Positions 1-64,000 of a stretch of 64,000 nt of DNA are shown piece after piece. The DNA is from Acidimicrobiales bacterium (GTDB lineage: Bacteria; Actinomycetota; Acidimicrobiia; Acidimicrobiales; Aldehydirespiratoraceae). Made by a program: the position numbers and the translations under genes. The notes under the pieces were generated by a model. The model was not told where the DNA came from and did not search any database. It saw only the letters and a program-made list of their open reading frames with translations. The stretch is taken from contig JAKMFW010000015.1 in the NCBI GenBank assembly GCA_022425325.1, forward strand, positions 79,937-143,936, written 5' to 3'. Positions within the stretch are counted from its first letter, which is position 1. Every line of letters begins with the position of its first letter.

Positions 1-2342
1 AGCGCATCGATCTCGGCATCACCGAGTCCGAGTTCGGCGCACACGTCACGGGTGTGGGCACCGAGTCCCGGTGCGGGCCGGATATCCGCAACCGGCATGC
101 CGGTCGCATGGAACCCTGGCCCCTCGAAGGTCATGCCGCCGATCGGTGGTTGATCGAGTTCGACGATGAAACCGCGGGCCCGGTAGTGGGGGTCGCCGTA
201 CTGTCCGGCGGAGTTGTGCATCGGCCCCGCCGGCACCCAGCGAGCGAGACAGGCCTCGACGACCTCGGCGACGGTGTGTTGACGTGTCCAGGCCTCGACC
301 AACGCGTCGATTTCGCCCTCGCGAGCCTGCCGGCCAGTGAGCACGGCGAGTTCGTCGGTCATCGCCCAGTCGGGCGAGCCCATCACCTCAGCGAAGGCCC
401 GCCACTCGGCGTCGGTACGGGTGCAGATCGCGACCCACGAATCGTCCTCCTTGCAGGGGAAGAGTCCCCAGGGGGTGCCTCGATCGGAATGGTTTCCCCG
501 TGGCTGCACCGAGCCCGGTTCGAGGGACTCCTTCGCCAGCAGATCGGCCATCACGTTGACGACCTGCTCGACCTGACACACCTCGACATGGAACCCGGAA
601 TCGCCGTGGAGGCGACGGCCGAGTACACCGGCGAGGGCGGTGACCGCACCGGTACGTCCGGCGAAGTGGTCCGGGAAGATCGACATCGATCCGGCCGGCT
701 CAGGGGTCGCCTCGTAGTTCCACAGGTGCGTCATGCCCCCAGTGACCTGGGTGTTGGGGCCGTAGCCCGACCAGGCTGCCCACGGCCCTCGGCTGCCCAT
801 CAACTGGCTCGACATCATCACGAGGCCGTCGTTCTCCGCCGACAGGTCGCCGTAGCCGATGCCCATCTGCTCCATGATCCCGGTCGAATTGTTCTCGATG
901 GCGATGTCGCTGACGGCGGCCATGCGCTTGAGCAGGGCGCGACCCTCGGGGTGCTTGGCGTCGACGCCCAGGCTCCGCTTGCTTCGACTCGACGATGCGA
1001 ACGACGGCGACATCTCACCGCCGAGCACCGTGCGGATGAAGTCGGGATACGTCCGTGACTCGATCTTCACGACGTCGGCCCCGTACTCGGCGAGCATGCG
1101 ACCGCACTCGACCCCGACGCCGCCATGACCGAAGTCCATGACCCGGATCCCGGCGAGCGGTGCGTCGTCACCGGTGAGCGGTGCGGTGGGGGCCGGGCGT
1201 GGTTCGCCGAGCGCGGCGAACACCTCGTCGGTGTGCTCACCGAGTGCGGGGGGCGGGCCGACCGGACCGACGCGTTCGCCATCGATCTCGAAGAAACCGG
1301 ACGCCAGCATCATGGTGCCGGCGTCGGTCTCGACATGGTCGAAGCTGCCCCGGGCCTCGAAGTGCGGGTTCACCAGCACATCGTCGGGCTTGAGGATCGG
1401 CGTGCAGACGATGCCGCGGTTCTGGCATTCCCCGGCCACCTCGAGCATGGTCATCGTCGAGAACAGTTCGGTGTAGAGGGGGTTGAGCACGGCGTCGGCG
1501 ATGCCGAAACGGCCCATGAACGTCTCGTACTCGGGGTCTTGCAGATAGTCCGGCTCGCCGAGCCAGGCCCGCATCGCTTTCCAGTGGCGTTCGGCGATAA
1601 TCACGAGCCGGACGTACCCGTCCTTGCACGGCAGGATCGTATAGACGGGCCCCGGACCAATGCGGCTGTCGAGGCTCGGCATGCCTGCATCGAGCGACCG
1701 CGTCCAGTTCGACAGCGACCAGTCGGCGATCTGGGCGGCTGCCTCGTTCACCGACAAGTCGATGACCTGCCCGGCGCCGGTGGTGTGTTGTTGGACCAGC
1801 GCACACTCGATGGCGAAGACGGCGTGCATCGATGCGGTGTCGTCGGCGATGTTGCCCGGCGGCAGCAGGGGTTCGCGTTCGGGCACCCCTGCCTTGAAGG
1901 CCATGCCGGCGGTGGCGTCGATCACGGCGCACGGCACGTCTCGGCCTGCGTAGGGGCCGGTTCGCCCGTAGGCGGTGATCGAGCAGACGATCAGATGAGG
2001 ATGGCGGCGGGCGAGGTCGTCGGCATCGAGACCGCTGTCGGCCCACGAGCCGGGCTCGGCGGAGTCGATCACGACATCACTGCAGGCCAGCAATTCGTGG
2101 AGGCGTTCTCGATCCGGGTCCTTGCTGAGATCGAGTTCGACACCCTTCTTCCCGGCGTTGCGGAACGTGAAGAAGAGGGACTGGTCGCCGACGACCGGCA
2201 ACATCGATCGGGCGGGTGACCCGCCGGGGGGTTCGACTCGCAGCACCTCGGCACCGAGGTCGGCGAGGAGGCGCCCGGTGAGTTCGCCTCGCTCGAGGGT
2301 GAGGTCGACGATGCGGATTCCGTGAAGCGGGCGACGAGGCAT
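1..2342 (-). CDS. Two-domain CaiB/BaiF (family III) CoA-transferase, C-terminus runs off the window start
   Basis: Minus frame from ATG at 2342 (MPRRPLHGIRIVDLTLERGELTGRLLADLGAEVLRVEPP) stays open to the window edge; a second CaiB N-terminus (PLAGIRVMDFGHGGVGVECGRMLAEYGADVVKIESRTYPDFIR) occurs in the same frame near 1155. Confidence 0.85.
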   Translation of the reverse strand, partial: MPRRPLHGIRIVDLTLERGELTGRLLADLGAEVLRVEPPGGSPARSMLPVVGDQSLFFTFRNAGKKGVELDLSKDPDRERLHELLACSDVVIDSAEPGSWADSGLDADDLARRHPHLIVCSITAYGRTGPYAGRDVPCAVIDATAGMAFKAGVPEREPLLPPGNIADDTASMHAVFAIECALVQQHTTGAGQVIDLSVNEAAAQIADWSLSNWTRSLDAGMPSLDSRIGPGPVYTILPCKDGYVRLVIIAERHWKAMRAWLGEPDYLQDPEYETFMGRFGIADAVLNPLYTELFSTMTMLEVAGECQNRGIVCTPILKPDDVLVNPHFEARGSFDHVETDAGTMMLASGFFEIDGERVGPVGPPPALGEHTDEVFAALGEPRPAPTAPLTGDDAPLAGIRVMDFGHGGVGVECGRMLAEYGADVVKIESRTYPDFIRTVLGGEMSPSFASSSRSKRSLGVDAKHPEGRALLKRMAAVSDIAIENNSTGIMEQMGIGYGDLSAENDGLVMMSSQLMGSRGPWAAWSGYGPNTQVTGGMTHLWNYEATPEPAGSMSIFPDHFAGRTGAVTALAGVLGRRLHGDSGFHVEVCQVEQVVNVMADLLAKESLEPGSVQPRGNHSDRGTPWGLFPCKEDDSWVAICTRTDAEWRAFAEVMGSPDWAMTDELAVLTGRQAREGEIDALVEAWTRQHTVAEVVEACLARWVPAGPMHNSAGQYGDPHYRARGFIVELDQPPIGGMTFEGPGFHATGMPVADIRPAPGLGAHTRDVCAELGLGDAEIDA

Positions 2343-2442
2343 GGGCGGATCGTAGAGCGGGTACGCACCGGTCGTCAGATGAGCGGCCGCAGGTTTGTCG
2401 CCCACGATGTCGTTACCCGGCCCTACCTGGGAAGCTTGGCCG

Positions 2443-3267
2443 GTGTCCGATCCGTACCCACCGATCCCCCACGAACGGGTCCGCTTCGAGGTCATGCGCA
2501 TGTGGTGGCGCGACCTCCTGTTCATTCACTACCCCTACGCGCCCGAGGTCGTCCAAGCACTCCTTCCCGACGACCTCACGATCGACACCTGGCCTGATGC
2601 CGACGGGATCCAACGGGCGTGGGTCGCCCTCGTTCCCTTCGAGATGGTGGTCGGCACGCCCGGTGGACTGCGGCTGCCGCTCATCGGTACGTTTCCCGAA
2701 ACCAACGTGCGTACCTACGTCCGGGGGCCCGATGGCACGCCGGGAGTCTGGTTCTGTTCGCTCGAAGCAGGAGGGTTGCTCGCCTCGTTGACGGCACGCG
2801 CCGCATACGGGCTTCCCTACTTCTGGGCGGACATGTCGATCGATGCCGGGCGCCGGGCGACCGACGGCGTGTGGCGTTACGACTCCACCCGCCGGTGGCC
2901 CCGCCGCCGCACGACCGACGGAGCGCTGCCGTCCCATCACAGCGTCGTCCGTATCGGGACACCCATCGCCGATGGCGACGTCTCGGACTTCGAACGCTTC
3001 CTCACGTCACGCTGGGGGCTCTATTCCCGTTTCCCGAGCATGGACGCAGCGCGCGCGTTCTCCGTCTATGCCCCTGTCGATCACGGATGCTGGCCGCTTT
3101 TTCGCGGCGAACTTCTCGAACTTGACGACGAACTCCTCGATGCTGCCGGACTGCCCGAGCCGACCGGTGATCCGGTCGTGCACTGGACGCCGGGGACCGA
3201 AGTCCGTATCGGTCGGCCTCGGCGGGCGAGCCGTGCCGGAATCCGTCAGCCGAGCTCGGTGCCGTAG
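2443..3267 (+). CDS. DUF2071 / YqjF-like protein
   Basis: FEVMRMWWRDLLFIHYPYAPEVVQALLPDDLTIDTW...ARAAYGLPYFWADMSI typical of DUF2071; GTG start chosen close to the conserved N-terminus (ORF opens at 2395). Confidence 0.7.
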   Translation: MSDPYPPIPHERVRFEVMRMWWRDLLFIHYPYAPEVVQALLPDDLTIDTWPDADGIQRAWVALVPFEMVVGTPGGLRLPLIGTFPETNVRTYVRGPDGTPGVWFCSLEAGGLLASLTARAAYGLPYFWADMSIDAGRRATDGVWRYDSTRRWPRRRTTDGALPSHHSVVRIGTPIADGDVSDFERFLTSRWGLYSRFPSMDAARAFSVYAPVDHGCWPLFRGELLELDDELLDAAGLPEPTGDPVVHWTPGTEVRIGRPRRASRAGIRQPSSVP

Positions 3268-4439
3268 ATCCCGACGAAACTCACCATCTCCCCGGGATAC
3301 CCGCCGAGGTTGTGCACCAGGCCGAGCTTGCGACCGTGGTCGGCGATGCGCCGTTCCTCGGGCGCTTCACCGCGCAGCTGGAGCCAGATCTCGTAGAGCA
3401 TGCGCAGCCCCGATGCCCCGACCGGATGACCGAACGCCTTCAGGCCACCGTCGCTGTTGACCGGCAGGCGGCCGTCGAGACGGAACGCACCGTCGAGGAC
3501 GTCGCGCCAGGCCTGGCCGGGGTCGGAGAACCCAAGGTCCTCCATCAACACGAGTTCGGTCGGCGTGAAGCAGTCGTGGACTTCGGCAACGGCGATCTCG
3601 TCACGCGGTGACGTGACGCCGGCCTGGGCGTACGCGTCGTCGGCCGCCCACTTGCACTCGGGCAGGGTCGTGTAGTCGTAGTCGGGGTCGAGCGAACCGG
3701 CACCGGTGCCGGCCACAAACGACAGCGCCTTCACGTAGAGGGCATTCTCGGTGTACTTGTGGGCGTCCTCGGCCCGGCACATGATCACCGCTGCGGCACC
3801 ATCGGCGACGCCTGCGCAGTCGAAGACGGAAAGGCGTCCGGCGACTGCGGCCATCTGACAGATCTGCTCGGCGCTGGTCTCCCGGCGGAACTGGGCCAAC
3901 GGATTGCGGGCCCCGTTGAAGTGGTTCTTTTCGGCGATCGTGGCGACCGAGTAGCGAATCTCGTCCTCGTCGATGCCGTACTTCTCGGCGTACGCCGGAA
4001 GGATCAGGCTGAACATGCCGGCTGCCGTGAGTGTTCGCTGGGTGCCGTCGGTCGGGATCGGGAAGGCGTTGAGGCCTTGGTAGCCGCCGTCCTTGACCTT
4101 CTCCGCGCCGAGCGCCATCACGACGTCGTAGGCGCCGGACGCCACGGCGTAGGCCGCCGCACGCATCGCCTCGGAGCCGGTCGTGCAGTAGTTCTCGACA
4201 CGGGTGATCGGCTTGCCGTGAATCTTCAGCGGGCCGCCCATGGCGAGCCCCGAGGCTGCGGACTGCGAGGTGCCGAACCAGAACGCGTCGATGTCGTCCT
4301 GGTGGATGCCCGCAGAGGCATAGGTGAGCTGGGCTGCGTCGATGATCAGATCGTCGAGCGACTTGTCCCAGTGCTCGGTGAAGGGCGTGCAGCCCATGCC
4401 GATGATCGCGACCTGGTCCTTGATGCCGTGCGAACCCAT
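3246..4439 (-). CDS. Thiolase / lipid-transfer (SCP-x type) family acetyl-CoA acetyltransferase-like protein
   Basis: KDQVAIIGMGCTPFTEHWDKSLDDLIIDAAQ..., VENYCTTGSEAMRAAAYAVASG, KAFGHPVGASGLRMLYEIWLQLRG. Confidence 0.85.
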   Translation of the reverse strand: MGSHGIKDQVAIIGMGCTPFTEHWDKSLDDLIIDAAQLTYASAGIHQDDIDAFWFGTSQSAASGLAMGGPLKIHGKPITRVENYCTTGSEAMRAAAYAVASGAYDVVMALGAEKVKDGGYQGLNAFPIPTDGTQRTLTAAGMFSLILPAYAEKYGIDEDEIRYSVATIAEKNHFNGARNPLAQFRRETSAEQICQMAAVAGRLSVFDCAGVADGAAAVIMCRAEDAHKYTENALYVKALSFVAGTGAGSLDPDYDYTTLPECKWAADDAYAQAGVTSPRDEIAVAEVHDCFTPTELVLMEDLGFSDPGQAWRDVLDGAFRLDGRLPVNSDGGLKAFGHPVGASGLRMLYEIWLQLRGEAPEERRIADHGRKLGLVHNLGGYPGEMVSFVGIYGTELG

Positions 4440-5848
4440 TATCGAACTCCCCTCACCGGTGCGACCTTCCAGAAGTAGTTGTGGATCTCATCGGCTGTGA
4501 ACAGGCGGCGGAACGTCGGCAGCACCCGCATACCGACCTCGATCTCGTCGGGCCCGCAGTCGGCGAGTTCGAGCGGAGCACGACCACCACCGTCGAAGTC
4601 GACGACGGCGAACACCACCGGTGGACTCGGCGAGTAGACGAGCTTGTCGATCGTGAAGCTCACGACCGTGCCGACCGTGTCGGCCATCGGCACGGGCTCC
4701 ATGTCGTCGACGGCACCGCCCTTCTCCGAGACTCGAGCAGGCGGCAGGTGGATCATCCCGGAGCTGCGGTCGCGGCTGCCGACGAAGCCGAACTTCCAGT
4801 CGTCGCGTCGATGGGCCGCCGATGCGGACGGGCGGTTCGGGAGGGGCCGGTTGGGCGGTTCGACCGAGACCATCCCCCGCCAGGACAGGAAGGTTCCGTA
4901 CGAGACCGTGGTGCCGGAAGCGATCTGGTCGGCAGTCGACATCGCCGATGCAGCGGCGGCGATGGCGTCGGTGGCGCGCAGCACGATGACCTCGACACCG
5001 TCCGCGAGGGTCATGACGGCGATGGTCTCGCCAGGTGAGGCCTGCTCAAGGGCCGAGGTGAGGACGAGGAGCGGGTGGGCCGTGCCGGTGTTGCCGACCG
5101 AGCCCGAGAGATCATCGACCATCGCTTCGTCGCGCACGCCGAGGCGCTTCGCGTTGCGGGCCACCGCACGGCCATGCGTGCCGGTGACGATCAGCTTGTC
5201 GATGTCGTCGGCGGAGAGCGACGTAGCGGCAAGGGCCTGTTCCCAAGCCTGGCTCATGAGTGGACCGTAGGTGACCTCACCGAAGCGCTCTTCCCAGGCA
5301 CGGGAGCGGTCGCCGCCGGGAAGACGCCAGCGCTCGAGGAACTCTTCTGTTGCGATACCGGCACCGAGGTATTCGGCGATCACCGGACCATCGGTGTCGT
5401 CCCCGATGAGCACCGCTGCGGCGCCGTCGCCACCGGCGGCTTCATCGGCGGAGGTGGCCAGTCCACCGCGCTGATCGGCAGCGACGACGAGCGTCGACAC
5501 GCCTGCGGTGAGCGCCGTGCGCAGGGCTCCGGCGCCGGAACGCAGTGCGCCGCCGAAGTCGAGGGCGCCGACCTCGGGACCGAGTTGCAGTGCGGCGTGG
5601 ACTGCGGTGGCGTTGGTCTTTTCGAGGTAGGCCGGGGAGGCCGTGGCGAACCAGAGTGCCTGCGGCTCGAGGTCGGTGGCAGCCAGGGCCCGCCGAGCGG
5701 CGGCGACTCCCATCGTGGTGGTGTCTTCGTCGTAGGAGGCCACCGAACGCTGGCCGCGACCGCCGCCTTTGCCGAAGAAGGCCGCGACTTCGGTGCGGTC
5801 GAGTCGGTAGTGCGGGATGTGGGTCCCGGCGGCGATGATGCCCCGCAT
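4439..5848 (-). CDS. HMG-CoA synthase/KAS III-like protein with C-terminal DUF35-type OB fold
   Basis: N-term MRGIIAAGTHIPHYRLDRTEVAAFFGKGGGRGQRSVASYDEDTTTMGVAAARRAL; GNTGTAHPLLVLTSALEQASPGETI; C-term VSFTIDKLVYSPSPPVVFAVVDFDGGGRAPLELADC (DUF35 OB fold). Stop overlaps thiolase start (TAATG). Confidence 0.8.
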   Translation of the reverse strand: MRGIIAAGTHIPHYRLDRTEVAAFFGKGGGRGQRSVASYDEDTTTMGVAAARRALAATDLEPQALWFATASPAYLEKTNATAVHAALQLGPEVGALDFGGALRSGAGALRTALTAGVSTLVVAADQRGGLATSADEAAGGDGAAAVLIGDDTDGPVIAEYLGAGIATEEFLERWRLPGGDRSRAWEERFGEVTYGPLMSQAWEQALAATSLSADDIDKLIVTGTHGRAVARNAKRLGVRDEAMVDDLSGSVGNTGTAHPLLVLTSALEQASPGETIAVMTLADGVEVIVLRATDAIAAAASAMSTADQIASGTTVSYGTFLSWRGMVSVEPPNRPLPNRPSASAAHRRDDWKFGFVGSRDRSSGMIHLPPARVSEKGGAVDDMEPVPMADTVGTVVSFTIDKLVYSPSPPVVFAVVDFDGGGRAPLELADCGPDEIEVGMRVLPTFRRLFTADEIHNYFWKVAPVRGVR

Positions 5849-5855
5849 GACGCTC

Positions 5856-5899
5856 CTGACGCGGTCTCACCGAGCCCCGCTGGCTCGGCTTCGCGTCAG
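5856..5899 (-). promoter_or_regulatory. Long interrupted palindrome/hairpin in the 5' leader of the HMGCS-like gene
   Basis: CTGACGCG-gtctca-CCGAGCC-ccgct-GGCTCGG-ctt-CGCGTCAG; 8-bp outer and 7-bp inner stems; AGGAG-like RBS abuts the stem, TAGTCT -10-like hexamer at 5901-5906. Confidence 0.6.
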
Positions 5900-5988
5900 C
5901 AGACTACCGGCGGCCGCCACGACCTGTTTGCGTTGGTGTCGGGCCGACGCACCACCGAGGCAACTCGAGCATCGGCCAGACTGACGTC

Positions 5989-7326
5989 ATGACCGAGCCG
6001 CGTGGTGACGAAACCGTCGAATTGCTCCAGACCTTGATCCGTAACGCCTGCGTGAACGACGGGCACGTGGCGTCGGGCCAGGAGATCCGCAACGCGGATG
6101 TTCTCACCACCTATCTCGAGGGGGCCGGCGTCGAGGTGCAGCAGTACCACGCCGCCCCGGGGCGGACGTCGCTCGTCGCCCGGATCGAGGGGACCGATCC
6201 CGACGCGCCGAGTCTGTGCCTCAACGGCCACACCGATGTCGTACCGATCAGCCCCGACGGCTGGGACGAGGATCCCTTCGGCGGCGAGGTGATCAACAAC
6301 GAGGTCTGGGGCCGCGGTGCCGTCGACATGCTCAACCTCACCGCCTCGATGGCGGTCGTCACCCGGGCGATCGCCCGATCCGGCACCCGCCTCGCGGGCG
6401 ACCTCGTCTTCTTCGCCGTCGCCGATGAAGAGGCCGGCAGCGCGTACGGGGCCCGCTGGATGGGCGAGCACCATCCCGACGTCATCACGACCGATTACCT
6501 CCTCACCGAAAACGGCGGTCTCCACGTCGGGAGCGAACAGGACCCGGCCATCACCATGGTCGTGGGCGAGAAGGGCATCGCCTGGCGTCGCCTCCGGGTG
6601 CGCGGCACGCCAGGCCACGGCTCTCGCCCGTATCGCTCCGACAATGCGGTGGTGAAGGCAGCGGCGGTCGTGCAACGGATCGCCGAGTACAACCCGTCGC
6701 CCTCGTTCCACGAGTACTGGCGACCCCAGGTCGACGCCATGGGCCTCGACCCGGAACTGCGGGCGGTGCTGCTCGACGAGGGCGCCATCGACGAGGCGCT
6801 TGCGACCCTGCCGGCCTCGGCCCCGGCCGGGAACTGGCACGCCTGCACCCACACCACGTTCTCGCCGAACGTGGTCACCAGCCAGACCAAGACGAACATC
6901 ATCCCTGATGTCGTCGACATCGATGTCGACATCCGCACCCTGCCCGGGGAGACTCATGCAGACGTCGAAGAACACCTTCGCCAGGCGCTCGGCGACATCT
7001 ACGACCAGGTCAGCGTCGAGGTCATCCTCGAAGAGCCCTCAACCCAGTCCCGGATCGACACGCCGCTGTGGGACTCGATGCAGAAAGCGGTCGCCAACCC
7101 GTTCCCCACCAGCCGCATCGCCCCGACGATCAGTGTCGGCTTCACCGACGCTCGCGTTCATCGAGACCTCGGCGCCGTGGCCTACGGGGCGGGACTGCTC
7201 AGCCCCACGCTGACCCCGGCCGAGTTCGGCTCACGCTTCCACGGCCACAATGAACGCATCGATCTCGAATCGCTCGATCTGACGACGCGCTTCTACCACG
7301 ACGTCGTCCGAGACCTCCTCGGCTAG
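5989..7326 (+). CDS. M20-family metallohydrolase (ArgE/DapE-like)
   Basis: LCLNGHTDVVPISPDGWDEDPFGGEVINNEVWGRGAVDMLN and VADEEAGSAYGA motifs. Confidence 0.88.
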   Translation: MTEPRGDETVELLQTLIRNACVNDGHVASGQEIRNADVLTTYLEGAGVEVQQYHAAPGRTSLVARIEGTDPDAPSLCLNGHTDVVPISPDGWDEDPFGGEVINNEVWGRGAVDMLNLTASMAVVTRAIARSGTRLAGDLVFFAVADEEAGSAYGARWMGEHHPDVITTDYLLTENGGLHVGSEQDPAITMVVGEKGIAWRRLRVRGTPGHGSRPYRSDNAVVKAAAVVQRIAEYNPSPSFHEYWRPQVDAMGLDPELRAVLLDEGAIDEALATLPASAPAGNWHACTHTTFSPNVVTSQTKTNIIPDVVDIDVDIRTLPGETHADVEEHLRQALGDIYDQVSVEVILEEPSTQSRIDTPLWDSMQKAVANPFPTSRIAPTISVGFTDARVHRDLGAVAYGAGLLSPTLTPAEFGSRFHGHNERIDLESLDLTTRFYHDVVRDLLG

Positions 7327-8879
7327 AAGCCCGTGGCGGCGCCCGCGAGCGCCCTCGGATCCGCCGCGCCGGCCAACGAGCCGTGCTCGGTGATCTCGAT
7401 CAGATGGGCATGGCCGAACTGGGAGTGCTCGGCCGTGCCGAGTTCGTGCCCGCGGGCGGCGAGTGCATCGACGATCGCCTGAGGGACATGGTCCTCCAAC
7501 TCGACCGTGCGGCTGACGCCCGGCGCCCATGTCGAGAAGCCGGTGTCGACGGCAGGGGCGATACGCCAACGACCTCGACCGACAACCTGGCCGGCACTGC
7601 GACCGTGGCGGAGTGAGGCCGCCAACATCTGCAGGACGATCTGAGGCTGGGCGTCGCCGCCCATCGTGCCGAGCACGGTGCGCAGACGGCCGTCTGGGTG
7701 GGTGACGAGCGCCGGTGCCAGCGTGTGCGGCGGCCGCTTCCCGGGTCGGTACTCGGCGGGATGCCCGGCCTGAAGCGAGAAGCCGAGGCCTCGATCATGC
7801 AGGAAGATGCCGCTCGAACCGGCCACGAGGTGCGCGCCGAAACCACTGGCGTTGGAGTTGATGAGCGACACCCCCATGCCGTCGCCGTCGATCACGCACA
7901 GATACGTCGTGTCGCCGTCGAAGCTGGGGGTGGCGACCTCGCCGGCCCGTTCGAGATCGATCGCGGCCAGTCGATCCGCAATGCGTTCGGCATCGAGGAG
8001 ACGAACCGGGTCGGCTCCGTCGAAGAGTTCGGTCGGGCGGTCGTGCCCGGCCTGGATCGCCGCCTCGACGAGAACGTGCGCGCCGAGACCGTCGTCGTCG
8101 AACTCGATCCCGTCCGCGATCGCTGCAGACAGCAGGGTGAGGTACCCCTGACTTGTCGGTGGCACCGACCAGATCTGATGGCCAAAGGCGTCGACCTTGA
8201 TCGGCTCGACCCAGCGCGCCTGCACGGTGGCGAGGTCGGCGGGCACGAACTCGTCGGGGCCGGCTGCCAGTAGACCCTCACCGAACTCGCCCTCGTAGAA
8301 GCCGGCGCGGCCGTCACGAGCGATCGCCCGTAACGCCCGAGCCGAACCCGGCCGGGTGATGACGGCACCTGCGGGTGCTGCAGCCGGAAGATCGGCGTGC
8401 TCGACCGCAGCGACGAGGTGCAGGGTCGCGCTCAGCGTCGGGTGGACCGGGAAGCCGTTCTCGGCGAAGTGGATCGCGGTGGCGAACACGGTGTCGAGGT
8501 CGAGTCGGCCGTGACGTTCGTGGAGGGCGAGCCAGCCGTCGATCGCGCCCGGCACGGTCACCGCCCGGATGTCGTTCTTCATCGGTACGGCCGTGAGCCC
8601 CTCGGCCCGGGCGGCCTCGGGGTCGGCGCCGGACCCGGCCATGCCCGAGGCGTCCAGCGCCTCCGGCGGGCCGTCGGTGTGGTGCACGAGCGCCCAGAGA
8701 TCGCCGCCCATGCCGCACATGTTCGGGCACGTCACCGACAGCACGGCATTGGCGGCGATCGCCGCATCGACCGCCGAACCACCCGTGCGGAGCACGTCGA
8801 CGCCCGCTTCGGTCGCAAGATGGTCAATCGTGGAGACCATCGCGTTGGCGGCATGACGGGTGACGACGGGAGGCAGCAT
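7323..8879 (-). CDS. Gamma-glutamyltransferase family protein
   Basis: GGSAVDAAIAANAVLSVTCPNMCGMGGDLWALV, DTTYLCVIDGDGMGVSLINSNASGFGAHL, LGTMGGDAQPQIVLQ. Start set at internal ATG 8879, not the 9437 ORF start. Confidence 0.87.
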   Translation of the reverse strand: MLPPVVTRHAANAMVSTIDHLATEAGVDVLRTGGSAVDAAIAANAVLSVTCPNMCGMGGDLWALVHHTDGPPEALDASGMAGSGADPEAARAEGLTAVPMKNDIRAVTVPGAIDGWLALHERHGRLDLDTVFATAIHFAENGFPVHPTLSATLHLVAAVEHADLPAAAPAGAVITRPGSARALRAIARDGRAGFYEGEFGEGLLAAGPDEFVPADLATVQARWVEPIKVDAFGHQIWSVPPTSQGYLTLLSAAIADGIEFDDDGLGAHVLVEAAIQAGHDRPTELFDGADPVRLLDAERIADRLAAIDLERAGEVATPSFDGDTTYLCVIDGDGMGVSLINSNASGFGAHLVAGSSGIFLHDRGLGFSLQAGHPAEYRPGKRPPHTLAPALVTHPDGRLRTVLGTMGGDAQPQIVLQMLAASLRHGRSAGQVVGRGRWRIAPAVDTGFSTWAPGVSRTVELEDHVPQAIVDALAARGHELGTAEHSQFGHAHLIEITEHGSLAGAADPRALAGAATGF

Positions 8880-8936
8880 GCGCCGAGCATCGCGCAGGCG
8901 TGGAATCAACCGCGTGCCGAACGTGTTCTCGTCAGC

Positions 8937-9578
8937 ATGAGCGCCCTCAAGATCGAGCCGACCGCAAAGTGGATCCGAGGCATCACCGGCGACCGCACGG
9001 TCGTCGACACGAAGGCCGCTCAGCTCGTGTGGGAACACGACTACTACCCCTACTGGTACATCCCGGTCGCCGACGTCCACGACCCCGGCCTGCCCACGAC
9101 GGCACTCGACGAGTTGCCCGGCCACGTGAAGATCGAGTTCGTCGACGTCGAGCGTTGGTTCGAGGAGAACGAGGAGGTCTTCGTCCATCCTCGGGATCCG
9201 TACCGCCGAGTCGACGCCCAGCCGTCGAGCCGCCACGTCGTGGTTGAGATCGATGGTGTCGTCGTCGCCGACTCGACCAACCCGACGATCCTCTATGAGA
9301 CCGGCCTCCCTCCCCGCTACTACCTTCCGGCCGCCGACGTCCGAATGGCACACCTCACGCCGACCGAGACCAGCACCGGTTGCCCGTACAAGGGGTTCGC
9401 CCGCTACTGGACGGTGGACGTGGGGCACGGTCCTCACACCGACCTCGCCTGGGGTTACGACGAGCCGCTCCCGGAATCGGCACCGGTGAAGGGCCTGATC
9501 TGCTTCTACAACGAGCGGGTCAACCTGACGATCGACGGCGAGCGCCTCGTCGTCGCCGCTACGACCGAAGATCGTTGA
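8937..9578 (+). CDS. DUF427 domain protein (two DUF427 units)
   Basis: VVADSTNPTILYETGLPPRYYLPAADVRMAHLTPTETSTGCPYKGFARYW; first half ends in a second related unit. Confidence 0.8.
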   Translation: MSALKIEPTAKWIRGITGDRTVVDTKAAQLVWEHDYYPYWYIPVADVHDPGLPTTALDELPGHVKIEFVDVERWFEENEEVFVHPRDPYRRVDAQPSSRHVVVEIDGVVVADSTNPTILYETGLPPRYYLPAADVRMAHLTPTETSTGCPYKGFARYWTVDVGHGPHTDLAWGYDEPLPESAPVKGLICFYNERVNLTIDGERLVVAATTEDR

Positions 9579-10392
9579 TCCGCCGCCGGGCGATCTCGAG
9601 GTCGTCGGGGTTGGTCACGCCGACCCACGGTTCACTGGTCGGCACCACGCCGACGGTGTAGATGCCGGCCGACTTGAGATCGTTCACGACCGTCGGCAGC
9701 AGGTATTCGGTCTTCGGTTCGTGACCGTGCTCGGCGAGGAAGGTCTCGAAGCCGGAGTCGAGGTGGGCGAACAGATTGTTCGGGAAGACCCAGCAGTTCA
9801 TCGACGCGACGGCGTCGTCGGCGAGGCGCGCCTCGGGATCGGTCGAGGTGATCGAACCATCCTCCCGACGCCCGATGCCGTGGGTCTCCACGAGCGACAC
9901 GAGCTCGCCGTCGACGACCTCACAGATGCCGCGCGAGACCTCGCCGACCTCGGGCAGCGTCTGATCGAGTCGGAAGCCGGCGAGCAACGCCCGGTCGTCG
10001 GGCAGCCCCGTCGCTGCCTCGGCGAGGGCCACATAGGTCGAGGCGCCGTAGTAGTCGTCGGCATTGAGCACGCAGAACGCGCCGGGAACCTCAGGGGCAG
10101 CAGTCAGCACGGCGTGGCCGGTGCCCCACGGCTTGTCCCGCTTCGGGCCGTGGGTGTCCTGCAGCACGTAGGCGACGTCGAGGTCGGGATGCTGGCCTGC
10201 GACGTGTCGACGCACGTCCACTTCGATATCGGACCGCACGATCAACACGACCTTGTCCATGCCGGCAACCATGGCGTCCTTGATCGCAAAGTCGAGAAAC
10301 GCTTCGCCGTCAGCACCGATGACGGCGAGTTGCTTGGTGCCGCCGAACCGAGAGCCGAGTCCGGCGGCCATGACGACGAGAGTGAGGCTCAT
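9559..10392 (-). CDS. Nucleotidyltransferase family protein (sugar-phosphate NTP transferase-like)
   Basis: MSLTLVVMAAGLGSRFGGTKQLAVIGADGEAFLDFAIKDAM...; start refined by TACGAT-N6-ATG. Confidence 0.8.
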   Translation of the reverse strand: MSLTLVVMAAGLGSRFGGTKQLAVIGADGEAFLDFAIKDAMVAGMDKVVLIVRSDIEVDVRRHVAGQHPDLDVAYVLQDTHGPKRDKPWGTGHAVLTAAPEVPGAFCVLNADDYYGASTYVALAEAATGLPDDRALLAGFRLDQTLPEVGEVSRGICEVVDGELVSLVETHGIGRREDGSITSTDPEARLADDAVASMNCWVFPNNLFAHLDSGFETFLAEHGHEPKTEYLLPTVVNDLKSAGIYTVGVVPTSEPWVGVTNPDDLEIARRRINDLRS

Positions 10393-10408
10393 GTCGCGAT
10401 CGTAGGCG

Positions 10409-11017
10409 TCAGCGTTCGAGCAGATGGCGAACGTGATGGGTCTCGTTGAACGAGCGCACGCTGCGAATACCGGTGCTGCTCGCCTGCACCTGGGTGAGCC
10501 CGCAGTAGTCGGGCCGAAGCGACAGGACATCGTCGATCCCGATGATCGACTTCAGGTATACGACAGTGACCATCCCATGGCAGAACACCGCTACCCGCTT
10601 GCCCTTGTTGGTGGCGATCACGTGCTCGAACCCGCGCACGACCCGCTCCTCGAAGTTCTCCAGGCCATCGCTGAAAATGTGGTCCTCGAGGTTGTCGAGA
10701 TCGAAGTAGTGGGCAGTGTCGGGATCGTCGGCCGACATCTCCTCGAGCGGGACATACGTGTTGGACCGATGATCCGACTCGATCAGATCCTCGAGTCGTT
10801 CGACCTCGAGGCCGAGCATCTCCGCGGTAGGCATCGCAGTCTGATGCGCTCGTCGCATCGTCGACGACACCACGTGATCGATGCCGTGTTCACGGAGGTA
10901 GTCCCGAGTGGCCTCGGCCTGCTGGATCCCCACGTCGGAAAGATCAGGGTCAGCGCCCTCGTCTTCGCCGACAGTCTGACGAACGGGCCGGCCGTGCCGG
11001 AAGATGAAGAGTTCCAC
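10409..11017 (-). CDS. Histidine phosphatase family protein
   Basis: VELFIFRHGRPVRQT ... FCHGMVTVVYLKSIIG (RHG and distal H). Confidence 0.82.
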   Translation of the reverse strand: MELFIFRHGRPVRQTVGEDEGADPDLSDVGIQQAEATRDYLREHGIDHVVSSTMRRAHQTAMPTAEMLGLEVERLEDLIESDHRSNTYVPLEEMSADDPDTAHYFDLDNLEDHIFSDGLENFEERVVRGFEHVIATNKGKRVAVFCHGMVTVVYLKSIIGIDDVLSLRPDYCGLTQVQASSTGIRSVRSFNETHHVRHLLER

Positions 11018-11028
11018 AGCTCGGGAAC

Positions 11029-12066
11029 CTACCGGGCAGCGGCCGACGGACGCACACCGAGCCCGGGGATCGACGGCACGAGGATCGCCCCGTCCTCGAC
11101 AGGGAGCGGGGCGGCGACGTCGGCGGCCAGAAGGGCCGAGGTCGCCACGCCATGGGCTGCGGTGACCCCGCTGGCGGCGGCGACGTGCACAGCGTGAGCG
11201 ACGCCAACGGCGGAGTCGATCATCGAGGTCACGATCGGTGTGACCCCGGCGCTGTGCGCGGCCGCGATCGCCTGCATGGCGAAATCGGGCCCACCGAGCG
11301 CCTGGGGCTTGATGACGACCGCGCCCACGGTGCCGGTGGCGATGGCCCGACGGAGGTCGTCGACCGTTCGCGCCGACTCGTCGACGGCCACCGGGATCGG
11401 CGACTCCGCACCGACTGCGGCGATCTGATCGATGCCGGCCGTTGGTTCCTCGCAGACCGCGATGTCGAGCGGCGCCAGCCGGTGCAGGATCTCCAGCGCC
11501 TCGTCGGGACGCCAACCGCCGTTGGCATCGAGTCGGAGTTCGACCTTGTCGCCGACCGCTCGTCGGGCCGACTCGACGAGCGCGATGTCCTCCTCAACAC
11601 GGCGGTGCGCAACCTTCAGCTTGATCGTCTCGATGCCGTTGGCGATCGCCAGATAGACGTTGGTCAACGCGGTGGAGACGTCGGCGGCACCGATGGTGGC
11701 GTTGACCGCAACCCGTTCGAGCGGTTCGGGTGCGAGATGTGCTGCGAGCGACAGTCCGGCTTCTTGGGCGAGCACATCTGCGGCAGCGCCGGCGAGCGCC
11801 GCCCGGGCCTCGGGCGCGCCGACGAGCGTGTCGAGCACGTCGCCGATCATGTCCTCATCGAGGCGAAGCCCCGCCATGTCGACCTGGTCGTGAAGCGATT
11901 CGAACTCCTGCACCGACCACCCCGGCATCGGGCAGAGGTCGCCCCAACCGATCGTGCCGTGGTCGTCGAGTCGCACGAGGGCGCCCCGGCGGTCGGCGAC
12001 GATCGCATGCGAGGTGGCCATCGGTGATCGCAGCGGCAGGTCGTAGGGGATCAGATCGAGACTCAT
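11029..12066 (-). CDS. menC: o-Succinylbenzoate synthase
   Basis: Enolase-superfamily motifs (IKLKVAHRRVEEDI, LRLDANGGWRPDEALEI, CEEPTAG, PVAVDESARTVDDL) in a men operon. Confidence 0.88.
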   Translation of the reverse strand: MSLDLIPYDLPLRSPMATSHAIVADRRGALVRLDDHGTIGWGDLCPMPGWSVQEFESLHDQVDMAGLRLDEDMIGDVLDTLVGAPEARAALAGAAADVLAQEAGLSLAAHLAPEPLERVAVNATIGAADVSTALTNVYLAIANGIETIKLKVAHRRVEEDIALVESARRAVGDKVELRLDANGGWRPDEALEILHRLAPLDIAVCEEPTAGIDQIAAVGAESPIPVAVDESARTVDDLRRAIATGTVGAVVIKPQALGGPDFAMQAIAAAHSAGVTPIVTSMIDSAVGVAHAVHVAAASGVTAAHGVATSALLAADVAAPLPVEDGAILVPSIPGLGVRPSAAAR

Positions 12067-12797
12067 GCCCGCCCGATCGTGTGACGGATCGCCTCGGCCA
12101 CTGCGGCGGGATCCTCGAGATGGGCGGCGTGCCCGGCTGCCTCGATGCTATGGATCTCTGCATCGGGCAGTCGACGGGCGAGGGTCTCGGCGATCCCGAC
12201 GAACTTGGCGTCATCGCCCCCGACGACCAGGCCGACCGGCATCGTGCAGTGGTCGAGCAGGGCGTGGAGCGGTGTCATCCGTCCCGTGCTCGCCCAGCGG
12301 AGGCTGGTGGCGAGCGCGACGGGGTCGTTGCCCAGACGTTGTGCCCGAGCGCCCGAGAGGTAGTCGTCGCCGAGCCGGGCCTGAGTGGCAAAGAGCGGAT
12401 TGGCCATCCACCGTTCGACGAACGCCGGAAGATCCCGCTCGATGAACTCGGCGAGCTCGTCGTCCGCGCTCGCCCGAGCTCGACGTTCGTCGGGGTCGGC
12501 GAGGCCGGCCGAGGCGCCGATGAGGGTCAGCGACCGCACTCGCTCAGGGTGTCGGCACGCTGCGGTGAGCGCGACCCGGCCCCCCATCGAGTAGCCGACG
12601 AGGTCGCACCGGTCACCGGCGAGCGCCAGCACCGCGTCGGCCATGGCGTCGACGGTGTAGTCGGCGGGGTCGGTCGAGTGCGGCCCGGCACCGTGCCCGG
12701 CGAGGTCGGGCACGATCGCCGTCGGGTCGACCAGGTCGGCGAGCGCTCGCATCGTCGACCCATCGCCGGTGAAGCCGTGAAGGATGATGACGCTCAC
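12063..12797 (-). CDS. menH: 2-succinyl-6-hydroxy-2,4-cyclohexadiene-1-carboxylate synthase (alpha/beta hydrolase)
   Basis: ILHGFTGDGSTM, DLVGYSMGGRVAL; sits between menD and menC. Confidence 0.85.
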   Translation of the reverse strand: MSVIILHGFTGDGSTMRALADLVDPTAIVPDLAGHGAGPHSTDPADYTVDAMADAVLALAGDRCDLVGYSMGGRVALTAACRHPERVRSLTLIGASAGLADPDERRARASADDELAEFIERDLPAFVERWMANPLFATQARLGDDYLSGARAQRLGNDPVALATSLRWASTGRMTPLHALLDHCTMPVGLVVGGDDAKFVGIAETLARRLPDAEIHSIEAAGHAAHLEDPAAVAEAIRHTIGRA

Positions 12798-14527
12798 CCG
12801 TTGATCGCCTCACCCACGGCGGTCGTGATGGAGCGGCGCACGGCCATGTCGTGATCCGGATCGATGCGAACGATCACAAGATCGACACCCGGCTCGGTCT
12901 TGGTGCTGGCAGCCTGAAGCACGGCTGGAAGATCGTCGCCCTCATCGACGACGGTGACGTCGATGCCGGCGAGTCCTTGGAGTTGTGCGAGGTCGACGCC
13001 GTGGGGTGTGCGGAAGATCGTCTCGTAGTCGGCGGCATCGATGCGGCCATGGATCGGCAGCATCGAGAAGATCTGGCCGCCGTCGTTGTCGATGCAGACC
13101 ACGGTGAGACGCTGCCCGGCCCGCTCGACACCGAGAAGACCCCCGATGTCGTGCAGGAGGGCGAGATCGCCGGTGAAGACCACGACGGGCACCGCATCAT
13201 CGACCTGGGTTGCGAGACCGAGGGCGGTCGACGTGATGCCGTCGATGCCTGCGGCGCCGCGATTGCCGGCGAAGCCGAGGCGGGTTCCGGCGGGTACGAA
13301 GGCGTCGAGATCGCGGGGCGGCATCGAATTCGACGCCATGACGATCCCCCACTCGGGCAGACCGGCACAGAGTTCACGCACGACACGTCCGCTGCTCCGC
13401 CGGCCGTCGATCAGGTGCTCGTCGACGACGGCGGTGGCCACGTTGTCGAGCGCCTGCCAGCGGTCGAGCCACTCGCTGCGACCACGAGCCTCAGCCGGAC
13501 GGCTCACCTGCACCCACCAGTCGGCGTCGACGGCGTGGTGTTCGGTAGTGGTGAACGAGGCGTCGTGCCAGCGATGCTCACCGTCGATGAGCACAACGTG
13601 CCGGGGCTGCACCGCGTCGAGCCACTGGTTGACCGGCGCTGTCGTGGGGGCACCGCCGAGCTTCACCACGACATCGGGACGGAGCTCCTCACGGATCGGG
13701 TGCTTGAGCAGGTGTTCGGCCGAGGCGATGACGACGTCGTCGTGCAGCCGCATACCGCTCATCGGTTCCCCGATGACGGGCCAGGCCAGTGCACGGGCGA
13801 GTTCAGCGACATGTTCGGCAAAGCGGTACCCAGGCGTGATGCCGGCGACGGCGTCGGGACCGACGAGGATCACGCCTCGCTCGTACCCGCCGAGTTCACC
13901 GAGGCGATCGGTGGTGGGAGCGCTGGTGAACGACAACCGGTCATCCGGCGTGGGGTACTCGCGAACCGGTACGCCATCGACCGGTTCGAGGGGCTTGCGA
14001 AGCGGCCAGTTGAGATGGACAGGGCCTCGGCCTGCGCCCACGGACGACTCGAAAGCCCGGGTGGCGGCCAGGCGGGCAGCCGGCTCCGACCAATCGGACG
14101 GAACGGGCAGATCGGCAGCCCAGCGGACATTGGTGGTGTACATGCCGACCTGGTCGATCGTCTGTCCGGCACCCCAACCGCGCAGCTCCGGCGGCCGATC
14201 GGCGGTGCACACGATCATCGGCACGCAGGCGTGGTTGGCCTCGACGACGGCGGGCAGATAGTTCGCCGCAGCCGTGCCGGAGGTGCAGATCAACACCGAT
14301 GGTCGACCCGACGCCTTGGCCTGACCGAGGGCGAAGAAGCCCGCCGAGCGTTCGTCGAGCTGGATGTGGGTGCGCAGCGCCGGGTGGGCGTGAAACGCGA
14401 GCGACAGCGGCGTCGAGCGCGAGCCCGGCGAGATGACGACATCGCGAACACCGAGCGCAGCGAGCTGACCGGCGAAGGCGGCGATAGGGCCGTAGACCGG
14501 ATCGGACACAGGGATACGTTCCGTCAT
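12794..14527 (-). CDS. menD: 2-succinyl-5-enolpyruvyl-6-hydroxy-3-cyclohexene-1-carboxylate synthase
   Basis: VRDVVISPGSRSTPLSLAFHAHPALRTHIQLDERSAGFFALGQAKASGRPSVLICTSGTAAANYLPAVVEA. Confidence 0.95.
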   Translation of the reverse strand: MTERIPVSDPVYGPIAAFAGQLAALGVRDVVISPGSRSTPLSLAFHAHPALRTHIQLDERSAGFFALGQAKASGRPSVLICTSGTAAANYLPAVVEANHACVPMIVCTADRPPELRGWGAGQTIDQVGMYTTNVRWAADLPVPSDWSEPAARLAATRAFESSVGAGRGPVHLNWPLRKPLEPVDGVPVREYPTPDDRLSFTSAPTTDRLGELGGYERGVILVGPDAVAGITPGYRFAEHVAELARALAWPVIGEPMSGMRLHDDVVIASAEHLLKHPIREELRPDVVVKLGGAPTTAPVNQWLDAVQPRHVVLIDGEHRWHDASFTTTEHHAVDADWWVQVSRPAEARGRSEWLDRWQALDNVATAVVDEHLIDGRRSSGRVVRELCAGLPEWGIVMASNSMPPRDLDAFVPAGTRLGFAGNRGAAGIDGITSTALGLATQVDDAVPVVVFTGDLALLHDIGGLLGVERAGQRLTVVCIDNDGGQIFSMLPIHGRIDAADYETIFRTPHGVDLAQLQGLAGIDVTVVDEGDDLPAVLQAASTKTEPGVDLVIVRIDPDHDMAVRRSITTAVGEAING

Positions 14528-16539
14528 CGAGCGGACTCCATCACATCGAGCAGAGCCCGGAGCTTCACGCCGGTCTCCGCGAGTTCGTCGTCGGGATCGG
14601 AATCGGCGACGATCCCGGCTCCGGAGAAAAGTTGCACCTGCGACTCGTCGACGAGGGCCGAGCGGAGGGCGACTCGCAGCTCACCGTTGCCGTCGAGGTC
14701 GGTCCAGCCGACCGGCGCGGCGTACCAGCCGCGGTCGAAACGTTCGTTGGCGAGGATCCATTCGACCGCCGGATCCGATGGTGTGCCGCCGACGGCAGGG
14801 CTCGGGTGGAGCACGTTGGCGACCCGGATCACGTCCATGTCGCTCACCCCACCGGAGCGGCGCTCGACGCGAGCGGTGATCGGGGTGCGGAGATGCTGGA
14901 CGCGAGCGAGACGCATCACATCCGGTTCGACCGGGGTCTCGCCGACCAGGCCGAGCGTGGCGAGGCGGGCCGTGATGTCGTCGACGACGAACTGATGCTC
15001 GGCACGGATCTTCGGCGAGGCCAGCATCTCCGCAGCGAGTTCGGCATCGGCCGTCTCGTCGCCACCGGTGCCGGTCGTACCGGCGAGCGCGACGGTGGAG
15101 ACCTCACGACCATCGAGGGTGACGAGGCGTTCGGGCGAGGCGCCGATGAACGCCCGGTTGCCGACACCGAAGGCGAAGGTCGCACAGGTCGGGAAGCGTT
15201 CGGCGAGGGCCCGAAGCACGGCGGGGGTGTCGATCGGTCCGCGGGTGAAGACCCGCGCAAGCACGACCTTGTCGAGTTCGCCCGAGCGGACGTCGCCGAG
15301 CGCATCGGCCACGAGCCGGACATAGTCGGGATCGTCGTGGGTGGCATCGCCTCGCACGATCTCACCGAGCACCGCGGGGGTGGGTGCGGGGGCGGCCGCC
15401 ATCTCCTCGAGCCGGGCTTCGAGCATGTCGAGTGCGGCGCCTTCGTCGTCGCCCTCGTCGAGTGAGGTTGCGGCCAGCAGCCACGATCCGTCGGGCCGAT
15501 CGACGACGGTGACCTCGGGGAGGACCCATCGCGCATCGGGGAAGCCGGTCCAGTCGGGAGCGATGGGACGGGTACCGGTGGTGAAGGAGAAGCCGCCGAC
15601 CATGACGGGCGCAGGCGCGTCGGCGGGTCCGTGACGACGGATCCGCGCGCTCAGTGCGGCTCGTGCGGCCGACGCAGCGGAGAAGCGGGAATCGCCATGC
15701 GGTTCGACGAGCTCTGCAGCACCGAGCGCAACGAGGGCGAACTGCTCGTCGGGACGGATCCACAGCGATCGGTGGTGATCGGTCGCGGCGGCATAGATCG
15801 CGACCGGATCGACTCGTTCGTCGAGCTTGCGGGCGAAGACGACCACGCCGCCCCCGACCGGTGTGTTGTCGCCAAGGCGGGCGAGGGCACGGGTGCGCAG
15901 GGTGCGCTCGAAGTGCTGGCCGACGAGGTTCGATGCGACCGGCAAGAGGCGATGCATCAGTGAGACGAGGTCGTCGTGGCCGCCGCCTTCGGCCCCGTCC
16001 GCGTCGTGGCGGCGACTGTTGCGTTTGAACAGTTCGATGGCGTCGTCGACGACGTTCTCGATGTGCGTGGCGTGCCGCATCGCGAGGGCGGTCAACTCCT
16101 CGAGCGACACCCCCTCGTTCACGAGGGTACGAGCGGCGACGAGCATGTCGACGGCATCGGCGGCGAAGCGTTGGTCGTCGCCCTCGCCGATCGGGGTCAA
16201 CAACCCGGCGCTCACGACGACATTGATGAGGAACTCGGGGATCTCGGCGCGACGGGCGAGTTCGGTCTTGTCGAGGTCGGGGTCGACAGCGTTCTGCTGG
16301 GCGAGATCGACGAGCAGGCCGGAGCCGTCGCCGGCAGACAGTTCACGGATCTGGGCGAGGCTGAACCCTTGCTGGGCGAGCGAGCGGATCTCCTGGATTC
16401 GTTCGAGGTGGGCGTCGTCGTAGAACGCCCGACGGCCCTCTCGCCTCGGTGGGGCGAGCAGCTTTTCGCGCTGGTAGTACCGGATCGTGTCGACCGCGAC
16501 CCCGGAGGTATCGGCCAACTCTTCAACGTGGTAGTCCAC
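14524..16539 (-). CDS. menF: MerR-family regulator fused in-frame to isochorismate synthase
   Basis: N-term VDYHVEELADTSGVAVDTIRYYQREKLLAPPRREGRRAFYDDAHLERIQEIRSLAQQGFSLAQIREL (MerR HTH); C-term LDKVVLARVF, FIGASPERLV, RVQHLRTPITARV, LHPSPAVGGTP (chorismate-binding). Single 671-aa ORF with GTG start. Confidence 0.9.
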   Translation of the reverse strand: MDYHVEELADTSGVAVDTIRYYQREKLLAPPRREGRRAFYDDAHLERIQEIRSLAQQGFSLAQIRELSAGDGSGLLVDLAQQNAVDPDLDKTELARRAEIPEFLINVVVSAGLLTPIGEGDDQRFAADAVDMLVAARTLVNEGVSLEELTALAMRHATHIENVVDDAIELFKRNSRRHDADGAEGGGHDDLVSLMHRLLPVASNLVGQHFERTLRTRALARLGDNTPVGGGVVVFARKLDERVDPVAIYAAATDHHRSLWIRPDEQFALVALGAAELVEPHGDSRFSAASAARAALSARIRRHGPADAPAPVMVGGFSFTTGTRPIAPDWTGFPDARWVLPEVTVVDRPDGSWLLAATSLDEGDDEGAALDMLEARLEEMAAAPAPTPAVLGEIVRGDATHDDPDYVRLVADALGDVRSGELDKVVLARVFTRGPIDTPAVLRALAERFPTCATFAFGVGNRAFIGASPERLVTLDGREVSTVALAGTTGTGGDETADAELAAEMLASPKIRAEHQFVVDDITARLATLGLVGETPVEPDVMRLARVQHLRTPITARVERRSGGVSDMDVIRVANVLHPSPAVGGTPSDPAVEWILANERFDRGWYAAPVGWTDLDGNGELRVALRSALVDESQVQLFSGAGIVADSDPDDELAETGVKLRALLDVMESAR

Positions 16540-16545
16540 TCTCTA

Positions 16546-16565
16546 ATTGTAGGAGTAACTGCTCC
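16546..16565 (-). promoter_or_regulatory. Predicted promoter/operator of the men operon
   Basis: -10 TACAAT (16546-16551), 6 nt before the GTG start; imperfect dyad GGAGTAACTGCTCC (16552-16565) directly upstream; longer repeat CCACTCT (16536-16542)/AGAGTGG (16567-16573). Confidence 0.55.
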
Positions 16566-16626
16566 CAGAGTGGCCACTCGGACCGTTGCCCGACCAACGG
16601 TTTCCGGACCACTAGGTTTCGGGCCG

Positions 16627-17466
16627 ATGAGCTACGACGCCTCCGGGATGCTGTCCGACCCGCTCGACCCGAACGCCCCTCGCACCCGCAAACGCGACTA
16701 CCCCGTCGTCGTCGCCCGGCGCGGCGTGGTGCTGGAGGATCGAACGACCGGCGTCGTCGGCGCCCTCGTGTCGTTCGCTCCCCCACGACTCGTGCTGCGC
16801 GACCGCTACGGCAAGGACCACACCGTCCGCTACGCCGACGGGTCGGTACGAGCCGACATCGACAACAAGGGCGTGCCCTGCAAACTCGTGCCGCCCAGGA
16901 CCGAACCCGAGGGACCGAAGATCACCGCCAGCGGGTCGATCGACGCAGGCGATGTTCCCACCCGAGTCGCCCGCGCCAGCCGAATCTGGGTCGAGGGCAT
17001 CCACGACGCCGAACTCATCGAGAAGGTCTGGGGCGCCGACTTGCGCGTCGAGGGTGTCGTCGTCGAACAACTTGAGGGAGCGGACGACCTCGCCGAGCGA
17101 GTGCGAGGCTTTCGCCCCGGCGATCGCCGTCGCCTCGGCATCCTGCTCGACCACCTCGTCGACGGCTCGAAGGAGTCTCGGATCGCTGCCGAGATCGATG
17201 ACCGCAACGTCAGGATCACCGGCCATCCCTACGTCGACATCTGGCAGGCCGTGAAGCCCTCGGTGATCGGCATCGACCACTGGCCCGAGGTCCCGAAGGG
17301 TCAGCCGTGGAAGGAAGGTGTGATCAGCGCCCTCGGGATCACGGCGACCCCCGCATCGTTCTGGAAGCACGTGCTCGGCAAGGTCACCTCGTGGAAGGAC
17401 CTCGAGACGCCACTCCTCGGGGCCGTTGAGGAACTCATCGACTTTGTCGCGCCGCCGGAACCCTGA
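16627..17466 (+). CDS. DUF3097 protein
   Basis: RKRDYPVVVARRGVVLEDRTTGVVGALVSF ... RIWVEGIHDAELIEKVWGADLRVEGVVVEQLEGADDL. Confidence 0.82.
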   Translation: MSYDASGMLSDPLDPNAPRTRKRDYPVVVARRGVVLEDRTTGVVGALVSFAPPRLVLRDRYGKDHTVRYADGSVRADIDNKGVPCKLVPPRTEPEGPKITASGSIDAGDVPTRVARASRIWVEGIHDAELIEKVWGADLRVEGVVVEQLEGADDLAERVRGFRPGDRRRLGILLDHLVDGSKESRIAAEIDDRNVRITGHPYVDIWQAVKPSVIGIDHWPEVPKGQPWKEGVISALGITATPASFWKHVLGKVTSWKDLETPLLGAVEELIDFVAPPEP

Positions 17467-17514
17467 GCCGTCCGGAGAGTCGACCCGTCCACGACCGGCA
17501 CCTACCCTGCCGTC

Positions 17515-18942
17515 ATGACGCGGCAACCGAACATCGTCCTCATCAACTGTGACGATCTGGGGTACGGCGACCTCGGCTGTTACGGATCCGAGGTCCATGA
17601 CACGCCTCGCATCGACGCCCTAGCCGATGAAGGCGTGCGGCTCACCAGCTTCTACATGGCGGCCCCGGTGTGCACACCGTCTCGCGGCTCGATGCTGACC
17701 GGTTCGTATCCGAGCCGCATCGGCTTCGACGACTTCGGCGGACTGCATGTGCTCTTCCCCGGGATGCGGTACGGACTCAATCCCGAGGAGCACACCATTG
17801 CCTCCGTGCTGAAGGACGCCGGGTACGCCACCGAGATCATCGGCAAGTGGCATTGCGGTGACCAACCCGAGTTCCTCCCGACCAACCACGGCTTCGACCG
17901 ATGGTTCGGCCTGCCGTACAGCAACGACATGGGCACCCAGGTCAGCGACGCCATGCTCGAACACGCCGAGGCCCTGCGGGCGGCCGGCTTCACGCCTCCG
18001 CCGGTGCTGCCGTATCCGCCGCTGCCGTTGATGGATGGCGAGCAAGTCGTCGAGAAGCAGCCCGACCAGACGATGCTGACCCGGCGCTATGTCGAACGAT
18101 CGGTCGAGTTCGTACGCGACAACGTCGACCGGCCGTTCTTTCTCTACTTCGCCCACATGCACGTCCACCTGCCGCTGTACGTGGAGGACACCTTCCACGG
18201 CGACTCTCGCAACGGCCCCTATGGCGCTGCCGTCCACGCCATCGACTGGGCCACCGGCGTGCTGCTCGACGAACTCGACGCCCTCGGTCTCGCCGACGAC
18301 ACGATCGTCATCTTCACCAGCGACAACGGAGCGCTCGCCCGTCCGGGCGAGGGCAGCAACGCCCCACTCCGTGGCAACAAGGGGCGCACCACGGAGGGCG
18401 GAATGCGGGTCCCGGCCATCATCCGCTGGCCGGGTGTTGTGCCGGCCGGGGTCGCGCACGACGAACTGACCACGGCGATGGACCTCCTGCCGACGCTCGC
18501 CCGATGGGCCGGCACGTCGGTGCCCGACGATGTCGTCATCGACGGCCATGACATCACCGACGTCGTGAAGGACGGTGCGACATCCCCGTACGAGACGTTC
18601 GCGTATTTCAACGGCACATCGCTCGACTCGGTTCGCGACCACCGCTACAAGCTTCGGCTCCTTCGCCGACACGGCGGGCAGCGCGAAGACGTCACCGAGC
18701 TCTACGACCTCGTCGACGACATCGGTGAAACCACCGACATCAGCAACGAGCATCCGGAGGTCGTCGCTCGACTCCGGGCGGCCGCCGACCGCTTCCGTCG
18801 CGAACTCGGCGATCGCCACACCGGCGAGCCCGGTACCAGCCGGCGCCCACAGGGCGTCGTCGATGAGGCGACCACCCTCTGTCTGCTCGACGACGACAAC
18901 CCGATGGTGATCGCGGAATACGACCTTCCCGACCGCGGGTAG
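17515..18942 (+). CDS. Sulfatase (formylglycine-type arylsulfatase family)
   Basis: NIVLINCDDLGYGDLGCYGSEVHDTPRIDALADEGVRLTSFYMAAPVCTPSRGSMLTG: C-x-P-S-R motif. Confidence 0.92.
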   Translation: MTRQPNIVLINCDDLGYGDLGCYGSEVHDTPRIDALADEGVRLTSFYMAAPVCTPSRGSMLTGSYPSRIGFDDFGGLHVLFPGMRYGLNPEEHTIASVLKDAGYATEIIGKWHCGDQPEFLPTNHGFDRWFGLPYSNDMGTQVSDAMLEHAEALRAAGFTPPPVLPYPPLPLMDGEQVVEKQPDQTMLTRRYVERSVEFVRDNVDRPFFLYFAHMHVHLPLYVEDTFHGDSRNGPYGAAVHAIDWATGVLLDELDALGLADDTIVIFTSDNGALARPGEGSNAPLRGNKGRTTEGGMRVPAIIRWPGVVPAGVAHDELTTAMDLLPTLARWAGTSVPDDVVIDGHDITDVVKDGATSPYETFAYFNGTSLDSVRDHRYKLRLLRRHGGQREDVTELYDLVDDIGETTDISNEHPEVVARLRAAADRFRRELGDRHTGEPGTSRRPQGVVDEATTLCLLDDDNPMVIAEYDLPDRG

Positions 18943-18987
18943 CCACACCGGACGTCTGTCACGCCCCCTGCCTACGATCAGAGCACG

Positions 18988-21900
18988 ATGATCCAGGTCG
19001 AGACCACGCCGTACGGCGCCGATGCCCACCGGGCACTGGCAGCCGAGATCGCCCGGCTGAAGGGCGGCGACCCGCTCCGTCCGGTGTCGGTCGTCGTCTC
19101 GTCCAACCCGATCGGCATCGCGGCCCGCCGAGCGCTCGGCCACGCCGGCGGGATCGCCGCCGTCACCTTCCTCACTCCGTACCGGCTCGCCGAACTCCTC
19201 GGGGCCGCAGCCGTCGCCGCCGCCGGACGGCGGCCTCTCTCCACCCCGGTACTCGCCGGCGCAGTGCGAGCGGTGCTGGCCGACGAGCCGGGGCACTTCG
19301 GCGGGGTCGCTTCCCACCCGGCCACCGAGCGCTCGCTCGTGCGCGCACACCGGACTCTGTCCGAGGTGGGTCCCACTGGACTCGAGCGCCTCGCTGCCAC
19401 ATCACCCCGAACCGCCGACGTCGTGCGCGTGCACCGGGCGGTCAGCGAGCGGCTGCGGCCCAGGTTCAGCAACGAGCAGGATCTCGTCCGTGCCGCCGTC
19501 GATGCCGTCCCGAACTCACCTCCTGTGCTCGCCGATCTCGGCCCCACGATCCTCTTCCTCCCTCAGCGCCTCTCGTCGGGGCAGGCCCATCTGCTCCAGG
19601 CCATCGCCGACCACCACCGCCTTTCGGTGATTGCGGGGATCACCGGCTCAGCGGAGGCCGATTCGGCCGTTCAGCGATCGGTCGAGTCGATCGGCGGTGT
19701 GTGGCCGAGTGGCCACGCCGTCGTCCCCGCCATCGCCGATCACGCACTCAGCGTCTCCGACGCCGACGACGAGGTCCGCCACGCGCTCCGACTCGTGGTC
19801 GACGCCGCCCGTCGCGGCACACCGCTCGGCCGCATCGCCGTGCTGTACGGCACCCGCGACCCGTACGCCCGACTGATCGGCGATGCGCTCGATGCCGCCG
19901 GCATCCCCTGGTTCGGCTCGTCGATTCGCACCGCCGACACGTCGCTCCTCGGCCGGTCACTGCTCGCGCTCCTCGCCCTCCCCGATCACGATCTCTCCCG
20001 TCACGACGTCACCGCCTGGTTGGCCGGGGCCCCCATTCGTGGCGTCGACAATCGCCCGGCACCGGTCGCGGCGTGGGAGCGGGCCTCCCGGGCCGCCGGC
20101 GTCGTAGCCGGCCTCGAGCAGTGGGAGTCCCGACTCGGGCGCCACGCCGACGATCTCGAAGCCGACGCAGCCCGCGCCGAACGCGACGACGAGCAGGAGT
20201 GGCGTGCCGAGCAGCTGCACCGCGACGCCGCGAGTGCGCGAGGCCTCGCCGACTTCATCACCACCCTCGCCCGGGCGCTGCAGCCCGGCCGGCAGGCAGC
20301 CTCGTGGTCGGGCCTGGCGAACTGGTGCCGCTCACTCGTACGCACCTATCTGGGCGGCGAGTCACTCCGGGGCGACTGGCCACCGGAGGAGCAGGCCGCC
20401 GCCCAGCGCATCGATGCCGCCATCGACCGGCTTGGCGACCTCGACGGCATCGATCCCCACCCCTCGACAGCGGCCTTCCGCCGAGCCCTCGAACTCCAAC
20501 TCGGCGACGATCTCGGCCGCCGAGGCACCTTCGGCAACGGCGTCCTCGTCGGAACGGCCGCCGCAGCGCTGGGGCTCGAACTCGACGAGGTAATCGTCGT
20601 CGGCATGGCAGAGGGTTCGTTCCCGGCCCGACGACGCGACGATCCGCTACTCCCCGACCGCTACCGGGCGGTCGTCGGCCCCGATCTTCCCCAGCGCAGC
20701 GAACTCGTCCACGACGATCATCGGGCCCTGCTCGCCACCATGGCGGCGGCGAGCCGGGTGACCTTGACCTTCCCCCGGGGCGACTTGCGCCGCAACGCCG
20801 AGCGAGCACCGTCACGCTGGCTGCTCGACACCACCGAAGCCCGCGACGGGGTGCGGCCCTCCGCCGAGCGCCTCGCTGCGAGTACCGGCGAGTGGCTCGT
20901 CGAGGTCCCGTCCTTCGTCGCCGGACTCCGACGCACCGACTTCCCCACGTCCGTGCAGGAGTACGACATCCGGTCGCTCCTCGACCACACCGAGGCGGGT
21001 CGCCCGTTCGCCGAATCGGTCGTGCCCGCCGCCCGGCCCGAAGTCCGGACCGGCGCCGAGCTCCTCACCGCCCGCCTGTCGCCCGACTACACCCGCTTCG
21101 ACGGCAACCTCGCCACCGACGGCGACCTCCGTGGTGTCGTCCTCCCCGATCCGACCGGGCCCGGCCAGGTCGTGTCGGCCACCCGCTTGGAGAAGTGGGC
21201 CGTGTGTCCCCACGCCTACTTCGTCCGCTACGTGCTCGGTGTCTCGCCGGTGGAGGATCCCGAGGAGCAGTACCGGATCTCCCCGCTCACCCTCGGCTCG
21301 CTCGTGCACGACACGCTCGACACCTGGATCACCGAGGCGCTGCATTCGGGAACCATCCCCGAGCCCGGCACTGCCTGGCCTGCGATGGCGATCGATCACC
21401 TGCGCGGACTCGCCGAGCAGGAGGCGAGCCGGCTGCAGCAGCGCGGACTCGTCGGTCGGCGCGTCTACTGGGGACGCGACCATCAGGTCCTGCTGCGCGA
21501 CCTCGAAGACTTTGTCGACTTCGACAACACCCAACGGGCGGCGTTCAGCAGCCGACCGATCGCCACCGAGCTGCCGTTCGGCATGCCCGGGTCCCTCACA
21601 CCACCGGTTGAGATCCCGCTTGCCGACGGGCGCACCCTCGCCGTGCGAGGCGCGATCGATCGTGTCGACGAGACTCCCGACGGCACCGTGATCGTCATCG
21701 ACTACAAGACCGGCTCGGCCCGCTCCTTCAAGGACATCTCCGAGGACGACCCCACCCCCGGCGGCACCCATCTGCAGCTCGTGCTGTACAGCCTTGCCGC
21801 CCGCCAGATCCTGCAGCGACCCGATGCGCCGAGCCGAGGCCTCTACTGGTTCGTCACGGCCAAGGGCGGGTTCTCGACGGTCGGCTACCCCGTTCGTCCC

Positions 21901-22128
21901 GAGATCGAGGCCGCCACCCTCGACACAGTCGGCCGCATCGTCGATGGCATCGCCGCCGGGCACTTCCCCGCTCACCCGGCCGCACCGGGCTACCGGACCT
22001 GGGTCGACTGTCCCTACTGCGAACCCGACGCTCTCGGTCTGAGTCATCAGTACGCCGACTGGCAGCGTCTCGCCCGCCATCCCGAGTTGGCCGACTATGT
22101 CGATCTGTGCGGAGGCGACCGTGGCTGA
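18988..22128 (+). CDS. AddB-like PD-(D/E)XK exonuclease subunit
   Basis: No obvious N-terminal Walker A; VSATRLEKWAVCPHAYFVRYVLG, LGSLVHDTLDTW, VIVIDYKTGSARSF, C-terminal WVDCPYC. Confidence 0.8.
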   Translation: MIQVETTPYGADAHRALAAEIARLKGGDPLRPVSVVVSSNPIGIAARRALGHAGGIAAVTFLTPYRLAELLGAAAVAAAGRRPLSTPVLAGAVRAVLADEPGHFGGVASHPATERSLVRAHRTLSEVGPTGLERLAATSPRTADVVRVHRAVSERLRPRFSNEQDLVRAAVDAVPNSPPVLADLGPTILFLPQRLSSGQAHLLQAIADHHRLSVIAGITGSAEADSAVQRSVESIGGVWPSGHAVVPAIADHALSVSDADDEVRHALRLVVDAARRGTPLGRIAVLYGTRDPYARLIGDALDAAGIPWFGSSIRTADTSLLGRSLLALLALPDHDLSRHDVTAWLAGAPIRGVDNRPAPVAAWERASRAAGVVAGLEQWESRLGRHADDLEADAARAERDDEQEWRAEQLHRDAASARGLADFITTLARALQPGRQAASWSGLANWCRSLVRTYLGGESLRGDWPPEEQAAAQRIDAAIDRLGDLDGIDPHPSTAAFRRALELQLGDDLGRRGTFGNGVLVGTAAAALGLELDEVIVVGMAEGSFPARRRDDPLLPDRYRAVVGPDLPQRSELVHDDHRALLATMAAASRVTLTFPRGDLRRNAERAPSRWLLDTTEARDGVRPSAERLAASTGEWLVEVPSFVAGLRRTDFPTSVQEYDIRSLLDHTEAGRPFAESVVPAARPEVRTGAELLTARLSPDYTRFDGNLATDGDLRGVVLPDPTGPGQVVSATRLEKWAVCPHAYFVRYVLGVSPVEDPEEQYRISPLTLGSLVHDTLDTWITEALHSGTIPEPGTAWPAMAIDHLRGLAEQEASRLQQRGLVGRRVYWGRDHQVLLRDLEDFVDFDNTQRAAFSSRPIATELPFGMPGSLTPPVEIPLADGRTLAVRGAIDRVDETPDGTVIVIDYKTGSARSFKDISEDDPTPGGTHLQLVLYSLAARQILQRPDAPSRGLYWFVTAKGGFSTVGYPVRPEIEAATLDTVGRIVDGIAAGHFPAHPAAPGYRTWVDCPYCEPDALGLSHQYADWQRLARHPELADYVDLCGGDRG

Positions 22129-25100
22129 ACGTCTCCCCGTCGATCAGGCTCACCGCGACCGCATCGTCGGGGTCCGTGACACCAACCAGTTCGTCGAGGC
22201 GGGCGCCGGTTCCGGCAAGACCCGCGCGCTCGTCGATCGGGTGGAGGCGCTCGTACTCGACGATGCCATCCCCCTCGAACAGATCGCTGCGATCACCTTC
22301 ACCGAGAAAGCCGCTGCCGAGCTTCGAGACCGCGTCCGGCAGCGTTTCGAGGCGACCGCCCACGACGGCGCTGCCGGCGACGACCCCCAACGCCGGGATC
22401 GGGCCGCCGAGGCGCTGCTCCAGCTCGACGGCGCGGCCATCGGCACCCTCCATTCCTTCGCGCAGCGTCTGCTGGGCGAGCATCCCGTCGAGGCCGGTCT
22501 GCCACCCGGCGTCGACGTCCTCGACGAGATCAGCAGCCAGGTCGATTTCGAACAGCGTTGGCAGGTGTTCCTCGATGCCCTGCTCGACGACGACACGATG
22601 GCCCACACGCTGCTGTGCCTCGAGGCGTGCGGTGTTCGACTCGATGACCTGCGCAGCCTCACTCTGCAGATGGCCGACAACTGGGATCTCGTGGAGGAGC
22701 GACTCGACTTCGATGCGCCGACGCCCCCGACCTTCGATCGTTCGGGTCTCCTGAGCCGCATCGACGACATTCTCGAGCTGGGGCAATACGCAGCCCACGA
22801 CGATTCGCTGCTTGCCCGGTTCCCGGATCTGCGCGACAACCGCGCCGATCTCGCCGGTGCCGTCGACGACATCGACGCCCTGTCGATCGCCGCCGACATG
22901 GGCAGTGCCAACAAGGCGACGCGGACGATACGAGTCCGCAACAAGGGCAACAAGCACAAGTGGACCATCGACGTCGCCGACGTGCGGGCAGCGTTCGTCG
23001 ATCTGATCGCCGCCTGCGATGATGCGGTCGCCGAAGTCACCACGGCGGCGCTCGCCCACATGGCCGCTCGGCTCGGTCGGTTCGTGCTTGACACCGCCGA
23101 GGAGCGTCGCGAGATCGGTCGGCTCGAGTTTCACGATCTCCTGGTCCGAGCGCGCCGCCTGCTGCGGAGTCCTGCACACGGCGCCGCGGTCAGGCACTCG
23201 CTCGGCATGCGGTATCCCCGCCTGTTGCTCGACGAGTTCCAGGACACCGACCCGATCCAGATCGAACTCGCGGTCCTGATCGCTGCTGATCCCACCGTCG
23301 ACATCACCGGCAAGGCGTGGCACGAGATCGAGACCCGTCCTGGGAGCCTCTTCCTCGTCGGCGATCCGAAGCAGTCGATCTACCGGTTCCGTCGGGCCGA
23401 TATCGGCACCTTCCTCACCGCCCGAGCACACATCTCGGATCGCCCCGCCCTCACCGTCAACTTCCGCACCACCGAACCGGTCATCGGATGGATCAACGAC
23501 ATCTTCGGCGCCTTGATCGTTGGCGAGCCGGGAAGCCAGGCCGAGTATGTCGCCCTGTCGGCACATCGTCAGGAGTCGGCACCTGTCGGTCCGGCCGTCG
23601 CCGTGCTCGGCGCCGACACCCACGCCGAGAAGCTCAGCGCTGACGAATTGCGGGCCGCCGAGAGTCGTGACATCGCCGCCGCCGTGTCGGAGCTGCTCCA
23701 CGGCCCCTCGCCGTGGTCCGTCGACGATGGCGAAGGTGGCTGGCGGCCCGCCCTCGCCAGCGATGTCTGCATCCTGCTTCCCTCACGCACAAGCTTGTCG
23801 GCGCTCGAGACGGCACTCACCGCAGTGGGCGTGCCGTACCGCACTGAGACCTCGTCACTCGTCTACGCATCGCGCGAGATCCGCGAGGTCCTGCTCGCCT
23901 TGGCCGCCGTCGCCGACCCGACCGACGAACTCGCCACCGTCGCCGCGCTCCGCTCGTTCGTCTACGGCTGCGGCGACGATGACCTCGCCCACTGGCGCCT
24001 CGGCGTGCGTGGTCGGTTCACGCTTCGAGCACCGATTCCCGAGGGACAGGAGTCCCATCCGGTCGCCCTCGGTCTGCAGCATCTCCAGCAGCTTCACGAG
24101 GCTCGTCTCTGGTCGACCCCGGCCGAACTTCTCGATCGACTCATCCGAGAGCGGGGTGTGCTTGAGACCGCGATCGCTGGCGACAACCCTCGCGATGTGT
24201 GGCGGCGGCTGCGCTTCGTGATCGATCAGGCTCGGGCCTGGGTCGATGCTGGCGGTGTCGACCTGCGGGCCTACCTCCGTTGGGCCCGCCTTCAGGGCGC
24301 CGACAATGCCCGGGTGTCGGAAACGGTGTTGCCGGAGACCGACGACGACAGTGTGCGGATCATGACCATCCATGGCTCGAAGGGTCTTGAGTTCCCGATC
24401 ACCGTGCTGGCCGGTATGACCACCAAGATCCAGAAGTCGGATCGCGGTGCGTCGATCTCCTTCCCACCCGACAGCGACCCAGTGTTGCGCTTGTCGTCGG
24501 CCGTCACCTCCGAGGGCTACAGCACCTGGAAATCCATCGACGAACAGATGGACGAACACGAACGCCTCCGACTCCTCTACGTCGCCGCCACACGAGCACG
24601 CGATCACCTGATCGTCTCGCTGCATCGCACCGAGTCGACGTCGTCCACCGCAGCGTCGGTCATGGCCGGACCCGCCATCGAATGTCGAGTGTCCACGCCG
24701 TTCGTCCCGACGATCGCGTCACGCCCGGCACCCCGCCCGCCCGAACCGGTGGCGATTCCCGATCGAGACACCTGGCTGGCCGAACGCAGCGACGCGCTCG
24801 AACGGGCGAGCGCACGGACGGTCGTCGCCGCCACCACCCTCGCCCGGGAGGCAGCCGAGGCTGCGGATCCCGGTCTCGACAAGCGGCCGCGAGATCTGGA
24901 TCTGCCGCCGTGGCAGAAGGGTCGCTACGGCACGGCGGTCGGGCGGGCGGTGCACGGTGTGCTCCAGGTCATCGGGCTCGCCGACGGTGCCGGCCTGACG
25001 GCAGCTGCGGCCGCCCAAGCCGCAGCCGAGGGGGTGGCCAACCGCCAGGACGTGATCGAACGCCTCGCCCAGCACGCACTTGCGACGACGGTCGCCGCCG

Positions 25101-25483
25101 AAGCGACCGCAGGCGAGTTCTGGCGAGAGCTGTGGGTTGCCGCCCCGATCGGCGATCACCTCGTCGAGGGCTACGTCGATCTGCTGTACCGGAGTCCCAG
25201 CGGTCTCGTCGTCGTCGACTGGAAGACCGATCAGGTGCAGGACGACGCAGCCGTTGCGGCGAAGGTCGCCCGCTACCGTCTCCAGGGGGCGGCCTACGCC
25301 GCCGCCGTCGAAGCCGCTACTGGTGAGGCGGTCGACCGCATGGTGTTCGTCTTCCTCAACGATGACGGTCCCGTCGAGGTCGAGCTCCCCGATCTGGTGG
25401 CGGCCATCGCCGAGGTGAGGGCCGGCGCCGCCGAGCTGGCCGAGGCGTCAGCGGTTTCGGAGGCGGTCGTCGAGTTCGAGTGA
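22121..25483 (+). CDS. UvrD/AddA-like helicase-nuclease
   Basis: QFVEAGAGSGKTRALVDRVEAL (Walker A), LLLDEFQDTDPIQ, MTIHGSKGLEFPITVLAGM, C-term nuclease LVVVDWKTDQV; GTG start overlaps previous gene by 8 bp. Confidence 0.88.
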   Translation: MAERLPVDQAHRDRIVGVRDTNQFVEAGAGSGKTRALVDRVEALVLDDAIPLEQIAAITFTEKAAAELRDRVRQRFEATAHDGAAGDDPQRRDRAAEALLQLDGAAIGTLHSFAQRLLGEHPVEAGLPPGVDVLDEISSQVDFEQRWQVFLDALLDDDTMAHTLLCLEACGVRLDDLRSLTLQMADNWDLVEERLDFDAPTPPTFDRSGLLSRIDDILELGQYAAHDDSLLARFPDLRDNRADLAGAVDDIDALSIAADMGSANKATRTIRVRNKGNKHKWTIDVADVRAAFVDLIAACDDAVAEVTTAALAHMAARLGRFVLDTAEERREIGRLEFHDLLVRARRLLRSPAHGAAVRHSLGMRYPRLLLDEFQDTDPIQIELAVLIAADPTVDITGKAWHEIETRPGSLFLVGDPKQSIYRFRRADIGTFLTARAHISDRPALTVNFRTTEPVIGWINDIFGALIVGEPGSQAEYVALSAHRQESAPVGPAVAVLGADTHAEKLSADELRAAESRDIAAAVSELLHGPSPWSVDDGEGGWRPALASDVCILLPSRTSLSALETALTAVGVPYRTETSSLVYASREIREVLLALAAVADPTDELATVAALRSFVYGCGDDDLAHWRLGVRGRFTLRAPIPEGQESHPVALGLQHLQQLHEARLWSTPAELLDRLIRERGVLETAIAGDNPRDVWRRLRFVIDQARAWVDAGGVDLRAYLRWARLQGADNARVSETVLPETDDDSVRIMTIHGSKGLEFPITVLAGMTTKIQKSDRGASISFPPDSDPVLRLSSAVTSEGYSTWKSIDEQMDEHERLRLLYVAATRARDHLIVSLHRTESTSSTAASVMAGPAIECRVSTPFVPTIASRPAPRPPEPVAIPDRDTWLAERSDALERASARTVVAATTLAREAAEAADPGLDKRPRDLDLPPWQKGRYGTAVGRAVHGVLQVIGLADGAGLTAAAAAQAAAEGVANRQDVIERLAQHALATTVAAEATAGEFWRELWVAAPIGDHLVEGYVDLLYRSPSGLVVVDWKTDQVQDDAAVAAKVARYRLQGAAYAAAVEAATGEAVDRMVFVFLNDDGPVEVELPDLVAAIAEVRAGAAELAEASAVSEAVVEFE

Positions 25484-25951
25484 GAGGCGCACCAGCCCGG
25501 CACCGAGATCGTGGCGTTCCGCTTCCCCCAGATCACCGATATCGAGATCAAAGGCGTCCAGGACCAGTTCCAGTGTCGACTCGGCGAGGGCACGGCCGGG
25601 GCCGGTGAGCTCGATCAGGGTTCGACGTCCGTCGTCGGGGTCGTCGACCCGCACGACGAGACCTCGTTCCTCCAATCGGCGGATCGTCTTGGTCGTCCCA
25701 CCGGTGGTCTGCACCAGCGACGACGACAGCTCACCGGCCGATCGCCGGTAGGGCTCGCCGGCGACCAGCAAGGTGACCACGGCGGTGAATTCCGATGTGT
25801 CGAGCCCGTCGGCGGTGAGGGTGGCGCTCAACCACGACTCGAGTTGACGACCCGTCCGCATCACCGAAACGAGCACCCCGATGGTCGAGCGGTGCTGGTC
25901 GCCGACGAACGGGGCGAGTCCACCCAGCAGATCCTGGTCTCCTTCGGTCAC
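25448..25951 (-). CDS. MarR-family transcriptional regulator
   Basis: LVAGEPYRRSAGELSSSLVQTTGGTTKTIRRLEERGLVVRVDDPDDGRRTLIELTGPGRALAES; start set to GTG 25951 because TACGAT-N6 precedes it. Confidence 0.83.
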   Translation of the reverse strand: MTEGDQDLLGGLAPFVGDQHRSTIGVLVSVMRTGRQLESWLSATLTADGLDTSEFTAVVTLLVAGEPYRRSAGELSSSLVQTTGGTTKTIRRLEERGLVVRVDDPDDGRRTLIELTGPGRALAESTLELVLDAFDLDIGDLGEAERHDLGAGLVRLSLELDDRLRNR

Positions 25952-26011
25952 GGCTGGATCGTACCGGTCGCCGCTGCGGGACTTCTCGCCGACAGCCACT
26001 AGACAAGCCGG

Positions 26012-26341
26012 ATGCGCATGGCGTTCTACGGCACCCTCCGCCCCGGGGAGAGCAACCACTACGAGGTGCGATCGATCCCGGGCACGTGGCGGACCGGCAC
26101 CGTCCGAGGGTGGACGTACGACATCACCTGGGGACCCGCCGATGGCTACCCGGGCATGACGCTCGATGCCGGCGCGCCCGCCACGCCGGTGCACGTGCTG
26201 GAGAGCGCCGAGCTCGAGCAGCATCTCCGCCGCATCGACGACTTCGAAGGTCCCGGCTATCGCCGTGTCGAGGTCGAGGTCACCTATGACGACGGCTCCA
26301 CCGGAACGGCGTGGCTCTACGAGGCCGACCCCGAGGCGTGA
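26012..26341 (+). CDS. Gamma-glutamylcyclotransferase-like (AIG2/GGCT fold)
   Basis: MRMAFYGTLRPGESNHYEV ... LRRIDDFEGPGYRRVEVEV. Confidence 0.8.
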   Translation: MRMAFYGTLRPGESNHYEVRSIPGTWRTGTVRGWTYDITWGPADGYPGMTLDAGAPATPVHVLESAELEQHLRRIDDFEGPGYRRVEVEVTYDDGSTGTAWLYEADPEA

Positions 26342-26362
26342 TTCCCGCAGCGAAGGTCGATC

Positions 26363-27568
26363 TCAGACATCGGTGGGCACATCGACCCTGACTTCGATGT
26401 CGTCCTCGGGCAGCGACCATGCCGCCATCGCCCCGATCAGCGCCACCAGGGCTGCTAACCAGAAGACGAGCGTGAACGAACCACGCCAGTCGGCGATCGC
26501 GCCGCCGATCTGGGGCGACACCGCCTGGGCGATACCGAACGCGAGCGTGGTGGCCGAGAACACCGGACCGAATGACCGCTCGTCGGCATGAGCGACCACA
26601 TGGGCGATGATCGTCGCCGGGATACCGCTGAACATGATGCCGACCAGCACGGTCGAGACCAGCACCACCGGGAGCGAACCGGTGAGGATCCCGACCGAGG
26701 CAACCGCCCACGAAACGAAGGCGATCGTCATCGTGAGGCGGCGCCCGATCCGGTCGGAGATCGAGCCGACGATGAGGCCACCGGCGATCACGGCGAAGCC
26801 GATCGTGGTGAAGGCCAGCGCGGCACGCCCGGAGTTCCACCCGGCGTCGTCCTCGAGTCGGGCGACGGTGAAGCTGATGACGAGGATGTAGCTGAAGCCG
26901 TACGCCGAGTACGCACCGGTGAGGGCCTTCCACCCCTGGATCTGCCGCAATGCACCGAAGCCGCCGAACCCGCCTGCCACCGACGGCCGTTCCCCTTGGC
27001 TCCGCAGGAAGACGAAGGCCGAGGCGATGACGATGAGGGCGATGCCGAGTTCGATGCGGTAGAGCGTTTGCCAGACGTCCTGCTCGCCGCCGCGCAGGAA
27101 CGCCGCCATGCGACCGGCGAAGACGATGCCGACTCCGATACCGACGCCGGCGATACCGGTCGCGAACCCGCGTCGTTCCGGCGGGAACTGCCGGGCGGCG
27201 ATGCCGGGGACGGGCACCCAGATGATCGCGCCACCGAGCCCCATGATCACGAGCGCCATGGCGAGCACAGCAGGTCGGGTCGTGAATGACGCGAGCGCTA
27301 GGCCAGAGGTCGAGAGGACTAGCCCGACCTTCACGAGGCCGACGAGCGACGAGCGTGATGCAAGCCAGGCGACGACGATCGTTCCGAGGAGGTAGGCGCC
27401 GACGTTCAGCGAGCCGAACAACCCGGCAGCCGTGTTCGAACCGTCGAGCAGGTCGTCGCGAGCGTCGGGCAGTACCACCCCCCACGTGAATCGTCCGAAC
27501 GCCTGGGCCACCATCGCCGAGGCGAGCACGATGGCGAGGGTCAGGATGCGACGTTCGGCTGCGGCCAC
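26363..27568 (-). CDS. MFS transporter
   Basis: 12-TM-like hydrophobic protein; GSISDRIGRRLTMTIAFV MFS loop motif. Confidence 0.85.
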   Translation of the reverse strand: MAAAERRILTLAIVLASAMVAQAFGRFTWGVVLPDARDDLLDGSNTAAGLFGSLNVGAYLLGTIVVAWLASRSSLVGLVKVGLVLSTSGLALASFTTRPAVLAMALVIMGLGGAIIWVPVPGIAARQFPPERRGFATGIAGVGIGVGIVFAGRMAAFLRGGEQDVWQTLYRIELGIALIVIASAFVFLRSQGERPSVAGGFGGFGALRQIQGWKALTGAYSAYGFSYILVISFTVARLEDDAGWNSGRAALAFTTIGFAVIAGGLIVGSISDRIGRRLTMTIAFVSWAVASVGILTGSLPVVLVSTVLVGIMFSGIPATIIAHVVAHADERSFGPVFSATTLAFGIAQAVSPQIGGAIADWRGSFTLVFWLAALVALIGAMAAWSLPEDDIEVRVDVPTDV

Positions 27569-27608
27569 CCGGCGACGCTAACCCTCGGCCGAACCGGCCG
27601 ACGACATC

Positions 27609-28829
27609 TCAGCTCGGAACCGGATCTCCGGGACGCTGGTGACCGCTGAAGACGAGGGCGATGCGTTCGCCGGCGAGGTCGGGGGCGACATCACGCCGAA
27701 GGGCGAGGAGCCCGCCGAGACCGGCAGCACCCGTCGGGCACACCGGGATGGAGGTGTGGGTATGGCCGAGTCGATGGGCAGCGCGGAAGTCGTCGTCGGT
27801 TGCGACGAGCGGGAAGCCGCCGGTGGCGAGCATGCCATCGACGATCGGCAGCCAGTCGTAGGTGATGTCGTCGAGAATGCCGGTGGCGTACGACGCCGGC
27901 TCGGTGGGCCAGGGCGCCATATAGCGATCAGGGTCGGCGGCGAGCCGGGCGAGCATCGCTCGCCGGGGTTCGGCCGGCACCCGACCGAGCACTTTGGCGG
28001 CGGTCGCTCGCTCGGCGTTGGTGGTGGGGGCACGATCGCCGAGTTCCGCAGCGAGCCGGTTCCAGGCGACGACGAGTGGATGGTTACCCTCGGGCTGCAC
28101 GGCGTTGATCACCGGCATGGCTGTTTCGCCGAGTTCACGCTGCAGGCCACTGACGACCGCCGAACCGAGTGCGCCGCCGCCGACTTGGATCACCAGACGA
28201 TCGAGGCGATGGTCGCCGAGGGTTTCGAGCATCTCGTAGGCGATCGTTCGGCCGCCGTCGACGGTGCCGGGCGTGTCGGTGCCCTGACATGAGAATGCCG
28301 TCGCACCGGCGGCAATGGCGTCGACCATGGCGTGATACGCCGGATCGCCGAGGCGGTCAGGATCGCGTTCGGTCCGCACGACCGTTGCCCCGTGGGCGGC
28401 GATGCGGTCGGTGATTGCCTGGTCGGCCCAGTCGGGCACGAAGACCTCGAGGGGCTGGTCGACTGCAGCAGCCACGACCGAGGCGGCGAAGGCGGCGTTG
28501 CCGCAGCTGGCGATGGCGAGCCGTTCGGGTTGCGTTTCCGTCAACGCAAGGCCGAGGGCGACACCGAAGAGGTGGCGTCCCTTATGGGAGCCGCTCACGT
28601 TGCCGGTCTCGTCCTTCACCCACAGCTCGGCCCCGTCGAGACCGATCGCTTCGGCGAGCGCCGACTGGGGCCCGAACGGTGTCGGGGTGAAGCCCTGGCC
28701 GTCGATCGCCGCCACGGCGGTGTCGAGTCGCTCGATCGTGTCGAGCACCGTCGACCGATCAAGCCCTGCCATCTCGGCGGCGACGACGACGTCGAGTCGG
28801 TCGGCGTGGACGGCGAAGGTCGAGGTCAC
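27609..28829 (-). CDS. PLP-dependent fold-type-II enzyme (threonine synthase/ammonia-lyase-like)
   Basis: ELWVKDETGNVSGSHKGRHLFGVAL, AIASCGNAAFAASVVAAA, QVGGGALGSAVVSG; GTG start 28829. Confidence 0.78.
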   Translation of the reverse strand: MTSTFAVHADRLDVVVAAEMAGLDRSTVLDTIERLDTAVAAIDGQGFTPTPFGPQSALAEAIGLDGAELWVKDETGNVSGSHKGRHLFGVALGLALTETQPERLAIASCGNAAFAASVVAAAVDQPLEVFVPDWADQAITDRIAAHGATVVRTERDPDRLGDPAYHAMVDAIAAGATAFSCQGTDTPGTVDGGRTIAYEMLETLGDHRLDRLVIQVGGGALGSAVVSGLQRELGETAMPVINAVQPEGNHPLVVAWNRLAAELGDRAPTTNAERATAAKVLGRVPAEPRRAMLARLAADPDRYMAPWPTEPASYATGILDDITYDWLPIVDGMLATGGFPLVATDDDFRAAHRLGHTHTSIPVCPTGAAGLGGLLALRRDVAPDLAGERIALVFSGHQRPGDPVPS

Positions 28830-28830
28830 G

Positions 28831-30375
28831 TCAGTCGTCGTCGCGGGTGCCCGTCCGGGCGTTGAACTCACGGATCTGCTCGTCCCATTCACCAATGAAG
28901 TGGCGCATGCCGTCCCAGAAGGACTGCTCACTGCGGGCGGTGAAGTCCTCAAAGGACGTGCCTTGCTGCTCGACCCAGGTGAAGTAGCCGAGGTTGAACA
29001 CTCGGCGGCGCTCCTGTTCGGTGAGTTCGAGGTGCTGGGCAGTGTCACCTGCTTCGAGTTCACGAGCGAAGTCCGACGCTGCGGCCACGGCGTCGTAGCC
29101 GTTGGCGTGGTGGTGAGCGAGATACTCCTCGCGTTCGCTGTCGTAGAGCTCCGAGCCGTCGGTCGCAACGGTGACGATGACATCGTCACGGCCGAGGCCA
29201 CGGTCCTTGGCGATCGTGATGGCAGCGAGTGCGTTGGCGATCGCCGAGTAGCCCATGTGCACCAACATGTCGACGAGCGCCGGTTCGAGCCCGACCCGAT
29301 CGACGAGATGGGCCTTGCCCGCATCGGTGTTGAACAGGGCGTCGAGCGCGTCGGTCGAACGGTCGCTGACCGCGACGACGTCGTCGGTGTTCATCACGTT
29401 GTGGATCAGCGGCACGTGCTTGTCGCCGATGCCCTGGATGTTGTGGTCACCGAAGCCGTTCTCCAGCATCGTCGGACACTCGAGTGCTTCGACCGCCACG
29501 ATCCGGCTGCCGTAGGTGTCCTTGAGATAGTCGCCGGCGCCGAGCGTGCCGGCTGAGCCGGACGCCGAGACGAAGGCGACCAGACGGGCGTCGGACCGGC
29601 TGGCGGTGGCGTGTTCGAAGACGCGTCCGAGCGCCGGTCCGGTGACGGCGTAGTGACCGAGGTGATTTGAGAACTCCGAGAACTGGTTGATGATCTCGAT
29701 CTCGGGATCCTGCTCCAGTTCGTTGCAGGCGTCGTAGATCTCCTTGACGTTCGACTCGGTACCCGGCGTGCGGATGATGTCGTTGGCCGGGTCGAGAGTC
29801 CACTGTTCAAGCCAGTCGAACCGGGCCTTGCTCATCCCCTCGGGGAGCACGGCCACGCCGCGACAATCCATAATGCGCGAGATGGCGATGCCCCCTCGGG
29901 CGTAGTTGCCCGTGGACGGCCAGACGGCTCGATGAGCCGTCGGGTCGAACCGTCCGGTGACGAGCCGCGGAACGAGGCACGAGTACGCGGCCAGCACCTT
30001 GTGGGCCCGGATCATCGGGAATCGATTGCCGATCGCCAACAGGATGCGGGCTTCGACGCCGGTCATCTCCGACGGGAGTTCGATGTAGTCGGGCACCTCG
30101 TGGGGACCGCTGCCATCGAGTCGACCGAACCAGTGCACCCGGAACAGGTTCCGGGAGTCGGGTTCGTTGCGGTCGAGGCCGGCCAGCGGGGCGATGCGGG
30201 CCGACGGGATGGTCGAGGGGTCGGCCAACTCGGCAAACGTCGGGAGCGCGATGTTGCGCTCCTGGAACCGCTGCACGGTGCGTTCGTAGACACCCTGATC
30301 CGCGATCTCGGTGGTGAGCCCCAACGACTCATGGGCCCGTGCGACTTCAGCAGCGTCAATCACTCGCTTTGACAT
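28831..30375 (-). CDS. PLP-dependent fold-type-II enzyme (cysteine synthase-like, extended)
   Basis: RAHKVLAAYSCLVPRLV (candidate Schiff-base Lys), WPSTGNYARGGIAISRIMDC, SASGSAGTLGAGDYLKD. Confidence 0.75.
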   Translation of the reverse strand: MSKRVIDAAEVARAHESLGLTTEIADQGVYERTVQRFQERNIALPTFAELADPSTIPSARIAPLAGLDRNEPDSRNLFRVHWFGRLDGSGPHEVPDYIELPSEMTGVEARILLAIGNRFPMIRAHKVLAAYSCLVPRLVTGRFDPTAHRAVWPSTGNYARGGIAISRIMDCRGVAVLPEGMSKARFDWLEQWTLDPANDIIRTPGTESNVKEIYDACNELEQDPEIEIINQFSEFSNHLGHYAVTGPALGRVFEHATASRSDARLVAFVSASGSAGTLGAGDYLKDTYGSRIVAVEALECPTMLENGFGDHNIQGIGDKHVPLIHNVMNTDDVVAVSDRSTDALDALFNTDAGKAHLVDRVGLEPALVDMLVHMGYSAIANALAAITIAKDRGLGRDDVIVTVATDGSELYDSEREEYLAHHHANGYDAVAAASDFARELEAGDTAQHLELTEQERRRVFNLGYFTWVEQQGTSFEDFTARSEQSFWDGMRHFIGEWDEQIREFNARTGTRDDD

Positions 30376-30494
30376 TCTGTAAAGCTACCCCGATCGCTGC
30401 ATCGCGTCTTCCTCGGACCGGTTTCGTCGGGTCACGAACGATGTCGAGCACCGCAAACGGAAACGCGCACCGTCCCCGGGTGGCTCGACGTTCG

Positions 30495-32057
30495 TCAGAT
30501 CGCCCCGTCGTGGCCTTCCCAGTACGGATCGCGGAGGCGCCGCTTGTAGAGCTTGCCGTTGGGGTCACGGGGCATCTCGGTCGTGTAGTCGATCGAGCGG
30601 GGCAGCTTCTGCCGAGCGATCTGTTCACGCAGCCACGCCATGATCGTCTCAGTGGTCTCGTCGGTCGGCTCCCAGCCGTCACGAAGCTCAATGACCGCCT
30701 TGATCTCCTCACCGACGTCGGGGTTCGGGATGCCGAACACGGCGACATCACCGACAGCCTCGTGCTGAACGAGGGCGCCTTCGATCTCGGCCGGGTAGAT
30801 GTTGAGGCCACCCACGATGATCATGTCGTTGGCCCGATCGTTGAGGAACAAGAAGCCGTCGTCGTCGAGGTAACCGACATCGCCGACGGTGAAGAAATCG
30901 TCGAGCCTTGCGGCCTGGGTCTTCTCGTCGTCGCCCTTGTACTCGAACTGCTGGCCACCGCCCATCTTCATGTACACGGTGCCGGACTCGAACGGCGGCA
31001 ACCGGTTGCCGTCCTCGTCGACGACGATCACCTCCGAGATCGGCCACGGCTTGCCGACCGTGCCGGGCTTAGTCATCCACTCGGCCGCACCGACATACGT
31101 GCCGCCGCCCTCGGTGGCGGCGTAGTACTCCCAGATCGAGTCGCCCCACCATTCGATCATCTTCTTCTTGGTTTCGACCGGGCATGGTGCCGCCGCATGG
31201 ACCATGTAGCGGGTCGACGACACGTCGTACTTGGTTCGCACCTCGTCGGGAAGCTGCAGCATGCGGTTGAACATCGTCGGCACCATGTGCGACGAGGTGA
31301 CCTTGTAGCGCTCGATGCGTTCGAGCGCGCCCTCGGCATCCCATTTGTCCATCAACACGACGGAGTGGCCGAGGTGGAGCGACATCGTGGTCCAGTTGTT
31401 CACGGCCGTGTGATAGAGCGGCGCCTGCGTGATCTGCACATTGTCGTCGTGGGGCTTGGTGCCGAAGAGGTAGAGCAGGCCACCCGAGGCCGATTCGTCG
31501 GGATGTGCCGGGCTCAGCGGGCGGCGGACCCCCTTCGGCCGACCGGTGGTGCCCGAGGTGTAGAACATGAACGATCCGGTCGGCCCGAGGTCGTCGGGCC
31601 GTTCGGTCGACTGACCGTCGATCAGTTCACCGAACGAACGGAAGCCGCCAACCTCGCCACCGATCACGAAGCGGTTCGCTTCAGGCGTGTCGCAATCCTC
31701 GAGTACCCGGGTGGCCTCCTCACCGAAGCGGGCGTTGGCGATGAGTGCCTTGGTCTCGGAGTCGTTCACGATGTAGCTGATCTCGGGGCCGACCAGATGC
31801 CAGTTCACGGTGGTGACGTAGTACCCACCCTGGAACGCGGCGAGACAGATCGCGACCTGTTCGAAGCTGTTGGGCAGCACCGTCGTGACCTGGTCCCCCG
31901 CCTGCAACCCGAGCGCCCGCAGGCCGTGCACGATCTGATTGGTGAGCGCGTAGAGCTCACCGAAGGTCATCTGCTCGTGATCGGGATCGACGATGGCGAG
32001 ATGGTCGGGATCGGCTTCGGCGATTTTCCAGAAACCCAGGACGTCGGTGTTGGCCAT
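30495..32057 (-). CDS. Acyl-CoA synthetase (AMP-binding, FadD-like)
   Basis: FMFYTSGTTGRPKGVRRPL, YYAATEGGG, TVGDVGYLDDDGFLFLNDRANDMIIVGGLNIYPAEIE. Confidence 0.9.
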   Translation of the reverse strand: MANTDVLGFWKIAEADPDHLAIVDPDHEQMTFGELYALTNQIVHGLRALGLQAGDQVTTVLPNSFEQVAICLAAFQGGYYVTTVNWHLVGPEISYIVNDSETKALIANARFGEEATRVLEDCDTPEANRFVIGGEVGGFRSFGELIDGQSTERPDDLGPTGSFMFYTSGTTGRPKGVRRPLSPAHPDESASGGLLYLFGTKPHDDNVQITQAPLYHTAVNNWTTMSLHLGHSVVLMDKWDAEGALERIERYKVTSSHMVPTMFNRMLQLPDEVRTKYDVSSTRYMVHAAAPCPVETKKKMIEWWGDSIWEYYAATEGGGTYVGAAEWMTKPGTVGKPWPISEVIVVDEDGNRLPPFESGTVYMKMGGGQQFEYKGDDEKTQAARLDDFFTVGDVGYLDDDGFLFLNDRANDMIIVGGLNIYPAEIEGALVQHEAVGDVAVFGIPNPDVGEEIKAVIELRDGWEPTDETTETIMAWLREQIARQKLPRSIDYTTEMPRDPNGKLYKRRLRDPYWEGHDGAI

Positions 32058-32129
32058 AGGCGAGATGGTGGACGCCCCGACGCCGCGACGCCAATCGAGG
32101 GGGTCAGCCGAGGGGCTCGGCCGGAGTCG

Positions 32130-33323
32130 TCAGGTTACGGCCTTGCGCATGCGGTACTCCGGGGTGTCCCACGCATCGGTTGCCATGATCTCGATCAGGA
32201 TCTCGACGGCCCGGTCGATGTCGGCCTCGTCGAGGTAAAGCGGAGTGATGCCGAACCGGATGAGGTCGGGCGCCCGGAAGTCGCCGATCACACCGCGGGC
32301 GATCAACGCCTGCATGACCGCATAGCCCTCGGGATGCCGGAACGCGACCTGGCTCCCCCGGTTGTCCGGGTTGCGGGGCGACGCAAGGTCCAGCGTCGGG
32401 CACGACGCTTCGACGCCGGCGATCAACCGCTCTGAGAGTTCGATCGACCGGGCCCGGACATCGGCCATGTCGACCCCCTCCCAGGCATCGAGCGCCACGT
32501 CGAGGGCAGCAAGGGCGAGGACGGGCGGTGTTCCGACTCGCATTCGGCCGATCCCGGGATCGGGACGGAAGTCGAGGTCGAAGGCGAAGGGTGCCTCATG
32601 GCCCAGCCATCCCGAAAGCGCCGGCCGCACCTCCTCGATCAACGATTCGCTCACGAAGATGAAGCCGGGTGAACCAGGGCCGCCGTTCAGGTACTTGTAG
32701 GTGCACCCAACGGCGAAGTCGGCATCGCAGCCGGCGAGGTCGACGTCGAGTGCGCCGGCGGAGTGGGCAAGATCCCAGACGGTGAGCGCACCGGCTGCGT
32801 GAGCTGCAGCGGTGAGCGCAGCCATGTCGTGGCGGCGGCCGGTCCGGTAGTCGACTTCGGTAAGCAGGACGACGGCGACCGACTCGTCGATTGCGTCGGA
32901 CACGGCATCGGGATCGACGATCCGGAGTTCGTGAGCGCTACCCATCGTTCGGAACAGCCCGTCGGCCATGTAGAGATCGGACGGGAAGTTGCCCGAGTCC
33001 GAAACGACGACGTTCCGCCCGGGGCGAAGCGCCAGCGCGGCGGCGAGCGCCTGGTACACCTTCAGCGAAAGCGTGTCGCCGACGATCACGGTGCCCTCCG
33101 GGCCGCCGATCAGACGCCCGATGCGATCGCCGATCCGAGTCGACGACCCCATCCAATCGGCATCGTTCCACCCGCGAACGAGGAGCTCACCCCACTCGTC
33201 GGTCACGACGCGGGCGACAGCCGCCGCCGCGTCTCGAGGAACCGGACCCAGCGAGTTCCCGTCGAGATAGACGAGATCTTCTGGCAGATCGAATCGCGAG
33301 CGGGTCGCGTTGAAATCGGTCAT
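32130..33323 (-). CDS. kynU: Kynureninase
   Basis: FDLPEDLVYLDGNSLGPVPRDAAAAVARVVTDEWGELLVRGWNDADW; GCTYKYLNGGPGSPGFIFV. Confidence 0.93.
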   Translation of the reverse strand: MTDFNATRSRFDLPEDLVYLDGNSLGPVPRDAAAAVARVVTDEWGELLVRGWNDADWMGSSTRIGDRIGRLIGGPEGTVIVGDTLSLKVYQALAAALALRPGRNVVVSDSGNFPSDLYMADGLFRTMGSAHELRIVDPDAVSDAIDESVAVVLLTEVDYRTGRRHDMAALTAAAHAAGALTVWDLAHSAGALDVDLAGCDADFAVGCTYKYLNGGPGSPGFIFVSESLIEEVRPALSGWLGHEAPFAFDLDFRPDPGIGRMRVGTPPVLALAALDVALDAWEGVDMADVRARSIELSERLIAGVEASCPTLDLASPRNPDNRGSQVAFRHPEGYAVMQALIARGVIGDFRAPDLIRFGITPLYLDEADIDRAVEILIEIMATDAWDTPEYRMRKAVT

Positions 33324-33350
33324 TGTCGGCCGATGCTACGGCCCCGGGGT

Positions 33351-33608
33351 TCAGCTGACGGGTTCGACCGGATTGACGGCGGCGAGTTCGAAGAGGTCGA
33401 GTCGCTCGCGGTACCAGTCACCGGGGACCATCGTCTTGCCCGGAAGGTCGGCCAGGGCGGCATCGACCAGGCTGGTCACGTCGTCGCGACCGGCAGCCTC
33501 GAGGCGGAGATCGAGCAGCGCATCCATGGTGCGGGAGCGGCTCAGCACGTCACCCGTCACGTCCTTGCGCATGGCTTCGATGTAGGTCTCCAGATCGCTC
33601 ATATCCAT
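33351..33608 (-). CDS. Small hypothetical protein (85 aa)
   Basis: MDMSDLETYIEAMRKDVTGDVLSRSRTMDALLDLRLEAAGRDDVTSLVDAALADLPGKTMVPGDWYRERLDLFELAAVNPVEPVS; overlaps upstream small ORF. Confidence 0.55.
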   Translation of the reverse strand: MDMSDLETYIEAMRKDVTGDVLSRSRTMDALLDLRLEAAGRDDVTSLVDAALADLPGKTMVPGDWYRERLDLFELAAVNPVEPVS

Positions 33609-33826
33609 TGCAACGCCTCCTCGAATGAAGATGTTCCGACTTTTTTCGTGCCGCCAGTCACAGCCCCGAGGCGCTCCCACATGGGGGCGAACCGAGGGTC
33701 GTCGCTGACGATCCGCCACCGTACCGCCGACGTCTCACCTATGGTCACTCGGGGACGACCCGGCATCGCCTTGCCGCCGAGGTGGCCGACGAACAGCGGA
33801 AAATCGGGATGCAGGTCATCGGTCAC
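33599..33826 (-). CDS. Small hypothetical protein (up to 75 aa; start uncertain)
   Basis: MTDDLHPDFPLFVGHLGGKAMPGRPRVTIGETSAVRWRIVSDDPRFAPMWERLGAVTGGTKKVGTSSFEEALQWI; an internal start at 33766 is possible. Confidence 0.45.
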   Translation of the reverse strand: MTDDLHPDFPLFVGHLGGKAMPGRPRVTIGETSAVRWRIVSDDPRFAPMWERLGAVTGGTKKVGTSSFEEALQWI

Positions 33827-33857
33827 CCTCCCGACGGGTGTGTGTCAGGATCGCGGC

Positions 33858-34643
33858 ATGACGCGTTTTGCTCCCCCTACCTCCGTCCATGTCGGCATCC
33901 AGATCCAGCCTCAGGGCACCTCTGTCGCCGCGATGCGGGATGCGTGGAGAGCAGCCGACGAGATGGGGGCCGACTCCATCTGGATCTGGGACCACTTCTA
34001 TCCCCTCTTCGGCGACCCCGATGCCACCCATTTCGAGGCCTGGACCCTTCTGTCGGTGATGGCCGCCGACACCACGAATGCGAAGCTCGGCACGCTCGTC
34101 ACGGGCAACAGCTACCGCAACCCCGAACTGTTGGCCGACATGGCCCGCACGGTCGACCATGTCGCCGACGGCCGCATGTACCTCGCCGTCGGCTCCGGCT
34201 GGTTCGAACGCGACTATGTCGAATACGGCTACGAGTTCGGCACAGCCCCGAGTCGTCTCCGACAGCTCGGCGACGACCTGCCCCGCATGCGTTCGCGGCT
34301 CGACAAACTGCATCCGCAGGCGGTCGGTCCGATGCCGATCATGATCGGCGGTTCCGGCCCGAAGGTCACCCTGAAACTCACAGCCCAGTTTGCCGACTCG
34401 TGGAATACCTTCGGCCCGCCCGAGCACTTCGCCGAGAAGAACCAGACGCTCGACGACTGGTGCGAGAGGCTCGGTCGCGATCCGACGGAGATCGAGCGCA
34501 CGGTCGCGATCGCCGGCGACGATGTCGACGGGATCGAGCGCTATGTCGAGGCCGGCGCGGAGCACATCATCGTGATGACCGGCGATCCGTTCGATCTCGA
34601 TCCGTTGCAGTCCCTCATCGACCAGCGCGAACTACTCGGCTGA
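33858..34643 (+). CDS. LLM-class (F420-type) oxidoreductase
   Basis: ADSIWIWDHFYPLFGDP..., LGTLVTGNSYRNPELLADMARTVDHVADGRMYLAVGSGWFERDY, MIGGSGPKVTLKL. Confidence 0.9.
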   Translation: MTRFAPPTSVHVGIQIQPQGTSVAAMRDAWRAADEMGADSIWIWDHFYPLFGDPDATHFEAWTLLSVMAADTTNAKLGTLVTGNSYRNPELLADMARTVDHVADGRMYLAVGSGWFERDYVEYGYEFGTAPSRLRQLGDDLPRMRSRLDKLHPQAVGPMPIMIGGSGPKVTLKLTAQFADSWNTFGPPEHFAEKNQTLDDWCERLGRDPTEIERTVAIAGDDVDGIERYVEAGAEHIIVMTGDPFDLDPLQSLIDQRELLG

Positions 34644-34667
34644 GATGTCGATGGAGCAGGGCCCGAC

Positions 34668-34683
34668 GACCGGGGCGCCGGTC
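34668..34683. terminator. Possible bidirectional terminator hairpin
   Basis: GACCGG-ggcg-CCGGTC between convergent genes; no U-tract, overlaps the helicase stop codon. Confidence 0.35.
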
Positions 34684-36361
34684 AGCGAACGCCGCGGAGC
34701 GACTCCAACCAGTCGTCGGCGGCTTGCAGTCGGCGGCGGAGCTGGGTCTCGTCGGCCTCGGCCACCCGTTCGATGCCGGAGCGCTTGTTCAGTTCGGCGT
34801 TGACCATCGGGTGCTCCATGCCGGTCGCGCGCACGAGTTCGAGTACCCGGTCGGCGTTCCAGTTCCGGAGATCCTTCTTGCGGGCGTGCTTCGTGCGCAG
34901 GCCGCCCAACGCAGCCTTGGCATCGACATCGCGGCCCGGCAGTTTGGGCGGTGGAGGCAGGTCGATCGGGAGGCCGGCCAGGTCCTCGGCGGCGATGACG
35001 ATGTCCTCGTGCGGGTCGATGCCGTCATCGGCAGGTGGTGAGGTCTCCTCGCCGTCGATTGCCGTCGACGACAGCGCCTGGAACAGCGACGGCTGCTCCT
35101 CGATCTGTACCGCCCGGTTGAGATCGTCGAGCGCGGTCGCTCGCTGAGCTTCTTTCTCGATGCGCTCGTCGATCGAGTGTCGTCGCTGCAGGGCGATGTT
35201 CTGGGCGTGATGGCGCAGCCGCGGATCGTCGGGCACGTAGAAGTAGGCCTTTTGCGAGGACAGGCCTGGGGTCCAGCGGGCGATGCGACCGACCGCCTGA
35301 CGAAAGAACAGTGATGTGACGGTGGTCGTGGCGTGCACCGCCACGCGGAGCCGAGGGATGTCGACGCCTTCGGAGATCATGCGCACCGCCACGACCCAGG
35401 ACTGATCCGATCGGGCGTAGGCCTCGATGACATCGCTCGCCTTCGGATCGTCGGAGAGCGCGATTGCCGGCGCCTCCCCTGTCCAGCGTTCGAGCAGTGC
35501 CGCACAGGCCCGAGCGTGCTCCTGGTCGATCGCGATGACGAGGCCACCGGCATCGGGTTGTTGTTTGCGGATCTGACGCAGCTTCTCGTCGGCCTTCACG
35601 AGCACGGTCGGCAACCACTGGCCGTCGGCGTCGAGGGCGGTGCGCAGTCGGGCGCCGCGGTCCTCGGCGGCGATGTCGTCGGAGAACGAGGCTTCCTTCA
35701 TGGATCCGTCGGCGCCGATCCACTCCATGTGGCCATCGAAACGCGGGAAGAAAACCGGCCGCACGACACCACCGTCGACAAGTGCGGCGCCGTAGTCGTA
35801 CTCGTAGTCGCTGACGGCGTCGCCGTGATCGCCGAGTGTGTAGCGAACGAACGGGATCGGCGCATCGTCGGAACGGAACGGAGTGCCGGACAGCAGGAGC
35901 CGCGAGTTGGCCTCGGCGAATGCCTCGGCGACGCCCTCGCCCCAGGTGAGGTCACCGCCGGCGTGGTGGACTTCGTCGAGGATGACGATGCCGCCTCGAC
36001 TCAGCGTGAACAGTGTGCGAGCCGCCGAGGCGCATTGGGCATAGGTGACGACGATGCCGTGCATGTCGGACGGGATGTCACCGGTCGACGCGTCCCAGTC
36101 GGGTTCGAGGTGGAATCCGAACCGTTCGGCGGCCTGTGCCCACTGGGCTTTGAGGTGACGGGTCGGCGCGACGACAACCAACGGCAGACGCTCGCCCTTC
36201 AGCCAGTGACGTGCGGCCGTGAGCGCGAACGTCGTCTTTCCTGCGCCGGGGCAGGCGACGGCGAGGAAGTTTGCCTCACGGTGGTGCAGGAACGCGTGGA
36301 GTGCTTCGTGCTGCCACTGGCGCAGGGTGATGCTGCGTCGCAGCGGGGCGGCGGGACTCAC
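34682..36361 (-). CDS. DEAD/DEAH-box SF2 helicase
   Basis: ACPGAGKTTFALTAARHWL, VILDEVHHAGG, LLLSGTPFRSD, FFRQAVGRIARW; GTG start 36361. Confidence 0.87.
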   Translation of the reverse strand: MSPAAPLRRSITLRQWQHEALHAFLHHREANFLAVACPGAGKTTFALTAARHWLKGERLPLVVVAPTRHLKAQWAQAAERFGFHLEPDWDASTGDIPSDMHGIVVTYAQCASAARTLFTLSRGGIVILDEVHHAGGDLTWGEGVAEAFAEANSRLLLSGTPFRSDDAPIPFVRYTLGDHGDAVSDYEYDYGAALVDGGVVRPVFFPRFDGHMEWIGADGSMKEASFSDDIAAEDRGARLRTALDADGQWLPTVLVKADEKLRQIRKQQPDAGGLVIAIDQEHARACAALLERWTGEAPAIALSDDPKASDVIEAYARSDQSWVVAVRMISEGVDIPRLRVAVHATTTVTSLFFRQAVGRIARWTPGLSSQKAYFYVPDDPRLRHHAQNIALQRRHSIDERIEKEAQRATALDDLNRAVQIEEQPSLFQALSSTAIDGEETSPPADDGIDPHEDIVIAAEDLAGLPIDLPPPPKLPGRDVDAKAALGGLRTKHARKKDLRNWNADRVLELVRATGMEHPMVNAELNKRSGIERVAEADETQLRRRLQAADDWLESLRGVR

Positions 36362-36454
36362 GACTGGTTCCGGCAACCTCGGAGGACGGGCACGGCGGCG
36401 AGGGTAGCGAGTCGGATTGCAGCCGCGACGCACCATGGGAAGTACATTCCGGGC

Positions 36455-37282
36455 ATGGCTGATGAGCGCCCCATCGAGGACCAGATCCGCTTCGAACTGA
36501 AGGGTTCGGTGGCATGGATCACGATCGACCGGCCCCAGGTCGGCAATGCCCTGAACCCGCCCGGCCGCAACCGCATCCGCGATCTCATCAACGATCTCAA
36601 CGTTTCGAAGCAGGCCCGGTGCATCGTCATCACGGCCACGGGCGAGAAGCTTTTCTGTCCCGGTGCCGACCTCAGCCATGTCTATGAGAAGAACCGGCCC
36701 GAGGGGGTGCCCGATCAGGTCGCCGGCGATCCCCGACGGATGATGCTCGACGGGCAGTACACGCTCTTTCCGGCGATCCTCGACTCCGATATTCCGATCA
36801 TCGCCGCCGTCAACGGCACCGCCGCCGGCATGGGGGCCCACCTCGCCCTCGCATGCGATCTCGTGATCGCTGCCGACAATGCCAAGTTCGTCGAGGTGTT
36901 CGCCCGCCGCGGGCTGGTGCCCGATGCGCTCGGTCCGTGGCTGCTACCCCGCATCATCGGTGTCCGGAAGACGATGGAGCTGATGCTGTTCGCTCGTGAC
37001 CTTCCGGCCGAGGAGGCCGCCGAGCTCGGACTCGTCAACACGGTCGTGCCGGCTGCCGACCTCGAAGCCACTGCGGCGGAGTGGGCCGACAGGATCGCCG
37101 GTGGCCCGACATTCGCGTTCGGACTCACCAAGTGGCTCGTGAATCAGAGCCTCGACGTCGACCGGCAGACGATGATGCACAACGAGGCCGTCGCCGTGGA
37201 GCTGAACAACAACTCCGAGGACTGCCAGGAGGGCATCGCCAGCTTCCGCGAGCGGCGCGATCCCGTCTGGAAGGGCTACTGA
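36455..37282 (+). CDS. Enoyl-CoA hydratase/isomerase family protein
   Basis: VAWITIDRPQVGNALNPPGRN, FCPGADLSHV, IAAVNGTAAGMGAHLALACDLVIAADNAKF. Confidence 0.9.
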   Translation: MADERPIEDQIRFELKGSVAWITIDRPQVGNALNPPGRNRIRDLINDLNVSKQARCIVITATGEKLFCPGADLSHVYEKNRPEGVPDQVAGDPRRMMLDGQYTLFPAILDSDIPIIAAVNGTAAGMGAHLALACDLVIAADNAKFVEVFARRGLVPDALGPWLLPRIIGVRKTMELMLFARDLPAEEAAELGLVNTVVPAADLEATAAEWADRIAGGPTFAFGLTKWLVNQSLDVDRQTMMHNEAVAVELNNNSEDCQEGIASFRERRDPVWKGY

Positions 37283-37291
37283 CCGGTCGGC

Positions 37292-38494
37292 TCAGCGAAA
37301 GCGGACCTGAAGCGCATCGACCCCGCGCAGCGTCATGCGGTTGCGCCAGGCCGGCTCTTCGGTGATCTCCCAGTGTTCGTATCGGTCGAGCAGTTTGCCG
37401 AGCAGTGCCTCGCCCTCCAGTCGGGCGAGTGCGGCGCCGAGGCAGTAGTGGATGCCGGAGCCGAACGACAGCACCTGGGTGTCGGTTCGGGTCACGTCGA
37501 ACCGCTCGGGATCCTCGACGAGTGACGGGTCACGGTTGCACGCTCCAAGCAGTGTCATCGTCGACGAGCCGGCGGGGATGGTGACACCGCCGATCTCGAT
37601 GTCCTCGAACACGTGACGCCCGTCGACCTGGACGGGCGGGTCGTAGCGCAACACCTCTTCGATCGCCTGGGGAATCAGTGACCGGTCGTTGCGAAGCAGT
37701 TCGAGCTGGTCGGGGTGAGCGACGAGCTGTCGCACTGCGTTGCCGAGGAGATGGGTGGTGGTCTCGAACCCTGCTGCGTAGATCAACGAGGTGTTGACGA
37801 GCACCTCGGATTCGGTGAGCTTGTCCTCCCCGTCGGCGGCCTGGATCATGCCGCTGAGGAGATCGTCCTGCGGCTCGGCCCGTCGACGAGCGACGAGGTC
37901 CTGGAGGTACTCGGTGAGCTTGGCCCCCGAGACTTCGGCAGCGGCCAGATCCTCGGGGCTGGCGGTCTGTTCGATGCCGACGGTGAGGTCGTAGATGAGT
38001 GGGCGGAGGTACTCACGGTCCTCGGCCGGCACACCGACGAGCGCGCTGATCACGTTGGCGGGCAGCGGGAATGCCACGCTGCCGACAAAGTCACCCTCAC
38101 CGCCGAGATCGTCAAGCAGGTCATCGCACATCTGCTCGACCTCGGGACGCAGCTTCTCGACACGGCGGGGCGTGAACGAGCGGGCGACGAGGCCGCGCAC
38201 CCGGGTGTGATCGGGCGGGTTGAGCATCAGCATCGACAGGGTGCCGCTGCGGACCTTGCGCTTGGTGCCGTCGAGGGAGACGCGCTCGTCCGTCAGGCCG
38301 GCACCGCTCCCGCACCGAGGATCGCGGAGAAGCGCCCGGGCGTCGTCGAACCGGGTGAGGACCCACCGACCGACCAGTTCGGTCTTGAAGATTGGGGCGT
38401 GCTCCCGCAATTCGGCATAGAGCGGATACGGATCCGAGATGGTCTCGGGGTCGGTGAAGATCTTGAGCAGTGTGGCGTCGGGATCGAAAGTCAC
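37292..38494 (-). CDS. Cytochrome P450
   Basis: Heme motif LSFGSGIHYCLGAALARLEGEALL; AGFETTTHLLGNAV I-helix; ExxR EEVLRYDPPVQ. Confidence 0.93.
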   Translation of the reverse strand: MTFDPDATLLKIFTDPETISDPYPLYAELREHAPIFKTELVGRWVLTRFDDARALLRDPRCGSGAGLTDERVSLDGTKRKVRSGTLSMLMLNPPDHTRVRGLVARSFTPRRVEKLRPEVEQMCDDLLDDLGGEGDFVGSVAFPLPANVISALVGVPAEDREYLRPLIYDLTVGIEQTASPEDLAAAEVSGAKLTEYLQDLVARRRAEPQDDLLSGMIQAADGEDKLTESEVLVNTSLIYAAGFETTTHLLGNAVRQLVAHPDQLELLRNDRSLIPQAIEEVLRYDPPVQVDGRHVFEDIEIGGVTIPAGSSTMTLLGACNRDPSLVEDPERFDVTRTDTQVLSFGSGIHYCLGAALARLEGEALLGKLLDRYEHWEITEEPAWRNRMTLRGVDALQVRFR

Positions 38495-38540
38495 GGTGTC
38501 AGGTTGCCGGTTCGATCTCTTGGCGACCAAATGGGGCTCG

Positions 38541-39095
38541 TCACGTCGTCGGCCGCTCGACCGCCGTCGCCTTGAGTTGCTGCTCGGCATCCCGATGGTG
38601 ATGCACCATCTCGTGCAGCACGAAACGCGCCATCCCTCGGATGGTGAAACGTTCACCCGCTCGGCGCTCCGCTGCCGCATCCCATTGCCCCGACGCCAGA
38701 TCCGAGAGTGACTGACCGAACCGGCGAGCGTTGGCCGCTATCGCCTCGGCGACGAGGACCGGTTCCTGTTCGTTGTACCGACTGTCGACGACTGCGGCAT
38801 CGTGATCCCACCAGCCGAGCTGCTGGCCGGGAGTCGTTGCCGTTCGGTGGATGCGCTCCTCGAAGACGGCGAGCACATCACGGGTATGGCAGGCGTACTC
38901 GAGCGGACTCCACACGTCGGGCACAGGCCGACGTCGAAGATCGGCAACATCGGCGGTGGCGAGGGTCCCACCCCATCGGGCGGCGACATCGGTGAGGGCG
39001 CGGGGAAGGTCGGCGTCGGCGTTGGTCGAGGCGTCGAGTCCGCAGTCCGGGCATGCCTCGAACTGCATCCGAACCCATTCGCGCCCTTCGTTCAC
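38541..39095 (-). CDS. DinB-like domain protein with N-terminal CPDC
   Basis: QFEACPDCGLDA; VWSPLEYACHTRDVLAVFEERI; FVLHEMVHHHRDAEQQL. Confidence 0.75.
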   Translation of the reverse strand: MNEGREWVRMQFEACPDCGLDASTNADADLPRALTDVAARWGGTLATADVADLRRRPVPDVWSPLEYACHTRDVLAVFEERIHRTATTPGQQLGWWDHDAAVVDSRYNEQEPVLVAEAIAANARRFGQSLSDLASGQWDAAAERRAGERFTIRGMARFVLHEMVHHHRDAEQQLKATAVERPTT

Positions 39096-40009
39096 GAACG
39101 AGCCGCCATCGCAACGGCGATCTCGGCGCCGACGCGAGCGTTGTTCTCGGCGAGCGCCAGATTCGCCGGGACACTCTCGCCGTCAGTCGCGGCGGCGATC
39201 GCCGCCAGCACGACCGGAGTCACGCCGGGGCCCTGCACCCCCGTCGCCTCCGCCTCGGCGAGCGCGGCTGCGATCGCGGTGTTGATGCGGTCGGAATCGA
39301 GTTCGTCGGTCTCGGGGATCGGGTTGGCCACCAGCACGCCCCCGGGGTGACCGAGTTCGGCATTGGCGGCCACCAGCGCCGCGACCTCGTCGCCTGAACG
39401 GACGGTCATCGTGACGGGTGAGCCGGAGTCGCGGGTGTAGAAGGCCGGGAACCGGTCGGTGTTCCAGCCGACGACCGGAACGCCGAGCGTCTCGAACTCC
39501 TCGAGGGTGCGCGGCAGGTCGAGGAAGGCCTTGGCCCCCGCCGACACGGTGACGACCGGATGACGGGCGATGGCGAGGAGGTCGTGGGACACGTCGCCGG
39601 ACTCTGCCGCGCCCCGATGAACACCGCCGATGCCGCCGGTGGCGAACACGGCCACACCGGCGCGGGCGGCGAGCGTGACCGACGCCGACACGGTGGTGAC
39701 ACCGACGTCGAGTGCGGTGGCGTGGGCATGCCCGAGATCTCGGGCGGCGATCTTCGTGGTGCCGCCGAGCACCCGCTCGACCTCGTCGGCGGCGATACCG
39801 ACCACCGCGACACCGTCGAGTACGGCGGTCATCGCTGGGACGGCGCCGGCTGCTCGGATCACGGCGTCGCAGCGCTCCAGACATTCGAGGTTGGCGGGTT
39901 CGGGAAGGCCGAAGGCGCTGTAGATCGTGGATTCCATGGCCACGACGGGCACACCGTCGGCCACCGCCGAGGCGACCTCGTCGCCCACTCGAAAGATCGT
40001 CTGCAACAT
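39092..40009 (-). CDS. psuG: Pseudouridine-5'-phosphate glycosidase
   Basis: VVAMESTIYSAFGLPEPANLECLERCDAVIRAAGAVPAMTAVLDGVAVVG; GIGGVHRGAAESGDVSHDL. Confidence 0.93.
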   Translation of the reverse strand: MLQTIFRVGDEVASAVADGVPVVAMESTIYSAFGLPEPANLECLERCDAVIRAAGAVPAMTAVLDGVAVVGIAADEVERVLGGTTKIAARDLGHAHATALDVGVTTVSASVTLAARAGVAVFATGGIGGVHRGAAESGDVSHDLLAIARHPVVTVSAGAKAFLDLPRTLEEFETLGVPVVGWNTDRFPAFYTRDSGSPVTMTVRSGDEVAALVAANAELGHPGGVLVANPIPETDELDSDRINTAIAAALAEAEATGVQGPGVTPVVLAAIAAATDGESVPANLALAENNARVGAEIAVAMAARS

Positions 40010-40069
40010 CGGCTTCAGGTTAGGAGCCTCGGGTGGCCGACGGTTGCCCGTTCGACTATCAATGGCCCC

Positions 40070-41785
40070 GTGATCGACGCACTCAACGCCACCTGGGACG
40101 CCATGATCGCGGAGGGTCAGCCCTTCGCCATGACCGAGACGGAGGTCCGCGGGATTCCCATGCGGGTCTTCACCAGCGCACCACCCGACATGCGCTTCAT
40201 TTGGGAGATGTCAGCTGGGCACGGCGACAAGCCGTACCTCGTCTTCGAGGACGAGGAGATGTCGTACGGCGAGGCGCATGCCACCGTGCGTTCGCTCGCC
40301 GCCTACCTCGTCGAGCAGGGCGTGCAGCCCGGCGACCGGGTGGCGATCGCCATGCGCAACTATCCCGAGTGGGCGCTGTCCTACTGGGCCACGATCTGTA
40401 TCGGTGCCGCCGCCGTCGGTGTCAACGCCTGGTGGACTCCCGCCGAGCTCGAGTACGGCCTGAGCGACTCCCGTCCGAAGGTCGTCATCTGTGACGGCGA
40501 GCGACTCGAACGACTCAACGAGGTCATCGGTGGCCTGCGTGAGGCCGGCGACATGCACGTCGTCTCCGTCCGCACCGACGGCGAACTGCCGTCAGGTGGT
40601 GTGCGCTGGGCCGATGTCGTCGACGCCGACAGCGCGCCCGCCGAACTCCCCGCCGTCGAGATCGATCCCGACGAGGACATGTGCATCTTCTACACCTCGG
40701 GCACCACCGGCTTCCCGAAGGGCGCCCAGCTGACCCACCGCGGTTCGGTGCACAACTTGATGCACATGGCGTTCGCCAACGCCGCCGCCGGTGCCGCGGC
40801 TGCTGCGGTGGCCGAGTCCGGTGCGGTCGAGATCGAGCCGCCGAAGGAGGTGCCGCCGTCGGCGATGGTTCCCACGCCGCTGTTCCACGTCACTGCCAAC
40901 AACTGTGTGCTGCATCCGCTCACATTCCTCGGTGCCAAGCTCGTGCTGATGCACAAGTGGGATCCGGGTCGGGCCCTCGAGCTGATCGAGCGCGAGCAGG
41001 TCGCGACCTTCACCGGTGTGCCCACCATGAGCCGTGAGCTGCTCCTTCACCCCGACTGGGAGACCCGCGACACCAGTTCGCTCGGTTCGATGGGTGGTGG
41101 TGGCGCCGCTCTGCAGCCCGACCTCGTCGAGAAGATCAGTAAGGCCAAGGGGGCGGTGCAGCCCTCGACCGGCTACGGCCTCACGGAGACCCACGGCATC
41201 ATCACCGCCGTCGGCAACATCTTCTTCAACCTCAAGCCGACCTCGGCCGGCCGCATCATGCCGACCTTCGACTACAAGGTGGTCGACGAGGACGGCAACC
41301 CCGTGCCCGACGGTGAGCGTGGCGAGTTCTGTGTGAAGGGCCCGGCGGTCGTGAAGGGCTACCTCAACCGCCCGGAGGCCACGGCCGAGGCGATCGTCGA
41401 CGGCTACTTCAGCACCGGCGACATCGTCTATGTCGACGACGACGGCTTCGTACACATCGTCGACCGAGCCAAGGACATGGTCCTGCGTGGTGGCGAGAAC
41501 GTGTACTGCGCTGAGGTCGAGGCCGCCATCTACGAGCACCCCGACATCGCCGAGGCCGCCGTGTTCGGTGTCGAGGACGAGCGGTTGGGCGAGGCCGTCG
41601 GTGTCGCGATTCACCTCGTTCCCGAAGCGACACTCGATCAGGCCGGGCTCACCGCCCACCTGGCGCCGTTGCTGGCCAAGTTCAAGATTCCGGAACATGT
41701 CTGGTTCCTGGACGAACCGCTGCCACAGAACGCCAACGGCAAGTTCCTGAAGCGCCAGCTGCGCGAGAGCCTCACGGCAGGCTGA
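40070..41785 (+). CDS. AMP-dependent acyl-CoA ligase
   Basis: CIFYTSGTTGFPKGAQLTHRG, GYGLTETHGI, YFSTGDIVYVDDDGFVHIVDRAKDMVLRGGENVYCAEVE; GTG start. Confidence 0.92.
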   Translation: MIDALNATWDAMIAEGQPFAMTETEVRGIPMRVFTSAPPDMRFIWEMSAGHGDKPYLVFEDEEMSYGEAHATVRSLAAYLVEQGVQPGDRVAIAMRNYPEWALSYWATICIGAAAVGVNAWWTPAELEYGLSDSRPKVVICDGERLERLNEVIGGLREAGDMHVVSVRTDGELPSGGVRWADVVDADSAPAELPAVEIDPDEDMCIFYTSGTTGFPKGAQLTHRGSVHNLMHMAFANAAAGAAAAAVAESGAVEIEPPKEVPPSAMVPTPLFHVTANNCVLHPLTFLGAKLVLMHKWDPGRALELIEREQVATFTGVPTMSRELLLHPDWETRDTSSLGSMGGGGAALQPDLVEKISKAKGAVQPSTGYGLTETHGIITAVGNIFFNLKPTSAGRIMPTFDYKVVDEDGNPVPDGERGEFCVKGPAVVKGYLNRPEATAEAIVDGYFSTGDIVYVDDDGFVHIVDRAKDMVLRGGENVYCAEVEAAIYEHPDIAEAAVFGVEDERLGEAVGVAIHLVPEATLDQAGLTAHLAPLLAKFKIPEHVWFLDEPLPQNANGKFLKRQLRESLTAG

Positions 41786-41792
41786 GCCGAAT

Positions 41793-41823
41793 TCCGGCGG
41801 TGAGCGGTCGACTCACCGCCGGA
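41793..41823. terminator. Bidirectional terminator-like hairpin
   Basis: TCCGGCGGTGAG-cggtcga-CTCACCGCCGGA, perfect 12-bp stem between convergent genes. Confidence 0.75.
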
Positions 41824-41842
41824 CGGACAAACGGCTGCTGGC

Positions 41843-42481
41843 TCAGGCGGACGCCTCGGCGTCGACGCCGGCGTCACCGGCGGGTCCGCCGAACCCGCGG
41901 TGGTGGCCACGACGGCTACCGAACTCGATCTCGCCGTTGACGAGGTCCTCGGCCCGCTCGGCGGCCTGGGTGAGCATCTCGGCGGCCTGGGTGTCGTCGA
42001 TGCGACCGTTCTCGACGGCAGTGTCGAGACGCTCCTCGGCACGGGCGACGATGGCATCGACGACGTCGGCGCTGCCGATGCCCTGTGCCTCGGCCAGTTC
42101 GGCGATCGACGAGCCGTTCCGGAGCGCCTCTCGCATCTCGCTGCCCTCGAGGCCGAGGATCTCGGCGATCTCGCCGGCGCCACGCGGACCGCGCTGGCCG
42201 AGGCGCTCACGGAACTCGCCACGGTCGGGGCGGGCGTTCTGGAGGGTCTCGACGACGGCGTCGCGTTGCGCCTCGGTGAGGGTTCCGTCGTCGACGAGAA
42301 CCTGGAGGGCTTCGCTGATTCGCTCGCCGCGTTCGGGAGCGGCCTGCTCCGCCTCGACGACGTCGTCCTGAGCGCCGGCGATCACCGGGGTGAAGAAGGC
42401 GGCGCCGGCGGCGACACCGCCGAGCGTGGAGGCCGCGATGGCGGTGATGGCGACGGAGCGCTTGATCGGGGTGGTGGTCAT
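41843..42481 (-). CDS. Secreted helical-repeat protein
   Basis: Signal-like VAITAIAASTLGGVAAGAAFFTPVIAGAQDD; acidic helical repeats (VLVDDGTLTEAQRDAVVETL / TAVENGRIDDTQAAEMLTQAAERA; LGLEGSEMREALRNGSSIAELAEAQGI), GHHRGFGG tail. Confidence 0.72.
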   Translation of the reverse strand: MTTTPIKRSVAITAIAASTLGGVAAGAAFFTPVIAGAQDDVVEAEQAAPERGERISEALQVLVDDGTLTEAQRDAVVETLQNARPDRGEFRERLGQRGPRGAGEIAEILGLEGSEMREALRNGSSIAELAEAQGIGSADVVDAIVARAEERLDTAVENGRIDDTQAAEMLTQAAERAEDLVNGEIEFGSRRGHHRGFGGPAGDAGVDAEASA

Positions 42482-42638
42482 GATGGGTGCTGCTTCCTGG
42501 AGGGGATGGAGTGCGAGAGGGGCGCCTCTCGGATACCAACACTCGGCCTCCCGGGTAAGACGATCGTGAGGCCACCGGGTTCAGGCGATGAGGAAGGTGT
42601 GAGGATTGTGTGATGGCTCCGGCCGTAGGATTCCCGCC

Positions 42639-43802
42639 GTGACCTCCAACCCGTTCCTCACCGAACGTCTCCAGGGCTTCGGCACGACGATCTTCACCCA
42701 GATGTCGGCCCTGGCGGTCGAGACACAGTCGGTCAACCTCGGTCAGGGGTTTCCCGATACCGACGGACCCGAGGAGGTCGCCGAAGCTGCCCGCCGGGCG
42801 ATTCGGGACGGACACAACCAGTACCCCCCGCTGCCGGGCATCCCGTCCCTGCGTGAGGCGGTGAGCGAACACCGCGCCCGGTTCCGCGGCCAGGAGTTCG
42901 ACCCGAACGGTGAGATCTTGATCACCGCCGGTGCCACTGAGGCACTCGCTGCCGCCATGCTCGCCCTCACCGGGCCAGGCGACGAGGTCGTCACCTTCGA
43001 GCCCTACTACGACTCCTACGCCGCCGGTATCGCCCTGAGCGGCGCGACTCGCCGGGTGGTCACCCTTCGCGCTCCCGACTGGACCTTCGACCCCGACGAG
43101 CTGCGGGCTGCGTTCACGACGAACACGAAGGCGTTCCTTCTCAACACGCCACACAATCCGACGGGCAAGGTGTTCACTCGTGACGAACTCGCGCTCATCG
43201 CCGAGTTGTGTTGCGAGCACGACGTCGTCGCCGTCACCGACGAGGTCTACGAGCACCTCGTCTTCGACGGGGAACACCACGCGCTTGCAACCTTTCCGGG
43301 AATGGCCGAGCGCACGCTCACCGTGTCGTCGGCCGGGAAGATCTTCTCGTTCACGGGATGGAAGGTCGGGTGGGCGTGTGGTCCGGCCGATCTCGTCACG
43401 GCGGTCCGCACCGCCAAGCAGTTTTTGACCTTTGCGGGCGGTGGTCCGTTCCAGCACGCCGTCGCCGTCGGACTCCGCCTCGGCGACGACTTCTTCGCCG
43501 GCTACACCGCCGAAATGCAGGCCAAACGCGATCGGCTCTCGGCCGGACTCGCCGACGCCGGCCTTGACGTCTTACCGACGCAGGGCACCTACTTCGCAAG
43601 TTGCGACATCACGTCGATCGGCGAGACCAACGGCACCGACTTCTGCCTCGCGCTCCCTGAGCGAGCCGGTGTCGTCGCCGTGCCGTCGATGGTGTTCTTC
43701 GACAATCAGGACGAGGGCGCGTCCATCATCCGCTTCGCGTTCTGCAAGAAGGACGAGGTCATCGACGAGGCCGTCGCCCGGCTCAAGGCAGGCCTGTCAT
43801 GA
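42639..43802 (+). CDS. Class I/II aminotransferase (kynurenine/glutamine/methionine transaminase type)
   Basis: VNLGQGFPDTDGPEEVAEAARRAI, NQYPPLPGIPSLREAV, SSAGKIFSFTGWKVGW (PLP Lys). Confidence 0.88.
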   Translation: MTSNPFLTERLQGFGTTIFTQMSALAVETQSVNLGQGFPDTDGPEEVAEAARRAIRDGHNQYPPLPGIPSLREAVSEHRARFRGQEFDPNGEILITAGATEALAAAMLALTGPGDEVVTFEPYYDSYAAGIALSGATRRVVTLRAPDWTFDPDELRAAFTTNTKAFLLNTPHNPTGKVFTRDELALIAELCCEHDVVAVTDEVYEHLVFDGEHHALATFPGMAERTLTVSSAGKIFSFTGWKVGWACGPADLVTAVRTAKQFLTFAGGGPFQHAVAVGLRLGDDFFAGYTAEMQAKRDRLSAGLADAGLDVLPTQGTYFASCDITSIGETNGTDFCLALPERAGVVAVPSMVFFDNQDEGASIIRFAFCKKDEVIDEAVARLKAGLS

Positions 43803-44566
43803 CACTCCAACTCGCCGCCATCCAACACGACATCGCCTGGGAGTCTCCGACAGAGACGATCGCCGCCGTCCGACCACTCGTGCTCAATGCCGCCGAGCAG
43901 GGCGCAACCCTGATCTCGCTCACCGAGATGTGGGCGTGCGGGTTCTCGATGAACACCGAGGTCGTCGCCGAGGCCCCCGACGGCCGCACTGCGACGACCA
44001 TGCACGAGCTTGCCGAGGAGACCGGCTGTTGGATCGCAGGCTCGTTTCCCGAACACACCCCCGGCCACGATCGACCGACCAACCGCTTCCTGCTCGCCGG
44101 GCCGAACGGCGAAGATCACCGGTATTCCAAGACCAAGCCGTTCTCGTTCGCCGGTGAGACCGACCACTACGACGGCGGCACGCCGGTCGAACCGGTCGTG
44201 ATCGACGGCGTTCGCATCACTCCGTTCATCTGTTACGACCTTCGCTTCACCGACCTCTTCTGGAATGCGGCGGCGGACACCGACCTGTATCTCGTTCCGG
44301 CCAACTGGCCCAGCGTGCGTCGTGAGCACTGGATGACCCTTCTGCGGGCCCGAGCGATCGAGAACCAGGCCTATGTGTGCGGTGTCAACCGTGTCGGCAC
44401 TGCGGGTGACGGCCTCGCCCACACCGGCGATTCGCGGATTTTCGACCCGCTCGGCGAACCGCTCGCCGAGGCGCCGCCCGGTTCGGTTCACACAATGCGG
44501 GCCACCATCGATCCGGCGAAGGTCGCCGAGGTGCGATCGACCTTCCGCTTCATGAACGACCGGTAG
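43799..44566 (+). CDS. Nitrilase-superfamily amidase (omega-amidase-like)
   Basis: LTEMWACGF (E), RYSKTKPFSFAGE (K), PFICYDLRFTDLFW (C); 4-bp overlap with the aminotransferase. Confidence 0.87.
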   Translation: MTLQLAAIQHDIAWESPTETIAAVRPLVLNAAEQGATLISLTEMWACGFSMNTEVVAEAPDGRTATTMHELAEETGCWIAGSFPEHTPGHDRPTNRFLLAGPNGEDHRYSKTKPFSFAGETDHYDGGTPVEPVVIDGVRITPFICYDLRFTDLFWNAAADTDLYLVPANWPSVRREHWMTLLRARAIENQAYVCGVNRVGTAGDGLAHTGDSRIFDPLGEPLAEAPPGSVHTMRATIDPAKVAEVRSTFRFMNDR

Positions 44567-44573
44567 CGCGCCG

Positions 44574-45959
44574 TCAGTCGTCGACGGTCGGGAGCACGAA
44601 ACCGACGGCTGCGCCGCCCCCAGGCGCCTCGGTTGCCGAGACGGATCCGCCGTGGGCTTCAGCGACCTGTCGGACGATCGCGAGGCCGAGGCCGGAGCCC
44701 GGCATCGTGCGCGTTGCCTCGACTCGGTGGAACCGGTCGAAGACCCTGGATCGGTCGGCTTCCGGGATGCCGGGCCCGGCGTCGAGCACGGTGACGGCCC
44801 CGCCGTCGACGATCACCGTGATCGATGTGCCGTCGGGCGAGAACTTCGTCGCGTTCTCGACCAAGTTACGGATCGCCCGGGACACCGCCTGCGGGCGCGC
44901 TTCGATCACGGCTCGCCGTCGAACATCGAGTTCGATGGTGCGTTCGGTGCGGCGGGCCTGGCGTTCGACGATTGGCGCGGCGAGTTCGGCGAGTTCGATC
45001 GGCGCCAAGGCCTCGTCGGTGCGTACGTCGGTGGCGAGGTCGACCAACTCGGCGACGAGATCCCCGAGTTCGGCAATCTCGGCATGGATGTCGTCGATGA
45101 TCGCCGTGCGCGTCTCCTCGGGGATCTCCCGCTCGGAGCGCAACACGTCGGCGTTGGTCTGGAGGCTCGCCAACGGTGTGCGGAGTTCGTGGCTGGCGTC
45201 CATGACCAGGCGGTGTTGTTGACGTCGCGACGCCGACAACGCCTCGAGCATTGAGTTGAAGCTCCCGGCGAGCCGGCCGACCTCTGCGCCACCGGATCCG
45301 TCGACCGGCTGCTCCAGATCGCCCGTCTCGGCGACACGTTCGGCGGCATCGGTCAGTCGGCGGATCGGGGCGATCGTGCCGCCCGAGATGAACCACCCGG
45401 CTACCGCGGCCACCACGATGGCGACGACCGAGATGAACACGATGCGATCGGCGAGATCATCGAGCGACTGATCGATCTCGCCCAGCGGGCGGGCGAACTG
45501 CACGAAGACATCGTTCGCTGCGATCGTGGCGATCCGGGCCCGACCGCCGTCGACCGATCCATCGGAGAGCACCGGTACGTCTCCGCCCCGGGGGTAGTCG
45601 GTCGGTGCCAGATCTACCGAGAACGGGGTGCCGACGTTCAAGATCACCTCACCATTCGGCGCCACCACCCGGGAGAAGTTGTCCCGGGCCGTCTGGTCGA
45701 GGAACGACCGCGGACCCCGGCGCTCGACGAACCCTTCGGCGGCAGCGTCTTGCAGCGCGCTCCGAGTGAACGCCTCTCGGAATTGCGGACCGCTGACGAC
45801 GTTCACGAACCCGGCTGCTCGGCTCTGCAACTCGATGTCGACTTCCTCGACGAGTTCGCGTTCGGCCGCTGCGTAGACGCGCTGTCCCACCACGGCGACG
45901 ACGGCGGTGACGACGAGCACCACCACGAGCGTGACGCGGAGACGCAGGCCCATGGTCAC
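44574..45959 (-). CDS. Sensor histidine kinase
   Basis: N-terminal TM, second TM plus HAMP-like (GWFISGGTIAPIRRLTDAAERV), MDASHELRTPLASLQTNADVL, NLVENATKFSPDG, GSGLGLAIV. Confidence 0.92.
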   Translation of the reverse strand: MTMGLRLRVTLVVVLVVTAVVAVVGQRVYAAAERELVEEVDIELQSRAAGFVNVVSGPQFREAFTRSALQDAAAEGFVERRGPRSFLDQTARDNFSRVVAPNGEVILNVGTPFSVDLAPTDYPRGGDVPVLSDGSVDGGRARIATIAANDVFVQFARPLGEIDQSLDDLADRIVFISVVAIVVAAVAGWFISGGTIAPIRRLTDAAERVAETGDLEQPVDGSGGAEVGRLAGSFNSMLEALSASRRQQHRLVMDASHELRTPLASLQTNADVLRSEREIPEETRTAIIDDIHAEIAELGDLVAELVDLATDVRTDEALAPIELAELAAPIVERQARRTERTIELDVRRRAVIEARPQAVSRAIRNLVENATKFSPDGTSITVIVDGGAVTVLDAGPGIPEADRSRVFDRFHRVEATRTMPGSGLGLAIVRQVAEAHGGSVSATEAPGGGAAVGFVLPTVDD

Positions 45960-46636
45960 GCGCCGCCTGCCCGGGCGACGTAGCCCATGCCCCGCACGGT
46001 GTGCAGCAGGCGGGTCGCGCCGTTGGCCTCGAGCTTCTTGCGGAGGTAGCCGACGTACACATCGAGGGTCTTCGAATCGGTCTCGAGCGCTCCGTCCCAG
46101 ACGGTGTCGTAGAGCTGATCGCGGCTCAGGACGACACCGGCGTTGCACACCAGCACTTCGAGTAGGTCGAACTCGGTGCGAGAGAGATCGAGTGCCCGAC
46201 CCTGCCGGGTCACCGACCGGCCGGCCAGGTCGATCCGCAGGTCGTCGAGGACGAGAAGATCGACGTCGTCGGGGGCGGCGCTGCGCAGGCGGGCTCGAAG
46301 CCGGGCAAGGAGTTCGTCGAGCGCGAACGGCTTCACGACATAGTCGTCGGCTCCGGCGTCGAGACCGGCGACTCGGTCGTGCACCTCGTGGCGGGCCGTC
46401 AGCATCAGCACCGGTGTGTCGTCGCCCTGCGCTCGCAGCCGACGACACACGCTCAGACCGTCGGCGTTCGGCATCGACACGTCGAGCAGAAGCAAGTCGG
46501 CGGGGCGGTCGGCATGGAGTTGGAGCGCGCTCGCCCCGTCGCCGGCGGTCGCGACCTCGTAGCCCTCGAGGGTGAGGGCCCGCTCGAGCGACGAGCGGAC
46601 TCGACGGTCGTCTTCGGCGATGAGGATCCGGTGCAC
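45956..46636 (-). CDS. OmpR/PhoB-type response regulator (MprA-like)
   Basis: ILIAEDDRRVRSSLERAL, LLLDVSMPNADGLSVC, VLMLTARHEVHDRVAGLDAGADDYVVKPFALDELLARLRA, LDVYVGYLRKKLE...LLHTVRGMGY. Confidence 0.93.
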   Translation of the reverse strand: MHRILIAEDDRRVRSSLERALTLEGYEVATAGDGASALQLHADRPADLLLLDVSMPNADGLSVCRRLRAQGDDTPVLMLTARHEVHDRVAGLDAGADDYVVKPFALDELLARLRARLRSAAPDDVDLLVLDDLRIDLAGRSVTRQGRALDLSRTEFDLLEVLVCNAGVVLSRDQLYDTVWDGALETDSKTLDVYVGYLRKKLEANGATRLLHTVRGMGYVARAGGA

Positions 46637-46656
46637 GCTCGTACCTTTCCACGACT

Positions 46657-46742
46657 CGGTGAGAATTCCGTGAGATGGGCCGCCATGGGGGCCGGGCGGG
46701 CAGATCCGTCGGGGTGGTCATCGTCCGGTGAACACACCGTGA
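46657..46742. promoter_or_regulatory. Two copies of CGGTGA-N5-CCGTGA (46657-46673 and 46726-46742)
   Basis: CGGTGAgaattCCGTGA and CGGTGAacacaCCGTGA; GTGA half-sites 11 bp apart; in the divergent RR/surE intergenic region. Confidence 0.7.
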
Positions 46743-46756
46743 ACGAGTGCTCGTTC
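46741..46756. promoter_or_regulatory. Inverted repeat GAACGAG-tg-CTCGTTC upstream of surE
   Basis: Perfect 7-bp arms; lies 15 bp upstream of the TAGGGT -10 (46772-46777). Confidence 0.5.
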
Positions 46757-46784
46757 GTCCGCCCTTGCGCCTAGGGTCGCTCGC

Positions 46785-47609
46785 GTGCGAATTCTGGTGA
46801 CCAACGACGACGGCATCGACTCGATCGGCCTCCATGTGCTGGCCCGGGCGATGAAGCCCTTCGGTGAGGTGGTGATCGCCGCCCCCAACACCGAGTACTC
46901 CGGCTACGGCGCTGCGCTGGGCACGCTCCACAACATGAAGCCCGATGTCCGCAAGGAGTACGTCGAGGGAATCGACGAGGCGTGGTCGATCAGTGCGCCG
47001 CCGGCGCTGTGCGCCATGTTCGGGCGCCTCGGTGTGTTCGGCGCCATCGATCTCGTCGTCTCCGGCATCAACCCGGGAGCCAATGTCGGCCGCGCCGTCT
47101 ACCACTCGGGCACCGTCGGGGCCTGCCTCACTGCGCGCAACGGCGGGATCTCCGGCGTCGCCGTCTCACAGTCGGTCGATGCATTCGGCGTCGAAGGGCA
47201 GGGCTGGGAAGAAGCGCTCGGCAGTCAGGTCTGGCAAGGGGCCGGCGATGTCGCCGCCATCGCCGTCGGCGCCCTCATCCAGGACATGCCCGATGAGCCG
47301 ATCGTGCTCAACATCAATGTGCCCAACCGTCCCGCCGAGGACATGGCGGGCTGGAAGCGCACCGATGTCGGTCACGCGCCGCCTCGGGGTCTGGCCACGG
47401 CGAAACTCGAACCGAAGCCCGGCGCTCACGACACGTACCACGTCGAGATGGAGTGGGGCGATGCCATCCAGATCCCCGAATCCGACGATGGCGGGGCGGT
47501 GATGGCCGGCTACGCCTCACTCACCTGGTTGGGCCGTCTCGAAGGCCTCACGCCTCATCACCCGACCATGCTCGCCACCGAACGGGCGATGGACGAGTTC
47601 TACCGGTGA
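46785..47609 (+). CDS. surE: 5'/3'-nucleotidase SurE
   Basis: VRILVTNDDGIDSIGLHVLARAM, VVSGINPGANVGRAVYHSGTVGA. Confidence 0.94.
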   Translation: MRILVTNDDGIDSIGLHVLARAMKPFGEVVIAAPNTEYSGYGAALGTLHNMKPDVRKEYVEGIDEAWSISAPPALCAMFGRLGVFGAIDLVVSGINPGANVGRAVYHSGTVGACLTARNGGISGVAVSQSVDAFGVEGQGWEEALGSQVWQGAGDVAAIAVGALIQDMPDEPIVLNINVPNRPAEDMAGWKRTDVGHAPPRGLATAKLEPKPGAHDTYHVEMEWGDAIQIPESDDGGAVMAGYASLTWLGRLEGLTPHHPTMLATERAMDEFYR

Positions 47610-47665
47610 CCGGTCGGGGCACTCGACGCGGAGGACGGCATCCGCGTTCGTAGCCTGAGGCGGTC

Positions 47666-49618
47666 ATGCTCACCGCGTCGGGCCTCGCCCGCTCCTACGG
47701 ACCCCGCGACCTGTTCGCCGATGTCACCCTGCAGTTGTCTGCGGGGCGACGCATCGCGCTCGTCGGCGGCAACGGCACGGGCAAGACGTCGCTGATCGAG
47801 ATCCTCGTCGGCGATGCCGAACCCGATCGGGGCTCGATCACCAAACCCAAGGACATGACCCTCGGCTACCTGCCGCAGGATCTCGTCGACACCGCCACTG
47901 GTTCGGTGCTCGAAGAGGTGTTGGCCGGCGCCGGCGAGATGGCCGACCTGACCGAGGAACTCCATCGGCTCGAAGCTGCGATCTCCGACCCGGATGCTGC
48001 GACGGACGCCGACGCCTACGACACGCTGCTCGCCCAGTACGGCCAGGTCCAGAGCCAGTACGAGTCGATGGGCGGCTACGCGCTCGAGGCCGACGCCCGC
48101 AAGGTTCTCGCCGGTCTCGGATTCAAGGACACCGACGGCGATCGTCCCGTCCAAGAACTCTCGGGTGGTTGGCGCATGCGCGTGGCGCTGGCCCGCCTGC
48201 TCCTCGCCAAACCCGACGTGTTGATCCTCGACGAGCCGACCAACCACCTCGATGTCGACTCGGTCGCCTGGCTTGAGCAGCAACTCGCCGCCTGGCCCGG
48301 TGCCCTTCTCTTCGTTTCCCACGACCGCGACTTCATCGATGCGGTCGCCGATCGGGTCATCGAACTCGCCGAGGGCACCGCCCTCGAATACGTCGGCGGC
48401 TTCGCCGAGTTCGTCGTCCAGCGAGAAGAACGCCTGGAACGCATCGAGGCAGCGGCGGCTCGACAGGCCCGCGAAATTGCCAAAGTCGAGCAGTTCATCG
48501 ACCGCTTCCGGTACAAGGCCACGAAGGCCCGTCAGGTGCAGAGCCGCATCAAGACCATCGAGAAGCTTGAGCAGATCAAGGTGCCCGAGCGCAAGGAACT
48601 CGTCGCCAAGTTCGCGTTCCCCGAACCGCCCCGGTCGTCGCGGGTGATCGCCGAATTCAACGATGCCACCGTCGGCTACGGCGACATCCCCGTCGTGTCG
48701 GGTGTGTCACTCGCCGTTGAACGCGGCCAGGTCGTCGCCCTCGTCGGTCCGAACGGCGCCGGCAAGACCACGCTGCTGAAGCTGATCCTCGGGGAACTCG
48801 AGGCCAGTGCCGGCACCGCCGAGCTCGGCAACAATGTCAAGATCGCCACCTTTCATCAGCACCAGGCCGACGAACTCGATCTGGACAAAGCCGTGGTCGC
48901 GGCATTCTCCGGCGGCATCGATCCCGGCAAGCGCAACCTGCGGACTGTGCTCGGCAGCTTCGGCTTCCCCGGTGACGCCGCCGACCGGATGGTGCGCGAC
49001 CTTTCCGGTGGCGAACGCACGCGCCTCGCGCTCGCACGCACGATGATCGAACCGGTGAACCTGCTCGTGCTCGACGAGCCCACCAACCATCTCGACCTGC
49101 CGAGTTGCGATGTGCTCGAGGACGCGCTCACCGCCTACCCCGGCACCGTCCTCCTCGTCACCCACGACCGCCATCTGATCCGCAATGTCAGCGACGCGAT
49201 CATCGACGTCCGCAATGGCGGCGCGACCTGGTACGACGGCGTGCCCGAGGAGATCCTCACGCCCGCCGACCCGTCCAAGGTGGCGGCGGCCGGCACCAGC
49301 CTTTCCCGCGCCGGCACGGGCGGCGAGCGTCGCACCGCCGACTCGGAGGCCGGCAGCGGTCGGAAGACCGCCCGCCAAGCGTCGGCCAAGGCCCGCCAGA
49401 ACACGAACGAACTCCGCAAACGGGTGCAGAAGCTCGAGCGGGCACTCGAGAAGGCCGAGGCCGAGGTCGCCGAACTCCAGGCCCAGCTCGCCGATCCCGA
49501 CATCTACGACCGGCCCGAAGAGGTTCACCGTCTCGCCACCTTCCACGACGCCGCCAAGGACAGGGCCGTCGCACTGATGGACGAGTGGGAACACGCCGCC
49601 GAGGAACTCGAGGGCTGA
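47666..49618 (+). CDS. ABC-F family ATPase
   Basis: Two ABC domains (GGNGTGKTSL/ELSGGWRMRVALARLL; GPNGAGKTTLLKL/DLSGGERTRLALARTM), LDEPTNHLD twice, C-terminal coiled coil, no TM. Confidence 0.93.
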   Translation: MLTASGLARSYGPRDLFADVTLQLSAGRRIALVGGNGTGKTSLIEILVGDAEPDRGSITKPKDMTLGYLPQDLVDTATGSVLEEVLAGAGEMADLTEELHRLEAAISDPDAATDADAYDTLLAQYGQVQSQYESMGGYALEADARKVLAGLGFKDTDGDRPVQELSGGWRMRVALARLLLAKPDVLILDEPTNHLDVDSVAWLEQQLAAWPGALLFVSHDRDFIDAVADRVIELAEGTALEYVGGFAEFVVQREERLERIEAAAARQAREIAKVEQFIDRFRYKATKARQVQSRIKTIEKLEQIKVPERKELVAKFAFPEPPRSSRVIAEFNDATVGYGDIPVVSGVSLAVERGQVVALVGPNGAGKTTLLKLILGELEASAGTAELGNNVKIATFHQHQADELDLDKAVVAAFSGGIDPGKRNLRTVLGSFGFPGDAADRMVRDLSGGERTRLALARTMIEPVNLLVLDEPTNHLDLPSCDVLEDALTAYPGTVLLVTHDRHLIRNVSDAIIDVRNGGATWYDGVPEEILTPADPSKVAAAGTSLSRAGTGGERRTADSEAGSGRKTARQASAKARQNTNELRKRVQKLERALEKAEAEVAELQAQLADPDIYDRPEEVHRLATFHDAAKDRAVALMDEWEHAAEELEG

Positions 49619-49636
49619 TCTGCCTAGGCTCGCCCG

Positions 49637-50530
49637 ATGGCACAGGTCACGCTTCCCTCTGGCATCACGATCGAGTACGAACGGCGCGGGTCAGGCGAGC
49701 CGCTCCTCTTGGTGATGGGGCTTGCGGGTCAACTGATCGACTGGCCGGCCGAGTTCGTCGACCGACTGGTCGAAGCCGGCTTCGAGGTCGTCCTCTACGA
49801 CAACCGTGATGTCGGCTTGTCGACCAAGACCGACTGGGAGCCGCCGTCGACTCGCAAGACAGTCGTTTCGATGCTGATGCGGCGTCCGGTCAAGGGCGTC
49901 GGGTACACGGTCGACGACATGGCCGACGACGGCGCAGGCCTGATGGACGCCCTCGGTTTCGAGTCGATGCACGTCGTGGGCATGTCGATGGGCGGCATGA
50001 TCAGCCAGGCACTGACGATCAACCATCCGGCCAAGGTCCGTTCGCTGTGTTCGGTGATGTCGAACACCGGCGACCGTCGCAACGGCGGGATCTCCCTGAA
50101 GCTCATCCGGGCGATGGGTCTCCCGAAGCCGCCAGGCTCGAAGGAGGCCGCCGTCGAGGATTCGCTCGCCCTGTGGCGCCACATTTCCGGCGACCACTTC
50201 GACGCCGACGAGACCCGTCAGCGCGCCGAGGCGGGCTTGGAACGCTCGTGGTGCCCCGAAGGCGTGATGCGTCAGGCTGCAGCGATCGGCGGAAGCGACG
50301 ACCGCACCGCCGGCCTTCGCAAGGTCACGGTGCCCTCCCTGGTGATCCACGGGCTCAAAGATCTTCTCGTCGCACCGTCGGGCGGCACGGCGACGGCGGC
50401 GGCGATCCCCGGTTCTCGGCTCCTCATGTTCCCCGACATGGGCCACAACCTGCCCGAGCCTCGTCAAGATGAGATGGTCGCCGCGATCGTGCGCAACACG
50501 TTGCGTTCGTCGGTCGGCGACGGTGTCTGA
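49637..50530 (+). CDS. Alpha/beta hydrolase
   Basis: LLLVMGLAGQLIDW, MHVVGMSMGGMISQALTINHP. Confidence 0.88.
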   Translation: MAQVTLPSGITIEYERRGSGEPLLLVMGLAGQLIDWPAEFVDRLVEAGFEVVLYDNRDVGLSTKTDWEPPSTRKTVVSMLMRRPVKGVGYTVDDMADDGAGLMDALGFESMHVVGMSMGGMISQALTINHPAKVRSLCSVMSNTGDRRNGGISLKLIRAMGLPKPPGSKEAAVEDSLALWRHISGDHFDADETRQRAEAGLERSWCPEGVMRQAAAIGGSDDRTAGLRKVTVPSLVIHGLKDLLVAPSGGTATAAAIPGSRLLMFPDMGHNLPEPRQDEMVAAIVRNTLRSSVGDGV

Positions 50531-50550
50531 TCGACCGACGTTCCTCGACG

Positions 50551-51447
50551 TCAGATCGCCGGTTCGGTCGCCTCGCTCCCCCGCATTCGTCGCACTCGGG
50601 CGACACCTTCGGCGGCGAACACGATCAAGCCGAACCAGATGATCGAGTAGCCGGCGACCTGGCCACCGGACCAGTCCTCGTCGTAGGCGAGCACCCCGAG
50701 CAGGAACTGCAGGGTCGGGGTGATGTACTGCAGGACCCCGACGGTCCACAACGGGATCTGTCGGGCGGCGAACGCGAACAGCAGCAGTGGGGTCGAGGTC
50801 ATCAGCCCGGCACCTGCGACCCAGATCCAGCCGGGCACACCGTCGACGGCGTGGACCCCGTCGCCGCCGGCGGTCAGCACGACCATGGCGACGATTCCGA
50901 TCGGCACCATCACGGCGACTTCGATGCTGAGCCCGTCGAGCGATTCGACCGGCGCCGTCTTGCGGATCAGGCCGTACAGGGCGAACGTCACGGCAAGGAA
51001 GAGCGAGATCCACGGCAGCGACCCGAGATCGACCGACAGCCACGCCACCCCGGCTGCGGCGATCACGATCGCCACCCACTGGCCGCGCCGGAGGTGTTCG
51101 CCGAGCACCGTGACGCCGAGGACCACACTCACGAGCGGGTTGAGGAAATAGCCGAGGCTCGCTTCGAGGACCCGGTCACTGTTCACCGCCCAGATGAAGC
51201 CGAGCCAGTTCGACGACAGGAGCACCGCCGAGACGAGCATGGCTCGCTTCACGCCGGGCACCGCCAAAGCGGCCCGGGCGGCGGTTGCTCGGTCGCGCAC
51301 GATCTGGATCGCCGCCAAGAGCAGGAAGGTCGACAGCACCCGGAAGGTCAAGATGTCGACAGAGGAGCCCTGACCGAGCCGCCAGAAGATCGGCGAGAGG
51401 CCCCACAGCACGTACGCCGTCAGGCCGATGGCGATCCCCCGGTTCAT
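50551..51447 (-). CDS. rarD: EamA-family transporter, RarD type
   Basis: MNRGIAIGLTAYVLWGLSPIFWR, SNWLGFIWAVNSDRVLEASLGYFLNPLVSVVLGV. Confidence 0.88.
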   Translation of the reverse strand: MNRGIAIGLTAYVLWGLSPIFWRLGQGSSVDILTFRVLSTFLLLAAIQIVRDRATAARAALAVPGVKRAMLVSAVLLSSNWLGFIWAVNSDRVLEASLGYFLNPLVSVVLGVTVLGEHLRRGQWVAIVIAAAGVAWLSVDLGSLPWISLFLAVTFALYGLIRKTAPVESLDGLSIEVAVMVPIGIVAMVVLTAGGDGVHAVDGVPGWIWVAGAGLMTSTPLLLFAFAARQIPLWTVGVLQYITPTLQFLLGVLAYDEDWSGGQVAGYSIIWFGLIVFAAEGVARVRRMRGSEATEPAI

Positions 51448-51488
51448 CCGGGCACGCTACCTCCGGGGTGACGTGACACACTGAGGCC

Positions 51489-51737
51489 ATGGCCACCGAG
51501 CTCGTCACCGCCCCGACCGAGGAGACCGTCACCAACCCGGTGACCGACGATGGTGAGCACGACCGATTCGCTCACTATGTCCGCAAGTCCGACGCCACGC
51601 GGGCGACGGTGGAGGGGGTTCCGGTCCGTGCGTTGTGCGGCAAGGTCTGGGTGCCGAGCCGCGATCCGTCGAAGTATCCGGTCTGCCCCGAGTGCGCCAA
51701 GATCCGCGATCGGCTCCTCAACCGCAGCAACAACTGA
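51489..51737 (+). CDS. DUF3039 protein
   Basis: DRFAHYVRKSDATRATVEGVPVRALCGKVWVPSRDPSKYPVCPECAKIRD. Confidence 0.9.
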   Translation: MATELVTAPTEETVTNPVTDDGEHDRFAHYVRKSDATRATVEGVPVRALCGKVWVPSRDPSKYPVCPECAKIRDRLLNRSNN

Positions 51738-51865
51738 GCCGACATCCGTCGCCTCGCCGGCAGGCGATCGGATCCGGTGGCCAGGCGTGCGATCGGTGTC
51801 CGTCGGTGCGAGACTCTCGGTGAGCCACCGAACCCGGGGGGTCACCGTCCACTGAGGGGCACGAA

Positions 51866-52312
51866 GTGAAGGTCGCTGTCGTCTACGAATCCCGCACGGG
51901 GCACACCGCCGAACTTGCCGAGCTGATCGGTGCCGCTGCCCAGGAACTCGGTCACGAGGTCGGGGTCTTCCCGACCGGAAAGATCAATCTCGACTATCTG
52001 GGCGACGCCGACATGGTGTTCCTCGGTTCGTGGTGCCACGGCATCTTCGTGATGGGCCAGCACCCGGGCGATGGCGGCAAGCTGCTCGCGATGCCGGGCG
52101 TATGGGGGAAGCCGGTCGCCGGGTTCATCTCCTATCTGCTCGCTCCGGGCAAGGTGCTCGACAAGATGGCCGATGTCGCCGAGATCCTCGGCGGTGAGTG
52201 GATCGGCGGCCGCAACTTCAAGCAGACCAACAAGACCGACGGTCTCGCCGGCTTCGTGGTCGCCGCACTCGACGCAGCCGAGGAACGGCTCGGCGCCGCT
52301 GCCGAGGCCTGA
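51866..52312 (+). CDS. Flavodoxin-like protein
   Basis: VKVAVVYESRTGHTAELAELIGAAAQELGHEV FMN loop. Confidence 0.8.
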   Translation: MKVAVVYESRTGHTAELAELIGAAAQELGHEVGVFPTGKINLDYLGDADMVFLGSWCHGIFVMGQHPGDGGKLLAMPGVWGKPVAGFISYLLAPGKVLDKMADVAEILGGEWIGGRNFKQTNKTDGLAGFVVAALDAAEERLGAAAEA

Positions 52313-52407
52313 GTCGACGAGTCGTCTGTTTCAGAATCATGACGATCGGGAACCAACCCGTGAACTCGGACGTCTTGTGGGGGAACCTTTCCGTTGAGAA
52401 CTCCCCC

Positions 52408-52878
52408 ATGAAGTCACACATCCAAGGACTCTTCATCCTCCTCGGCGTGGCCATCGCCCTGCTGGCGTTGGCGAACATCGCCGCGCCCGTCCTTGGCGAC
52501 GCCTTCGGCGAGGACGGGGCGATCGTCGCCGAGTCCGCGGCCGACGACGGTGCCGATCCCGCCGCGGAGGAGGCGACCGTGGTTCCGCTCGACGGGGAGG
52601 AGGTCGCCCTGCTGCAGGCCAACCTCACCGATCTCGGCTTCGATCCCGGGCCGGTCGACGGCATCCTCGGCAACGGCACCCGCAGCGCGATCAGCGAGGC
52701 GATCGTCGAGTATCAACTCGATGTCAGCGCCTCCGATCGCGAGGTGCTCGAGTACACCCAGTCGCTGATCGACGCCCTCGCCGCCGCCGATGCGGCCGAC
52801 GATTCCGGCGATCTGTCCCTCCTGCCCCAGGCCGACGACGAATCGGTCGATCCGACGGTCGACGACACCGCAGGCTGA
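52408..52878 (+). CDS. Membrane-anchored peptidoglycan-binding-domain protein
   Basis: N-terminal TM IQGLFILLGVAIALLALANIAAPVLG; EVALLQANLTDLGFDPGPVDGILGNGTRSAISEAIVEYQ. Confidence 0.75.
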   Translation: MKSHIQGLFILLGVAIALLALANIAAPVLGDAFGEDGAIVAESAADDGADPAAEEATVVPLDGEEVALLQANLTDLGFDPGPVDGILGNGTRSAISEAIVEYQLDVSASDREVLEYTQSLIDALAAADAADDSGDLSLLPQADDESVDPTVDDTAG

Positions 52879-52969
52879 GCGTTTCTTCACCGCCAACGCA
52901 GACCTCCGCCGAACGGGGGGATGACCGCACTCGGGGACCTTTGCTACGGTTGTCGCTTCGGAGGGCACG

Positions 52970-53773
52970 ATGACGCAGACCGCAATACCGAACTCAGAGC
53001 ATCCCTCCAGCAACCCGACGAACCCGACCAACCCGTCGTGGTCTCGTTACGGATGGCTTCTCGGGCGGGAGTTCTTGTTGCTGATCGGGGGCCTGGCGGC
53101 GTACCGCGCCGCGCGTCTTCTGGTGAAGGACGAGATCGACGTCGCCTTCGCGAACAGCGAACGGGTCATCAACTTCCAGCAGACACTGGGGATCCTCAAC
53201 GAGATGCATCTCCAGGACCTCATCGTGTCGAGCGACGCATCGATCTGGTTGCTCAACCGCTACTACTTCTTCGCCCACTTCCTCGGCACCGCCATCTGGG
53301 TGGTGTGGATGTACACCCGCCACTTCGAGCACTACGGCCGGGTCCGGCGGGTGTTGTTCGGAACCACCTTCTCGGCGCTGGTCATCCATGTCGCCTTTCC
53401 CTTGGCCCCACCCCGATGGTTCCCCGACATGGGTTTCGTCGACACCCTGCAGGAACACGGGCCGAAGATCTACGACGCCGAGGCGATCTCCAACACTGCG
53501 AACCAGATCGCGGCGATGCCGTCGCTCCACGTCGGGTGGGCCCTGATCGGCGCCTGGGCGATCATCAAGGCCAGCACGAGTCAGTGGCGCTGGATCGCCG
53601 CCCTCCACCCGGCCGGGATGACCGCTGCCGTGGTGCTGACGGCGAACCACTGGTGGCTCGATGCGATCATCGCCGCCCTCCTCGTGGCGGTGGTCTGGGC
53701 GGCCGATGCGCCGATCCAGCGCTGGCTCGAGCGTCGCAAGGAGCGGTCGGCACCCCAGCCGAGTTCGGCCTAG
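52970..53773 (+). CDS. PAP2-superfamily membrane protein (inositolphosphorylceramide synthase-like)
   Basis: Multiple TMs; AMPSLHVGWALIG and NHWWLDAII catalytic motifs; RBS GGAGGG. Confidence 0.8.
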   Translation: MTQTAIPNSEHPSSNPTNPTNPSWSRYGWLLGREFLLLIGGLAAYRAARLLVKDEIDVAFANSERVINFQQTLGILNEMHLQDLIVSSDASIWLLNRYYFFAHFLGTAIWVVWMYTRHFEHYGRVRRVLFGTTFSALVIHVAFPLAPPRWFPDMGFVDTLQEHGPKIYDAEAISNTANQIAAMPSLHVGWALIGAWAIIKASTSQWRWIAALHPAGMTAAVVLTANHWWLDAIIAALLVAVVWAADAPIQRWLERRKERSAPQPSSA

Positions 53774-53807
53774 GGCAGCTTCGGCATCACGACGTCGCAG
53801 GTCTCGT

Positions 53808-54065
53808 CTAGGGCGCCGCCCGGTTGTCGTTGCGGCGGAGCACCAGCAGGAGCAGCATCGCGCCGACGACAGAGCCGATGAACCCGGCGGTCGACACGTC
53901 GAGGCCGTCGCCTGCCAGCAGCGAGGCGAGGGTGCCGCCGATGAGCGAGCCGACGATGCCGAGTGCGATCGTGCCGAGACAGCCGAACCGGCGACCGGTC
54001 GGCACGAACAGGCGAGCAAGCGCGCCGGCCAGCAGTCCGGGGATGATCAAACCCAACCAACTCAC
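53808..54065 (-). CDS. GlsB/YeaQ/YmgE-type small membrane protein
   Basis: VSWLGLIIPGLLAGALARLFVPTGRRFGCLGTIALGIVGSLIGG. Confidence 0.83.
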   Translation of the reverse strand: MSWLGLIIPGLLAGALARLFVPTGRRFGCLGTIALGIVGSLIGGTLASLLAGDGLDVSTAGFIGSVVGAMLLLLVLRRNDNRAAP

Positions 54066-54134
54066 GGGTGAAGTCTGGCAGATGAGGGCGTCACGGTTTC
54101 GACGGCCCGCCCGAACGTGGTGTAGCCAGCAGGG

Positions 54135-55523
54135 GTGACCGACACCGCCACCCCCGCCCCGACCTCGCCGTGGCGGCTGTTCTCGGTGGTCGGCAGCGCC
54201 ATGGTGCTCACGGCGCTGAACTTCTCGATCAGTTTCGTGGCTTTCGGCGAGATCGCCGAGACCTTCGATGCCGAGGGGACCACGGTGTCCTGGGCGCTCA
54301 CTGCGTTCTCGATCACCATCGGTGCGTTGATCGTGCCGGGCGGCTGGGCGGCCGACCGGTACGGCCGGGCGCGAATGTTCGCCACCGGGTTCGCGGTGTT
54401 CCTGCTCGGTTCGGGTCTCGTCGCTCTGGCGCCGACCGTCGAACTCCTGGTCGCCGCCCGGGTCGTGCAGGCGGCCGGCGTCGCCTTCCAGGGGCCGGCG
54501 ATGCTCGCCCTGATGCTCGACGCCTTCGGACCGGATCGGCGGGCGACGGCCGTCGGCGTCACCGGGGGGCTGGGCGGGGTCGCTGCGGCGGCCGGACCGG
54601 CGATCGGCGGAGCGATGGTCGAGTCGGTCGGCTGGCGATGGACCTTCGCGGCCAACATCCCCATCGGGCTGATCGTGCTCGCGGTACTCCTCCGGCTCCT
54701 CACCTTCGAGCGACCGGCCGACGGCGGCGATGTGCCCGATCTGCCCGGCGTGCTCTTGATGGTCGGCGCCGTGGCCGGCTTCATCCTTGGCATCGTGCAG
54801 AGCGATGACTGGGGGTTTGCGGATCTCCGCACGATCGGGTCGGTCGCGGCTTCGGTCGTGCTCGGCGCAGCACTCGTTCGGCGAAGTCGACGCCATCCAA
54901 GTCCGATCCTCGACCTCAACCTCTTCACGATCCCGTCGTTTCGATCGGGCATGGGGCTGCAGTTGCTCGTGGCGGGCAGCTTCGGCGGGGTGTTCTTGAC
55001 GGAGCTCCAGTTCCTCACCGACGGGTGGGATCTCAGCCTGCTGGAGGCGGGGCTCGCCATCGCTGCGATTCCTGCGATCGCGGGCCCGCTCACGGTGGTG
55101 GCGGGGCGGATCGCCGATCGACACGGTCATCGGATTGTGATCGTCCCGGGGATGATGGGCATGATCGCCGCCGGCCTCGGCTTCGCCCTGCTGATCGGCG
55201 AAGAACAGCAGCTGTGGTCCCGGTGGGTGCCGATCAATGCGCTCTACGCAGTCGGTGTCGGGCTCGCTCATGCGGCCTGCCAGGCGGTCGCCGTCAACGA
55301 TGTCCCCGCCGAGCGCCTCGGCATGGGCGCCGGTATGAGCCGCATCAGCCAGGAGATCGGCAACGCCCTCACTGCGGCCATCGCGATCACACTGATCGCG
55401 CAGGCCCGCACCCCTGCCGACGGGCTCCAGGCGACGATGGTGATGCTGATCGCGCTCACCACGATCGCGATCCCGGTGGCCTGGCGGTTGCCGCGTCGCC
55501 GCCGTGTCACTCCCGTGCCGTAG
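54135..55523 (+). CDS. MFS transporter (DHA2-like drug:proton antiporter)
   Basis: FSVVGSAMVLTALNFSISFVAFGEIAETF, PGGWAADRYGRARMFATGF, RVVQAAGVAFQGPAMLALM. Confidence 0.88.
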   Translation: MTDTATPAPTSPWRLFSVVGSAMVLTALNFSISFVAFGEIAETFDAEGTTVSWALTAFSITIGALIVPGGWAADRYGRARMFATGFAVFLLGSGLVALAPTVELLVAARVVQAAGVAFQGPAMLALMLDAFGPDRRATAVGVTGGLGGVAAAAGPAIGGAMVESVGWRWTFAANIPIGLIVLAVLLRLLTFERPADGGDVPDLPGVLLMVGAVAGFILGIVQSDDWGFADLRTIGSVAASVVLGAALVRRSRRHPSPILDLNLFTIPSFRSGMGLQLLVAGSFGGVFLTELQFLTDGWDLSLLEAGLAIAAIPAIAGPLTVVAGRIADRHGHRIVIVPGMMGMIAAGLGFALLIGEEQQLWSRWVPINALYAVGVGLAHAACQAVAVNDVPAERLGMGAGMSRISQEIGNALTAAIAITLIAQARTPADGLQATMVMLIALTTIAIPVAWRLPRRRRVTPVP

Positions 55524-55533
55524 GTTCGACGCC

Positions 55534-58335
55534 GTGATCAGTTGTGGCCACTGCGGCGGCCGCCACCCGACGGTGGCCGAGGTTCGAGGATGCTCGGGCG
55601 CGCCGGCCGACACGCCACCACCGGCGCAGTTCGGCACGAGAGCCGCTCCAGCGCCCACGGTGACGAGCGTCGCCCTCGACGTCGACTGGGCCCGGCTCGC
55701 CGGGCCGCCAGCACTCGGCCGCAATCTGGTGATCACACCCGGGCAGGCGGTGCCCGAACCGTGGGCGCTCGCTCCACGGGTCGTCGTCGAGCACGACACT
55801 CCCGACACCGTCGCCCAGCTGCGCACCCATCGGCTCGCCCGACAGTCGATCGTGATCGAGCTCCGTGGCGAGCTCCCGCCTGCCGACCCGACCCTCACGA
55901 TCGACTATTGGCATCTCGCGCCCGACACTGATCTCGAAGGTGAGGCGTTGCGGCACCTCGTGCTCGCCCACTCGGTCGATGCGCGTGATCCGCAGCGCCC
56001 GTCGATCCACGCGGTCGACCTCGCGGTCGCTGCCGGAGCCGAGCCCGTCGTCGACGGTCCGGGCGACGTCGTCGGCCCCGACGGTCCGGTCTGGTGCGAT
56101 GGCGGTCCGCTCGACTGGATCACCGTCGAAGCCGACGGCACACCGATCGTGACGCTCGCCAATCTGCGCGTCGGGTCGCTGCGACCACTCGGCACTGGCA
56201 CCCCCTCGAGCCGACTCGCTCCCGATCAGCTCGCCGCCGTCGTGCACGGTGGTGCGGGCGCCCGCATCATTGCACCGGCCGGTTCGGGCAAGACCACCGT
56301 GCTCACCGAACGGGCCCGCCACCTGATCCACGATCGCGGCGTCGATCCGGCGGCCGTCTGCCTGCTTGCGTTCAACGTCCGTGCTCGCGCCGAGATGCAG
56401 GAGCGCACCCACGACCTTCCCGGCCTCGAGATCCGCACGCTCAATTCGTTGGCGCTCGCGATCATCGCCGGTCGCGCCCCGTTCACCCGGCCCCGATCCG
56501 GCCCCGGCACCCAGGTGATCGACGAACCTCACGTCCGCCGCCTGCTCGACGAGCTCGTCTCGACCCGCCGTCAGGCGATGGCCGATCCGATGGCGGTGTA
56601 TCTCGAAGCGCTCACCTCGACCCGGCTCGGCTTGCGGTCGCCGGAGGTGGTCGAGCAGGAGTTCGGCGGCGATGTCCGTGACTTTCCCGCCGTCGTCGCG
56701 GGATACCGCGAGGCGCTGGCCCGCCATGGCCTCCTCGACTTCGACGAGCAGATCCTCGGCGCCATCGAGATCTTGTGCCGAGATCCCGAGGCTCGGGCTG
56801 CCGCCCGACGGGCGTGCCAGGTCGTGCTCGTCGACGAGTTCCAGGATCTCACCCCTGCCCATGTGCTGCTGGTGCGGTTGCTGGCAGGGCCCGAGGCCAA
56901 CGTGTTCGGGGTCGGCGACGATGACCAGACCATCTACGGCTACGCAGGCGCCTCCCCCGCGTGGCTGATCGACTACGCCGATCTCTTTCCCGGCTCCGGC
57001 AGCCACGACCTCACGGTCAACTACCGGTGCGCGGCCCCGGTCGTCGACGGCGCTCGCACCCTGCTCGGCCACAACCGACACCGCATCGCCAAGACGATCC
57101 ATTCGTTTGCCGAACGCGAGCCCGAGGATGGCGCACTCGATCTCATTTCCGGGCCGGATCCCACCGCCCTCACCTGCGATGCCGTGCAGGCCCTCGTCGA
57201 CGATGGTGTTCCACCGAGCGACATCGCCGTGCTCACCCGCGTGAACGCCACACTGCTCGGGCCGGCGCTCAGCCTCGATGCCACCGGCGTGGCGAGCACC
57301 AAGCCGGTCGATCTGCGCTTTCTCGAGCGCACCGGGGTCTCGGCCGTCCTTGCGTGGCTGCGACTCGCCACGGCGCCGGCACAGCGTCTGCCCGGGCGCG
57401 ATCTCGGTGTCGCCGTCCGTCGACCCCCACGAGGGTTGCGGCCCAACCTGGTCGACTGGATCGTCGAGAAGCCGAGCCTCCGGGAGATCACTGCGCTCGG
57501 GAATCGACTCAACAGCGACAAGGACCAGGTCCGAGTAGAGGATTTCGTCGCCGATCTCGGGCAGCTTCGTGCCCTCACCGAGGGTGGCGCGGAGACAGCC
57601 GAGTTGATCGTTGCGATCCGCGACATCGTCGGGCTCGGCTCGGCACTCGACAATCGGCTCGACGCCAGCCGACGCTCGGTCGACCGCTCGGCCCACGGCG
57701 ACGATGTCGCGGCGCTGCTCGCCGTCGCCGCCCTCGAACCCGATGCAGCACGCTTTCCGTCCTGGCTCGCCGAACGCCTCGAGCACAGCGTCCACGACCC
57801 TGCGGGTGTGCAACTCTCCACCACCCATCGGGTCAAGGGCCGGGAGTGGCCTCACGTGATCGTCCACGACGCCACCGCCGGCCTCTTCCCGCATCGCCTG
57901 GCGTCCGATGTCGAGGAGGAGCGTCGCGTCTTCCACGTCGCCGTCACCCGCTCGTCGCAACGCACGCTGGTGGTCGCCGGCGTTCCGGCGTCGCCCTTCG
58001 TCGAGCAGCTCCACACCGAAGCCGATCCCGAGGCCCCCGAGCCGGAGCCGGTTGCCCCGCAGCGTTCCGATTCGGGCGGTGGGGTGCGCACGAAGAAGGT
58101 CGAGCGACCCGAGGGTCCGGTCGCCGACGCCTTGCGCACCTGGCGTTTCGAGAAGGCCCGAGCGGCGAAGATGCCGGCGTACGTGATCTTCAGCGACGCC
58201 ACGCTTGCGCAGCTGGCCGAGCGGCTACCGGGTGATGAACGGGCGTTGCTGCGGATCTCGGGTATCGGCCCGGTCAAGGTCGAGCGCTATGGCGAGGAGA
58301 TCCTGGCGATCATCGCCGAACACCGCGACTCGTAG
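55534..58335 (+). CDS. UvrD/PcrA-like helicase with N-terminal CxxC extension and C-terminal HRDC
   Basis: ISCGHCGGRHPTVAEVRGC; APAGSGKTTVLTERA; VLVDEFQDLTPAH; GDDDQTIYGYAGA; TTHRVKGREWPHVIV; HRDC YVIFSDATLAQLAERLPGDERALLRISGIGPVKVERYGEEIL. Confidence 0.88.
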   Translation: MISCGHCGGRHPTVAEVRGCSGAPADTPPPAQFGTRAAPAPTVTSVALDVDWARLAGPPALGRNLVITPGQAVPEPWALAPRVVVEHDTPDTVAQLRTHRLARQSIVIELRGELPPADPTLTIDYWHLAPDTDLEGEALRHLVLAHSVDARDPQRPSIHAVDLAVAAGAEPVVDGPGDVVGPDGPVWCDGGPLDWITVEADGTPIVTLANLRVGSLRPLGTGTPSSRLAPDQLAAVVHGGAGARIIAPAGSGKTTVLTERARHLIHDRGVDPAAVCLLAFNVRARAEMQERTHDLPGLEIRTLNSLALAIIAGRAPFTRPRSGPGTQVIDEPHVRRLLDELVSTRRQAMADPMAVYLEALTSTRLGLRSPEVVEQEFGGDVRDFPAVVAGYREALARHGLLDFDEQILGAIEILCRDPEARAAARRACQVVLVDEFQDLTPAHVLLVRLLAGPEANVFGVGDDDQTIYGYAGASPAWLIDYADLFPGSGSHDLTVNYRCAAPVVDGARTLLGHNRHRIAKTIHSFAEREPEDGALDLISGPDPTALTCDAVQALVDDGVPPSDIAVLTRVNATLLGPALSLDATGVASTKPVDLRFLERTGVSAVLAWLRLATAPAQRLPGRDLGVAVRRPPRGLRPNLVDWIVEKPSLREITALGNRLNSDKDQVRVEDFVADLGQLRALTEGGAETAELIVAIRDIVGLGSALDNRLDASRRSVDRSAHGDDVAALLAVAALEPDAARFPSWLAERLEHSVHDPAGVQLSTTHRVKGREWPHVIVHDATAGLFPHRLASDVEEERRVFHVAVTRSSQRTLVVAGVPASPFVEQLHTEADPEAPEPEPVAPQRSDSGGGVRTKKVERPEGPVADALRTWRFEKARAAKMPAYVIFSDATLAQLAERLPGDERALLRISGIGPVKVERYGEEILAIIAEHRDS

Positions 58336-58444
58336 CCCGCGATAGTTCGGGCATTCGCTCGCCACTGCGGGCTCTCCTACGCTCGGCGGCGGTGTGCGCA
58401 ACGATCGTGATTCCACGTCGGCTCGCCAGCACCGGAGGTACCTG

Positions 58445-59368
58445 ATGAACGCTCCCGAACTCCACCCCGACCTCGATCCGGCGCTCGCATCGATCGTGCC
58501 GGACTTCACCCCGGAAGTCCTGTCGCAGTTGCGCGGCACCGGTCTCGTCGGCGAGCAGCAGCTCAGCGATGCCGTCGAACGCACCGAGCACACGGTGTCG
58601 CAGGATCCGCCCGTGGTCGTTCGGGTCCATCGACCGGTGGATGCCGATGGAGCGCTGCCGTGCCTGTTCTCCATCCACGGTGGCGGCTATGTGGCCGGTT
58701 CCTACGCGATGGACGACTCCAGCATGGACGAGCTCTGTCCGAAGCTCGGGATCGTCGGGGTTTCCGTCGAGTACCGCTTGGCCCCCGAGCACCCCTACCC
58801 GGCCGCGATCGACGACTGCGAGGCGGCCTTGCGGTGGACGATCGCGAACGCCGCTGATCTCGGTATCGACGCCGGCAAGATCGGCATCACCGGTGTGAGC
58901 GCCGGCGGTGGCCTGTGTGCCGCGCTCGGCCTTCGAGCCCGTGACGGGGGGATCCCTGTGCGTTTCCAACTGCTCGACTGTCCGATGATCGACGACACGA
59001 TGACCACGGCCTCCTCACAGCTGGAGGGCCTTGCCATCTGGTCGAAGGCCTCGAATGACTTCGGATGGAACGCGTATCTCGGCAGCCGCCGCGGTGGCGA
59101 TGTTCCCGCCGATGCGGCGCCGGCGCGAGCCACCGATCTCTCGGGGCTCCCGCCGTCGTACGTGTGTGTCGGCGGCGCCGATGGCTTCCGCGATGAGGAC
59201 ATCACCTACGCCCAACGGCTGATGGCTGCCGGGGTCGACACCGAGCTCCACGTCTACCCGGGCGTGCCTCACGGCGTTCGCTTCTGGCAGGGCACCGAGC
59301 CGGCCCGCCGCTACTGGGCCGATCAGGTCGATTGGCTGAGCCGCCAGTTCGCGGCGATGACCGACTGA
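58445..59368 (+). CDS. Alpha/beta hydrolase (HSL-type esterase)
   Basis: FSIHGGGYVAGSYAMDD, GVSVEYRLAPEHPYPAAIDDCEAAL, ITGVSAGGGLCAALGL; RBS GGAGG. Confidence 0.9.
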   Translation: MNAPELHPDLDPALASIVPDFTPEVLSQLRGTGLVGEQQLSDAVERTEHTVSQDPPVVVRVHRPVDADGALPCLFSIHGGGYVAGSYAMDDSSMDELCPKLGIVGVSVEYRLAPEHPYPAAIDDCEAALRWTIANAADLGIDAGKIGITGVSAGGGLCAALGLRARDGGIPVRFQLLDCPMIDDTMTTASSQLEGLAIWSKASNDFGWNAYLGSRRGGDVPADAAPARATDLSGLPPSYVCVGGADGFRDEDITYAQRLMAAGVDTELHVYPGVPHGVRFWQGTEPARRYWADQVDWLSRQFAAMTD

Positions 59369-59378
59369 CCAGCCGCCG

Positions 59379-59930
59379 TCACGGCAGGTCGCGCAGCTCG
59401 ATCGTGCGGGCACTCACCTCGATCAGTTCGCCGCGCTGCACCTCGTAGGAGACGATGCGTTCGGCATTGAGCACGCCGTTGCGGCCCTTGATGGTGACGA
59501 GGTCGAGTTCCATGCCCTCGATGACGGGGACGAGCGCGACCGCCTTGAACCCCTCGTCCTTGCCGGGATGCGATTTCTTTTCCTCGACGATCAGATCCAT
59601 CGAATCCCAGACCCAGGTGTCGTCGACACTGATGAAACGCGACCGGTGAGAGGTGCGGCTCTTGGCGATCGTGGCGCCGGGGCACACGATGACATCGCCC
59701 TCGACCCAGGGGGCGGCTCCGAGACCGTCGCGCCCGAACGCCTGTTGGAAGGCCTCCTCGATGATCGCGTCGTGGTTGCCGCCTTCGCGGGCCCGTCGAC
59801 GGATCTCATCGCGTATCGCGGCGGCCAGGTGCGTGAGCGTGTCGTCGGGCAGAGCGGCGGCCAAGTCGACTGCCGCCTCGAGTTCGTCGGTGAGGCGTTG
59901 CAGGTTGAGTTCGGGAATCTCGTCGGCCAC
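59379..59930 (-). CDS. Hypothetical protein
   Basis: ORF coherent with strand context: VADEIPELNLQRLTDELEAAVDLAAALPDDTLTHLAAAIRDEIRRR...; start uncertain (59981 possible). Confidence 0.6.
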   Translation of the reverse strand: MADEIPELNLQRLTDELEAAVDLAAALPDDTLTHLAAAIRDEIRRRAREGGNHDAIIEEAFQQAFGRDGLGAAPWVEGDVIVCPGATIAKSRTSHRSRFISVDDTWVWDSMDLIVEEKKSHPGKDEGFKAVALVPVIEGMELDLVTIKGRNGVLNAERIVSYEVQRGELIEVSARTIELRDLP

Positions 59931-59983
59931 CGGCTCATCATGCCTGCGATGACCGACAGCCCCGCACGCCACTGACACCATCA

Positions 59984-59999
59984 GTCTGAAATGTCAGAC
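59984..59999. promoter_or_regulatory. Inverted repeat GTCTGA-aatg-TCAGAC, operator-like
   Basis: Flanked by CACC...GGTG; lies about 10 bp 5' of TAGGGT (60009-60014) upstream of the LLM gene. Confidence 0.5.
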
Positions 60000-60048
60000 G
60001 GTGCGACCTAGGGTGACGCCAGCGTGCCACGGTGGCGCGGAGAGGACG

Positions 60049-61011
60049 ATGCCCATGACCAAGCTCGGCTACCAGATCCCGAACTTCTCCTACCCCGGAG
60101 GCGGGAACATCTTCGACCAGGTCGTCGCCCAGGCGAAGGCGGCCGAAGCGGCCGGCTTCGACCGGCTCTTCGTGATGGATCACTTCTACCAGCTGCCCGG
60201 TATCGGTGATCCCGACGCCGAGATGTTCGAGTGCTACACGATGCTGGCTGCGCTTGCGCAGCACACCAGCTCGATCGGGTTGTCGTCGCTCGTCACCGGC
60301 AACACCTACCGCAACCCGGCCGTGCTCGCGAAGACCGTCACCACCCTCGACCACGTGTCGGGTGGTCGGGCCACGCTCGGTATCGGCTCGGGCTGGTTCG
60401 AGCTGGAGCACAACGCCTTCGGCATCCCGTTCAACACGTTCACCGAGCGGTTCGAGAAGCTCGAGGAGGCGCTGCAGATCATCATCCCGATGCTCGCGGA
60501 CGAACGTCCGACCTTCTCGGGCGATCACTACACCGTGGTCGAGGCGATCAATCAGCCGGCCCCGTTGAGCAAGATCCCGATCATGATCGGCGGCTCCGGC
60601 GAGAAGAAGACCCTTCGTATGGTCGCCCAATACGCCGACGAGTCGAACCTGACCTGCCAGCCCGACGAGATTCCGCGCAAGCTGGAGGCGCTCGACGCTC
60701 ACTGTGAGCGTCTTGGTCGCGACCGGTCCGAGATCAAGGTCACGAAGCTGGTGATGGGCGTGATCGGGCGCACCATGGAGGAGGCCCACGCCTCCGTCGA
60801 TGCGTTCGTTGCGATGAAGGGCTGGCCGGCCGAGGTTGCGGACTTCTATCGCGGCGTCGCAACGATCGGCGATGCCGACACGTTCGGTGAGGAGATGCAG
60901 AAGCTGATCGACGCGGGGATCGACGGGGTGACCCTCAATTTGGTACCGAACGGTCACGATCCCGAGATGGTCATGCTCGCCGGGGAATCTGCAACGAGGG
61001 CGATGGGTTGA
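60049..61011 (+). CDS. LLM-class (F420-type) oxidoreductase
   Basis: FDRLFVMDHFYQLPGIGDPDAEMFECYTMLAALAQHTSSIGLSSLVTGNTYRNPAVLAKTVTTLDHVSGGRATLGIGSGW; RBS GGAGAGG. Confidence 0.92.
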   Translation: MPMTKLGYQIPNFSYPGGGNIFDQVVAQAKAAEAAGFDRLFVMDHFYQLPGIGDPDAEMFECYTMLAALAQHTSSIGLSSLVTGNTYRNPAVLAKTVTTLDHVSGGRATLGIGSGWFELEHNAFGIPFNTFTERFEKLEEALQIIIPMLADERPTFSGDHYTVVEAINQPAPLSKIPIMIGGSGEKKTLRMVAQYADESNLTCQPDEIPRKLEALDAHCERLGRDRSEIKVTKLVMGVIGRTMEEAHASVDAFVAMKGWPAEVADFYRGVATIGDADTFGEEMQKLIDAGIDGVTLNLVPNGHDPEMVMLAGESATRAMG

Positions 61012-61018
61012 TCGCTTC

Positions 61019-61798
61019 GTGAGCGACGCTTCAAAAGCCGGGTACGACATCGAGTTCTTCTGGGATCCGGTGTGCCCGTTCGCCTGGATCACGTCTCGTT
61101 GGGTGGAGGATGTGGCCGCGCAGACCGGCATGTCGGTCGATTGGCGGTTCATCTCACTTCGCCTGCTCAACAAGGACAAGGACTACGCCACCGAGTTCCC
61201 GCCCGAGTACGAGCAGGGTCATACGGCAGGTCTTCGCTTCCTTCGCGTGGCGGCGGCGATCCGAGCCGATCTCGGCCGGGCGCCGATGGGGTCACTGGTG
61301 CGGGCCTACGGGGAGAGTTACTGGGATCTCTCACGCGAAGAGGCGCGCGAGGTCGGAATTCGGGAGCACCTCAGCACCGGCGCCCATACCCGGGCCGTGC
61401 TCGCTTCGGCCGGCGTCGACCCCTCCTATGCCAGCGCGCTCGACGATCCCTCGTGGGATCAGGAGCTCGACGCGGAGACCGAGCTGGCGTTGAGCCGCAC
61501 GGGGCGTGATGTCGGCACGCCGATCATCACGTTCCATCGCCCCGAGGCGCCGCAGGTGTCGTTCTTCGGCCCCGTGATCTCTCGGGTGCCGCCGAGGGCC
61601 GAGTCCGTCGCCCTGTGGGATGCGGTCACCACGCTGGCGTCATTCCCGGGCTTCGCGGAGATCAAGCGCAGCATGCGTGAGGTGCCCCAACTACCTGTGC
61701 TCGGCGGGGTCAGTGCCGAACCGGCTGAGGAGGACTGGACCGGCGGCCATCGTCGGGGGCACCTGGCGAGCGACCGGGACGACGAGGCCGCTTCATGA
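61019..61798 (+). CDS. DsbA-like thioredoxin-fold protein related to mycothiol-dependent nitroreductase (Rv2466c type)
   Basis: IEFFWDPVCPFAWITSRWVEDVAAQTG, DVGTPIITF, SFFGPVISRVPPRAESVALWDAV. Confidence 0.78.
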   Translation: MSDASKAGYDIEFFWDPVCPFAWITSRWVEDVAAQTGMSVDWRFISLRLLNKDKDYATEFPPEYEQGHTAGLRFLRVAAAIRADLGRAPMGSLVRAYGESYWDLSREEAREVGIREHLSTGAHTRAVLASAGVDPSYASALDDPSWDQELDAETELALSRTGRDVGTPIITFHRPEAPQVSFFGPVISRVPPRAESVALWDAVTTLASFPGFAEIKRSMREVPQLPVLGGVSAEPAEEDWTGGHRRGHLASDRDDEAAS

Positions 61799-63132
61799 GT
61801 TCGTTCACCGTCGAGGCCGATCGCTTCCAGACGCCCACCCCGGATCACCTCGAGGCCGGCCGCGTCGTGATTGCGGTGGTCGACGGCGAGATCACGGGGG
61901 TCGAGCGGGCCGGAACCGAGGCGGCGCGGGCACTCGCCGAGGCGTCAGCCGATCACCGGGTGCTCGGCGACAACCAGGTGCTGACTCCGGGGTTCATCGA
62001 CCTGCACCTCCATGCGCCGCAGTGGCAGCAGAACGGCACGGCGCTCGATCTCCCGCTCGACGAGTGGCTGTTCACCTACACGTTCCCGTTGGAGGCGAGC
62101 TTCGCTGATCGGGCCGTCGCCGAGGCGGTGTACCCCGATCTGGTGGCGACCCTGCTCGGGCACGGCACGACCACAGCGGCCTACCTCTCGTCGGTTCACG
62201 ACGAGGCGACTGCGATCCTGGCCGAGACCTGCGTCGCGCAGGGTCAGCGGGCGTTCGTCGGCCGCGTGGCGATGGATCACCCGACCGGAACGCCGGATTT
62301 CTACCGAGATCACGATGCGGTCTCGGGGATCGACGCGAGCCGTCGGTCGATCACCGATATCGCTGCGATCGACGCTGGTCGAGGCCTGGTCCGGCCGATC
62401 ATCACGCCCCGGTTCGCGCCGGCGTGCACCGACGAGATGCTGGCCGGGCTCGGACGTCTCGCCGAGGAAACCGGGACCCTGGTGCAGACCCATTGCTCCG
62501 AGAGCGACTGGGAGCACAACTACGCGTTCGAGCGCTTCGGCACGAGCGACACCGAGGCGCTCGATGCCTTCGGGCTCCTGCGGGAGCACACCTTGTTGGC
62601 GCACGCGAACCATGTACGTCCGAGCGACATCGACCTGATCGCCGAGCGGGGTGCGGTGATCGCGCACTGTCCGATCAGCAACGCGTACTTCGCCAACGCC
62701 GTGCTGCCGCTTCCCGACGCGCTGGCACGCGGCGCCCGCGTCGGTCTGGCCACCGACATCGGTGCCGGCGTGCGAGTCGGGGTGTTCCAGCAGATCCATG
62801 ACGCCGTGACCTTCTCCCGGATCCGCCAGGACGGCGTCGACGCTCGGAAGGACCCCGATGCGCGTGGCGTGCCAGATGCCGCGATCGACACGGTCACCGG
62901 CTTCTGGCTGGCGACGGCGGGTGCCGCCGAGGCGGCCGGCCTGCCCGTCGGTCTGCTGGAGCCGGGACGCCGGTTCGATGCGGTCGTGTTCGACCTCGAC
63001 GCCCCGGGTGGTGTGATCCGTCATCTTGCGCTCGACGACGAGGCGCGGCGGTTCGAGAAACTCGTGCGCCTCGCCGGCCCCCACGACATTGCCGAGGTGT
63101 GGGTCGACGGTGTGTCGGTTCATCGTCGCTGA
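61795..63132 (+). CDS. guaD: Guanine deaminase
   Basis: LTPGFIDLHLHAPQWQQNGTALDLPLDEWLFTYTFPLE, QTHCSESDWE, LLAHANHV, GLATDIGAG. Confidence 0.9.
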   Translation: MSSFTVEADRFQTPTPDHLEAGRVVIAVVDGEITGVERAGTEAARALAEASADHRVLGDNQVLTPGFIDLHLHAPQWQQNGTALDLPLDEWLFTYTFPLEASFADRAVAEAVYPDLVATLLGHGTTTAAYLSSVHDEATAILAETCVAQGQRAFVGRVAMDHPTGTPDFYRDHDAVSGIDASRRSITDIAAIDAGRGLVRPIITPRFAPACTDEMLAGLGRLAEETGTLVQTHCSESDWEHNYAFERFGTSDTEALDAFGLLREHTLLAHANHVRPSDIDLIAERGAVIAHCPISNAYFANAVLPLPDALARGARVGLATDIGAGVRVGVFQQIHDAVTFSRIRQDGVDARKDPDARGVPDAAIDTVTGFWLATAGAAEAAGLPVGLLEPGRRFDAVVFDLDAPGGVIRHLALDDEARRFEKLVRLAGPHDIAEVWVDGVSVHRR

Positions 63133-63239
63133 AGTGCGGGGGATTCTTCGCTGAGGGGCGCATAGCCCCCTAAGGTTGCGTAGGGTCAGGGCCGGAATTC
63201 GCCCACAGCCCCCATCGGGCGAGACAGGAAAATCCGACT

Positions 63240-64000
63240 GTGCTTGGGAATGCCACCTTCAGTTTCGACGACGTCGCGATCGTGTCTGTCGAGGCGTGCG
63301 ATGCCCCCGAGGTCGTGACCTCGGCCGAGATCGACGAGCGTCTGGCGTCGTTCTACGAGCGCACGGGAGCGACCAAGGGCCTGCTCGAATCGCTCGCCGG
63401 GATCAGCCAGCGCCGCCAGTGGCCCGAGGGTGTCTCGTTCATGGAGGCAGCGGCGATGGCGGGCGAGAAGGCGCTTGCGTCGTCGGGTATCGATCGAAGC
63501 CGCATCGGGCTGGTCGTCGATTCGAGCGTGTGTCGTGAGCGGCTCGAGCCTTCGAGTGCGGTCACCGTGCACAACCTGTTGCGGCTCCCGTCGACCTGCA
63601 TGAACTTCGACATCTCGAACGCATGCCTGGGCTTTCTCAACGGCATTCAGATCGCGGGGTCGATGATCGAGACCGGCCAGATCGATTACGCGCTTGTCGT
63701 CGATGGTGAAGGCACCCGCCAGATCCATGAGACGACCATCCAGAAGCTGCTGGCGGACGACGCGACGATCGAGGATCTGTTCGAGAACTTCGCGACCCTC
63801 ACCTTGGGTTCGGGTTCAGCGGCGATGGTGATCGGTCGCCATTCGGAGAACCCGGGTAGCCACCGGGTGAAGGGTGGCTTCTTCCGGGCTGCGTCGCAGC
63901 ATCACGAGCTGTGCGTCGGTTCGCTCGAGGGCATGCGCACCGACACCCGCGGGTTGCTCGAAGCTGGCACCGAGGTCGCCAAGCTCGGGTGGGAGGACGC
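63240..64000 (+). CDS. oleA: OleA-like 3-oxoacyl-ACP synthase III family (truncated by window end)
   Basis: VLGNATFSFDDVAIVSVEACDAPEVVTSAEIDERLA, NFDISNACLGFLNGIQIAGSMIETGQIDYALVVDGEGTRQIHETTIQKLL, FATLTLGSGSAAMVIGR. Confidence 0.83.
   Translation, partial: MLGNATFSFDDVAIVSVEACDAPEVVTSAEIDERLASFYERTGATKGLLESLAGISQRRQWPEGVSFMEAAAMAGEKALASSGIDRSRIGLVVDSSVCRERLEPSSAVTVHNLLRLPSTCMNFDISNACLGFLNGIQIAGSMIETGQIDYALVVDGEGTRQIHETTIQKLLADDATIEDLFENFATLTLGSGSAAMVIGRHSENPGSHRVKGGFFRAASQHHELCVGSLEGMRTDTRGLLEAGTEVAKLGWED

Follow-up and report, generated by a model that had tools for sequence, protein, structure and literature searches.

A two-component system and surE share a divergent promoter region

We analysed a stretch of 64,000 nucleotides (64 kb; hereafter the window) from an Acidimicrobiales genome assembly of 2.6 Mb (G000), in which a 148-nt intergenic region (positions 46637–46784) separates a response regulator (RR) gene on the minus strand from the divergent surE gene on the plus strand (Table 1). 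Both genes begin with GTG, at 46636 (minus strand) for the RR and at 46785 (plus strand) for surE. The RR has a receiver domain (PF00072, 111.7 bits) and a winged-helix Trans_reg_C domain (PF00486, 92.1 bits), both exceeding the Pfam cut-off. It scored 208.9 bits against the PhoB equivalog of NCBIfam (TIGR02154), below the cut-off of 296.2, and it receives no NCBIfam name, with scores below the cut-off for all of the equivalogs listed. The best match in the PDB was PrrA (207.9 bits), while M. tuberculosis PhoP reached 178 bits and MprA was not among the matches. Among named relatives, the one closest to the RR (L061; 71% identity) comes from a metagenome assembly of Acidimicrobiales. The surE product contains the SurE domain at 139.9 bits versus a Pfam cut-off of 22.1, and lies below the NCBIfam equivalog cut-offs. 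Scans of the 148-nt region for sigma-70 promoters and for terminators found none.

Table 1 Genes and predicted regulatory features around the divergent region. RR: response regulator, HK: histidine kinase.
Feature	Position	Strand	Remarks
Histidine kinase gene, 459 aa	44574..45953	-	HAMP, HisKA and HATPase domains; adjoins the RR gene, close behind
RR gene, OmpR/PhoB family, 226 aa	45956..46636	-	PF00072 and PF00486; PrrA is the best solved relative
Extended -10 of the RR-HK operon (TGG AAAGGT), predicted	46643..46648	-	9 nt after site 1, 6 nt before GTG
Site 1, RR box TCTCACGGAATTCTCACC, two 7-bp units with a 4-bp spacer; predicted RR autoregulatory operator	46658..46675	-	Top RR-type score in the window
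Site 2, PHO box GTTCACGGTGTGTTCACC; predicted operator of a RegX3/PhoP-like regulator	46727..46744	-	Top PHO score in the window; at surE only in five genomes
Inverted repeat GAACGAG-TG-CTCGTTC	46741..46756	.	Overlaps site 2 at its end and also the surE -35 region (predicted)
-10 of surE (TAGGGT), predicted; 7 nt before GTG	46772..46777	+	Kept in nearly all relatives
surE, predicted 5'-nucleotidase, 274 aa	46785..47609	+	PF01975

Two direct-repeat sites in the intergenic region

A first-pass annotation of this DNA had described two 17-mers between the genes as copies of a CGGTGA-N5-CCGTGA operator. Both are present, as CGGTGAGAATTCCGTGA at 46657–46673 and CGGTGAACACACCGTGA at 46726–46742, and each has its GTGA half-sites at an 11-bp distance, as had been described; on recount they have 13 of 17 positions in common (76%) rather than 12. 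CGGTGA-N5-CCGTGA has no other exact match in the window. This motif had been put forward as the mark of a new regulon. We found five exact matches genome-wide, and because the other three lie inside ORFs, CGGTGA-N5-CCGTGA as written defines no regulon. A degenerate form, GTGARM-N4-SGTGARM, was tried and rejected; its three exact matches in the genome were both sites and one inside ORFs. On another contig of the same assembly (L288 1978–2017, G000:C15), four tandem 11-bp units (CTCACGAAACG CTCACGTTCCG CTCGCGAGACG CTCACC) stand just upstream of a probable lipoprotein start, and this repeat (RR matrix score of 10.8, see below) is a candidate OmpR-family operator.

Weight matrices place the sites in two operator classes

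Two weight matrices were built, an RR matrix from the boxes upstream of orthologous RRs and a PHO matrix from pstS boxes, both without the window's own sub-clade; each represents ~20 promoters, from relatives that are not independent of one another. Site 1 scored 24.7 on the RR matrix and 2.5 on the PHO matrix, and site 2 scored 7.0 and 23.7, respectively, each site being the best match of its own class within the window. In 1000 shuffled versions of the region (dinucleotide shuffling), scores rose to at most 15.0 on the RR matrix and 16.6 on the PHO matrix. As these maxima fall short of the observed scores, chance does not account for the two sites, which are real and far above the level of chance matches. 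The pstS box of the same genome scored −1.8 on the RR matrix and 18.8 on the PHO matrix, and site 2 is the strongest PHO-type match among the own-genome loci read (matrix scores within this genome refer to fetched loci, and the rest of it was searched by pattern). All RR boxes of the family scored above 20 on the RR matrix. The individual units follow the same division: GTTCAC occupies both units in none of the RR boxes of the set and in most pstS boxes, and TCTCAC occupies both units in no pstS box of the set.

The two classes are not absolutely separate, since genus g5 carries a mixed box (TCTAACC-N4-GTTCACC) that is intermediate between them and calls for the most caution, and whose RR score is partly circular as it was included in the RR training set. 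Mixed boxes of the TCTAACC-TGAT-GTTCACC type were found near surE in this genus (L050, L051, L052, L054 and L060); in one of these loci (L060) the box is kept at surE and an RR ortholog was not found in the locus. The earlier reading of sites 1 and 2 as duplicated operators of one regulator is not supported by the matrices, and the assignment of the sites to two separate classes makes it most likely that they are operators of two different regulators, not one duplicated operator.

The RR box accompanies the RR gene across relatives

We found surE in 50 of the 61 genomes searched, and in most of the loci read an RR with 64 to 100% identity lies divergently beside it. The element conserved upstream of the RR orthologs, in most genera examined, is TCTCACC-N4-TCTCACC on the RR strand, not CGGTGA-N5-CCGTGA. 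Its conservation upholds the view that the sites are 11-bp direct repeats of the OmpR/PhoB type, and gives good support to the proposal that the two-component system is autoregulated, as the site 1 type recurs upstream of the RR orthologs. Exact GTGAGA-N5-GTGAGA repeats numbered 28 in 41 family genomes versus 1 for the reversed control; 16 of these 28 copies adjoin an RR ortholog, and the window's own genome holds one. At this stringency, such a distribution speaks for a site devoted to autoregulation and not for a large regulon. Upstream of RR relatives outside the order, RR matrix scores were weak (13–14 at most), and within the sub-clade the conservation of site 1 alone was not significant (p = 0.086). 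Taking these comparisons of relatives together, the RR very probably regulates its own expression through site 1.

Control of surE by the RR had been proposed alongside autoregulation, and as a conserved feature it is not supported: the box follows the RR when surE has moved and is missing at most surE genes with no RR beside them. Where another gene splits the RR from surE (L039, L040, L042 and L049), the RR box stays beside the RR, and five surE genes whose locus has no RR (L044, L046, L048, L053 and L055) lack the RR box and retain the TAGGGT element. The splitting gene in these lineages, which lies between the RR box and surE, encodes a HlyIII-like membrane protein (PF03006 was assigned by Pfam on the related locus L214).

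These observations bear on whether the adjacent RR could bind both sites, one for each divergent promoter, site 2 being a copy of site 1 that is weaker or has drifted. Such a reading would account for the 11-bp geometry and the common positions of the two sites, lineages with a shorter gap have a single box 65–75 nt from surE that could serve both promoters, and duplication of the RR promoter does occur (L219). However, the RR matrix score of site 2 is far from the level of every RR box in the family, its two units are both GTTCAC, as in most pstS boxes and in no RR box of the set, and when the genes are apart the RR box does not go with surE. We consider binding of both sites by the RR unlikely. 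The duplication itself lies in a related genome (L219, G002:C6:13306, 1500–1600), where a copy of the RR promoter, comprising the box, the −10 and about 12 first codons, precedes a different ORF that reads as a secreted protein or lipoprotein and has no Pfam match; this is an apparent case of promoter duplication and capture.

Promoter layout

The gap between the box and the extended −10 is exactly 9 nt in 16 of 24 RR promoters, from several genera. In those 16 the extended −10 has the form TGn-nAnnnT (CGn in one), and in most the start codon follows ~6 nt on. The RR box thus spans about −39 to −22, i.e. the −35 position. Promoters activated by PhoB-type regulators carry the box in place of a −35 element. 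Because the box sits a fixed 9 nt before the extended −10, this layout suggests that the RR promoter is leaderless, of the PhoB type, and self-activated. Genus g9 differs: a better −10 lies at 22–23 nt from the box, and the RR is preceded by a visible ribosome-binding site. At surE, almost all genomes have TAGGGT or a near variant at a distance of 6–7 nt upstream of the GTG, and the RR and surE transcripts are both predicted to be leaderless.

Site 2 resembles the pstS boxes of the order

Read on the other strand, the second site had been likened to the PHO boxes of Streptomyces. That reading of the strand is correct and the likeness is borne out, as the site matches the pstS boxes of its own clade. 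In the family and order, most pstS genes have GTTCAC-N5-GTTCAC upstream, and a search of the window's own genome for the GTTCAC repeat found one copy upstream of a pstS gene. The pst operon of this genome is arranged as pstS-pstS-pstC-pstA-pstB, with pstC, pstA and pstB exceeding the NCBIfam cut-offs. Nearby on the same contig (C48) is a second RR, whose best solved relative is RegX3 (256.4 bits, with MtrA at 197.3) and which scores below the cut-off of every NCBIfam equivalog listed. RegX3 is the phosphate regulator of mycobacteria. The DNA-reading helices of the window RR (SKTLDVYVGYLRKK) and of this RegX3-like RR (TKTLDVHIKRLRAK) differ. Beside the RegX3-like RR, no PhoR or PhoU was recognised; a 459-aa frame between it and pstB (L286 3511–4890, G000:C48) stands where PhoR or PhoU might be expected, has no Pfam or NCBIfam match, and may be no gene. 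From its sequence class, we regard site 2 as probably a PHO box. A GTTCAC-N5-GTTCAC repeat also lies between divergent glutamine synthetase genes of the GlnII and GlnA types (L287 2523–2540, G000:C66), where a link between phosphate and nitrogen is possible.

Of the regions upstream of surE that were scanned, those of five genomes alone (G000, G001, G002, G004 and G006) hold a strong PHO box. Within this sub-clade, 2 positions out of 34 are variable across site 2 and its flank, compared with 19 out of 49 across the intervening spacer (p = 0.0007). Site 2 occupies −58 to −41 relative to the predicted surE start, in reverse orientation, and points to the RR operon, whose predicted −10 is 78 nt away. 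This orientation is unusual for an activating PHO box, and since the site points towards the RR, activation of surE is not certain; it is possible that site 2 acts by repression, or on the RR operon. Phosphate-linked control of surE, probably by the RegX3-like regulator, is plausible as a lineage-specific hypothesis. The phosphate link suggested for surE by the first-pass annotation can thus be kept as plausible through the pstS-type PHO box, and its reach narrows to five related genomes.

The inverted repeat that overlaps site 2 (Table 1) could instead be the true conserved element, recognised by a different regulator (a TetR-type repressor, for example), with the PHO-like match secondary. 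It is a perfect 7+7 inverted repeat overlapping the predicted surE −35, and positions 46743–46758 are invariant in the five genomes. Against this, the PHO score of site 2 comes from an independent pstS matrix and was unreached in the 1000 shuffles, and the near-matches to the palindrome that were read (L290–L293) look coding and have no promoter setting, so that no regulon is visible; we judge this reading improbable. The palindrome was rejected as a regulon marker on account of the same near-matches, which resemble coding sequence. A match by chance, or one without function that short divergence has preserved, would fit the confinement of site 2 to five closely related genomes. We hold this very improbable, since the spacer varies much more than site 2 and its flank, and since site 2 ranks as the strongest PHO-type match among the own-genome loci read.

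Proposed mechanism

Our preferred explanation as a whole, self-activation of the RR through site 1 and tuning of surE through site 2 as a PHO box gained in one lineage, has in our estimate a probability of about 0.68. The 148-nt region would then hold two operators that differ in specificity. At site 1, the phosphorylated RR would bind TCTCACC-N4-TCTCACC as a tandem dimer, replace the −35 element just upstream of the extended −10, and switch on its own leaderless RR-HK operon, with activation preferred over repression on the basis of the promoter spacing. Site 2, presumably gained in the ancestor of the five closely related genomes, would be read by the RegX3/PhoP-like regulator linked to the pst operon on contig C48, and would most likely tune surE to a presumed phosphate signal. 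A further and tentative idea, to which we give rather less than even odds, is that surE has been rewired in this uncultured Acidimicrobiales lineage, a PHO box having been placed within a self-activating promoter region such that phosphate signals are combined with those of an uncharacterised PrrA-like system, which would act through its own TCTCACC-type operator.

Comparison with known systems

All components of the locus are of known kinds, and the account given here is a modest refinement of the earlier idea. Its value is twofold for a poorly studied group whose members are known largely as metagenome assemblies: it provides an operator sequence for a two-component system that occurs family-wide and is uncharacterised, and a consensus for the PHO box of the group. 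It also illustrates that operators alike to the eye may belong to different regulators, and the confinement of site 2 to one sub-clade makes it a modest natural example of rewiring at a promoter.

In Streptomyces, the PHO box of PhoP is GTTCACC-N4-GTTCACC (PMC4832192, PMC4415409). Site 2 is like this actinobacterial box in its direct repeat, GTTCAC-N5-GTTCAC(C), a form also found upstream of pstS in the order. Unlike the usual PHO box, it stands at surE, is reversed with respect to surE, occurs in one sub-clade, and has a binder that is predicted. In Microlunatus, PolR gave a footprint on GTTCACnnnnnGTTCaC, and PolR is described as DevR-like (PMC6754071), so a regulator of another family can read a PHO-type sequence.

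The window RR resembles the MprAB and PrrAB systems of Actinobacteria in being nearest to PrrA among solved structures and in self-activation, which is inferred here and has been reported as positive self-activation for MprAB (PMC12113857, PMC2258413). It is unlike MprAB in its operator, as the C. glutamicum MprA motif is TKTTAAGAAM (PMC12113857) whereas site 1 consists of TCTCACC repeats, and in its conserved neighbour, which here is surE. M. tuberculosis PhoP binds as a tandem dimer, on 7-bp motifs in tandem that are strictly 4 bp apart (PMC4832192). Site 1 is spaced likewise, with 7-bp units and a 4-bp spacer, but the unit is TCACAGC in M. tuberculosis and TCTCACC in site 1.
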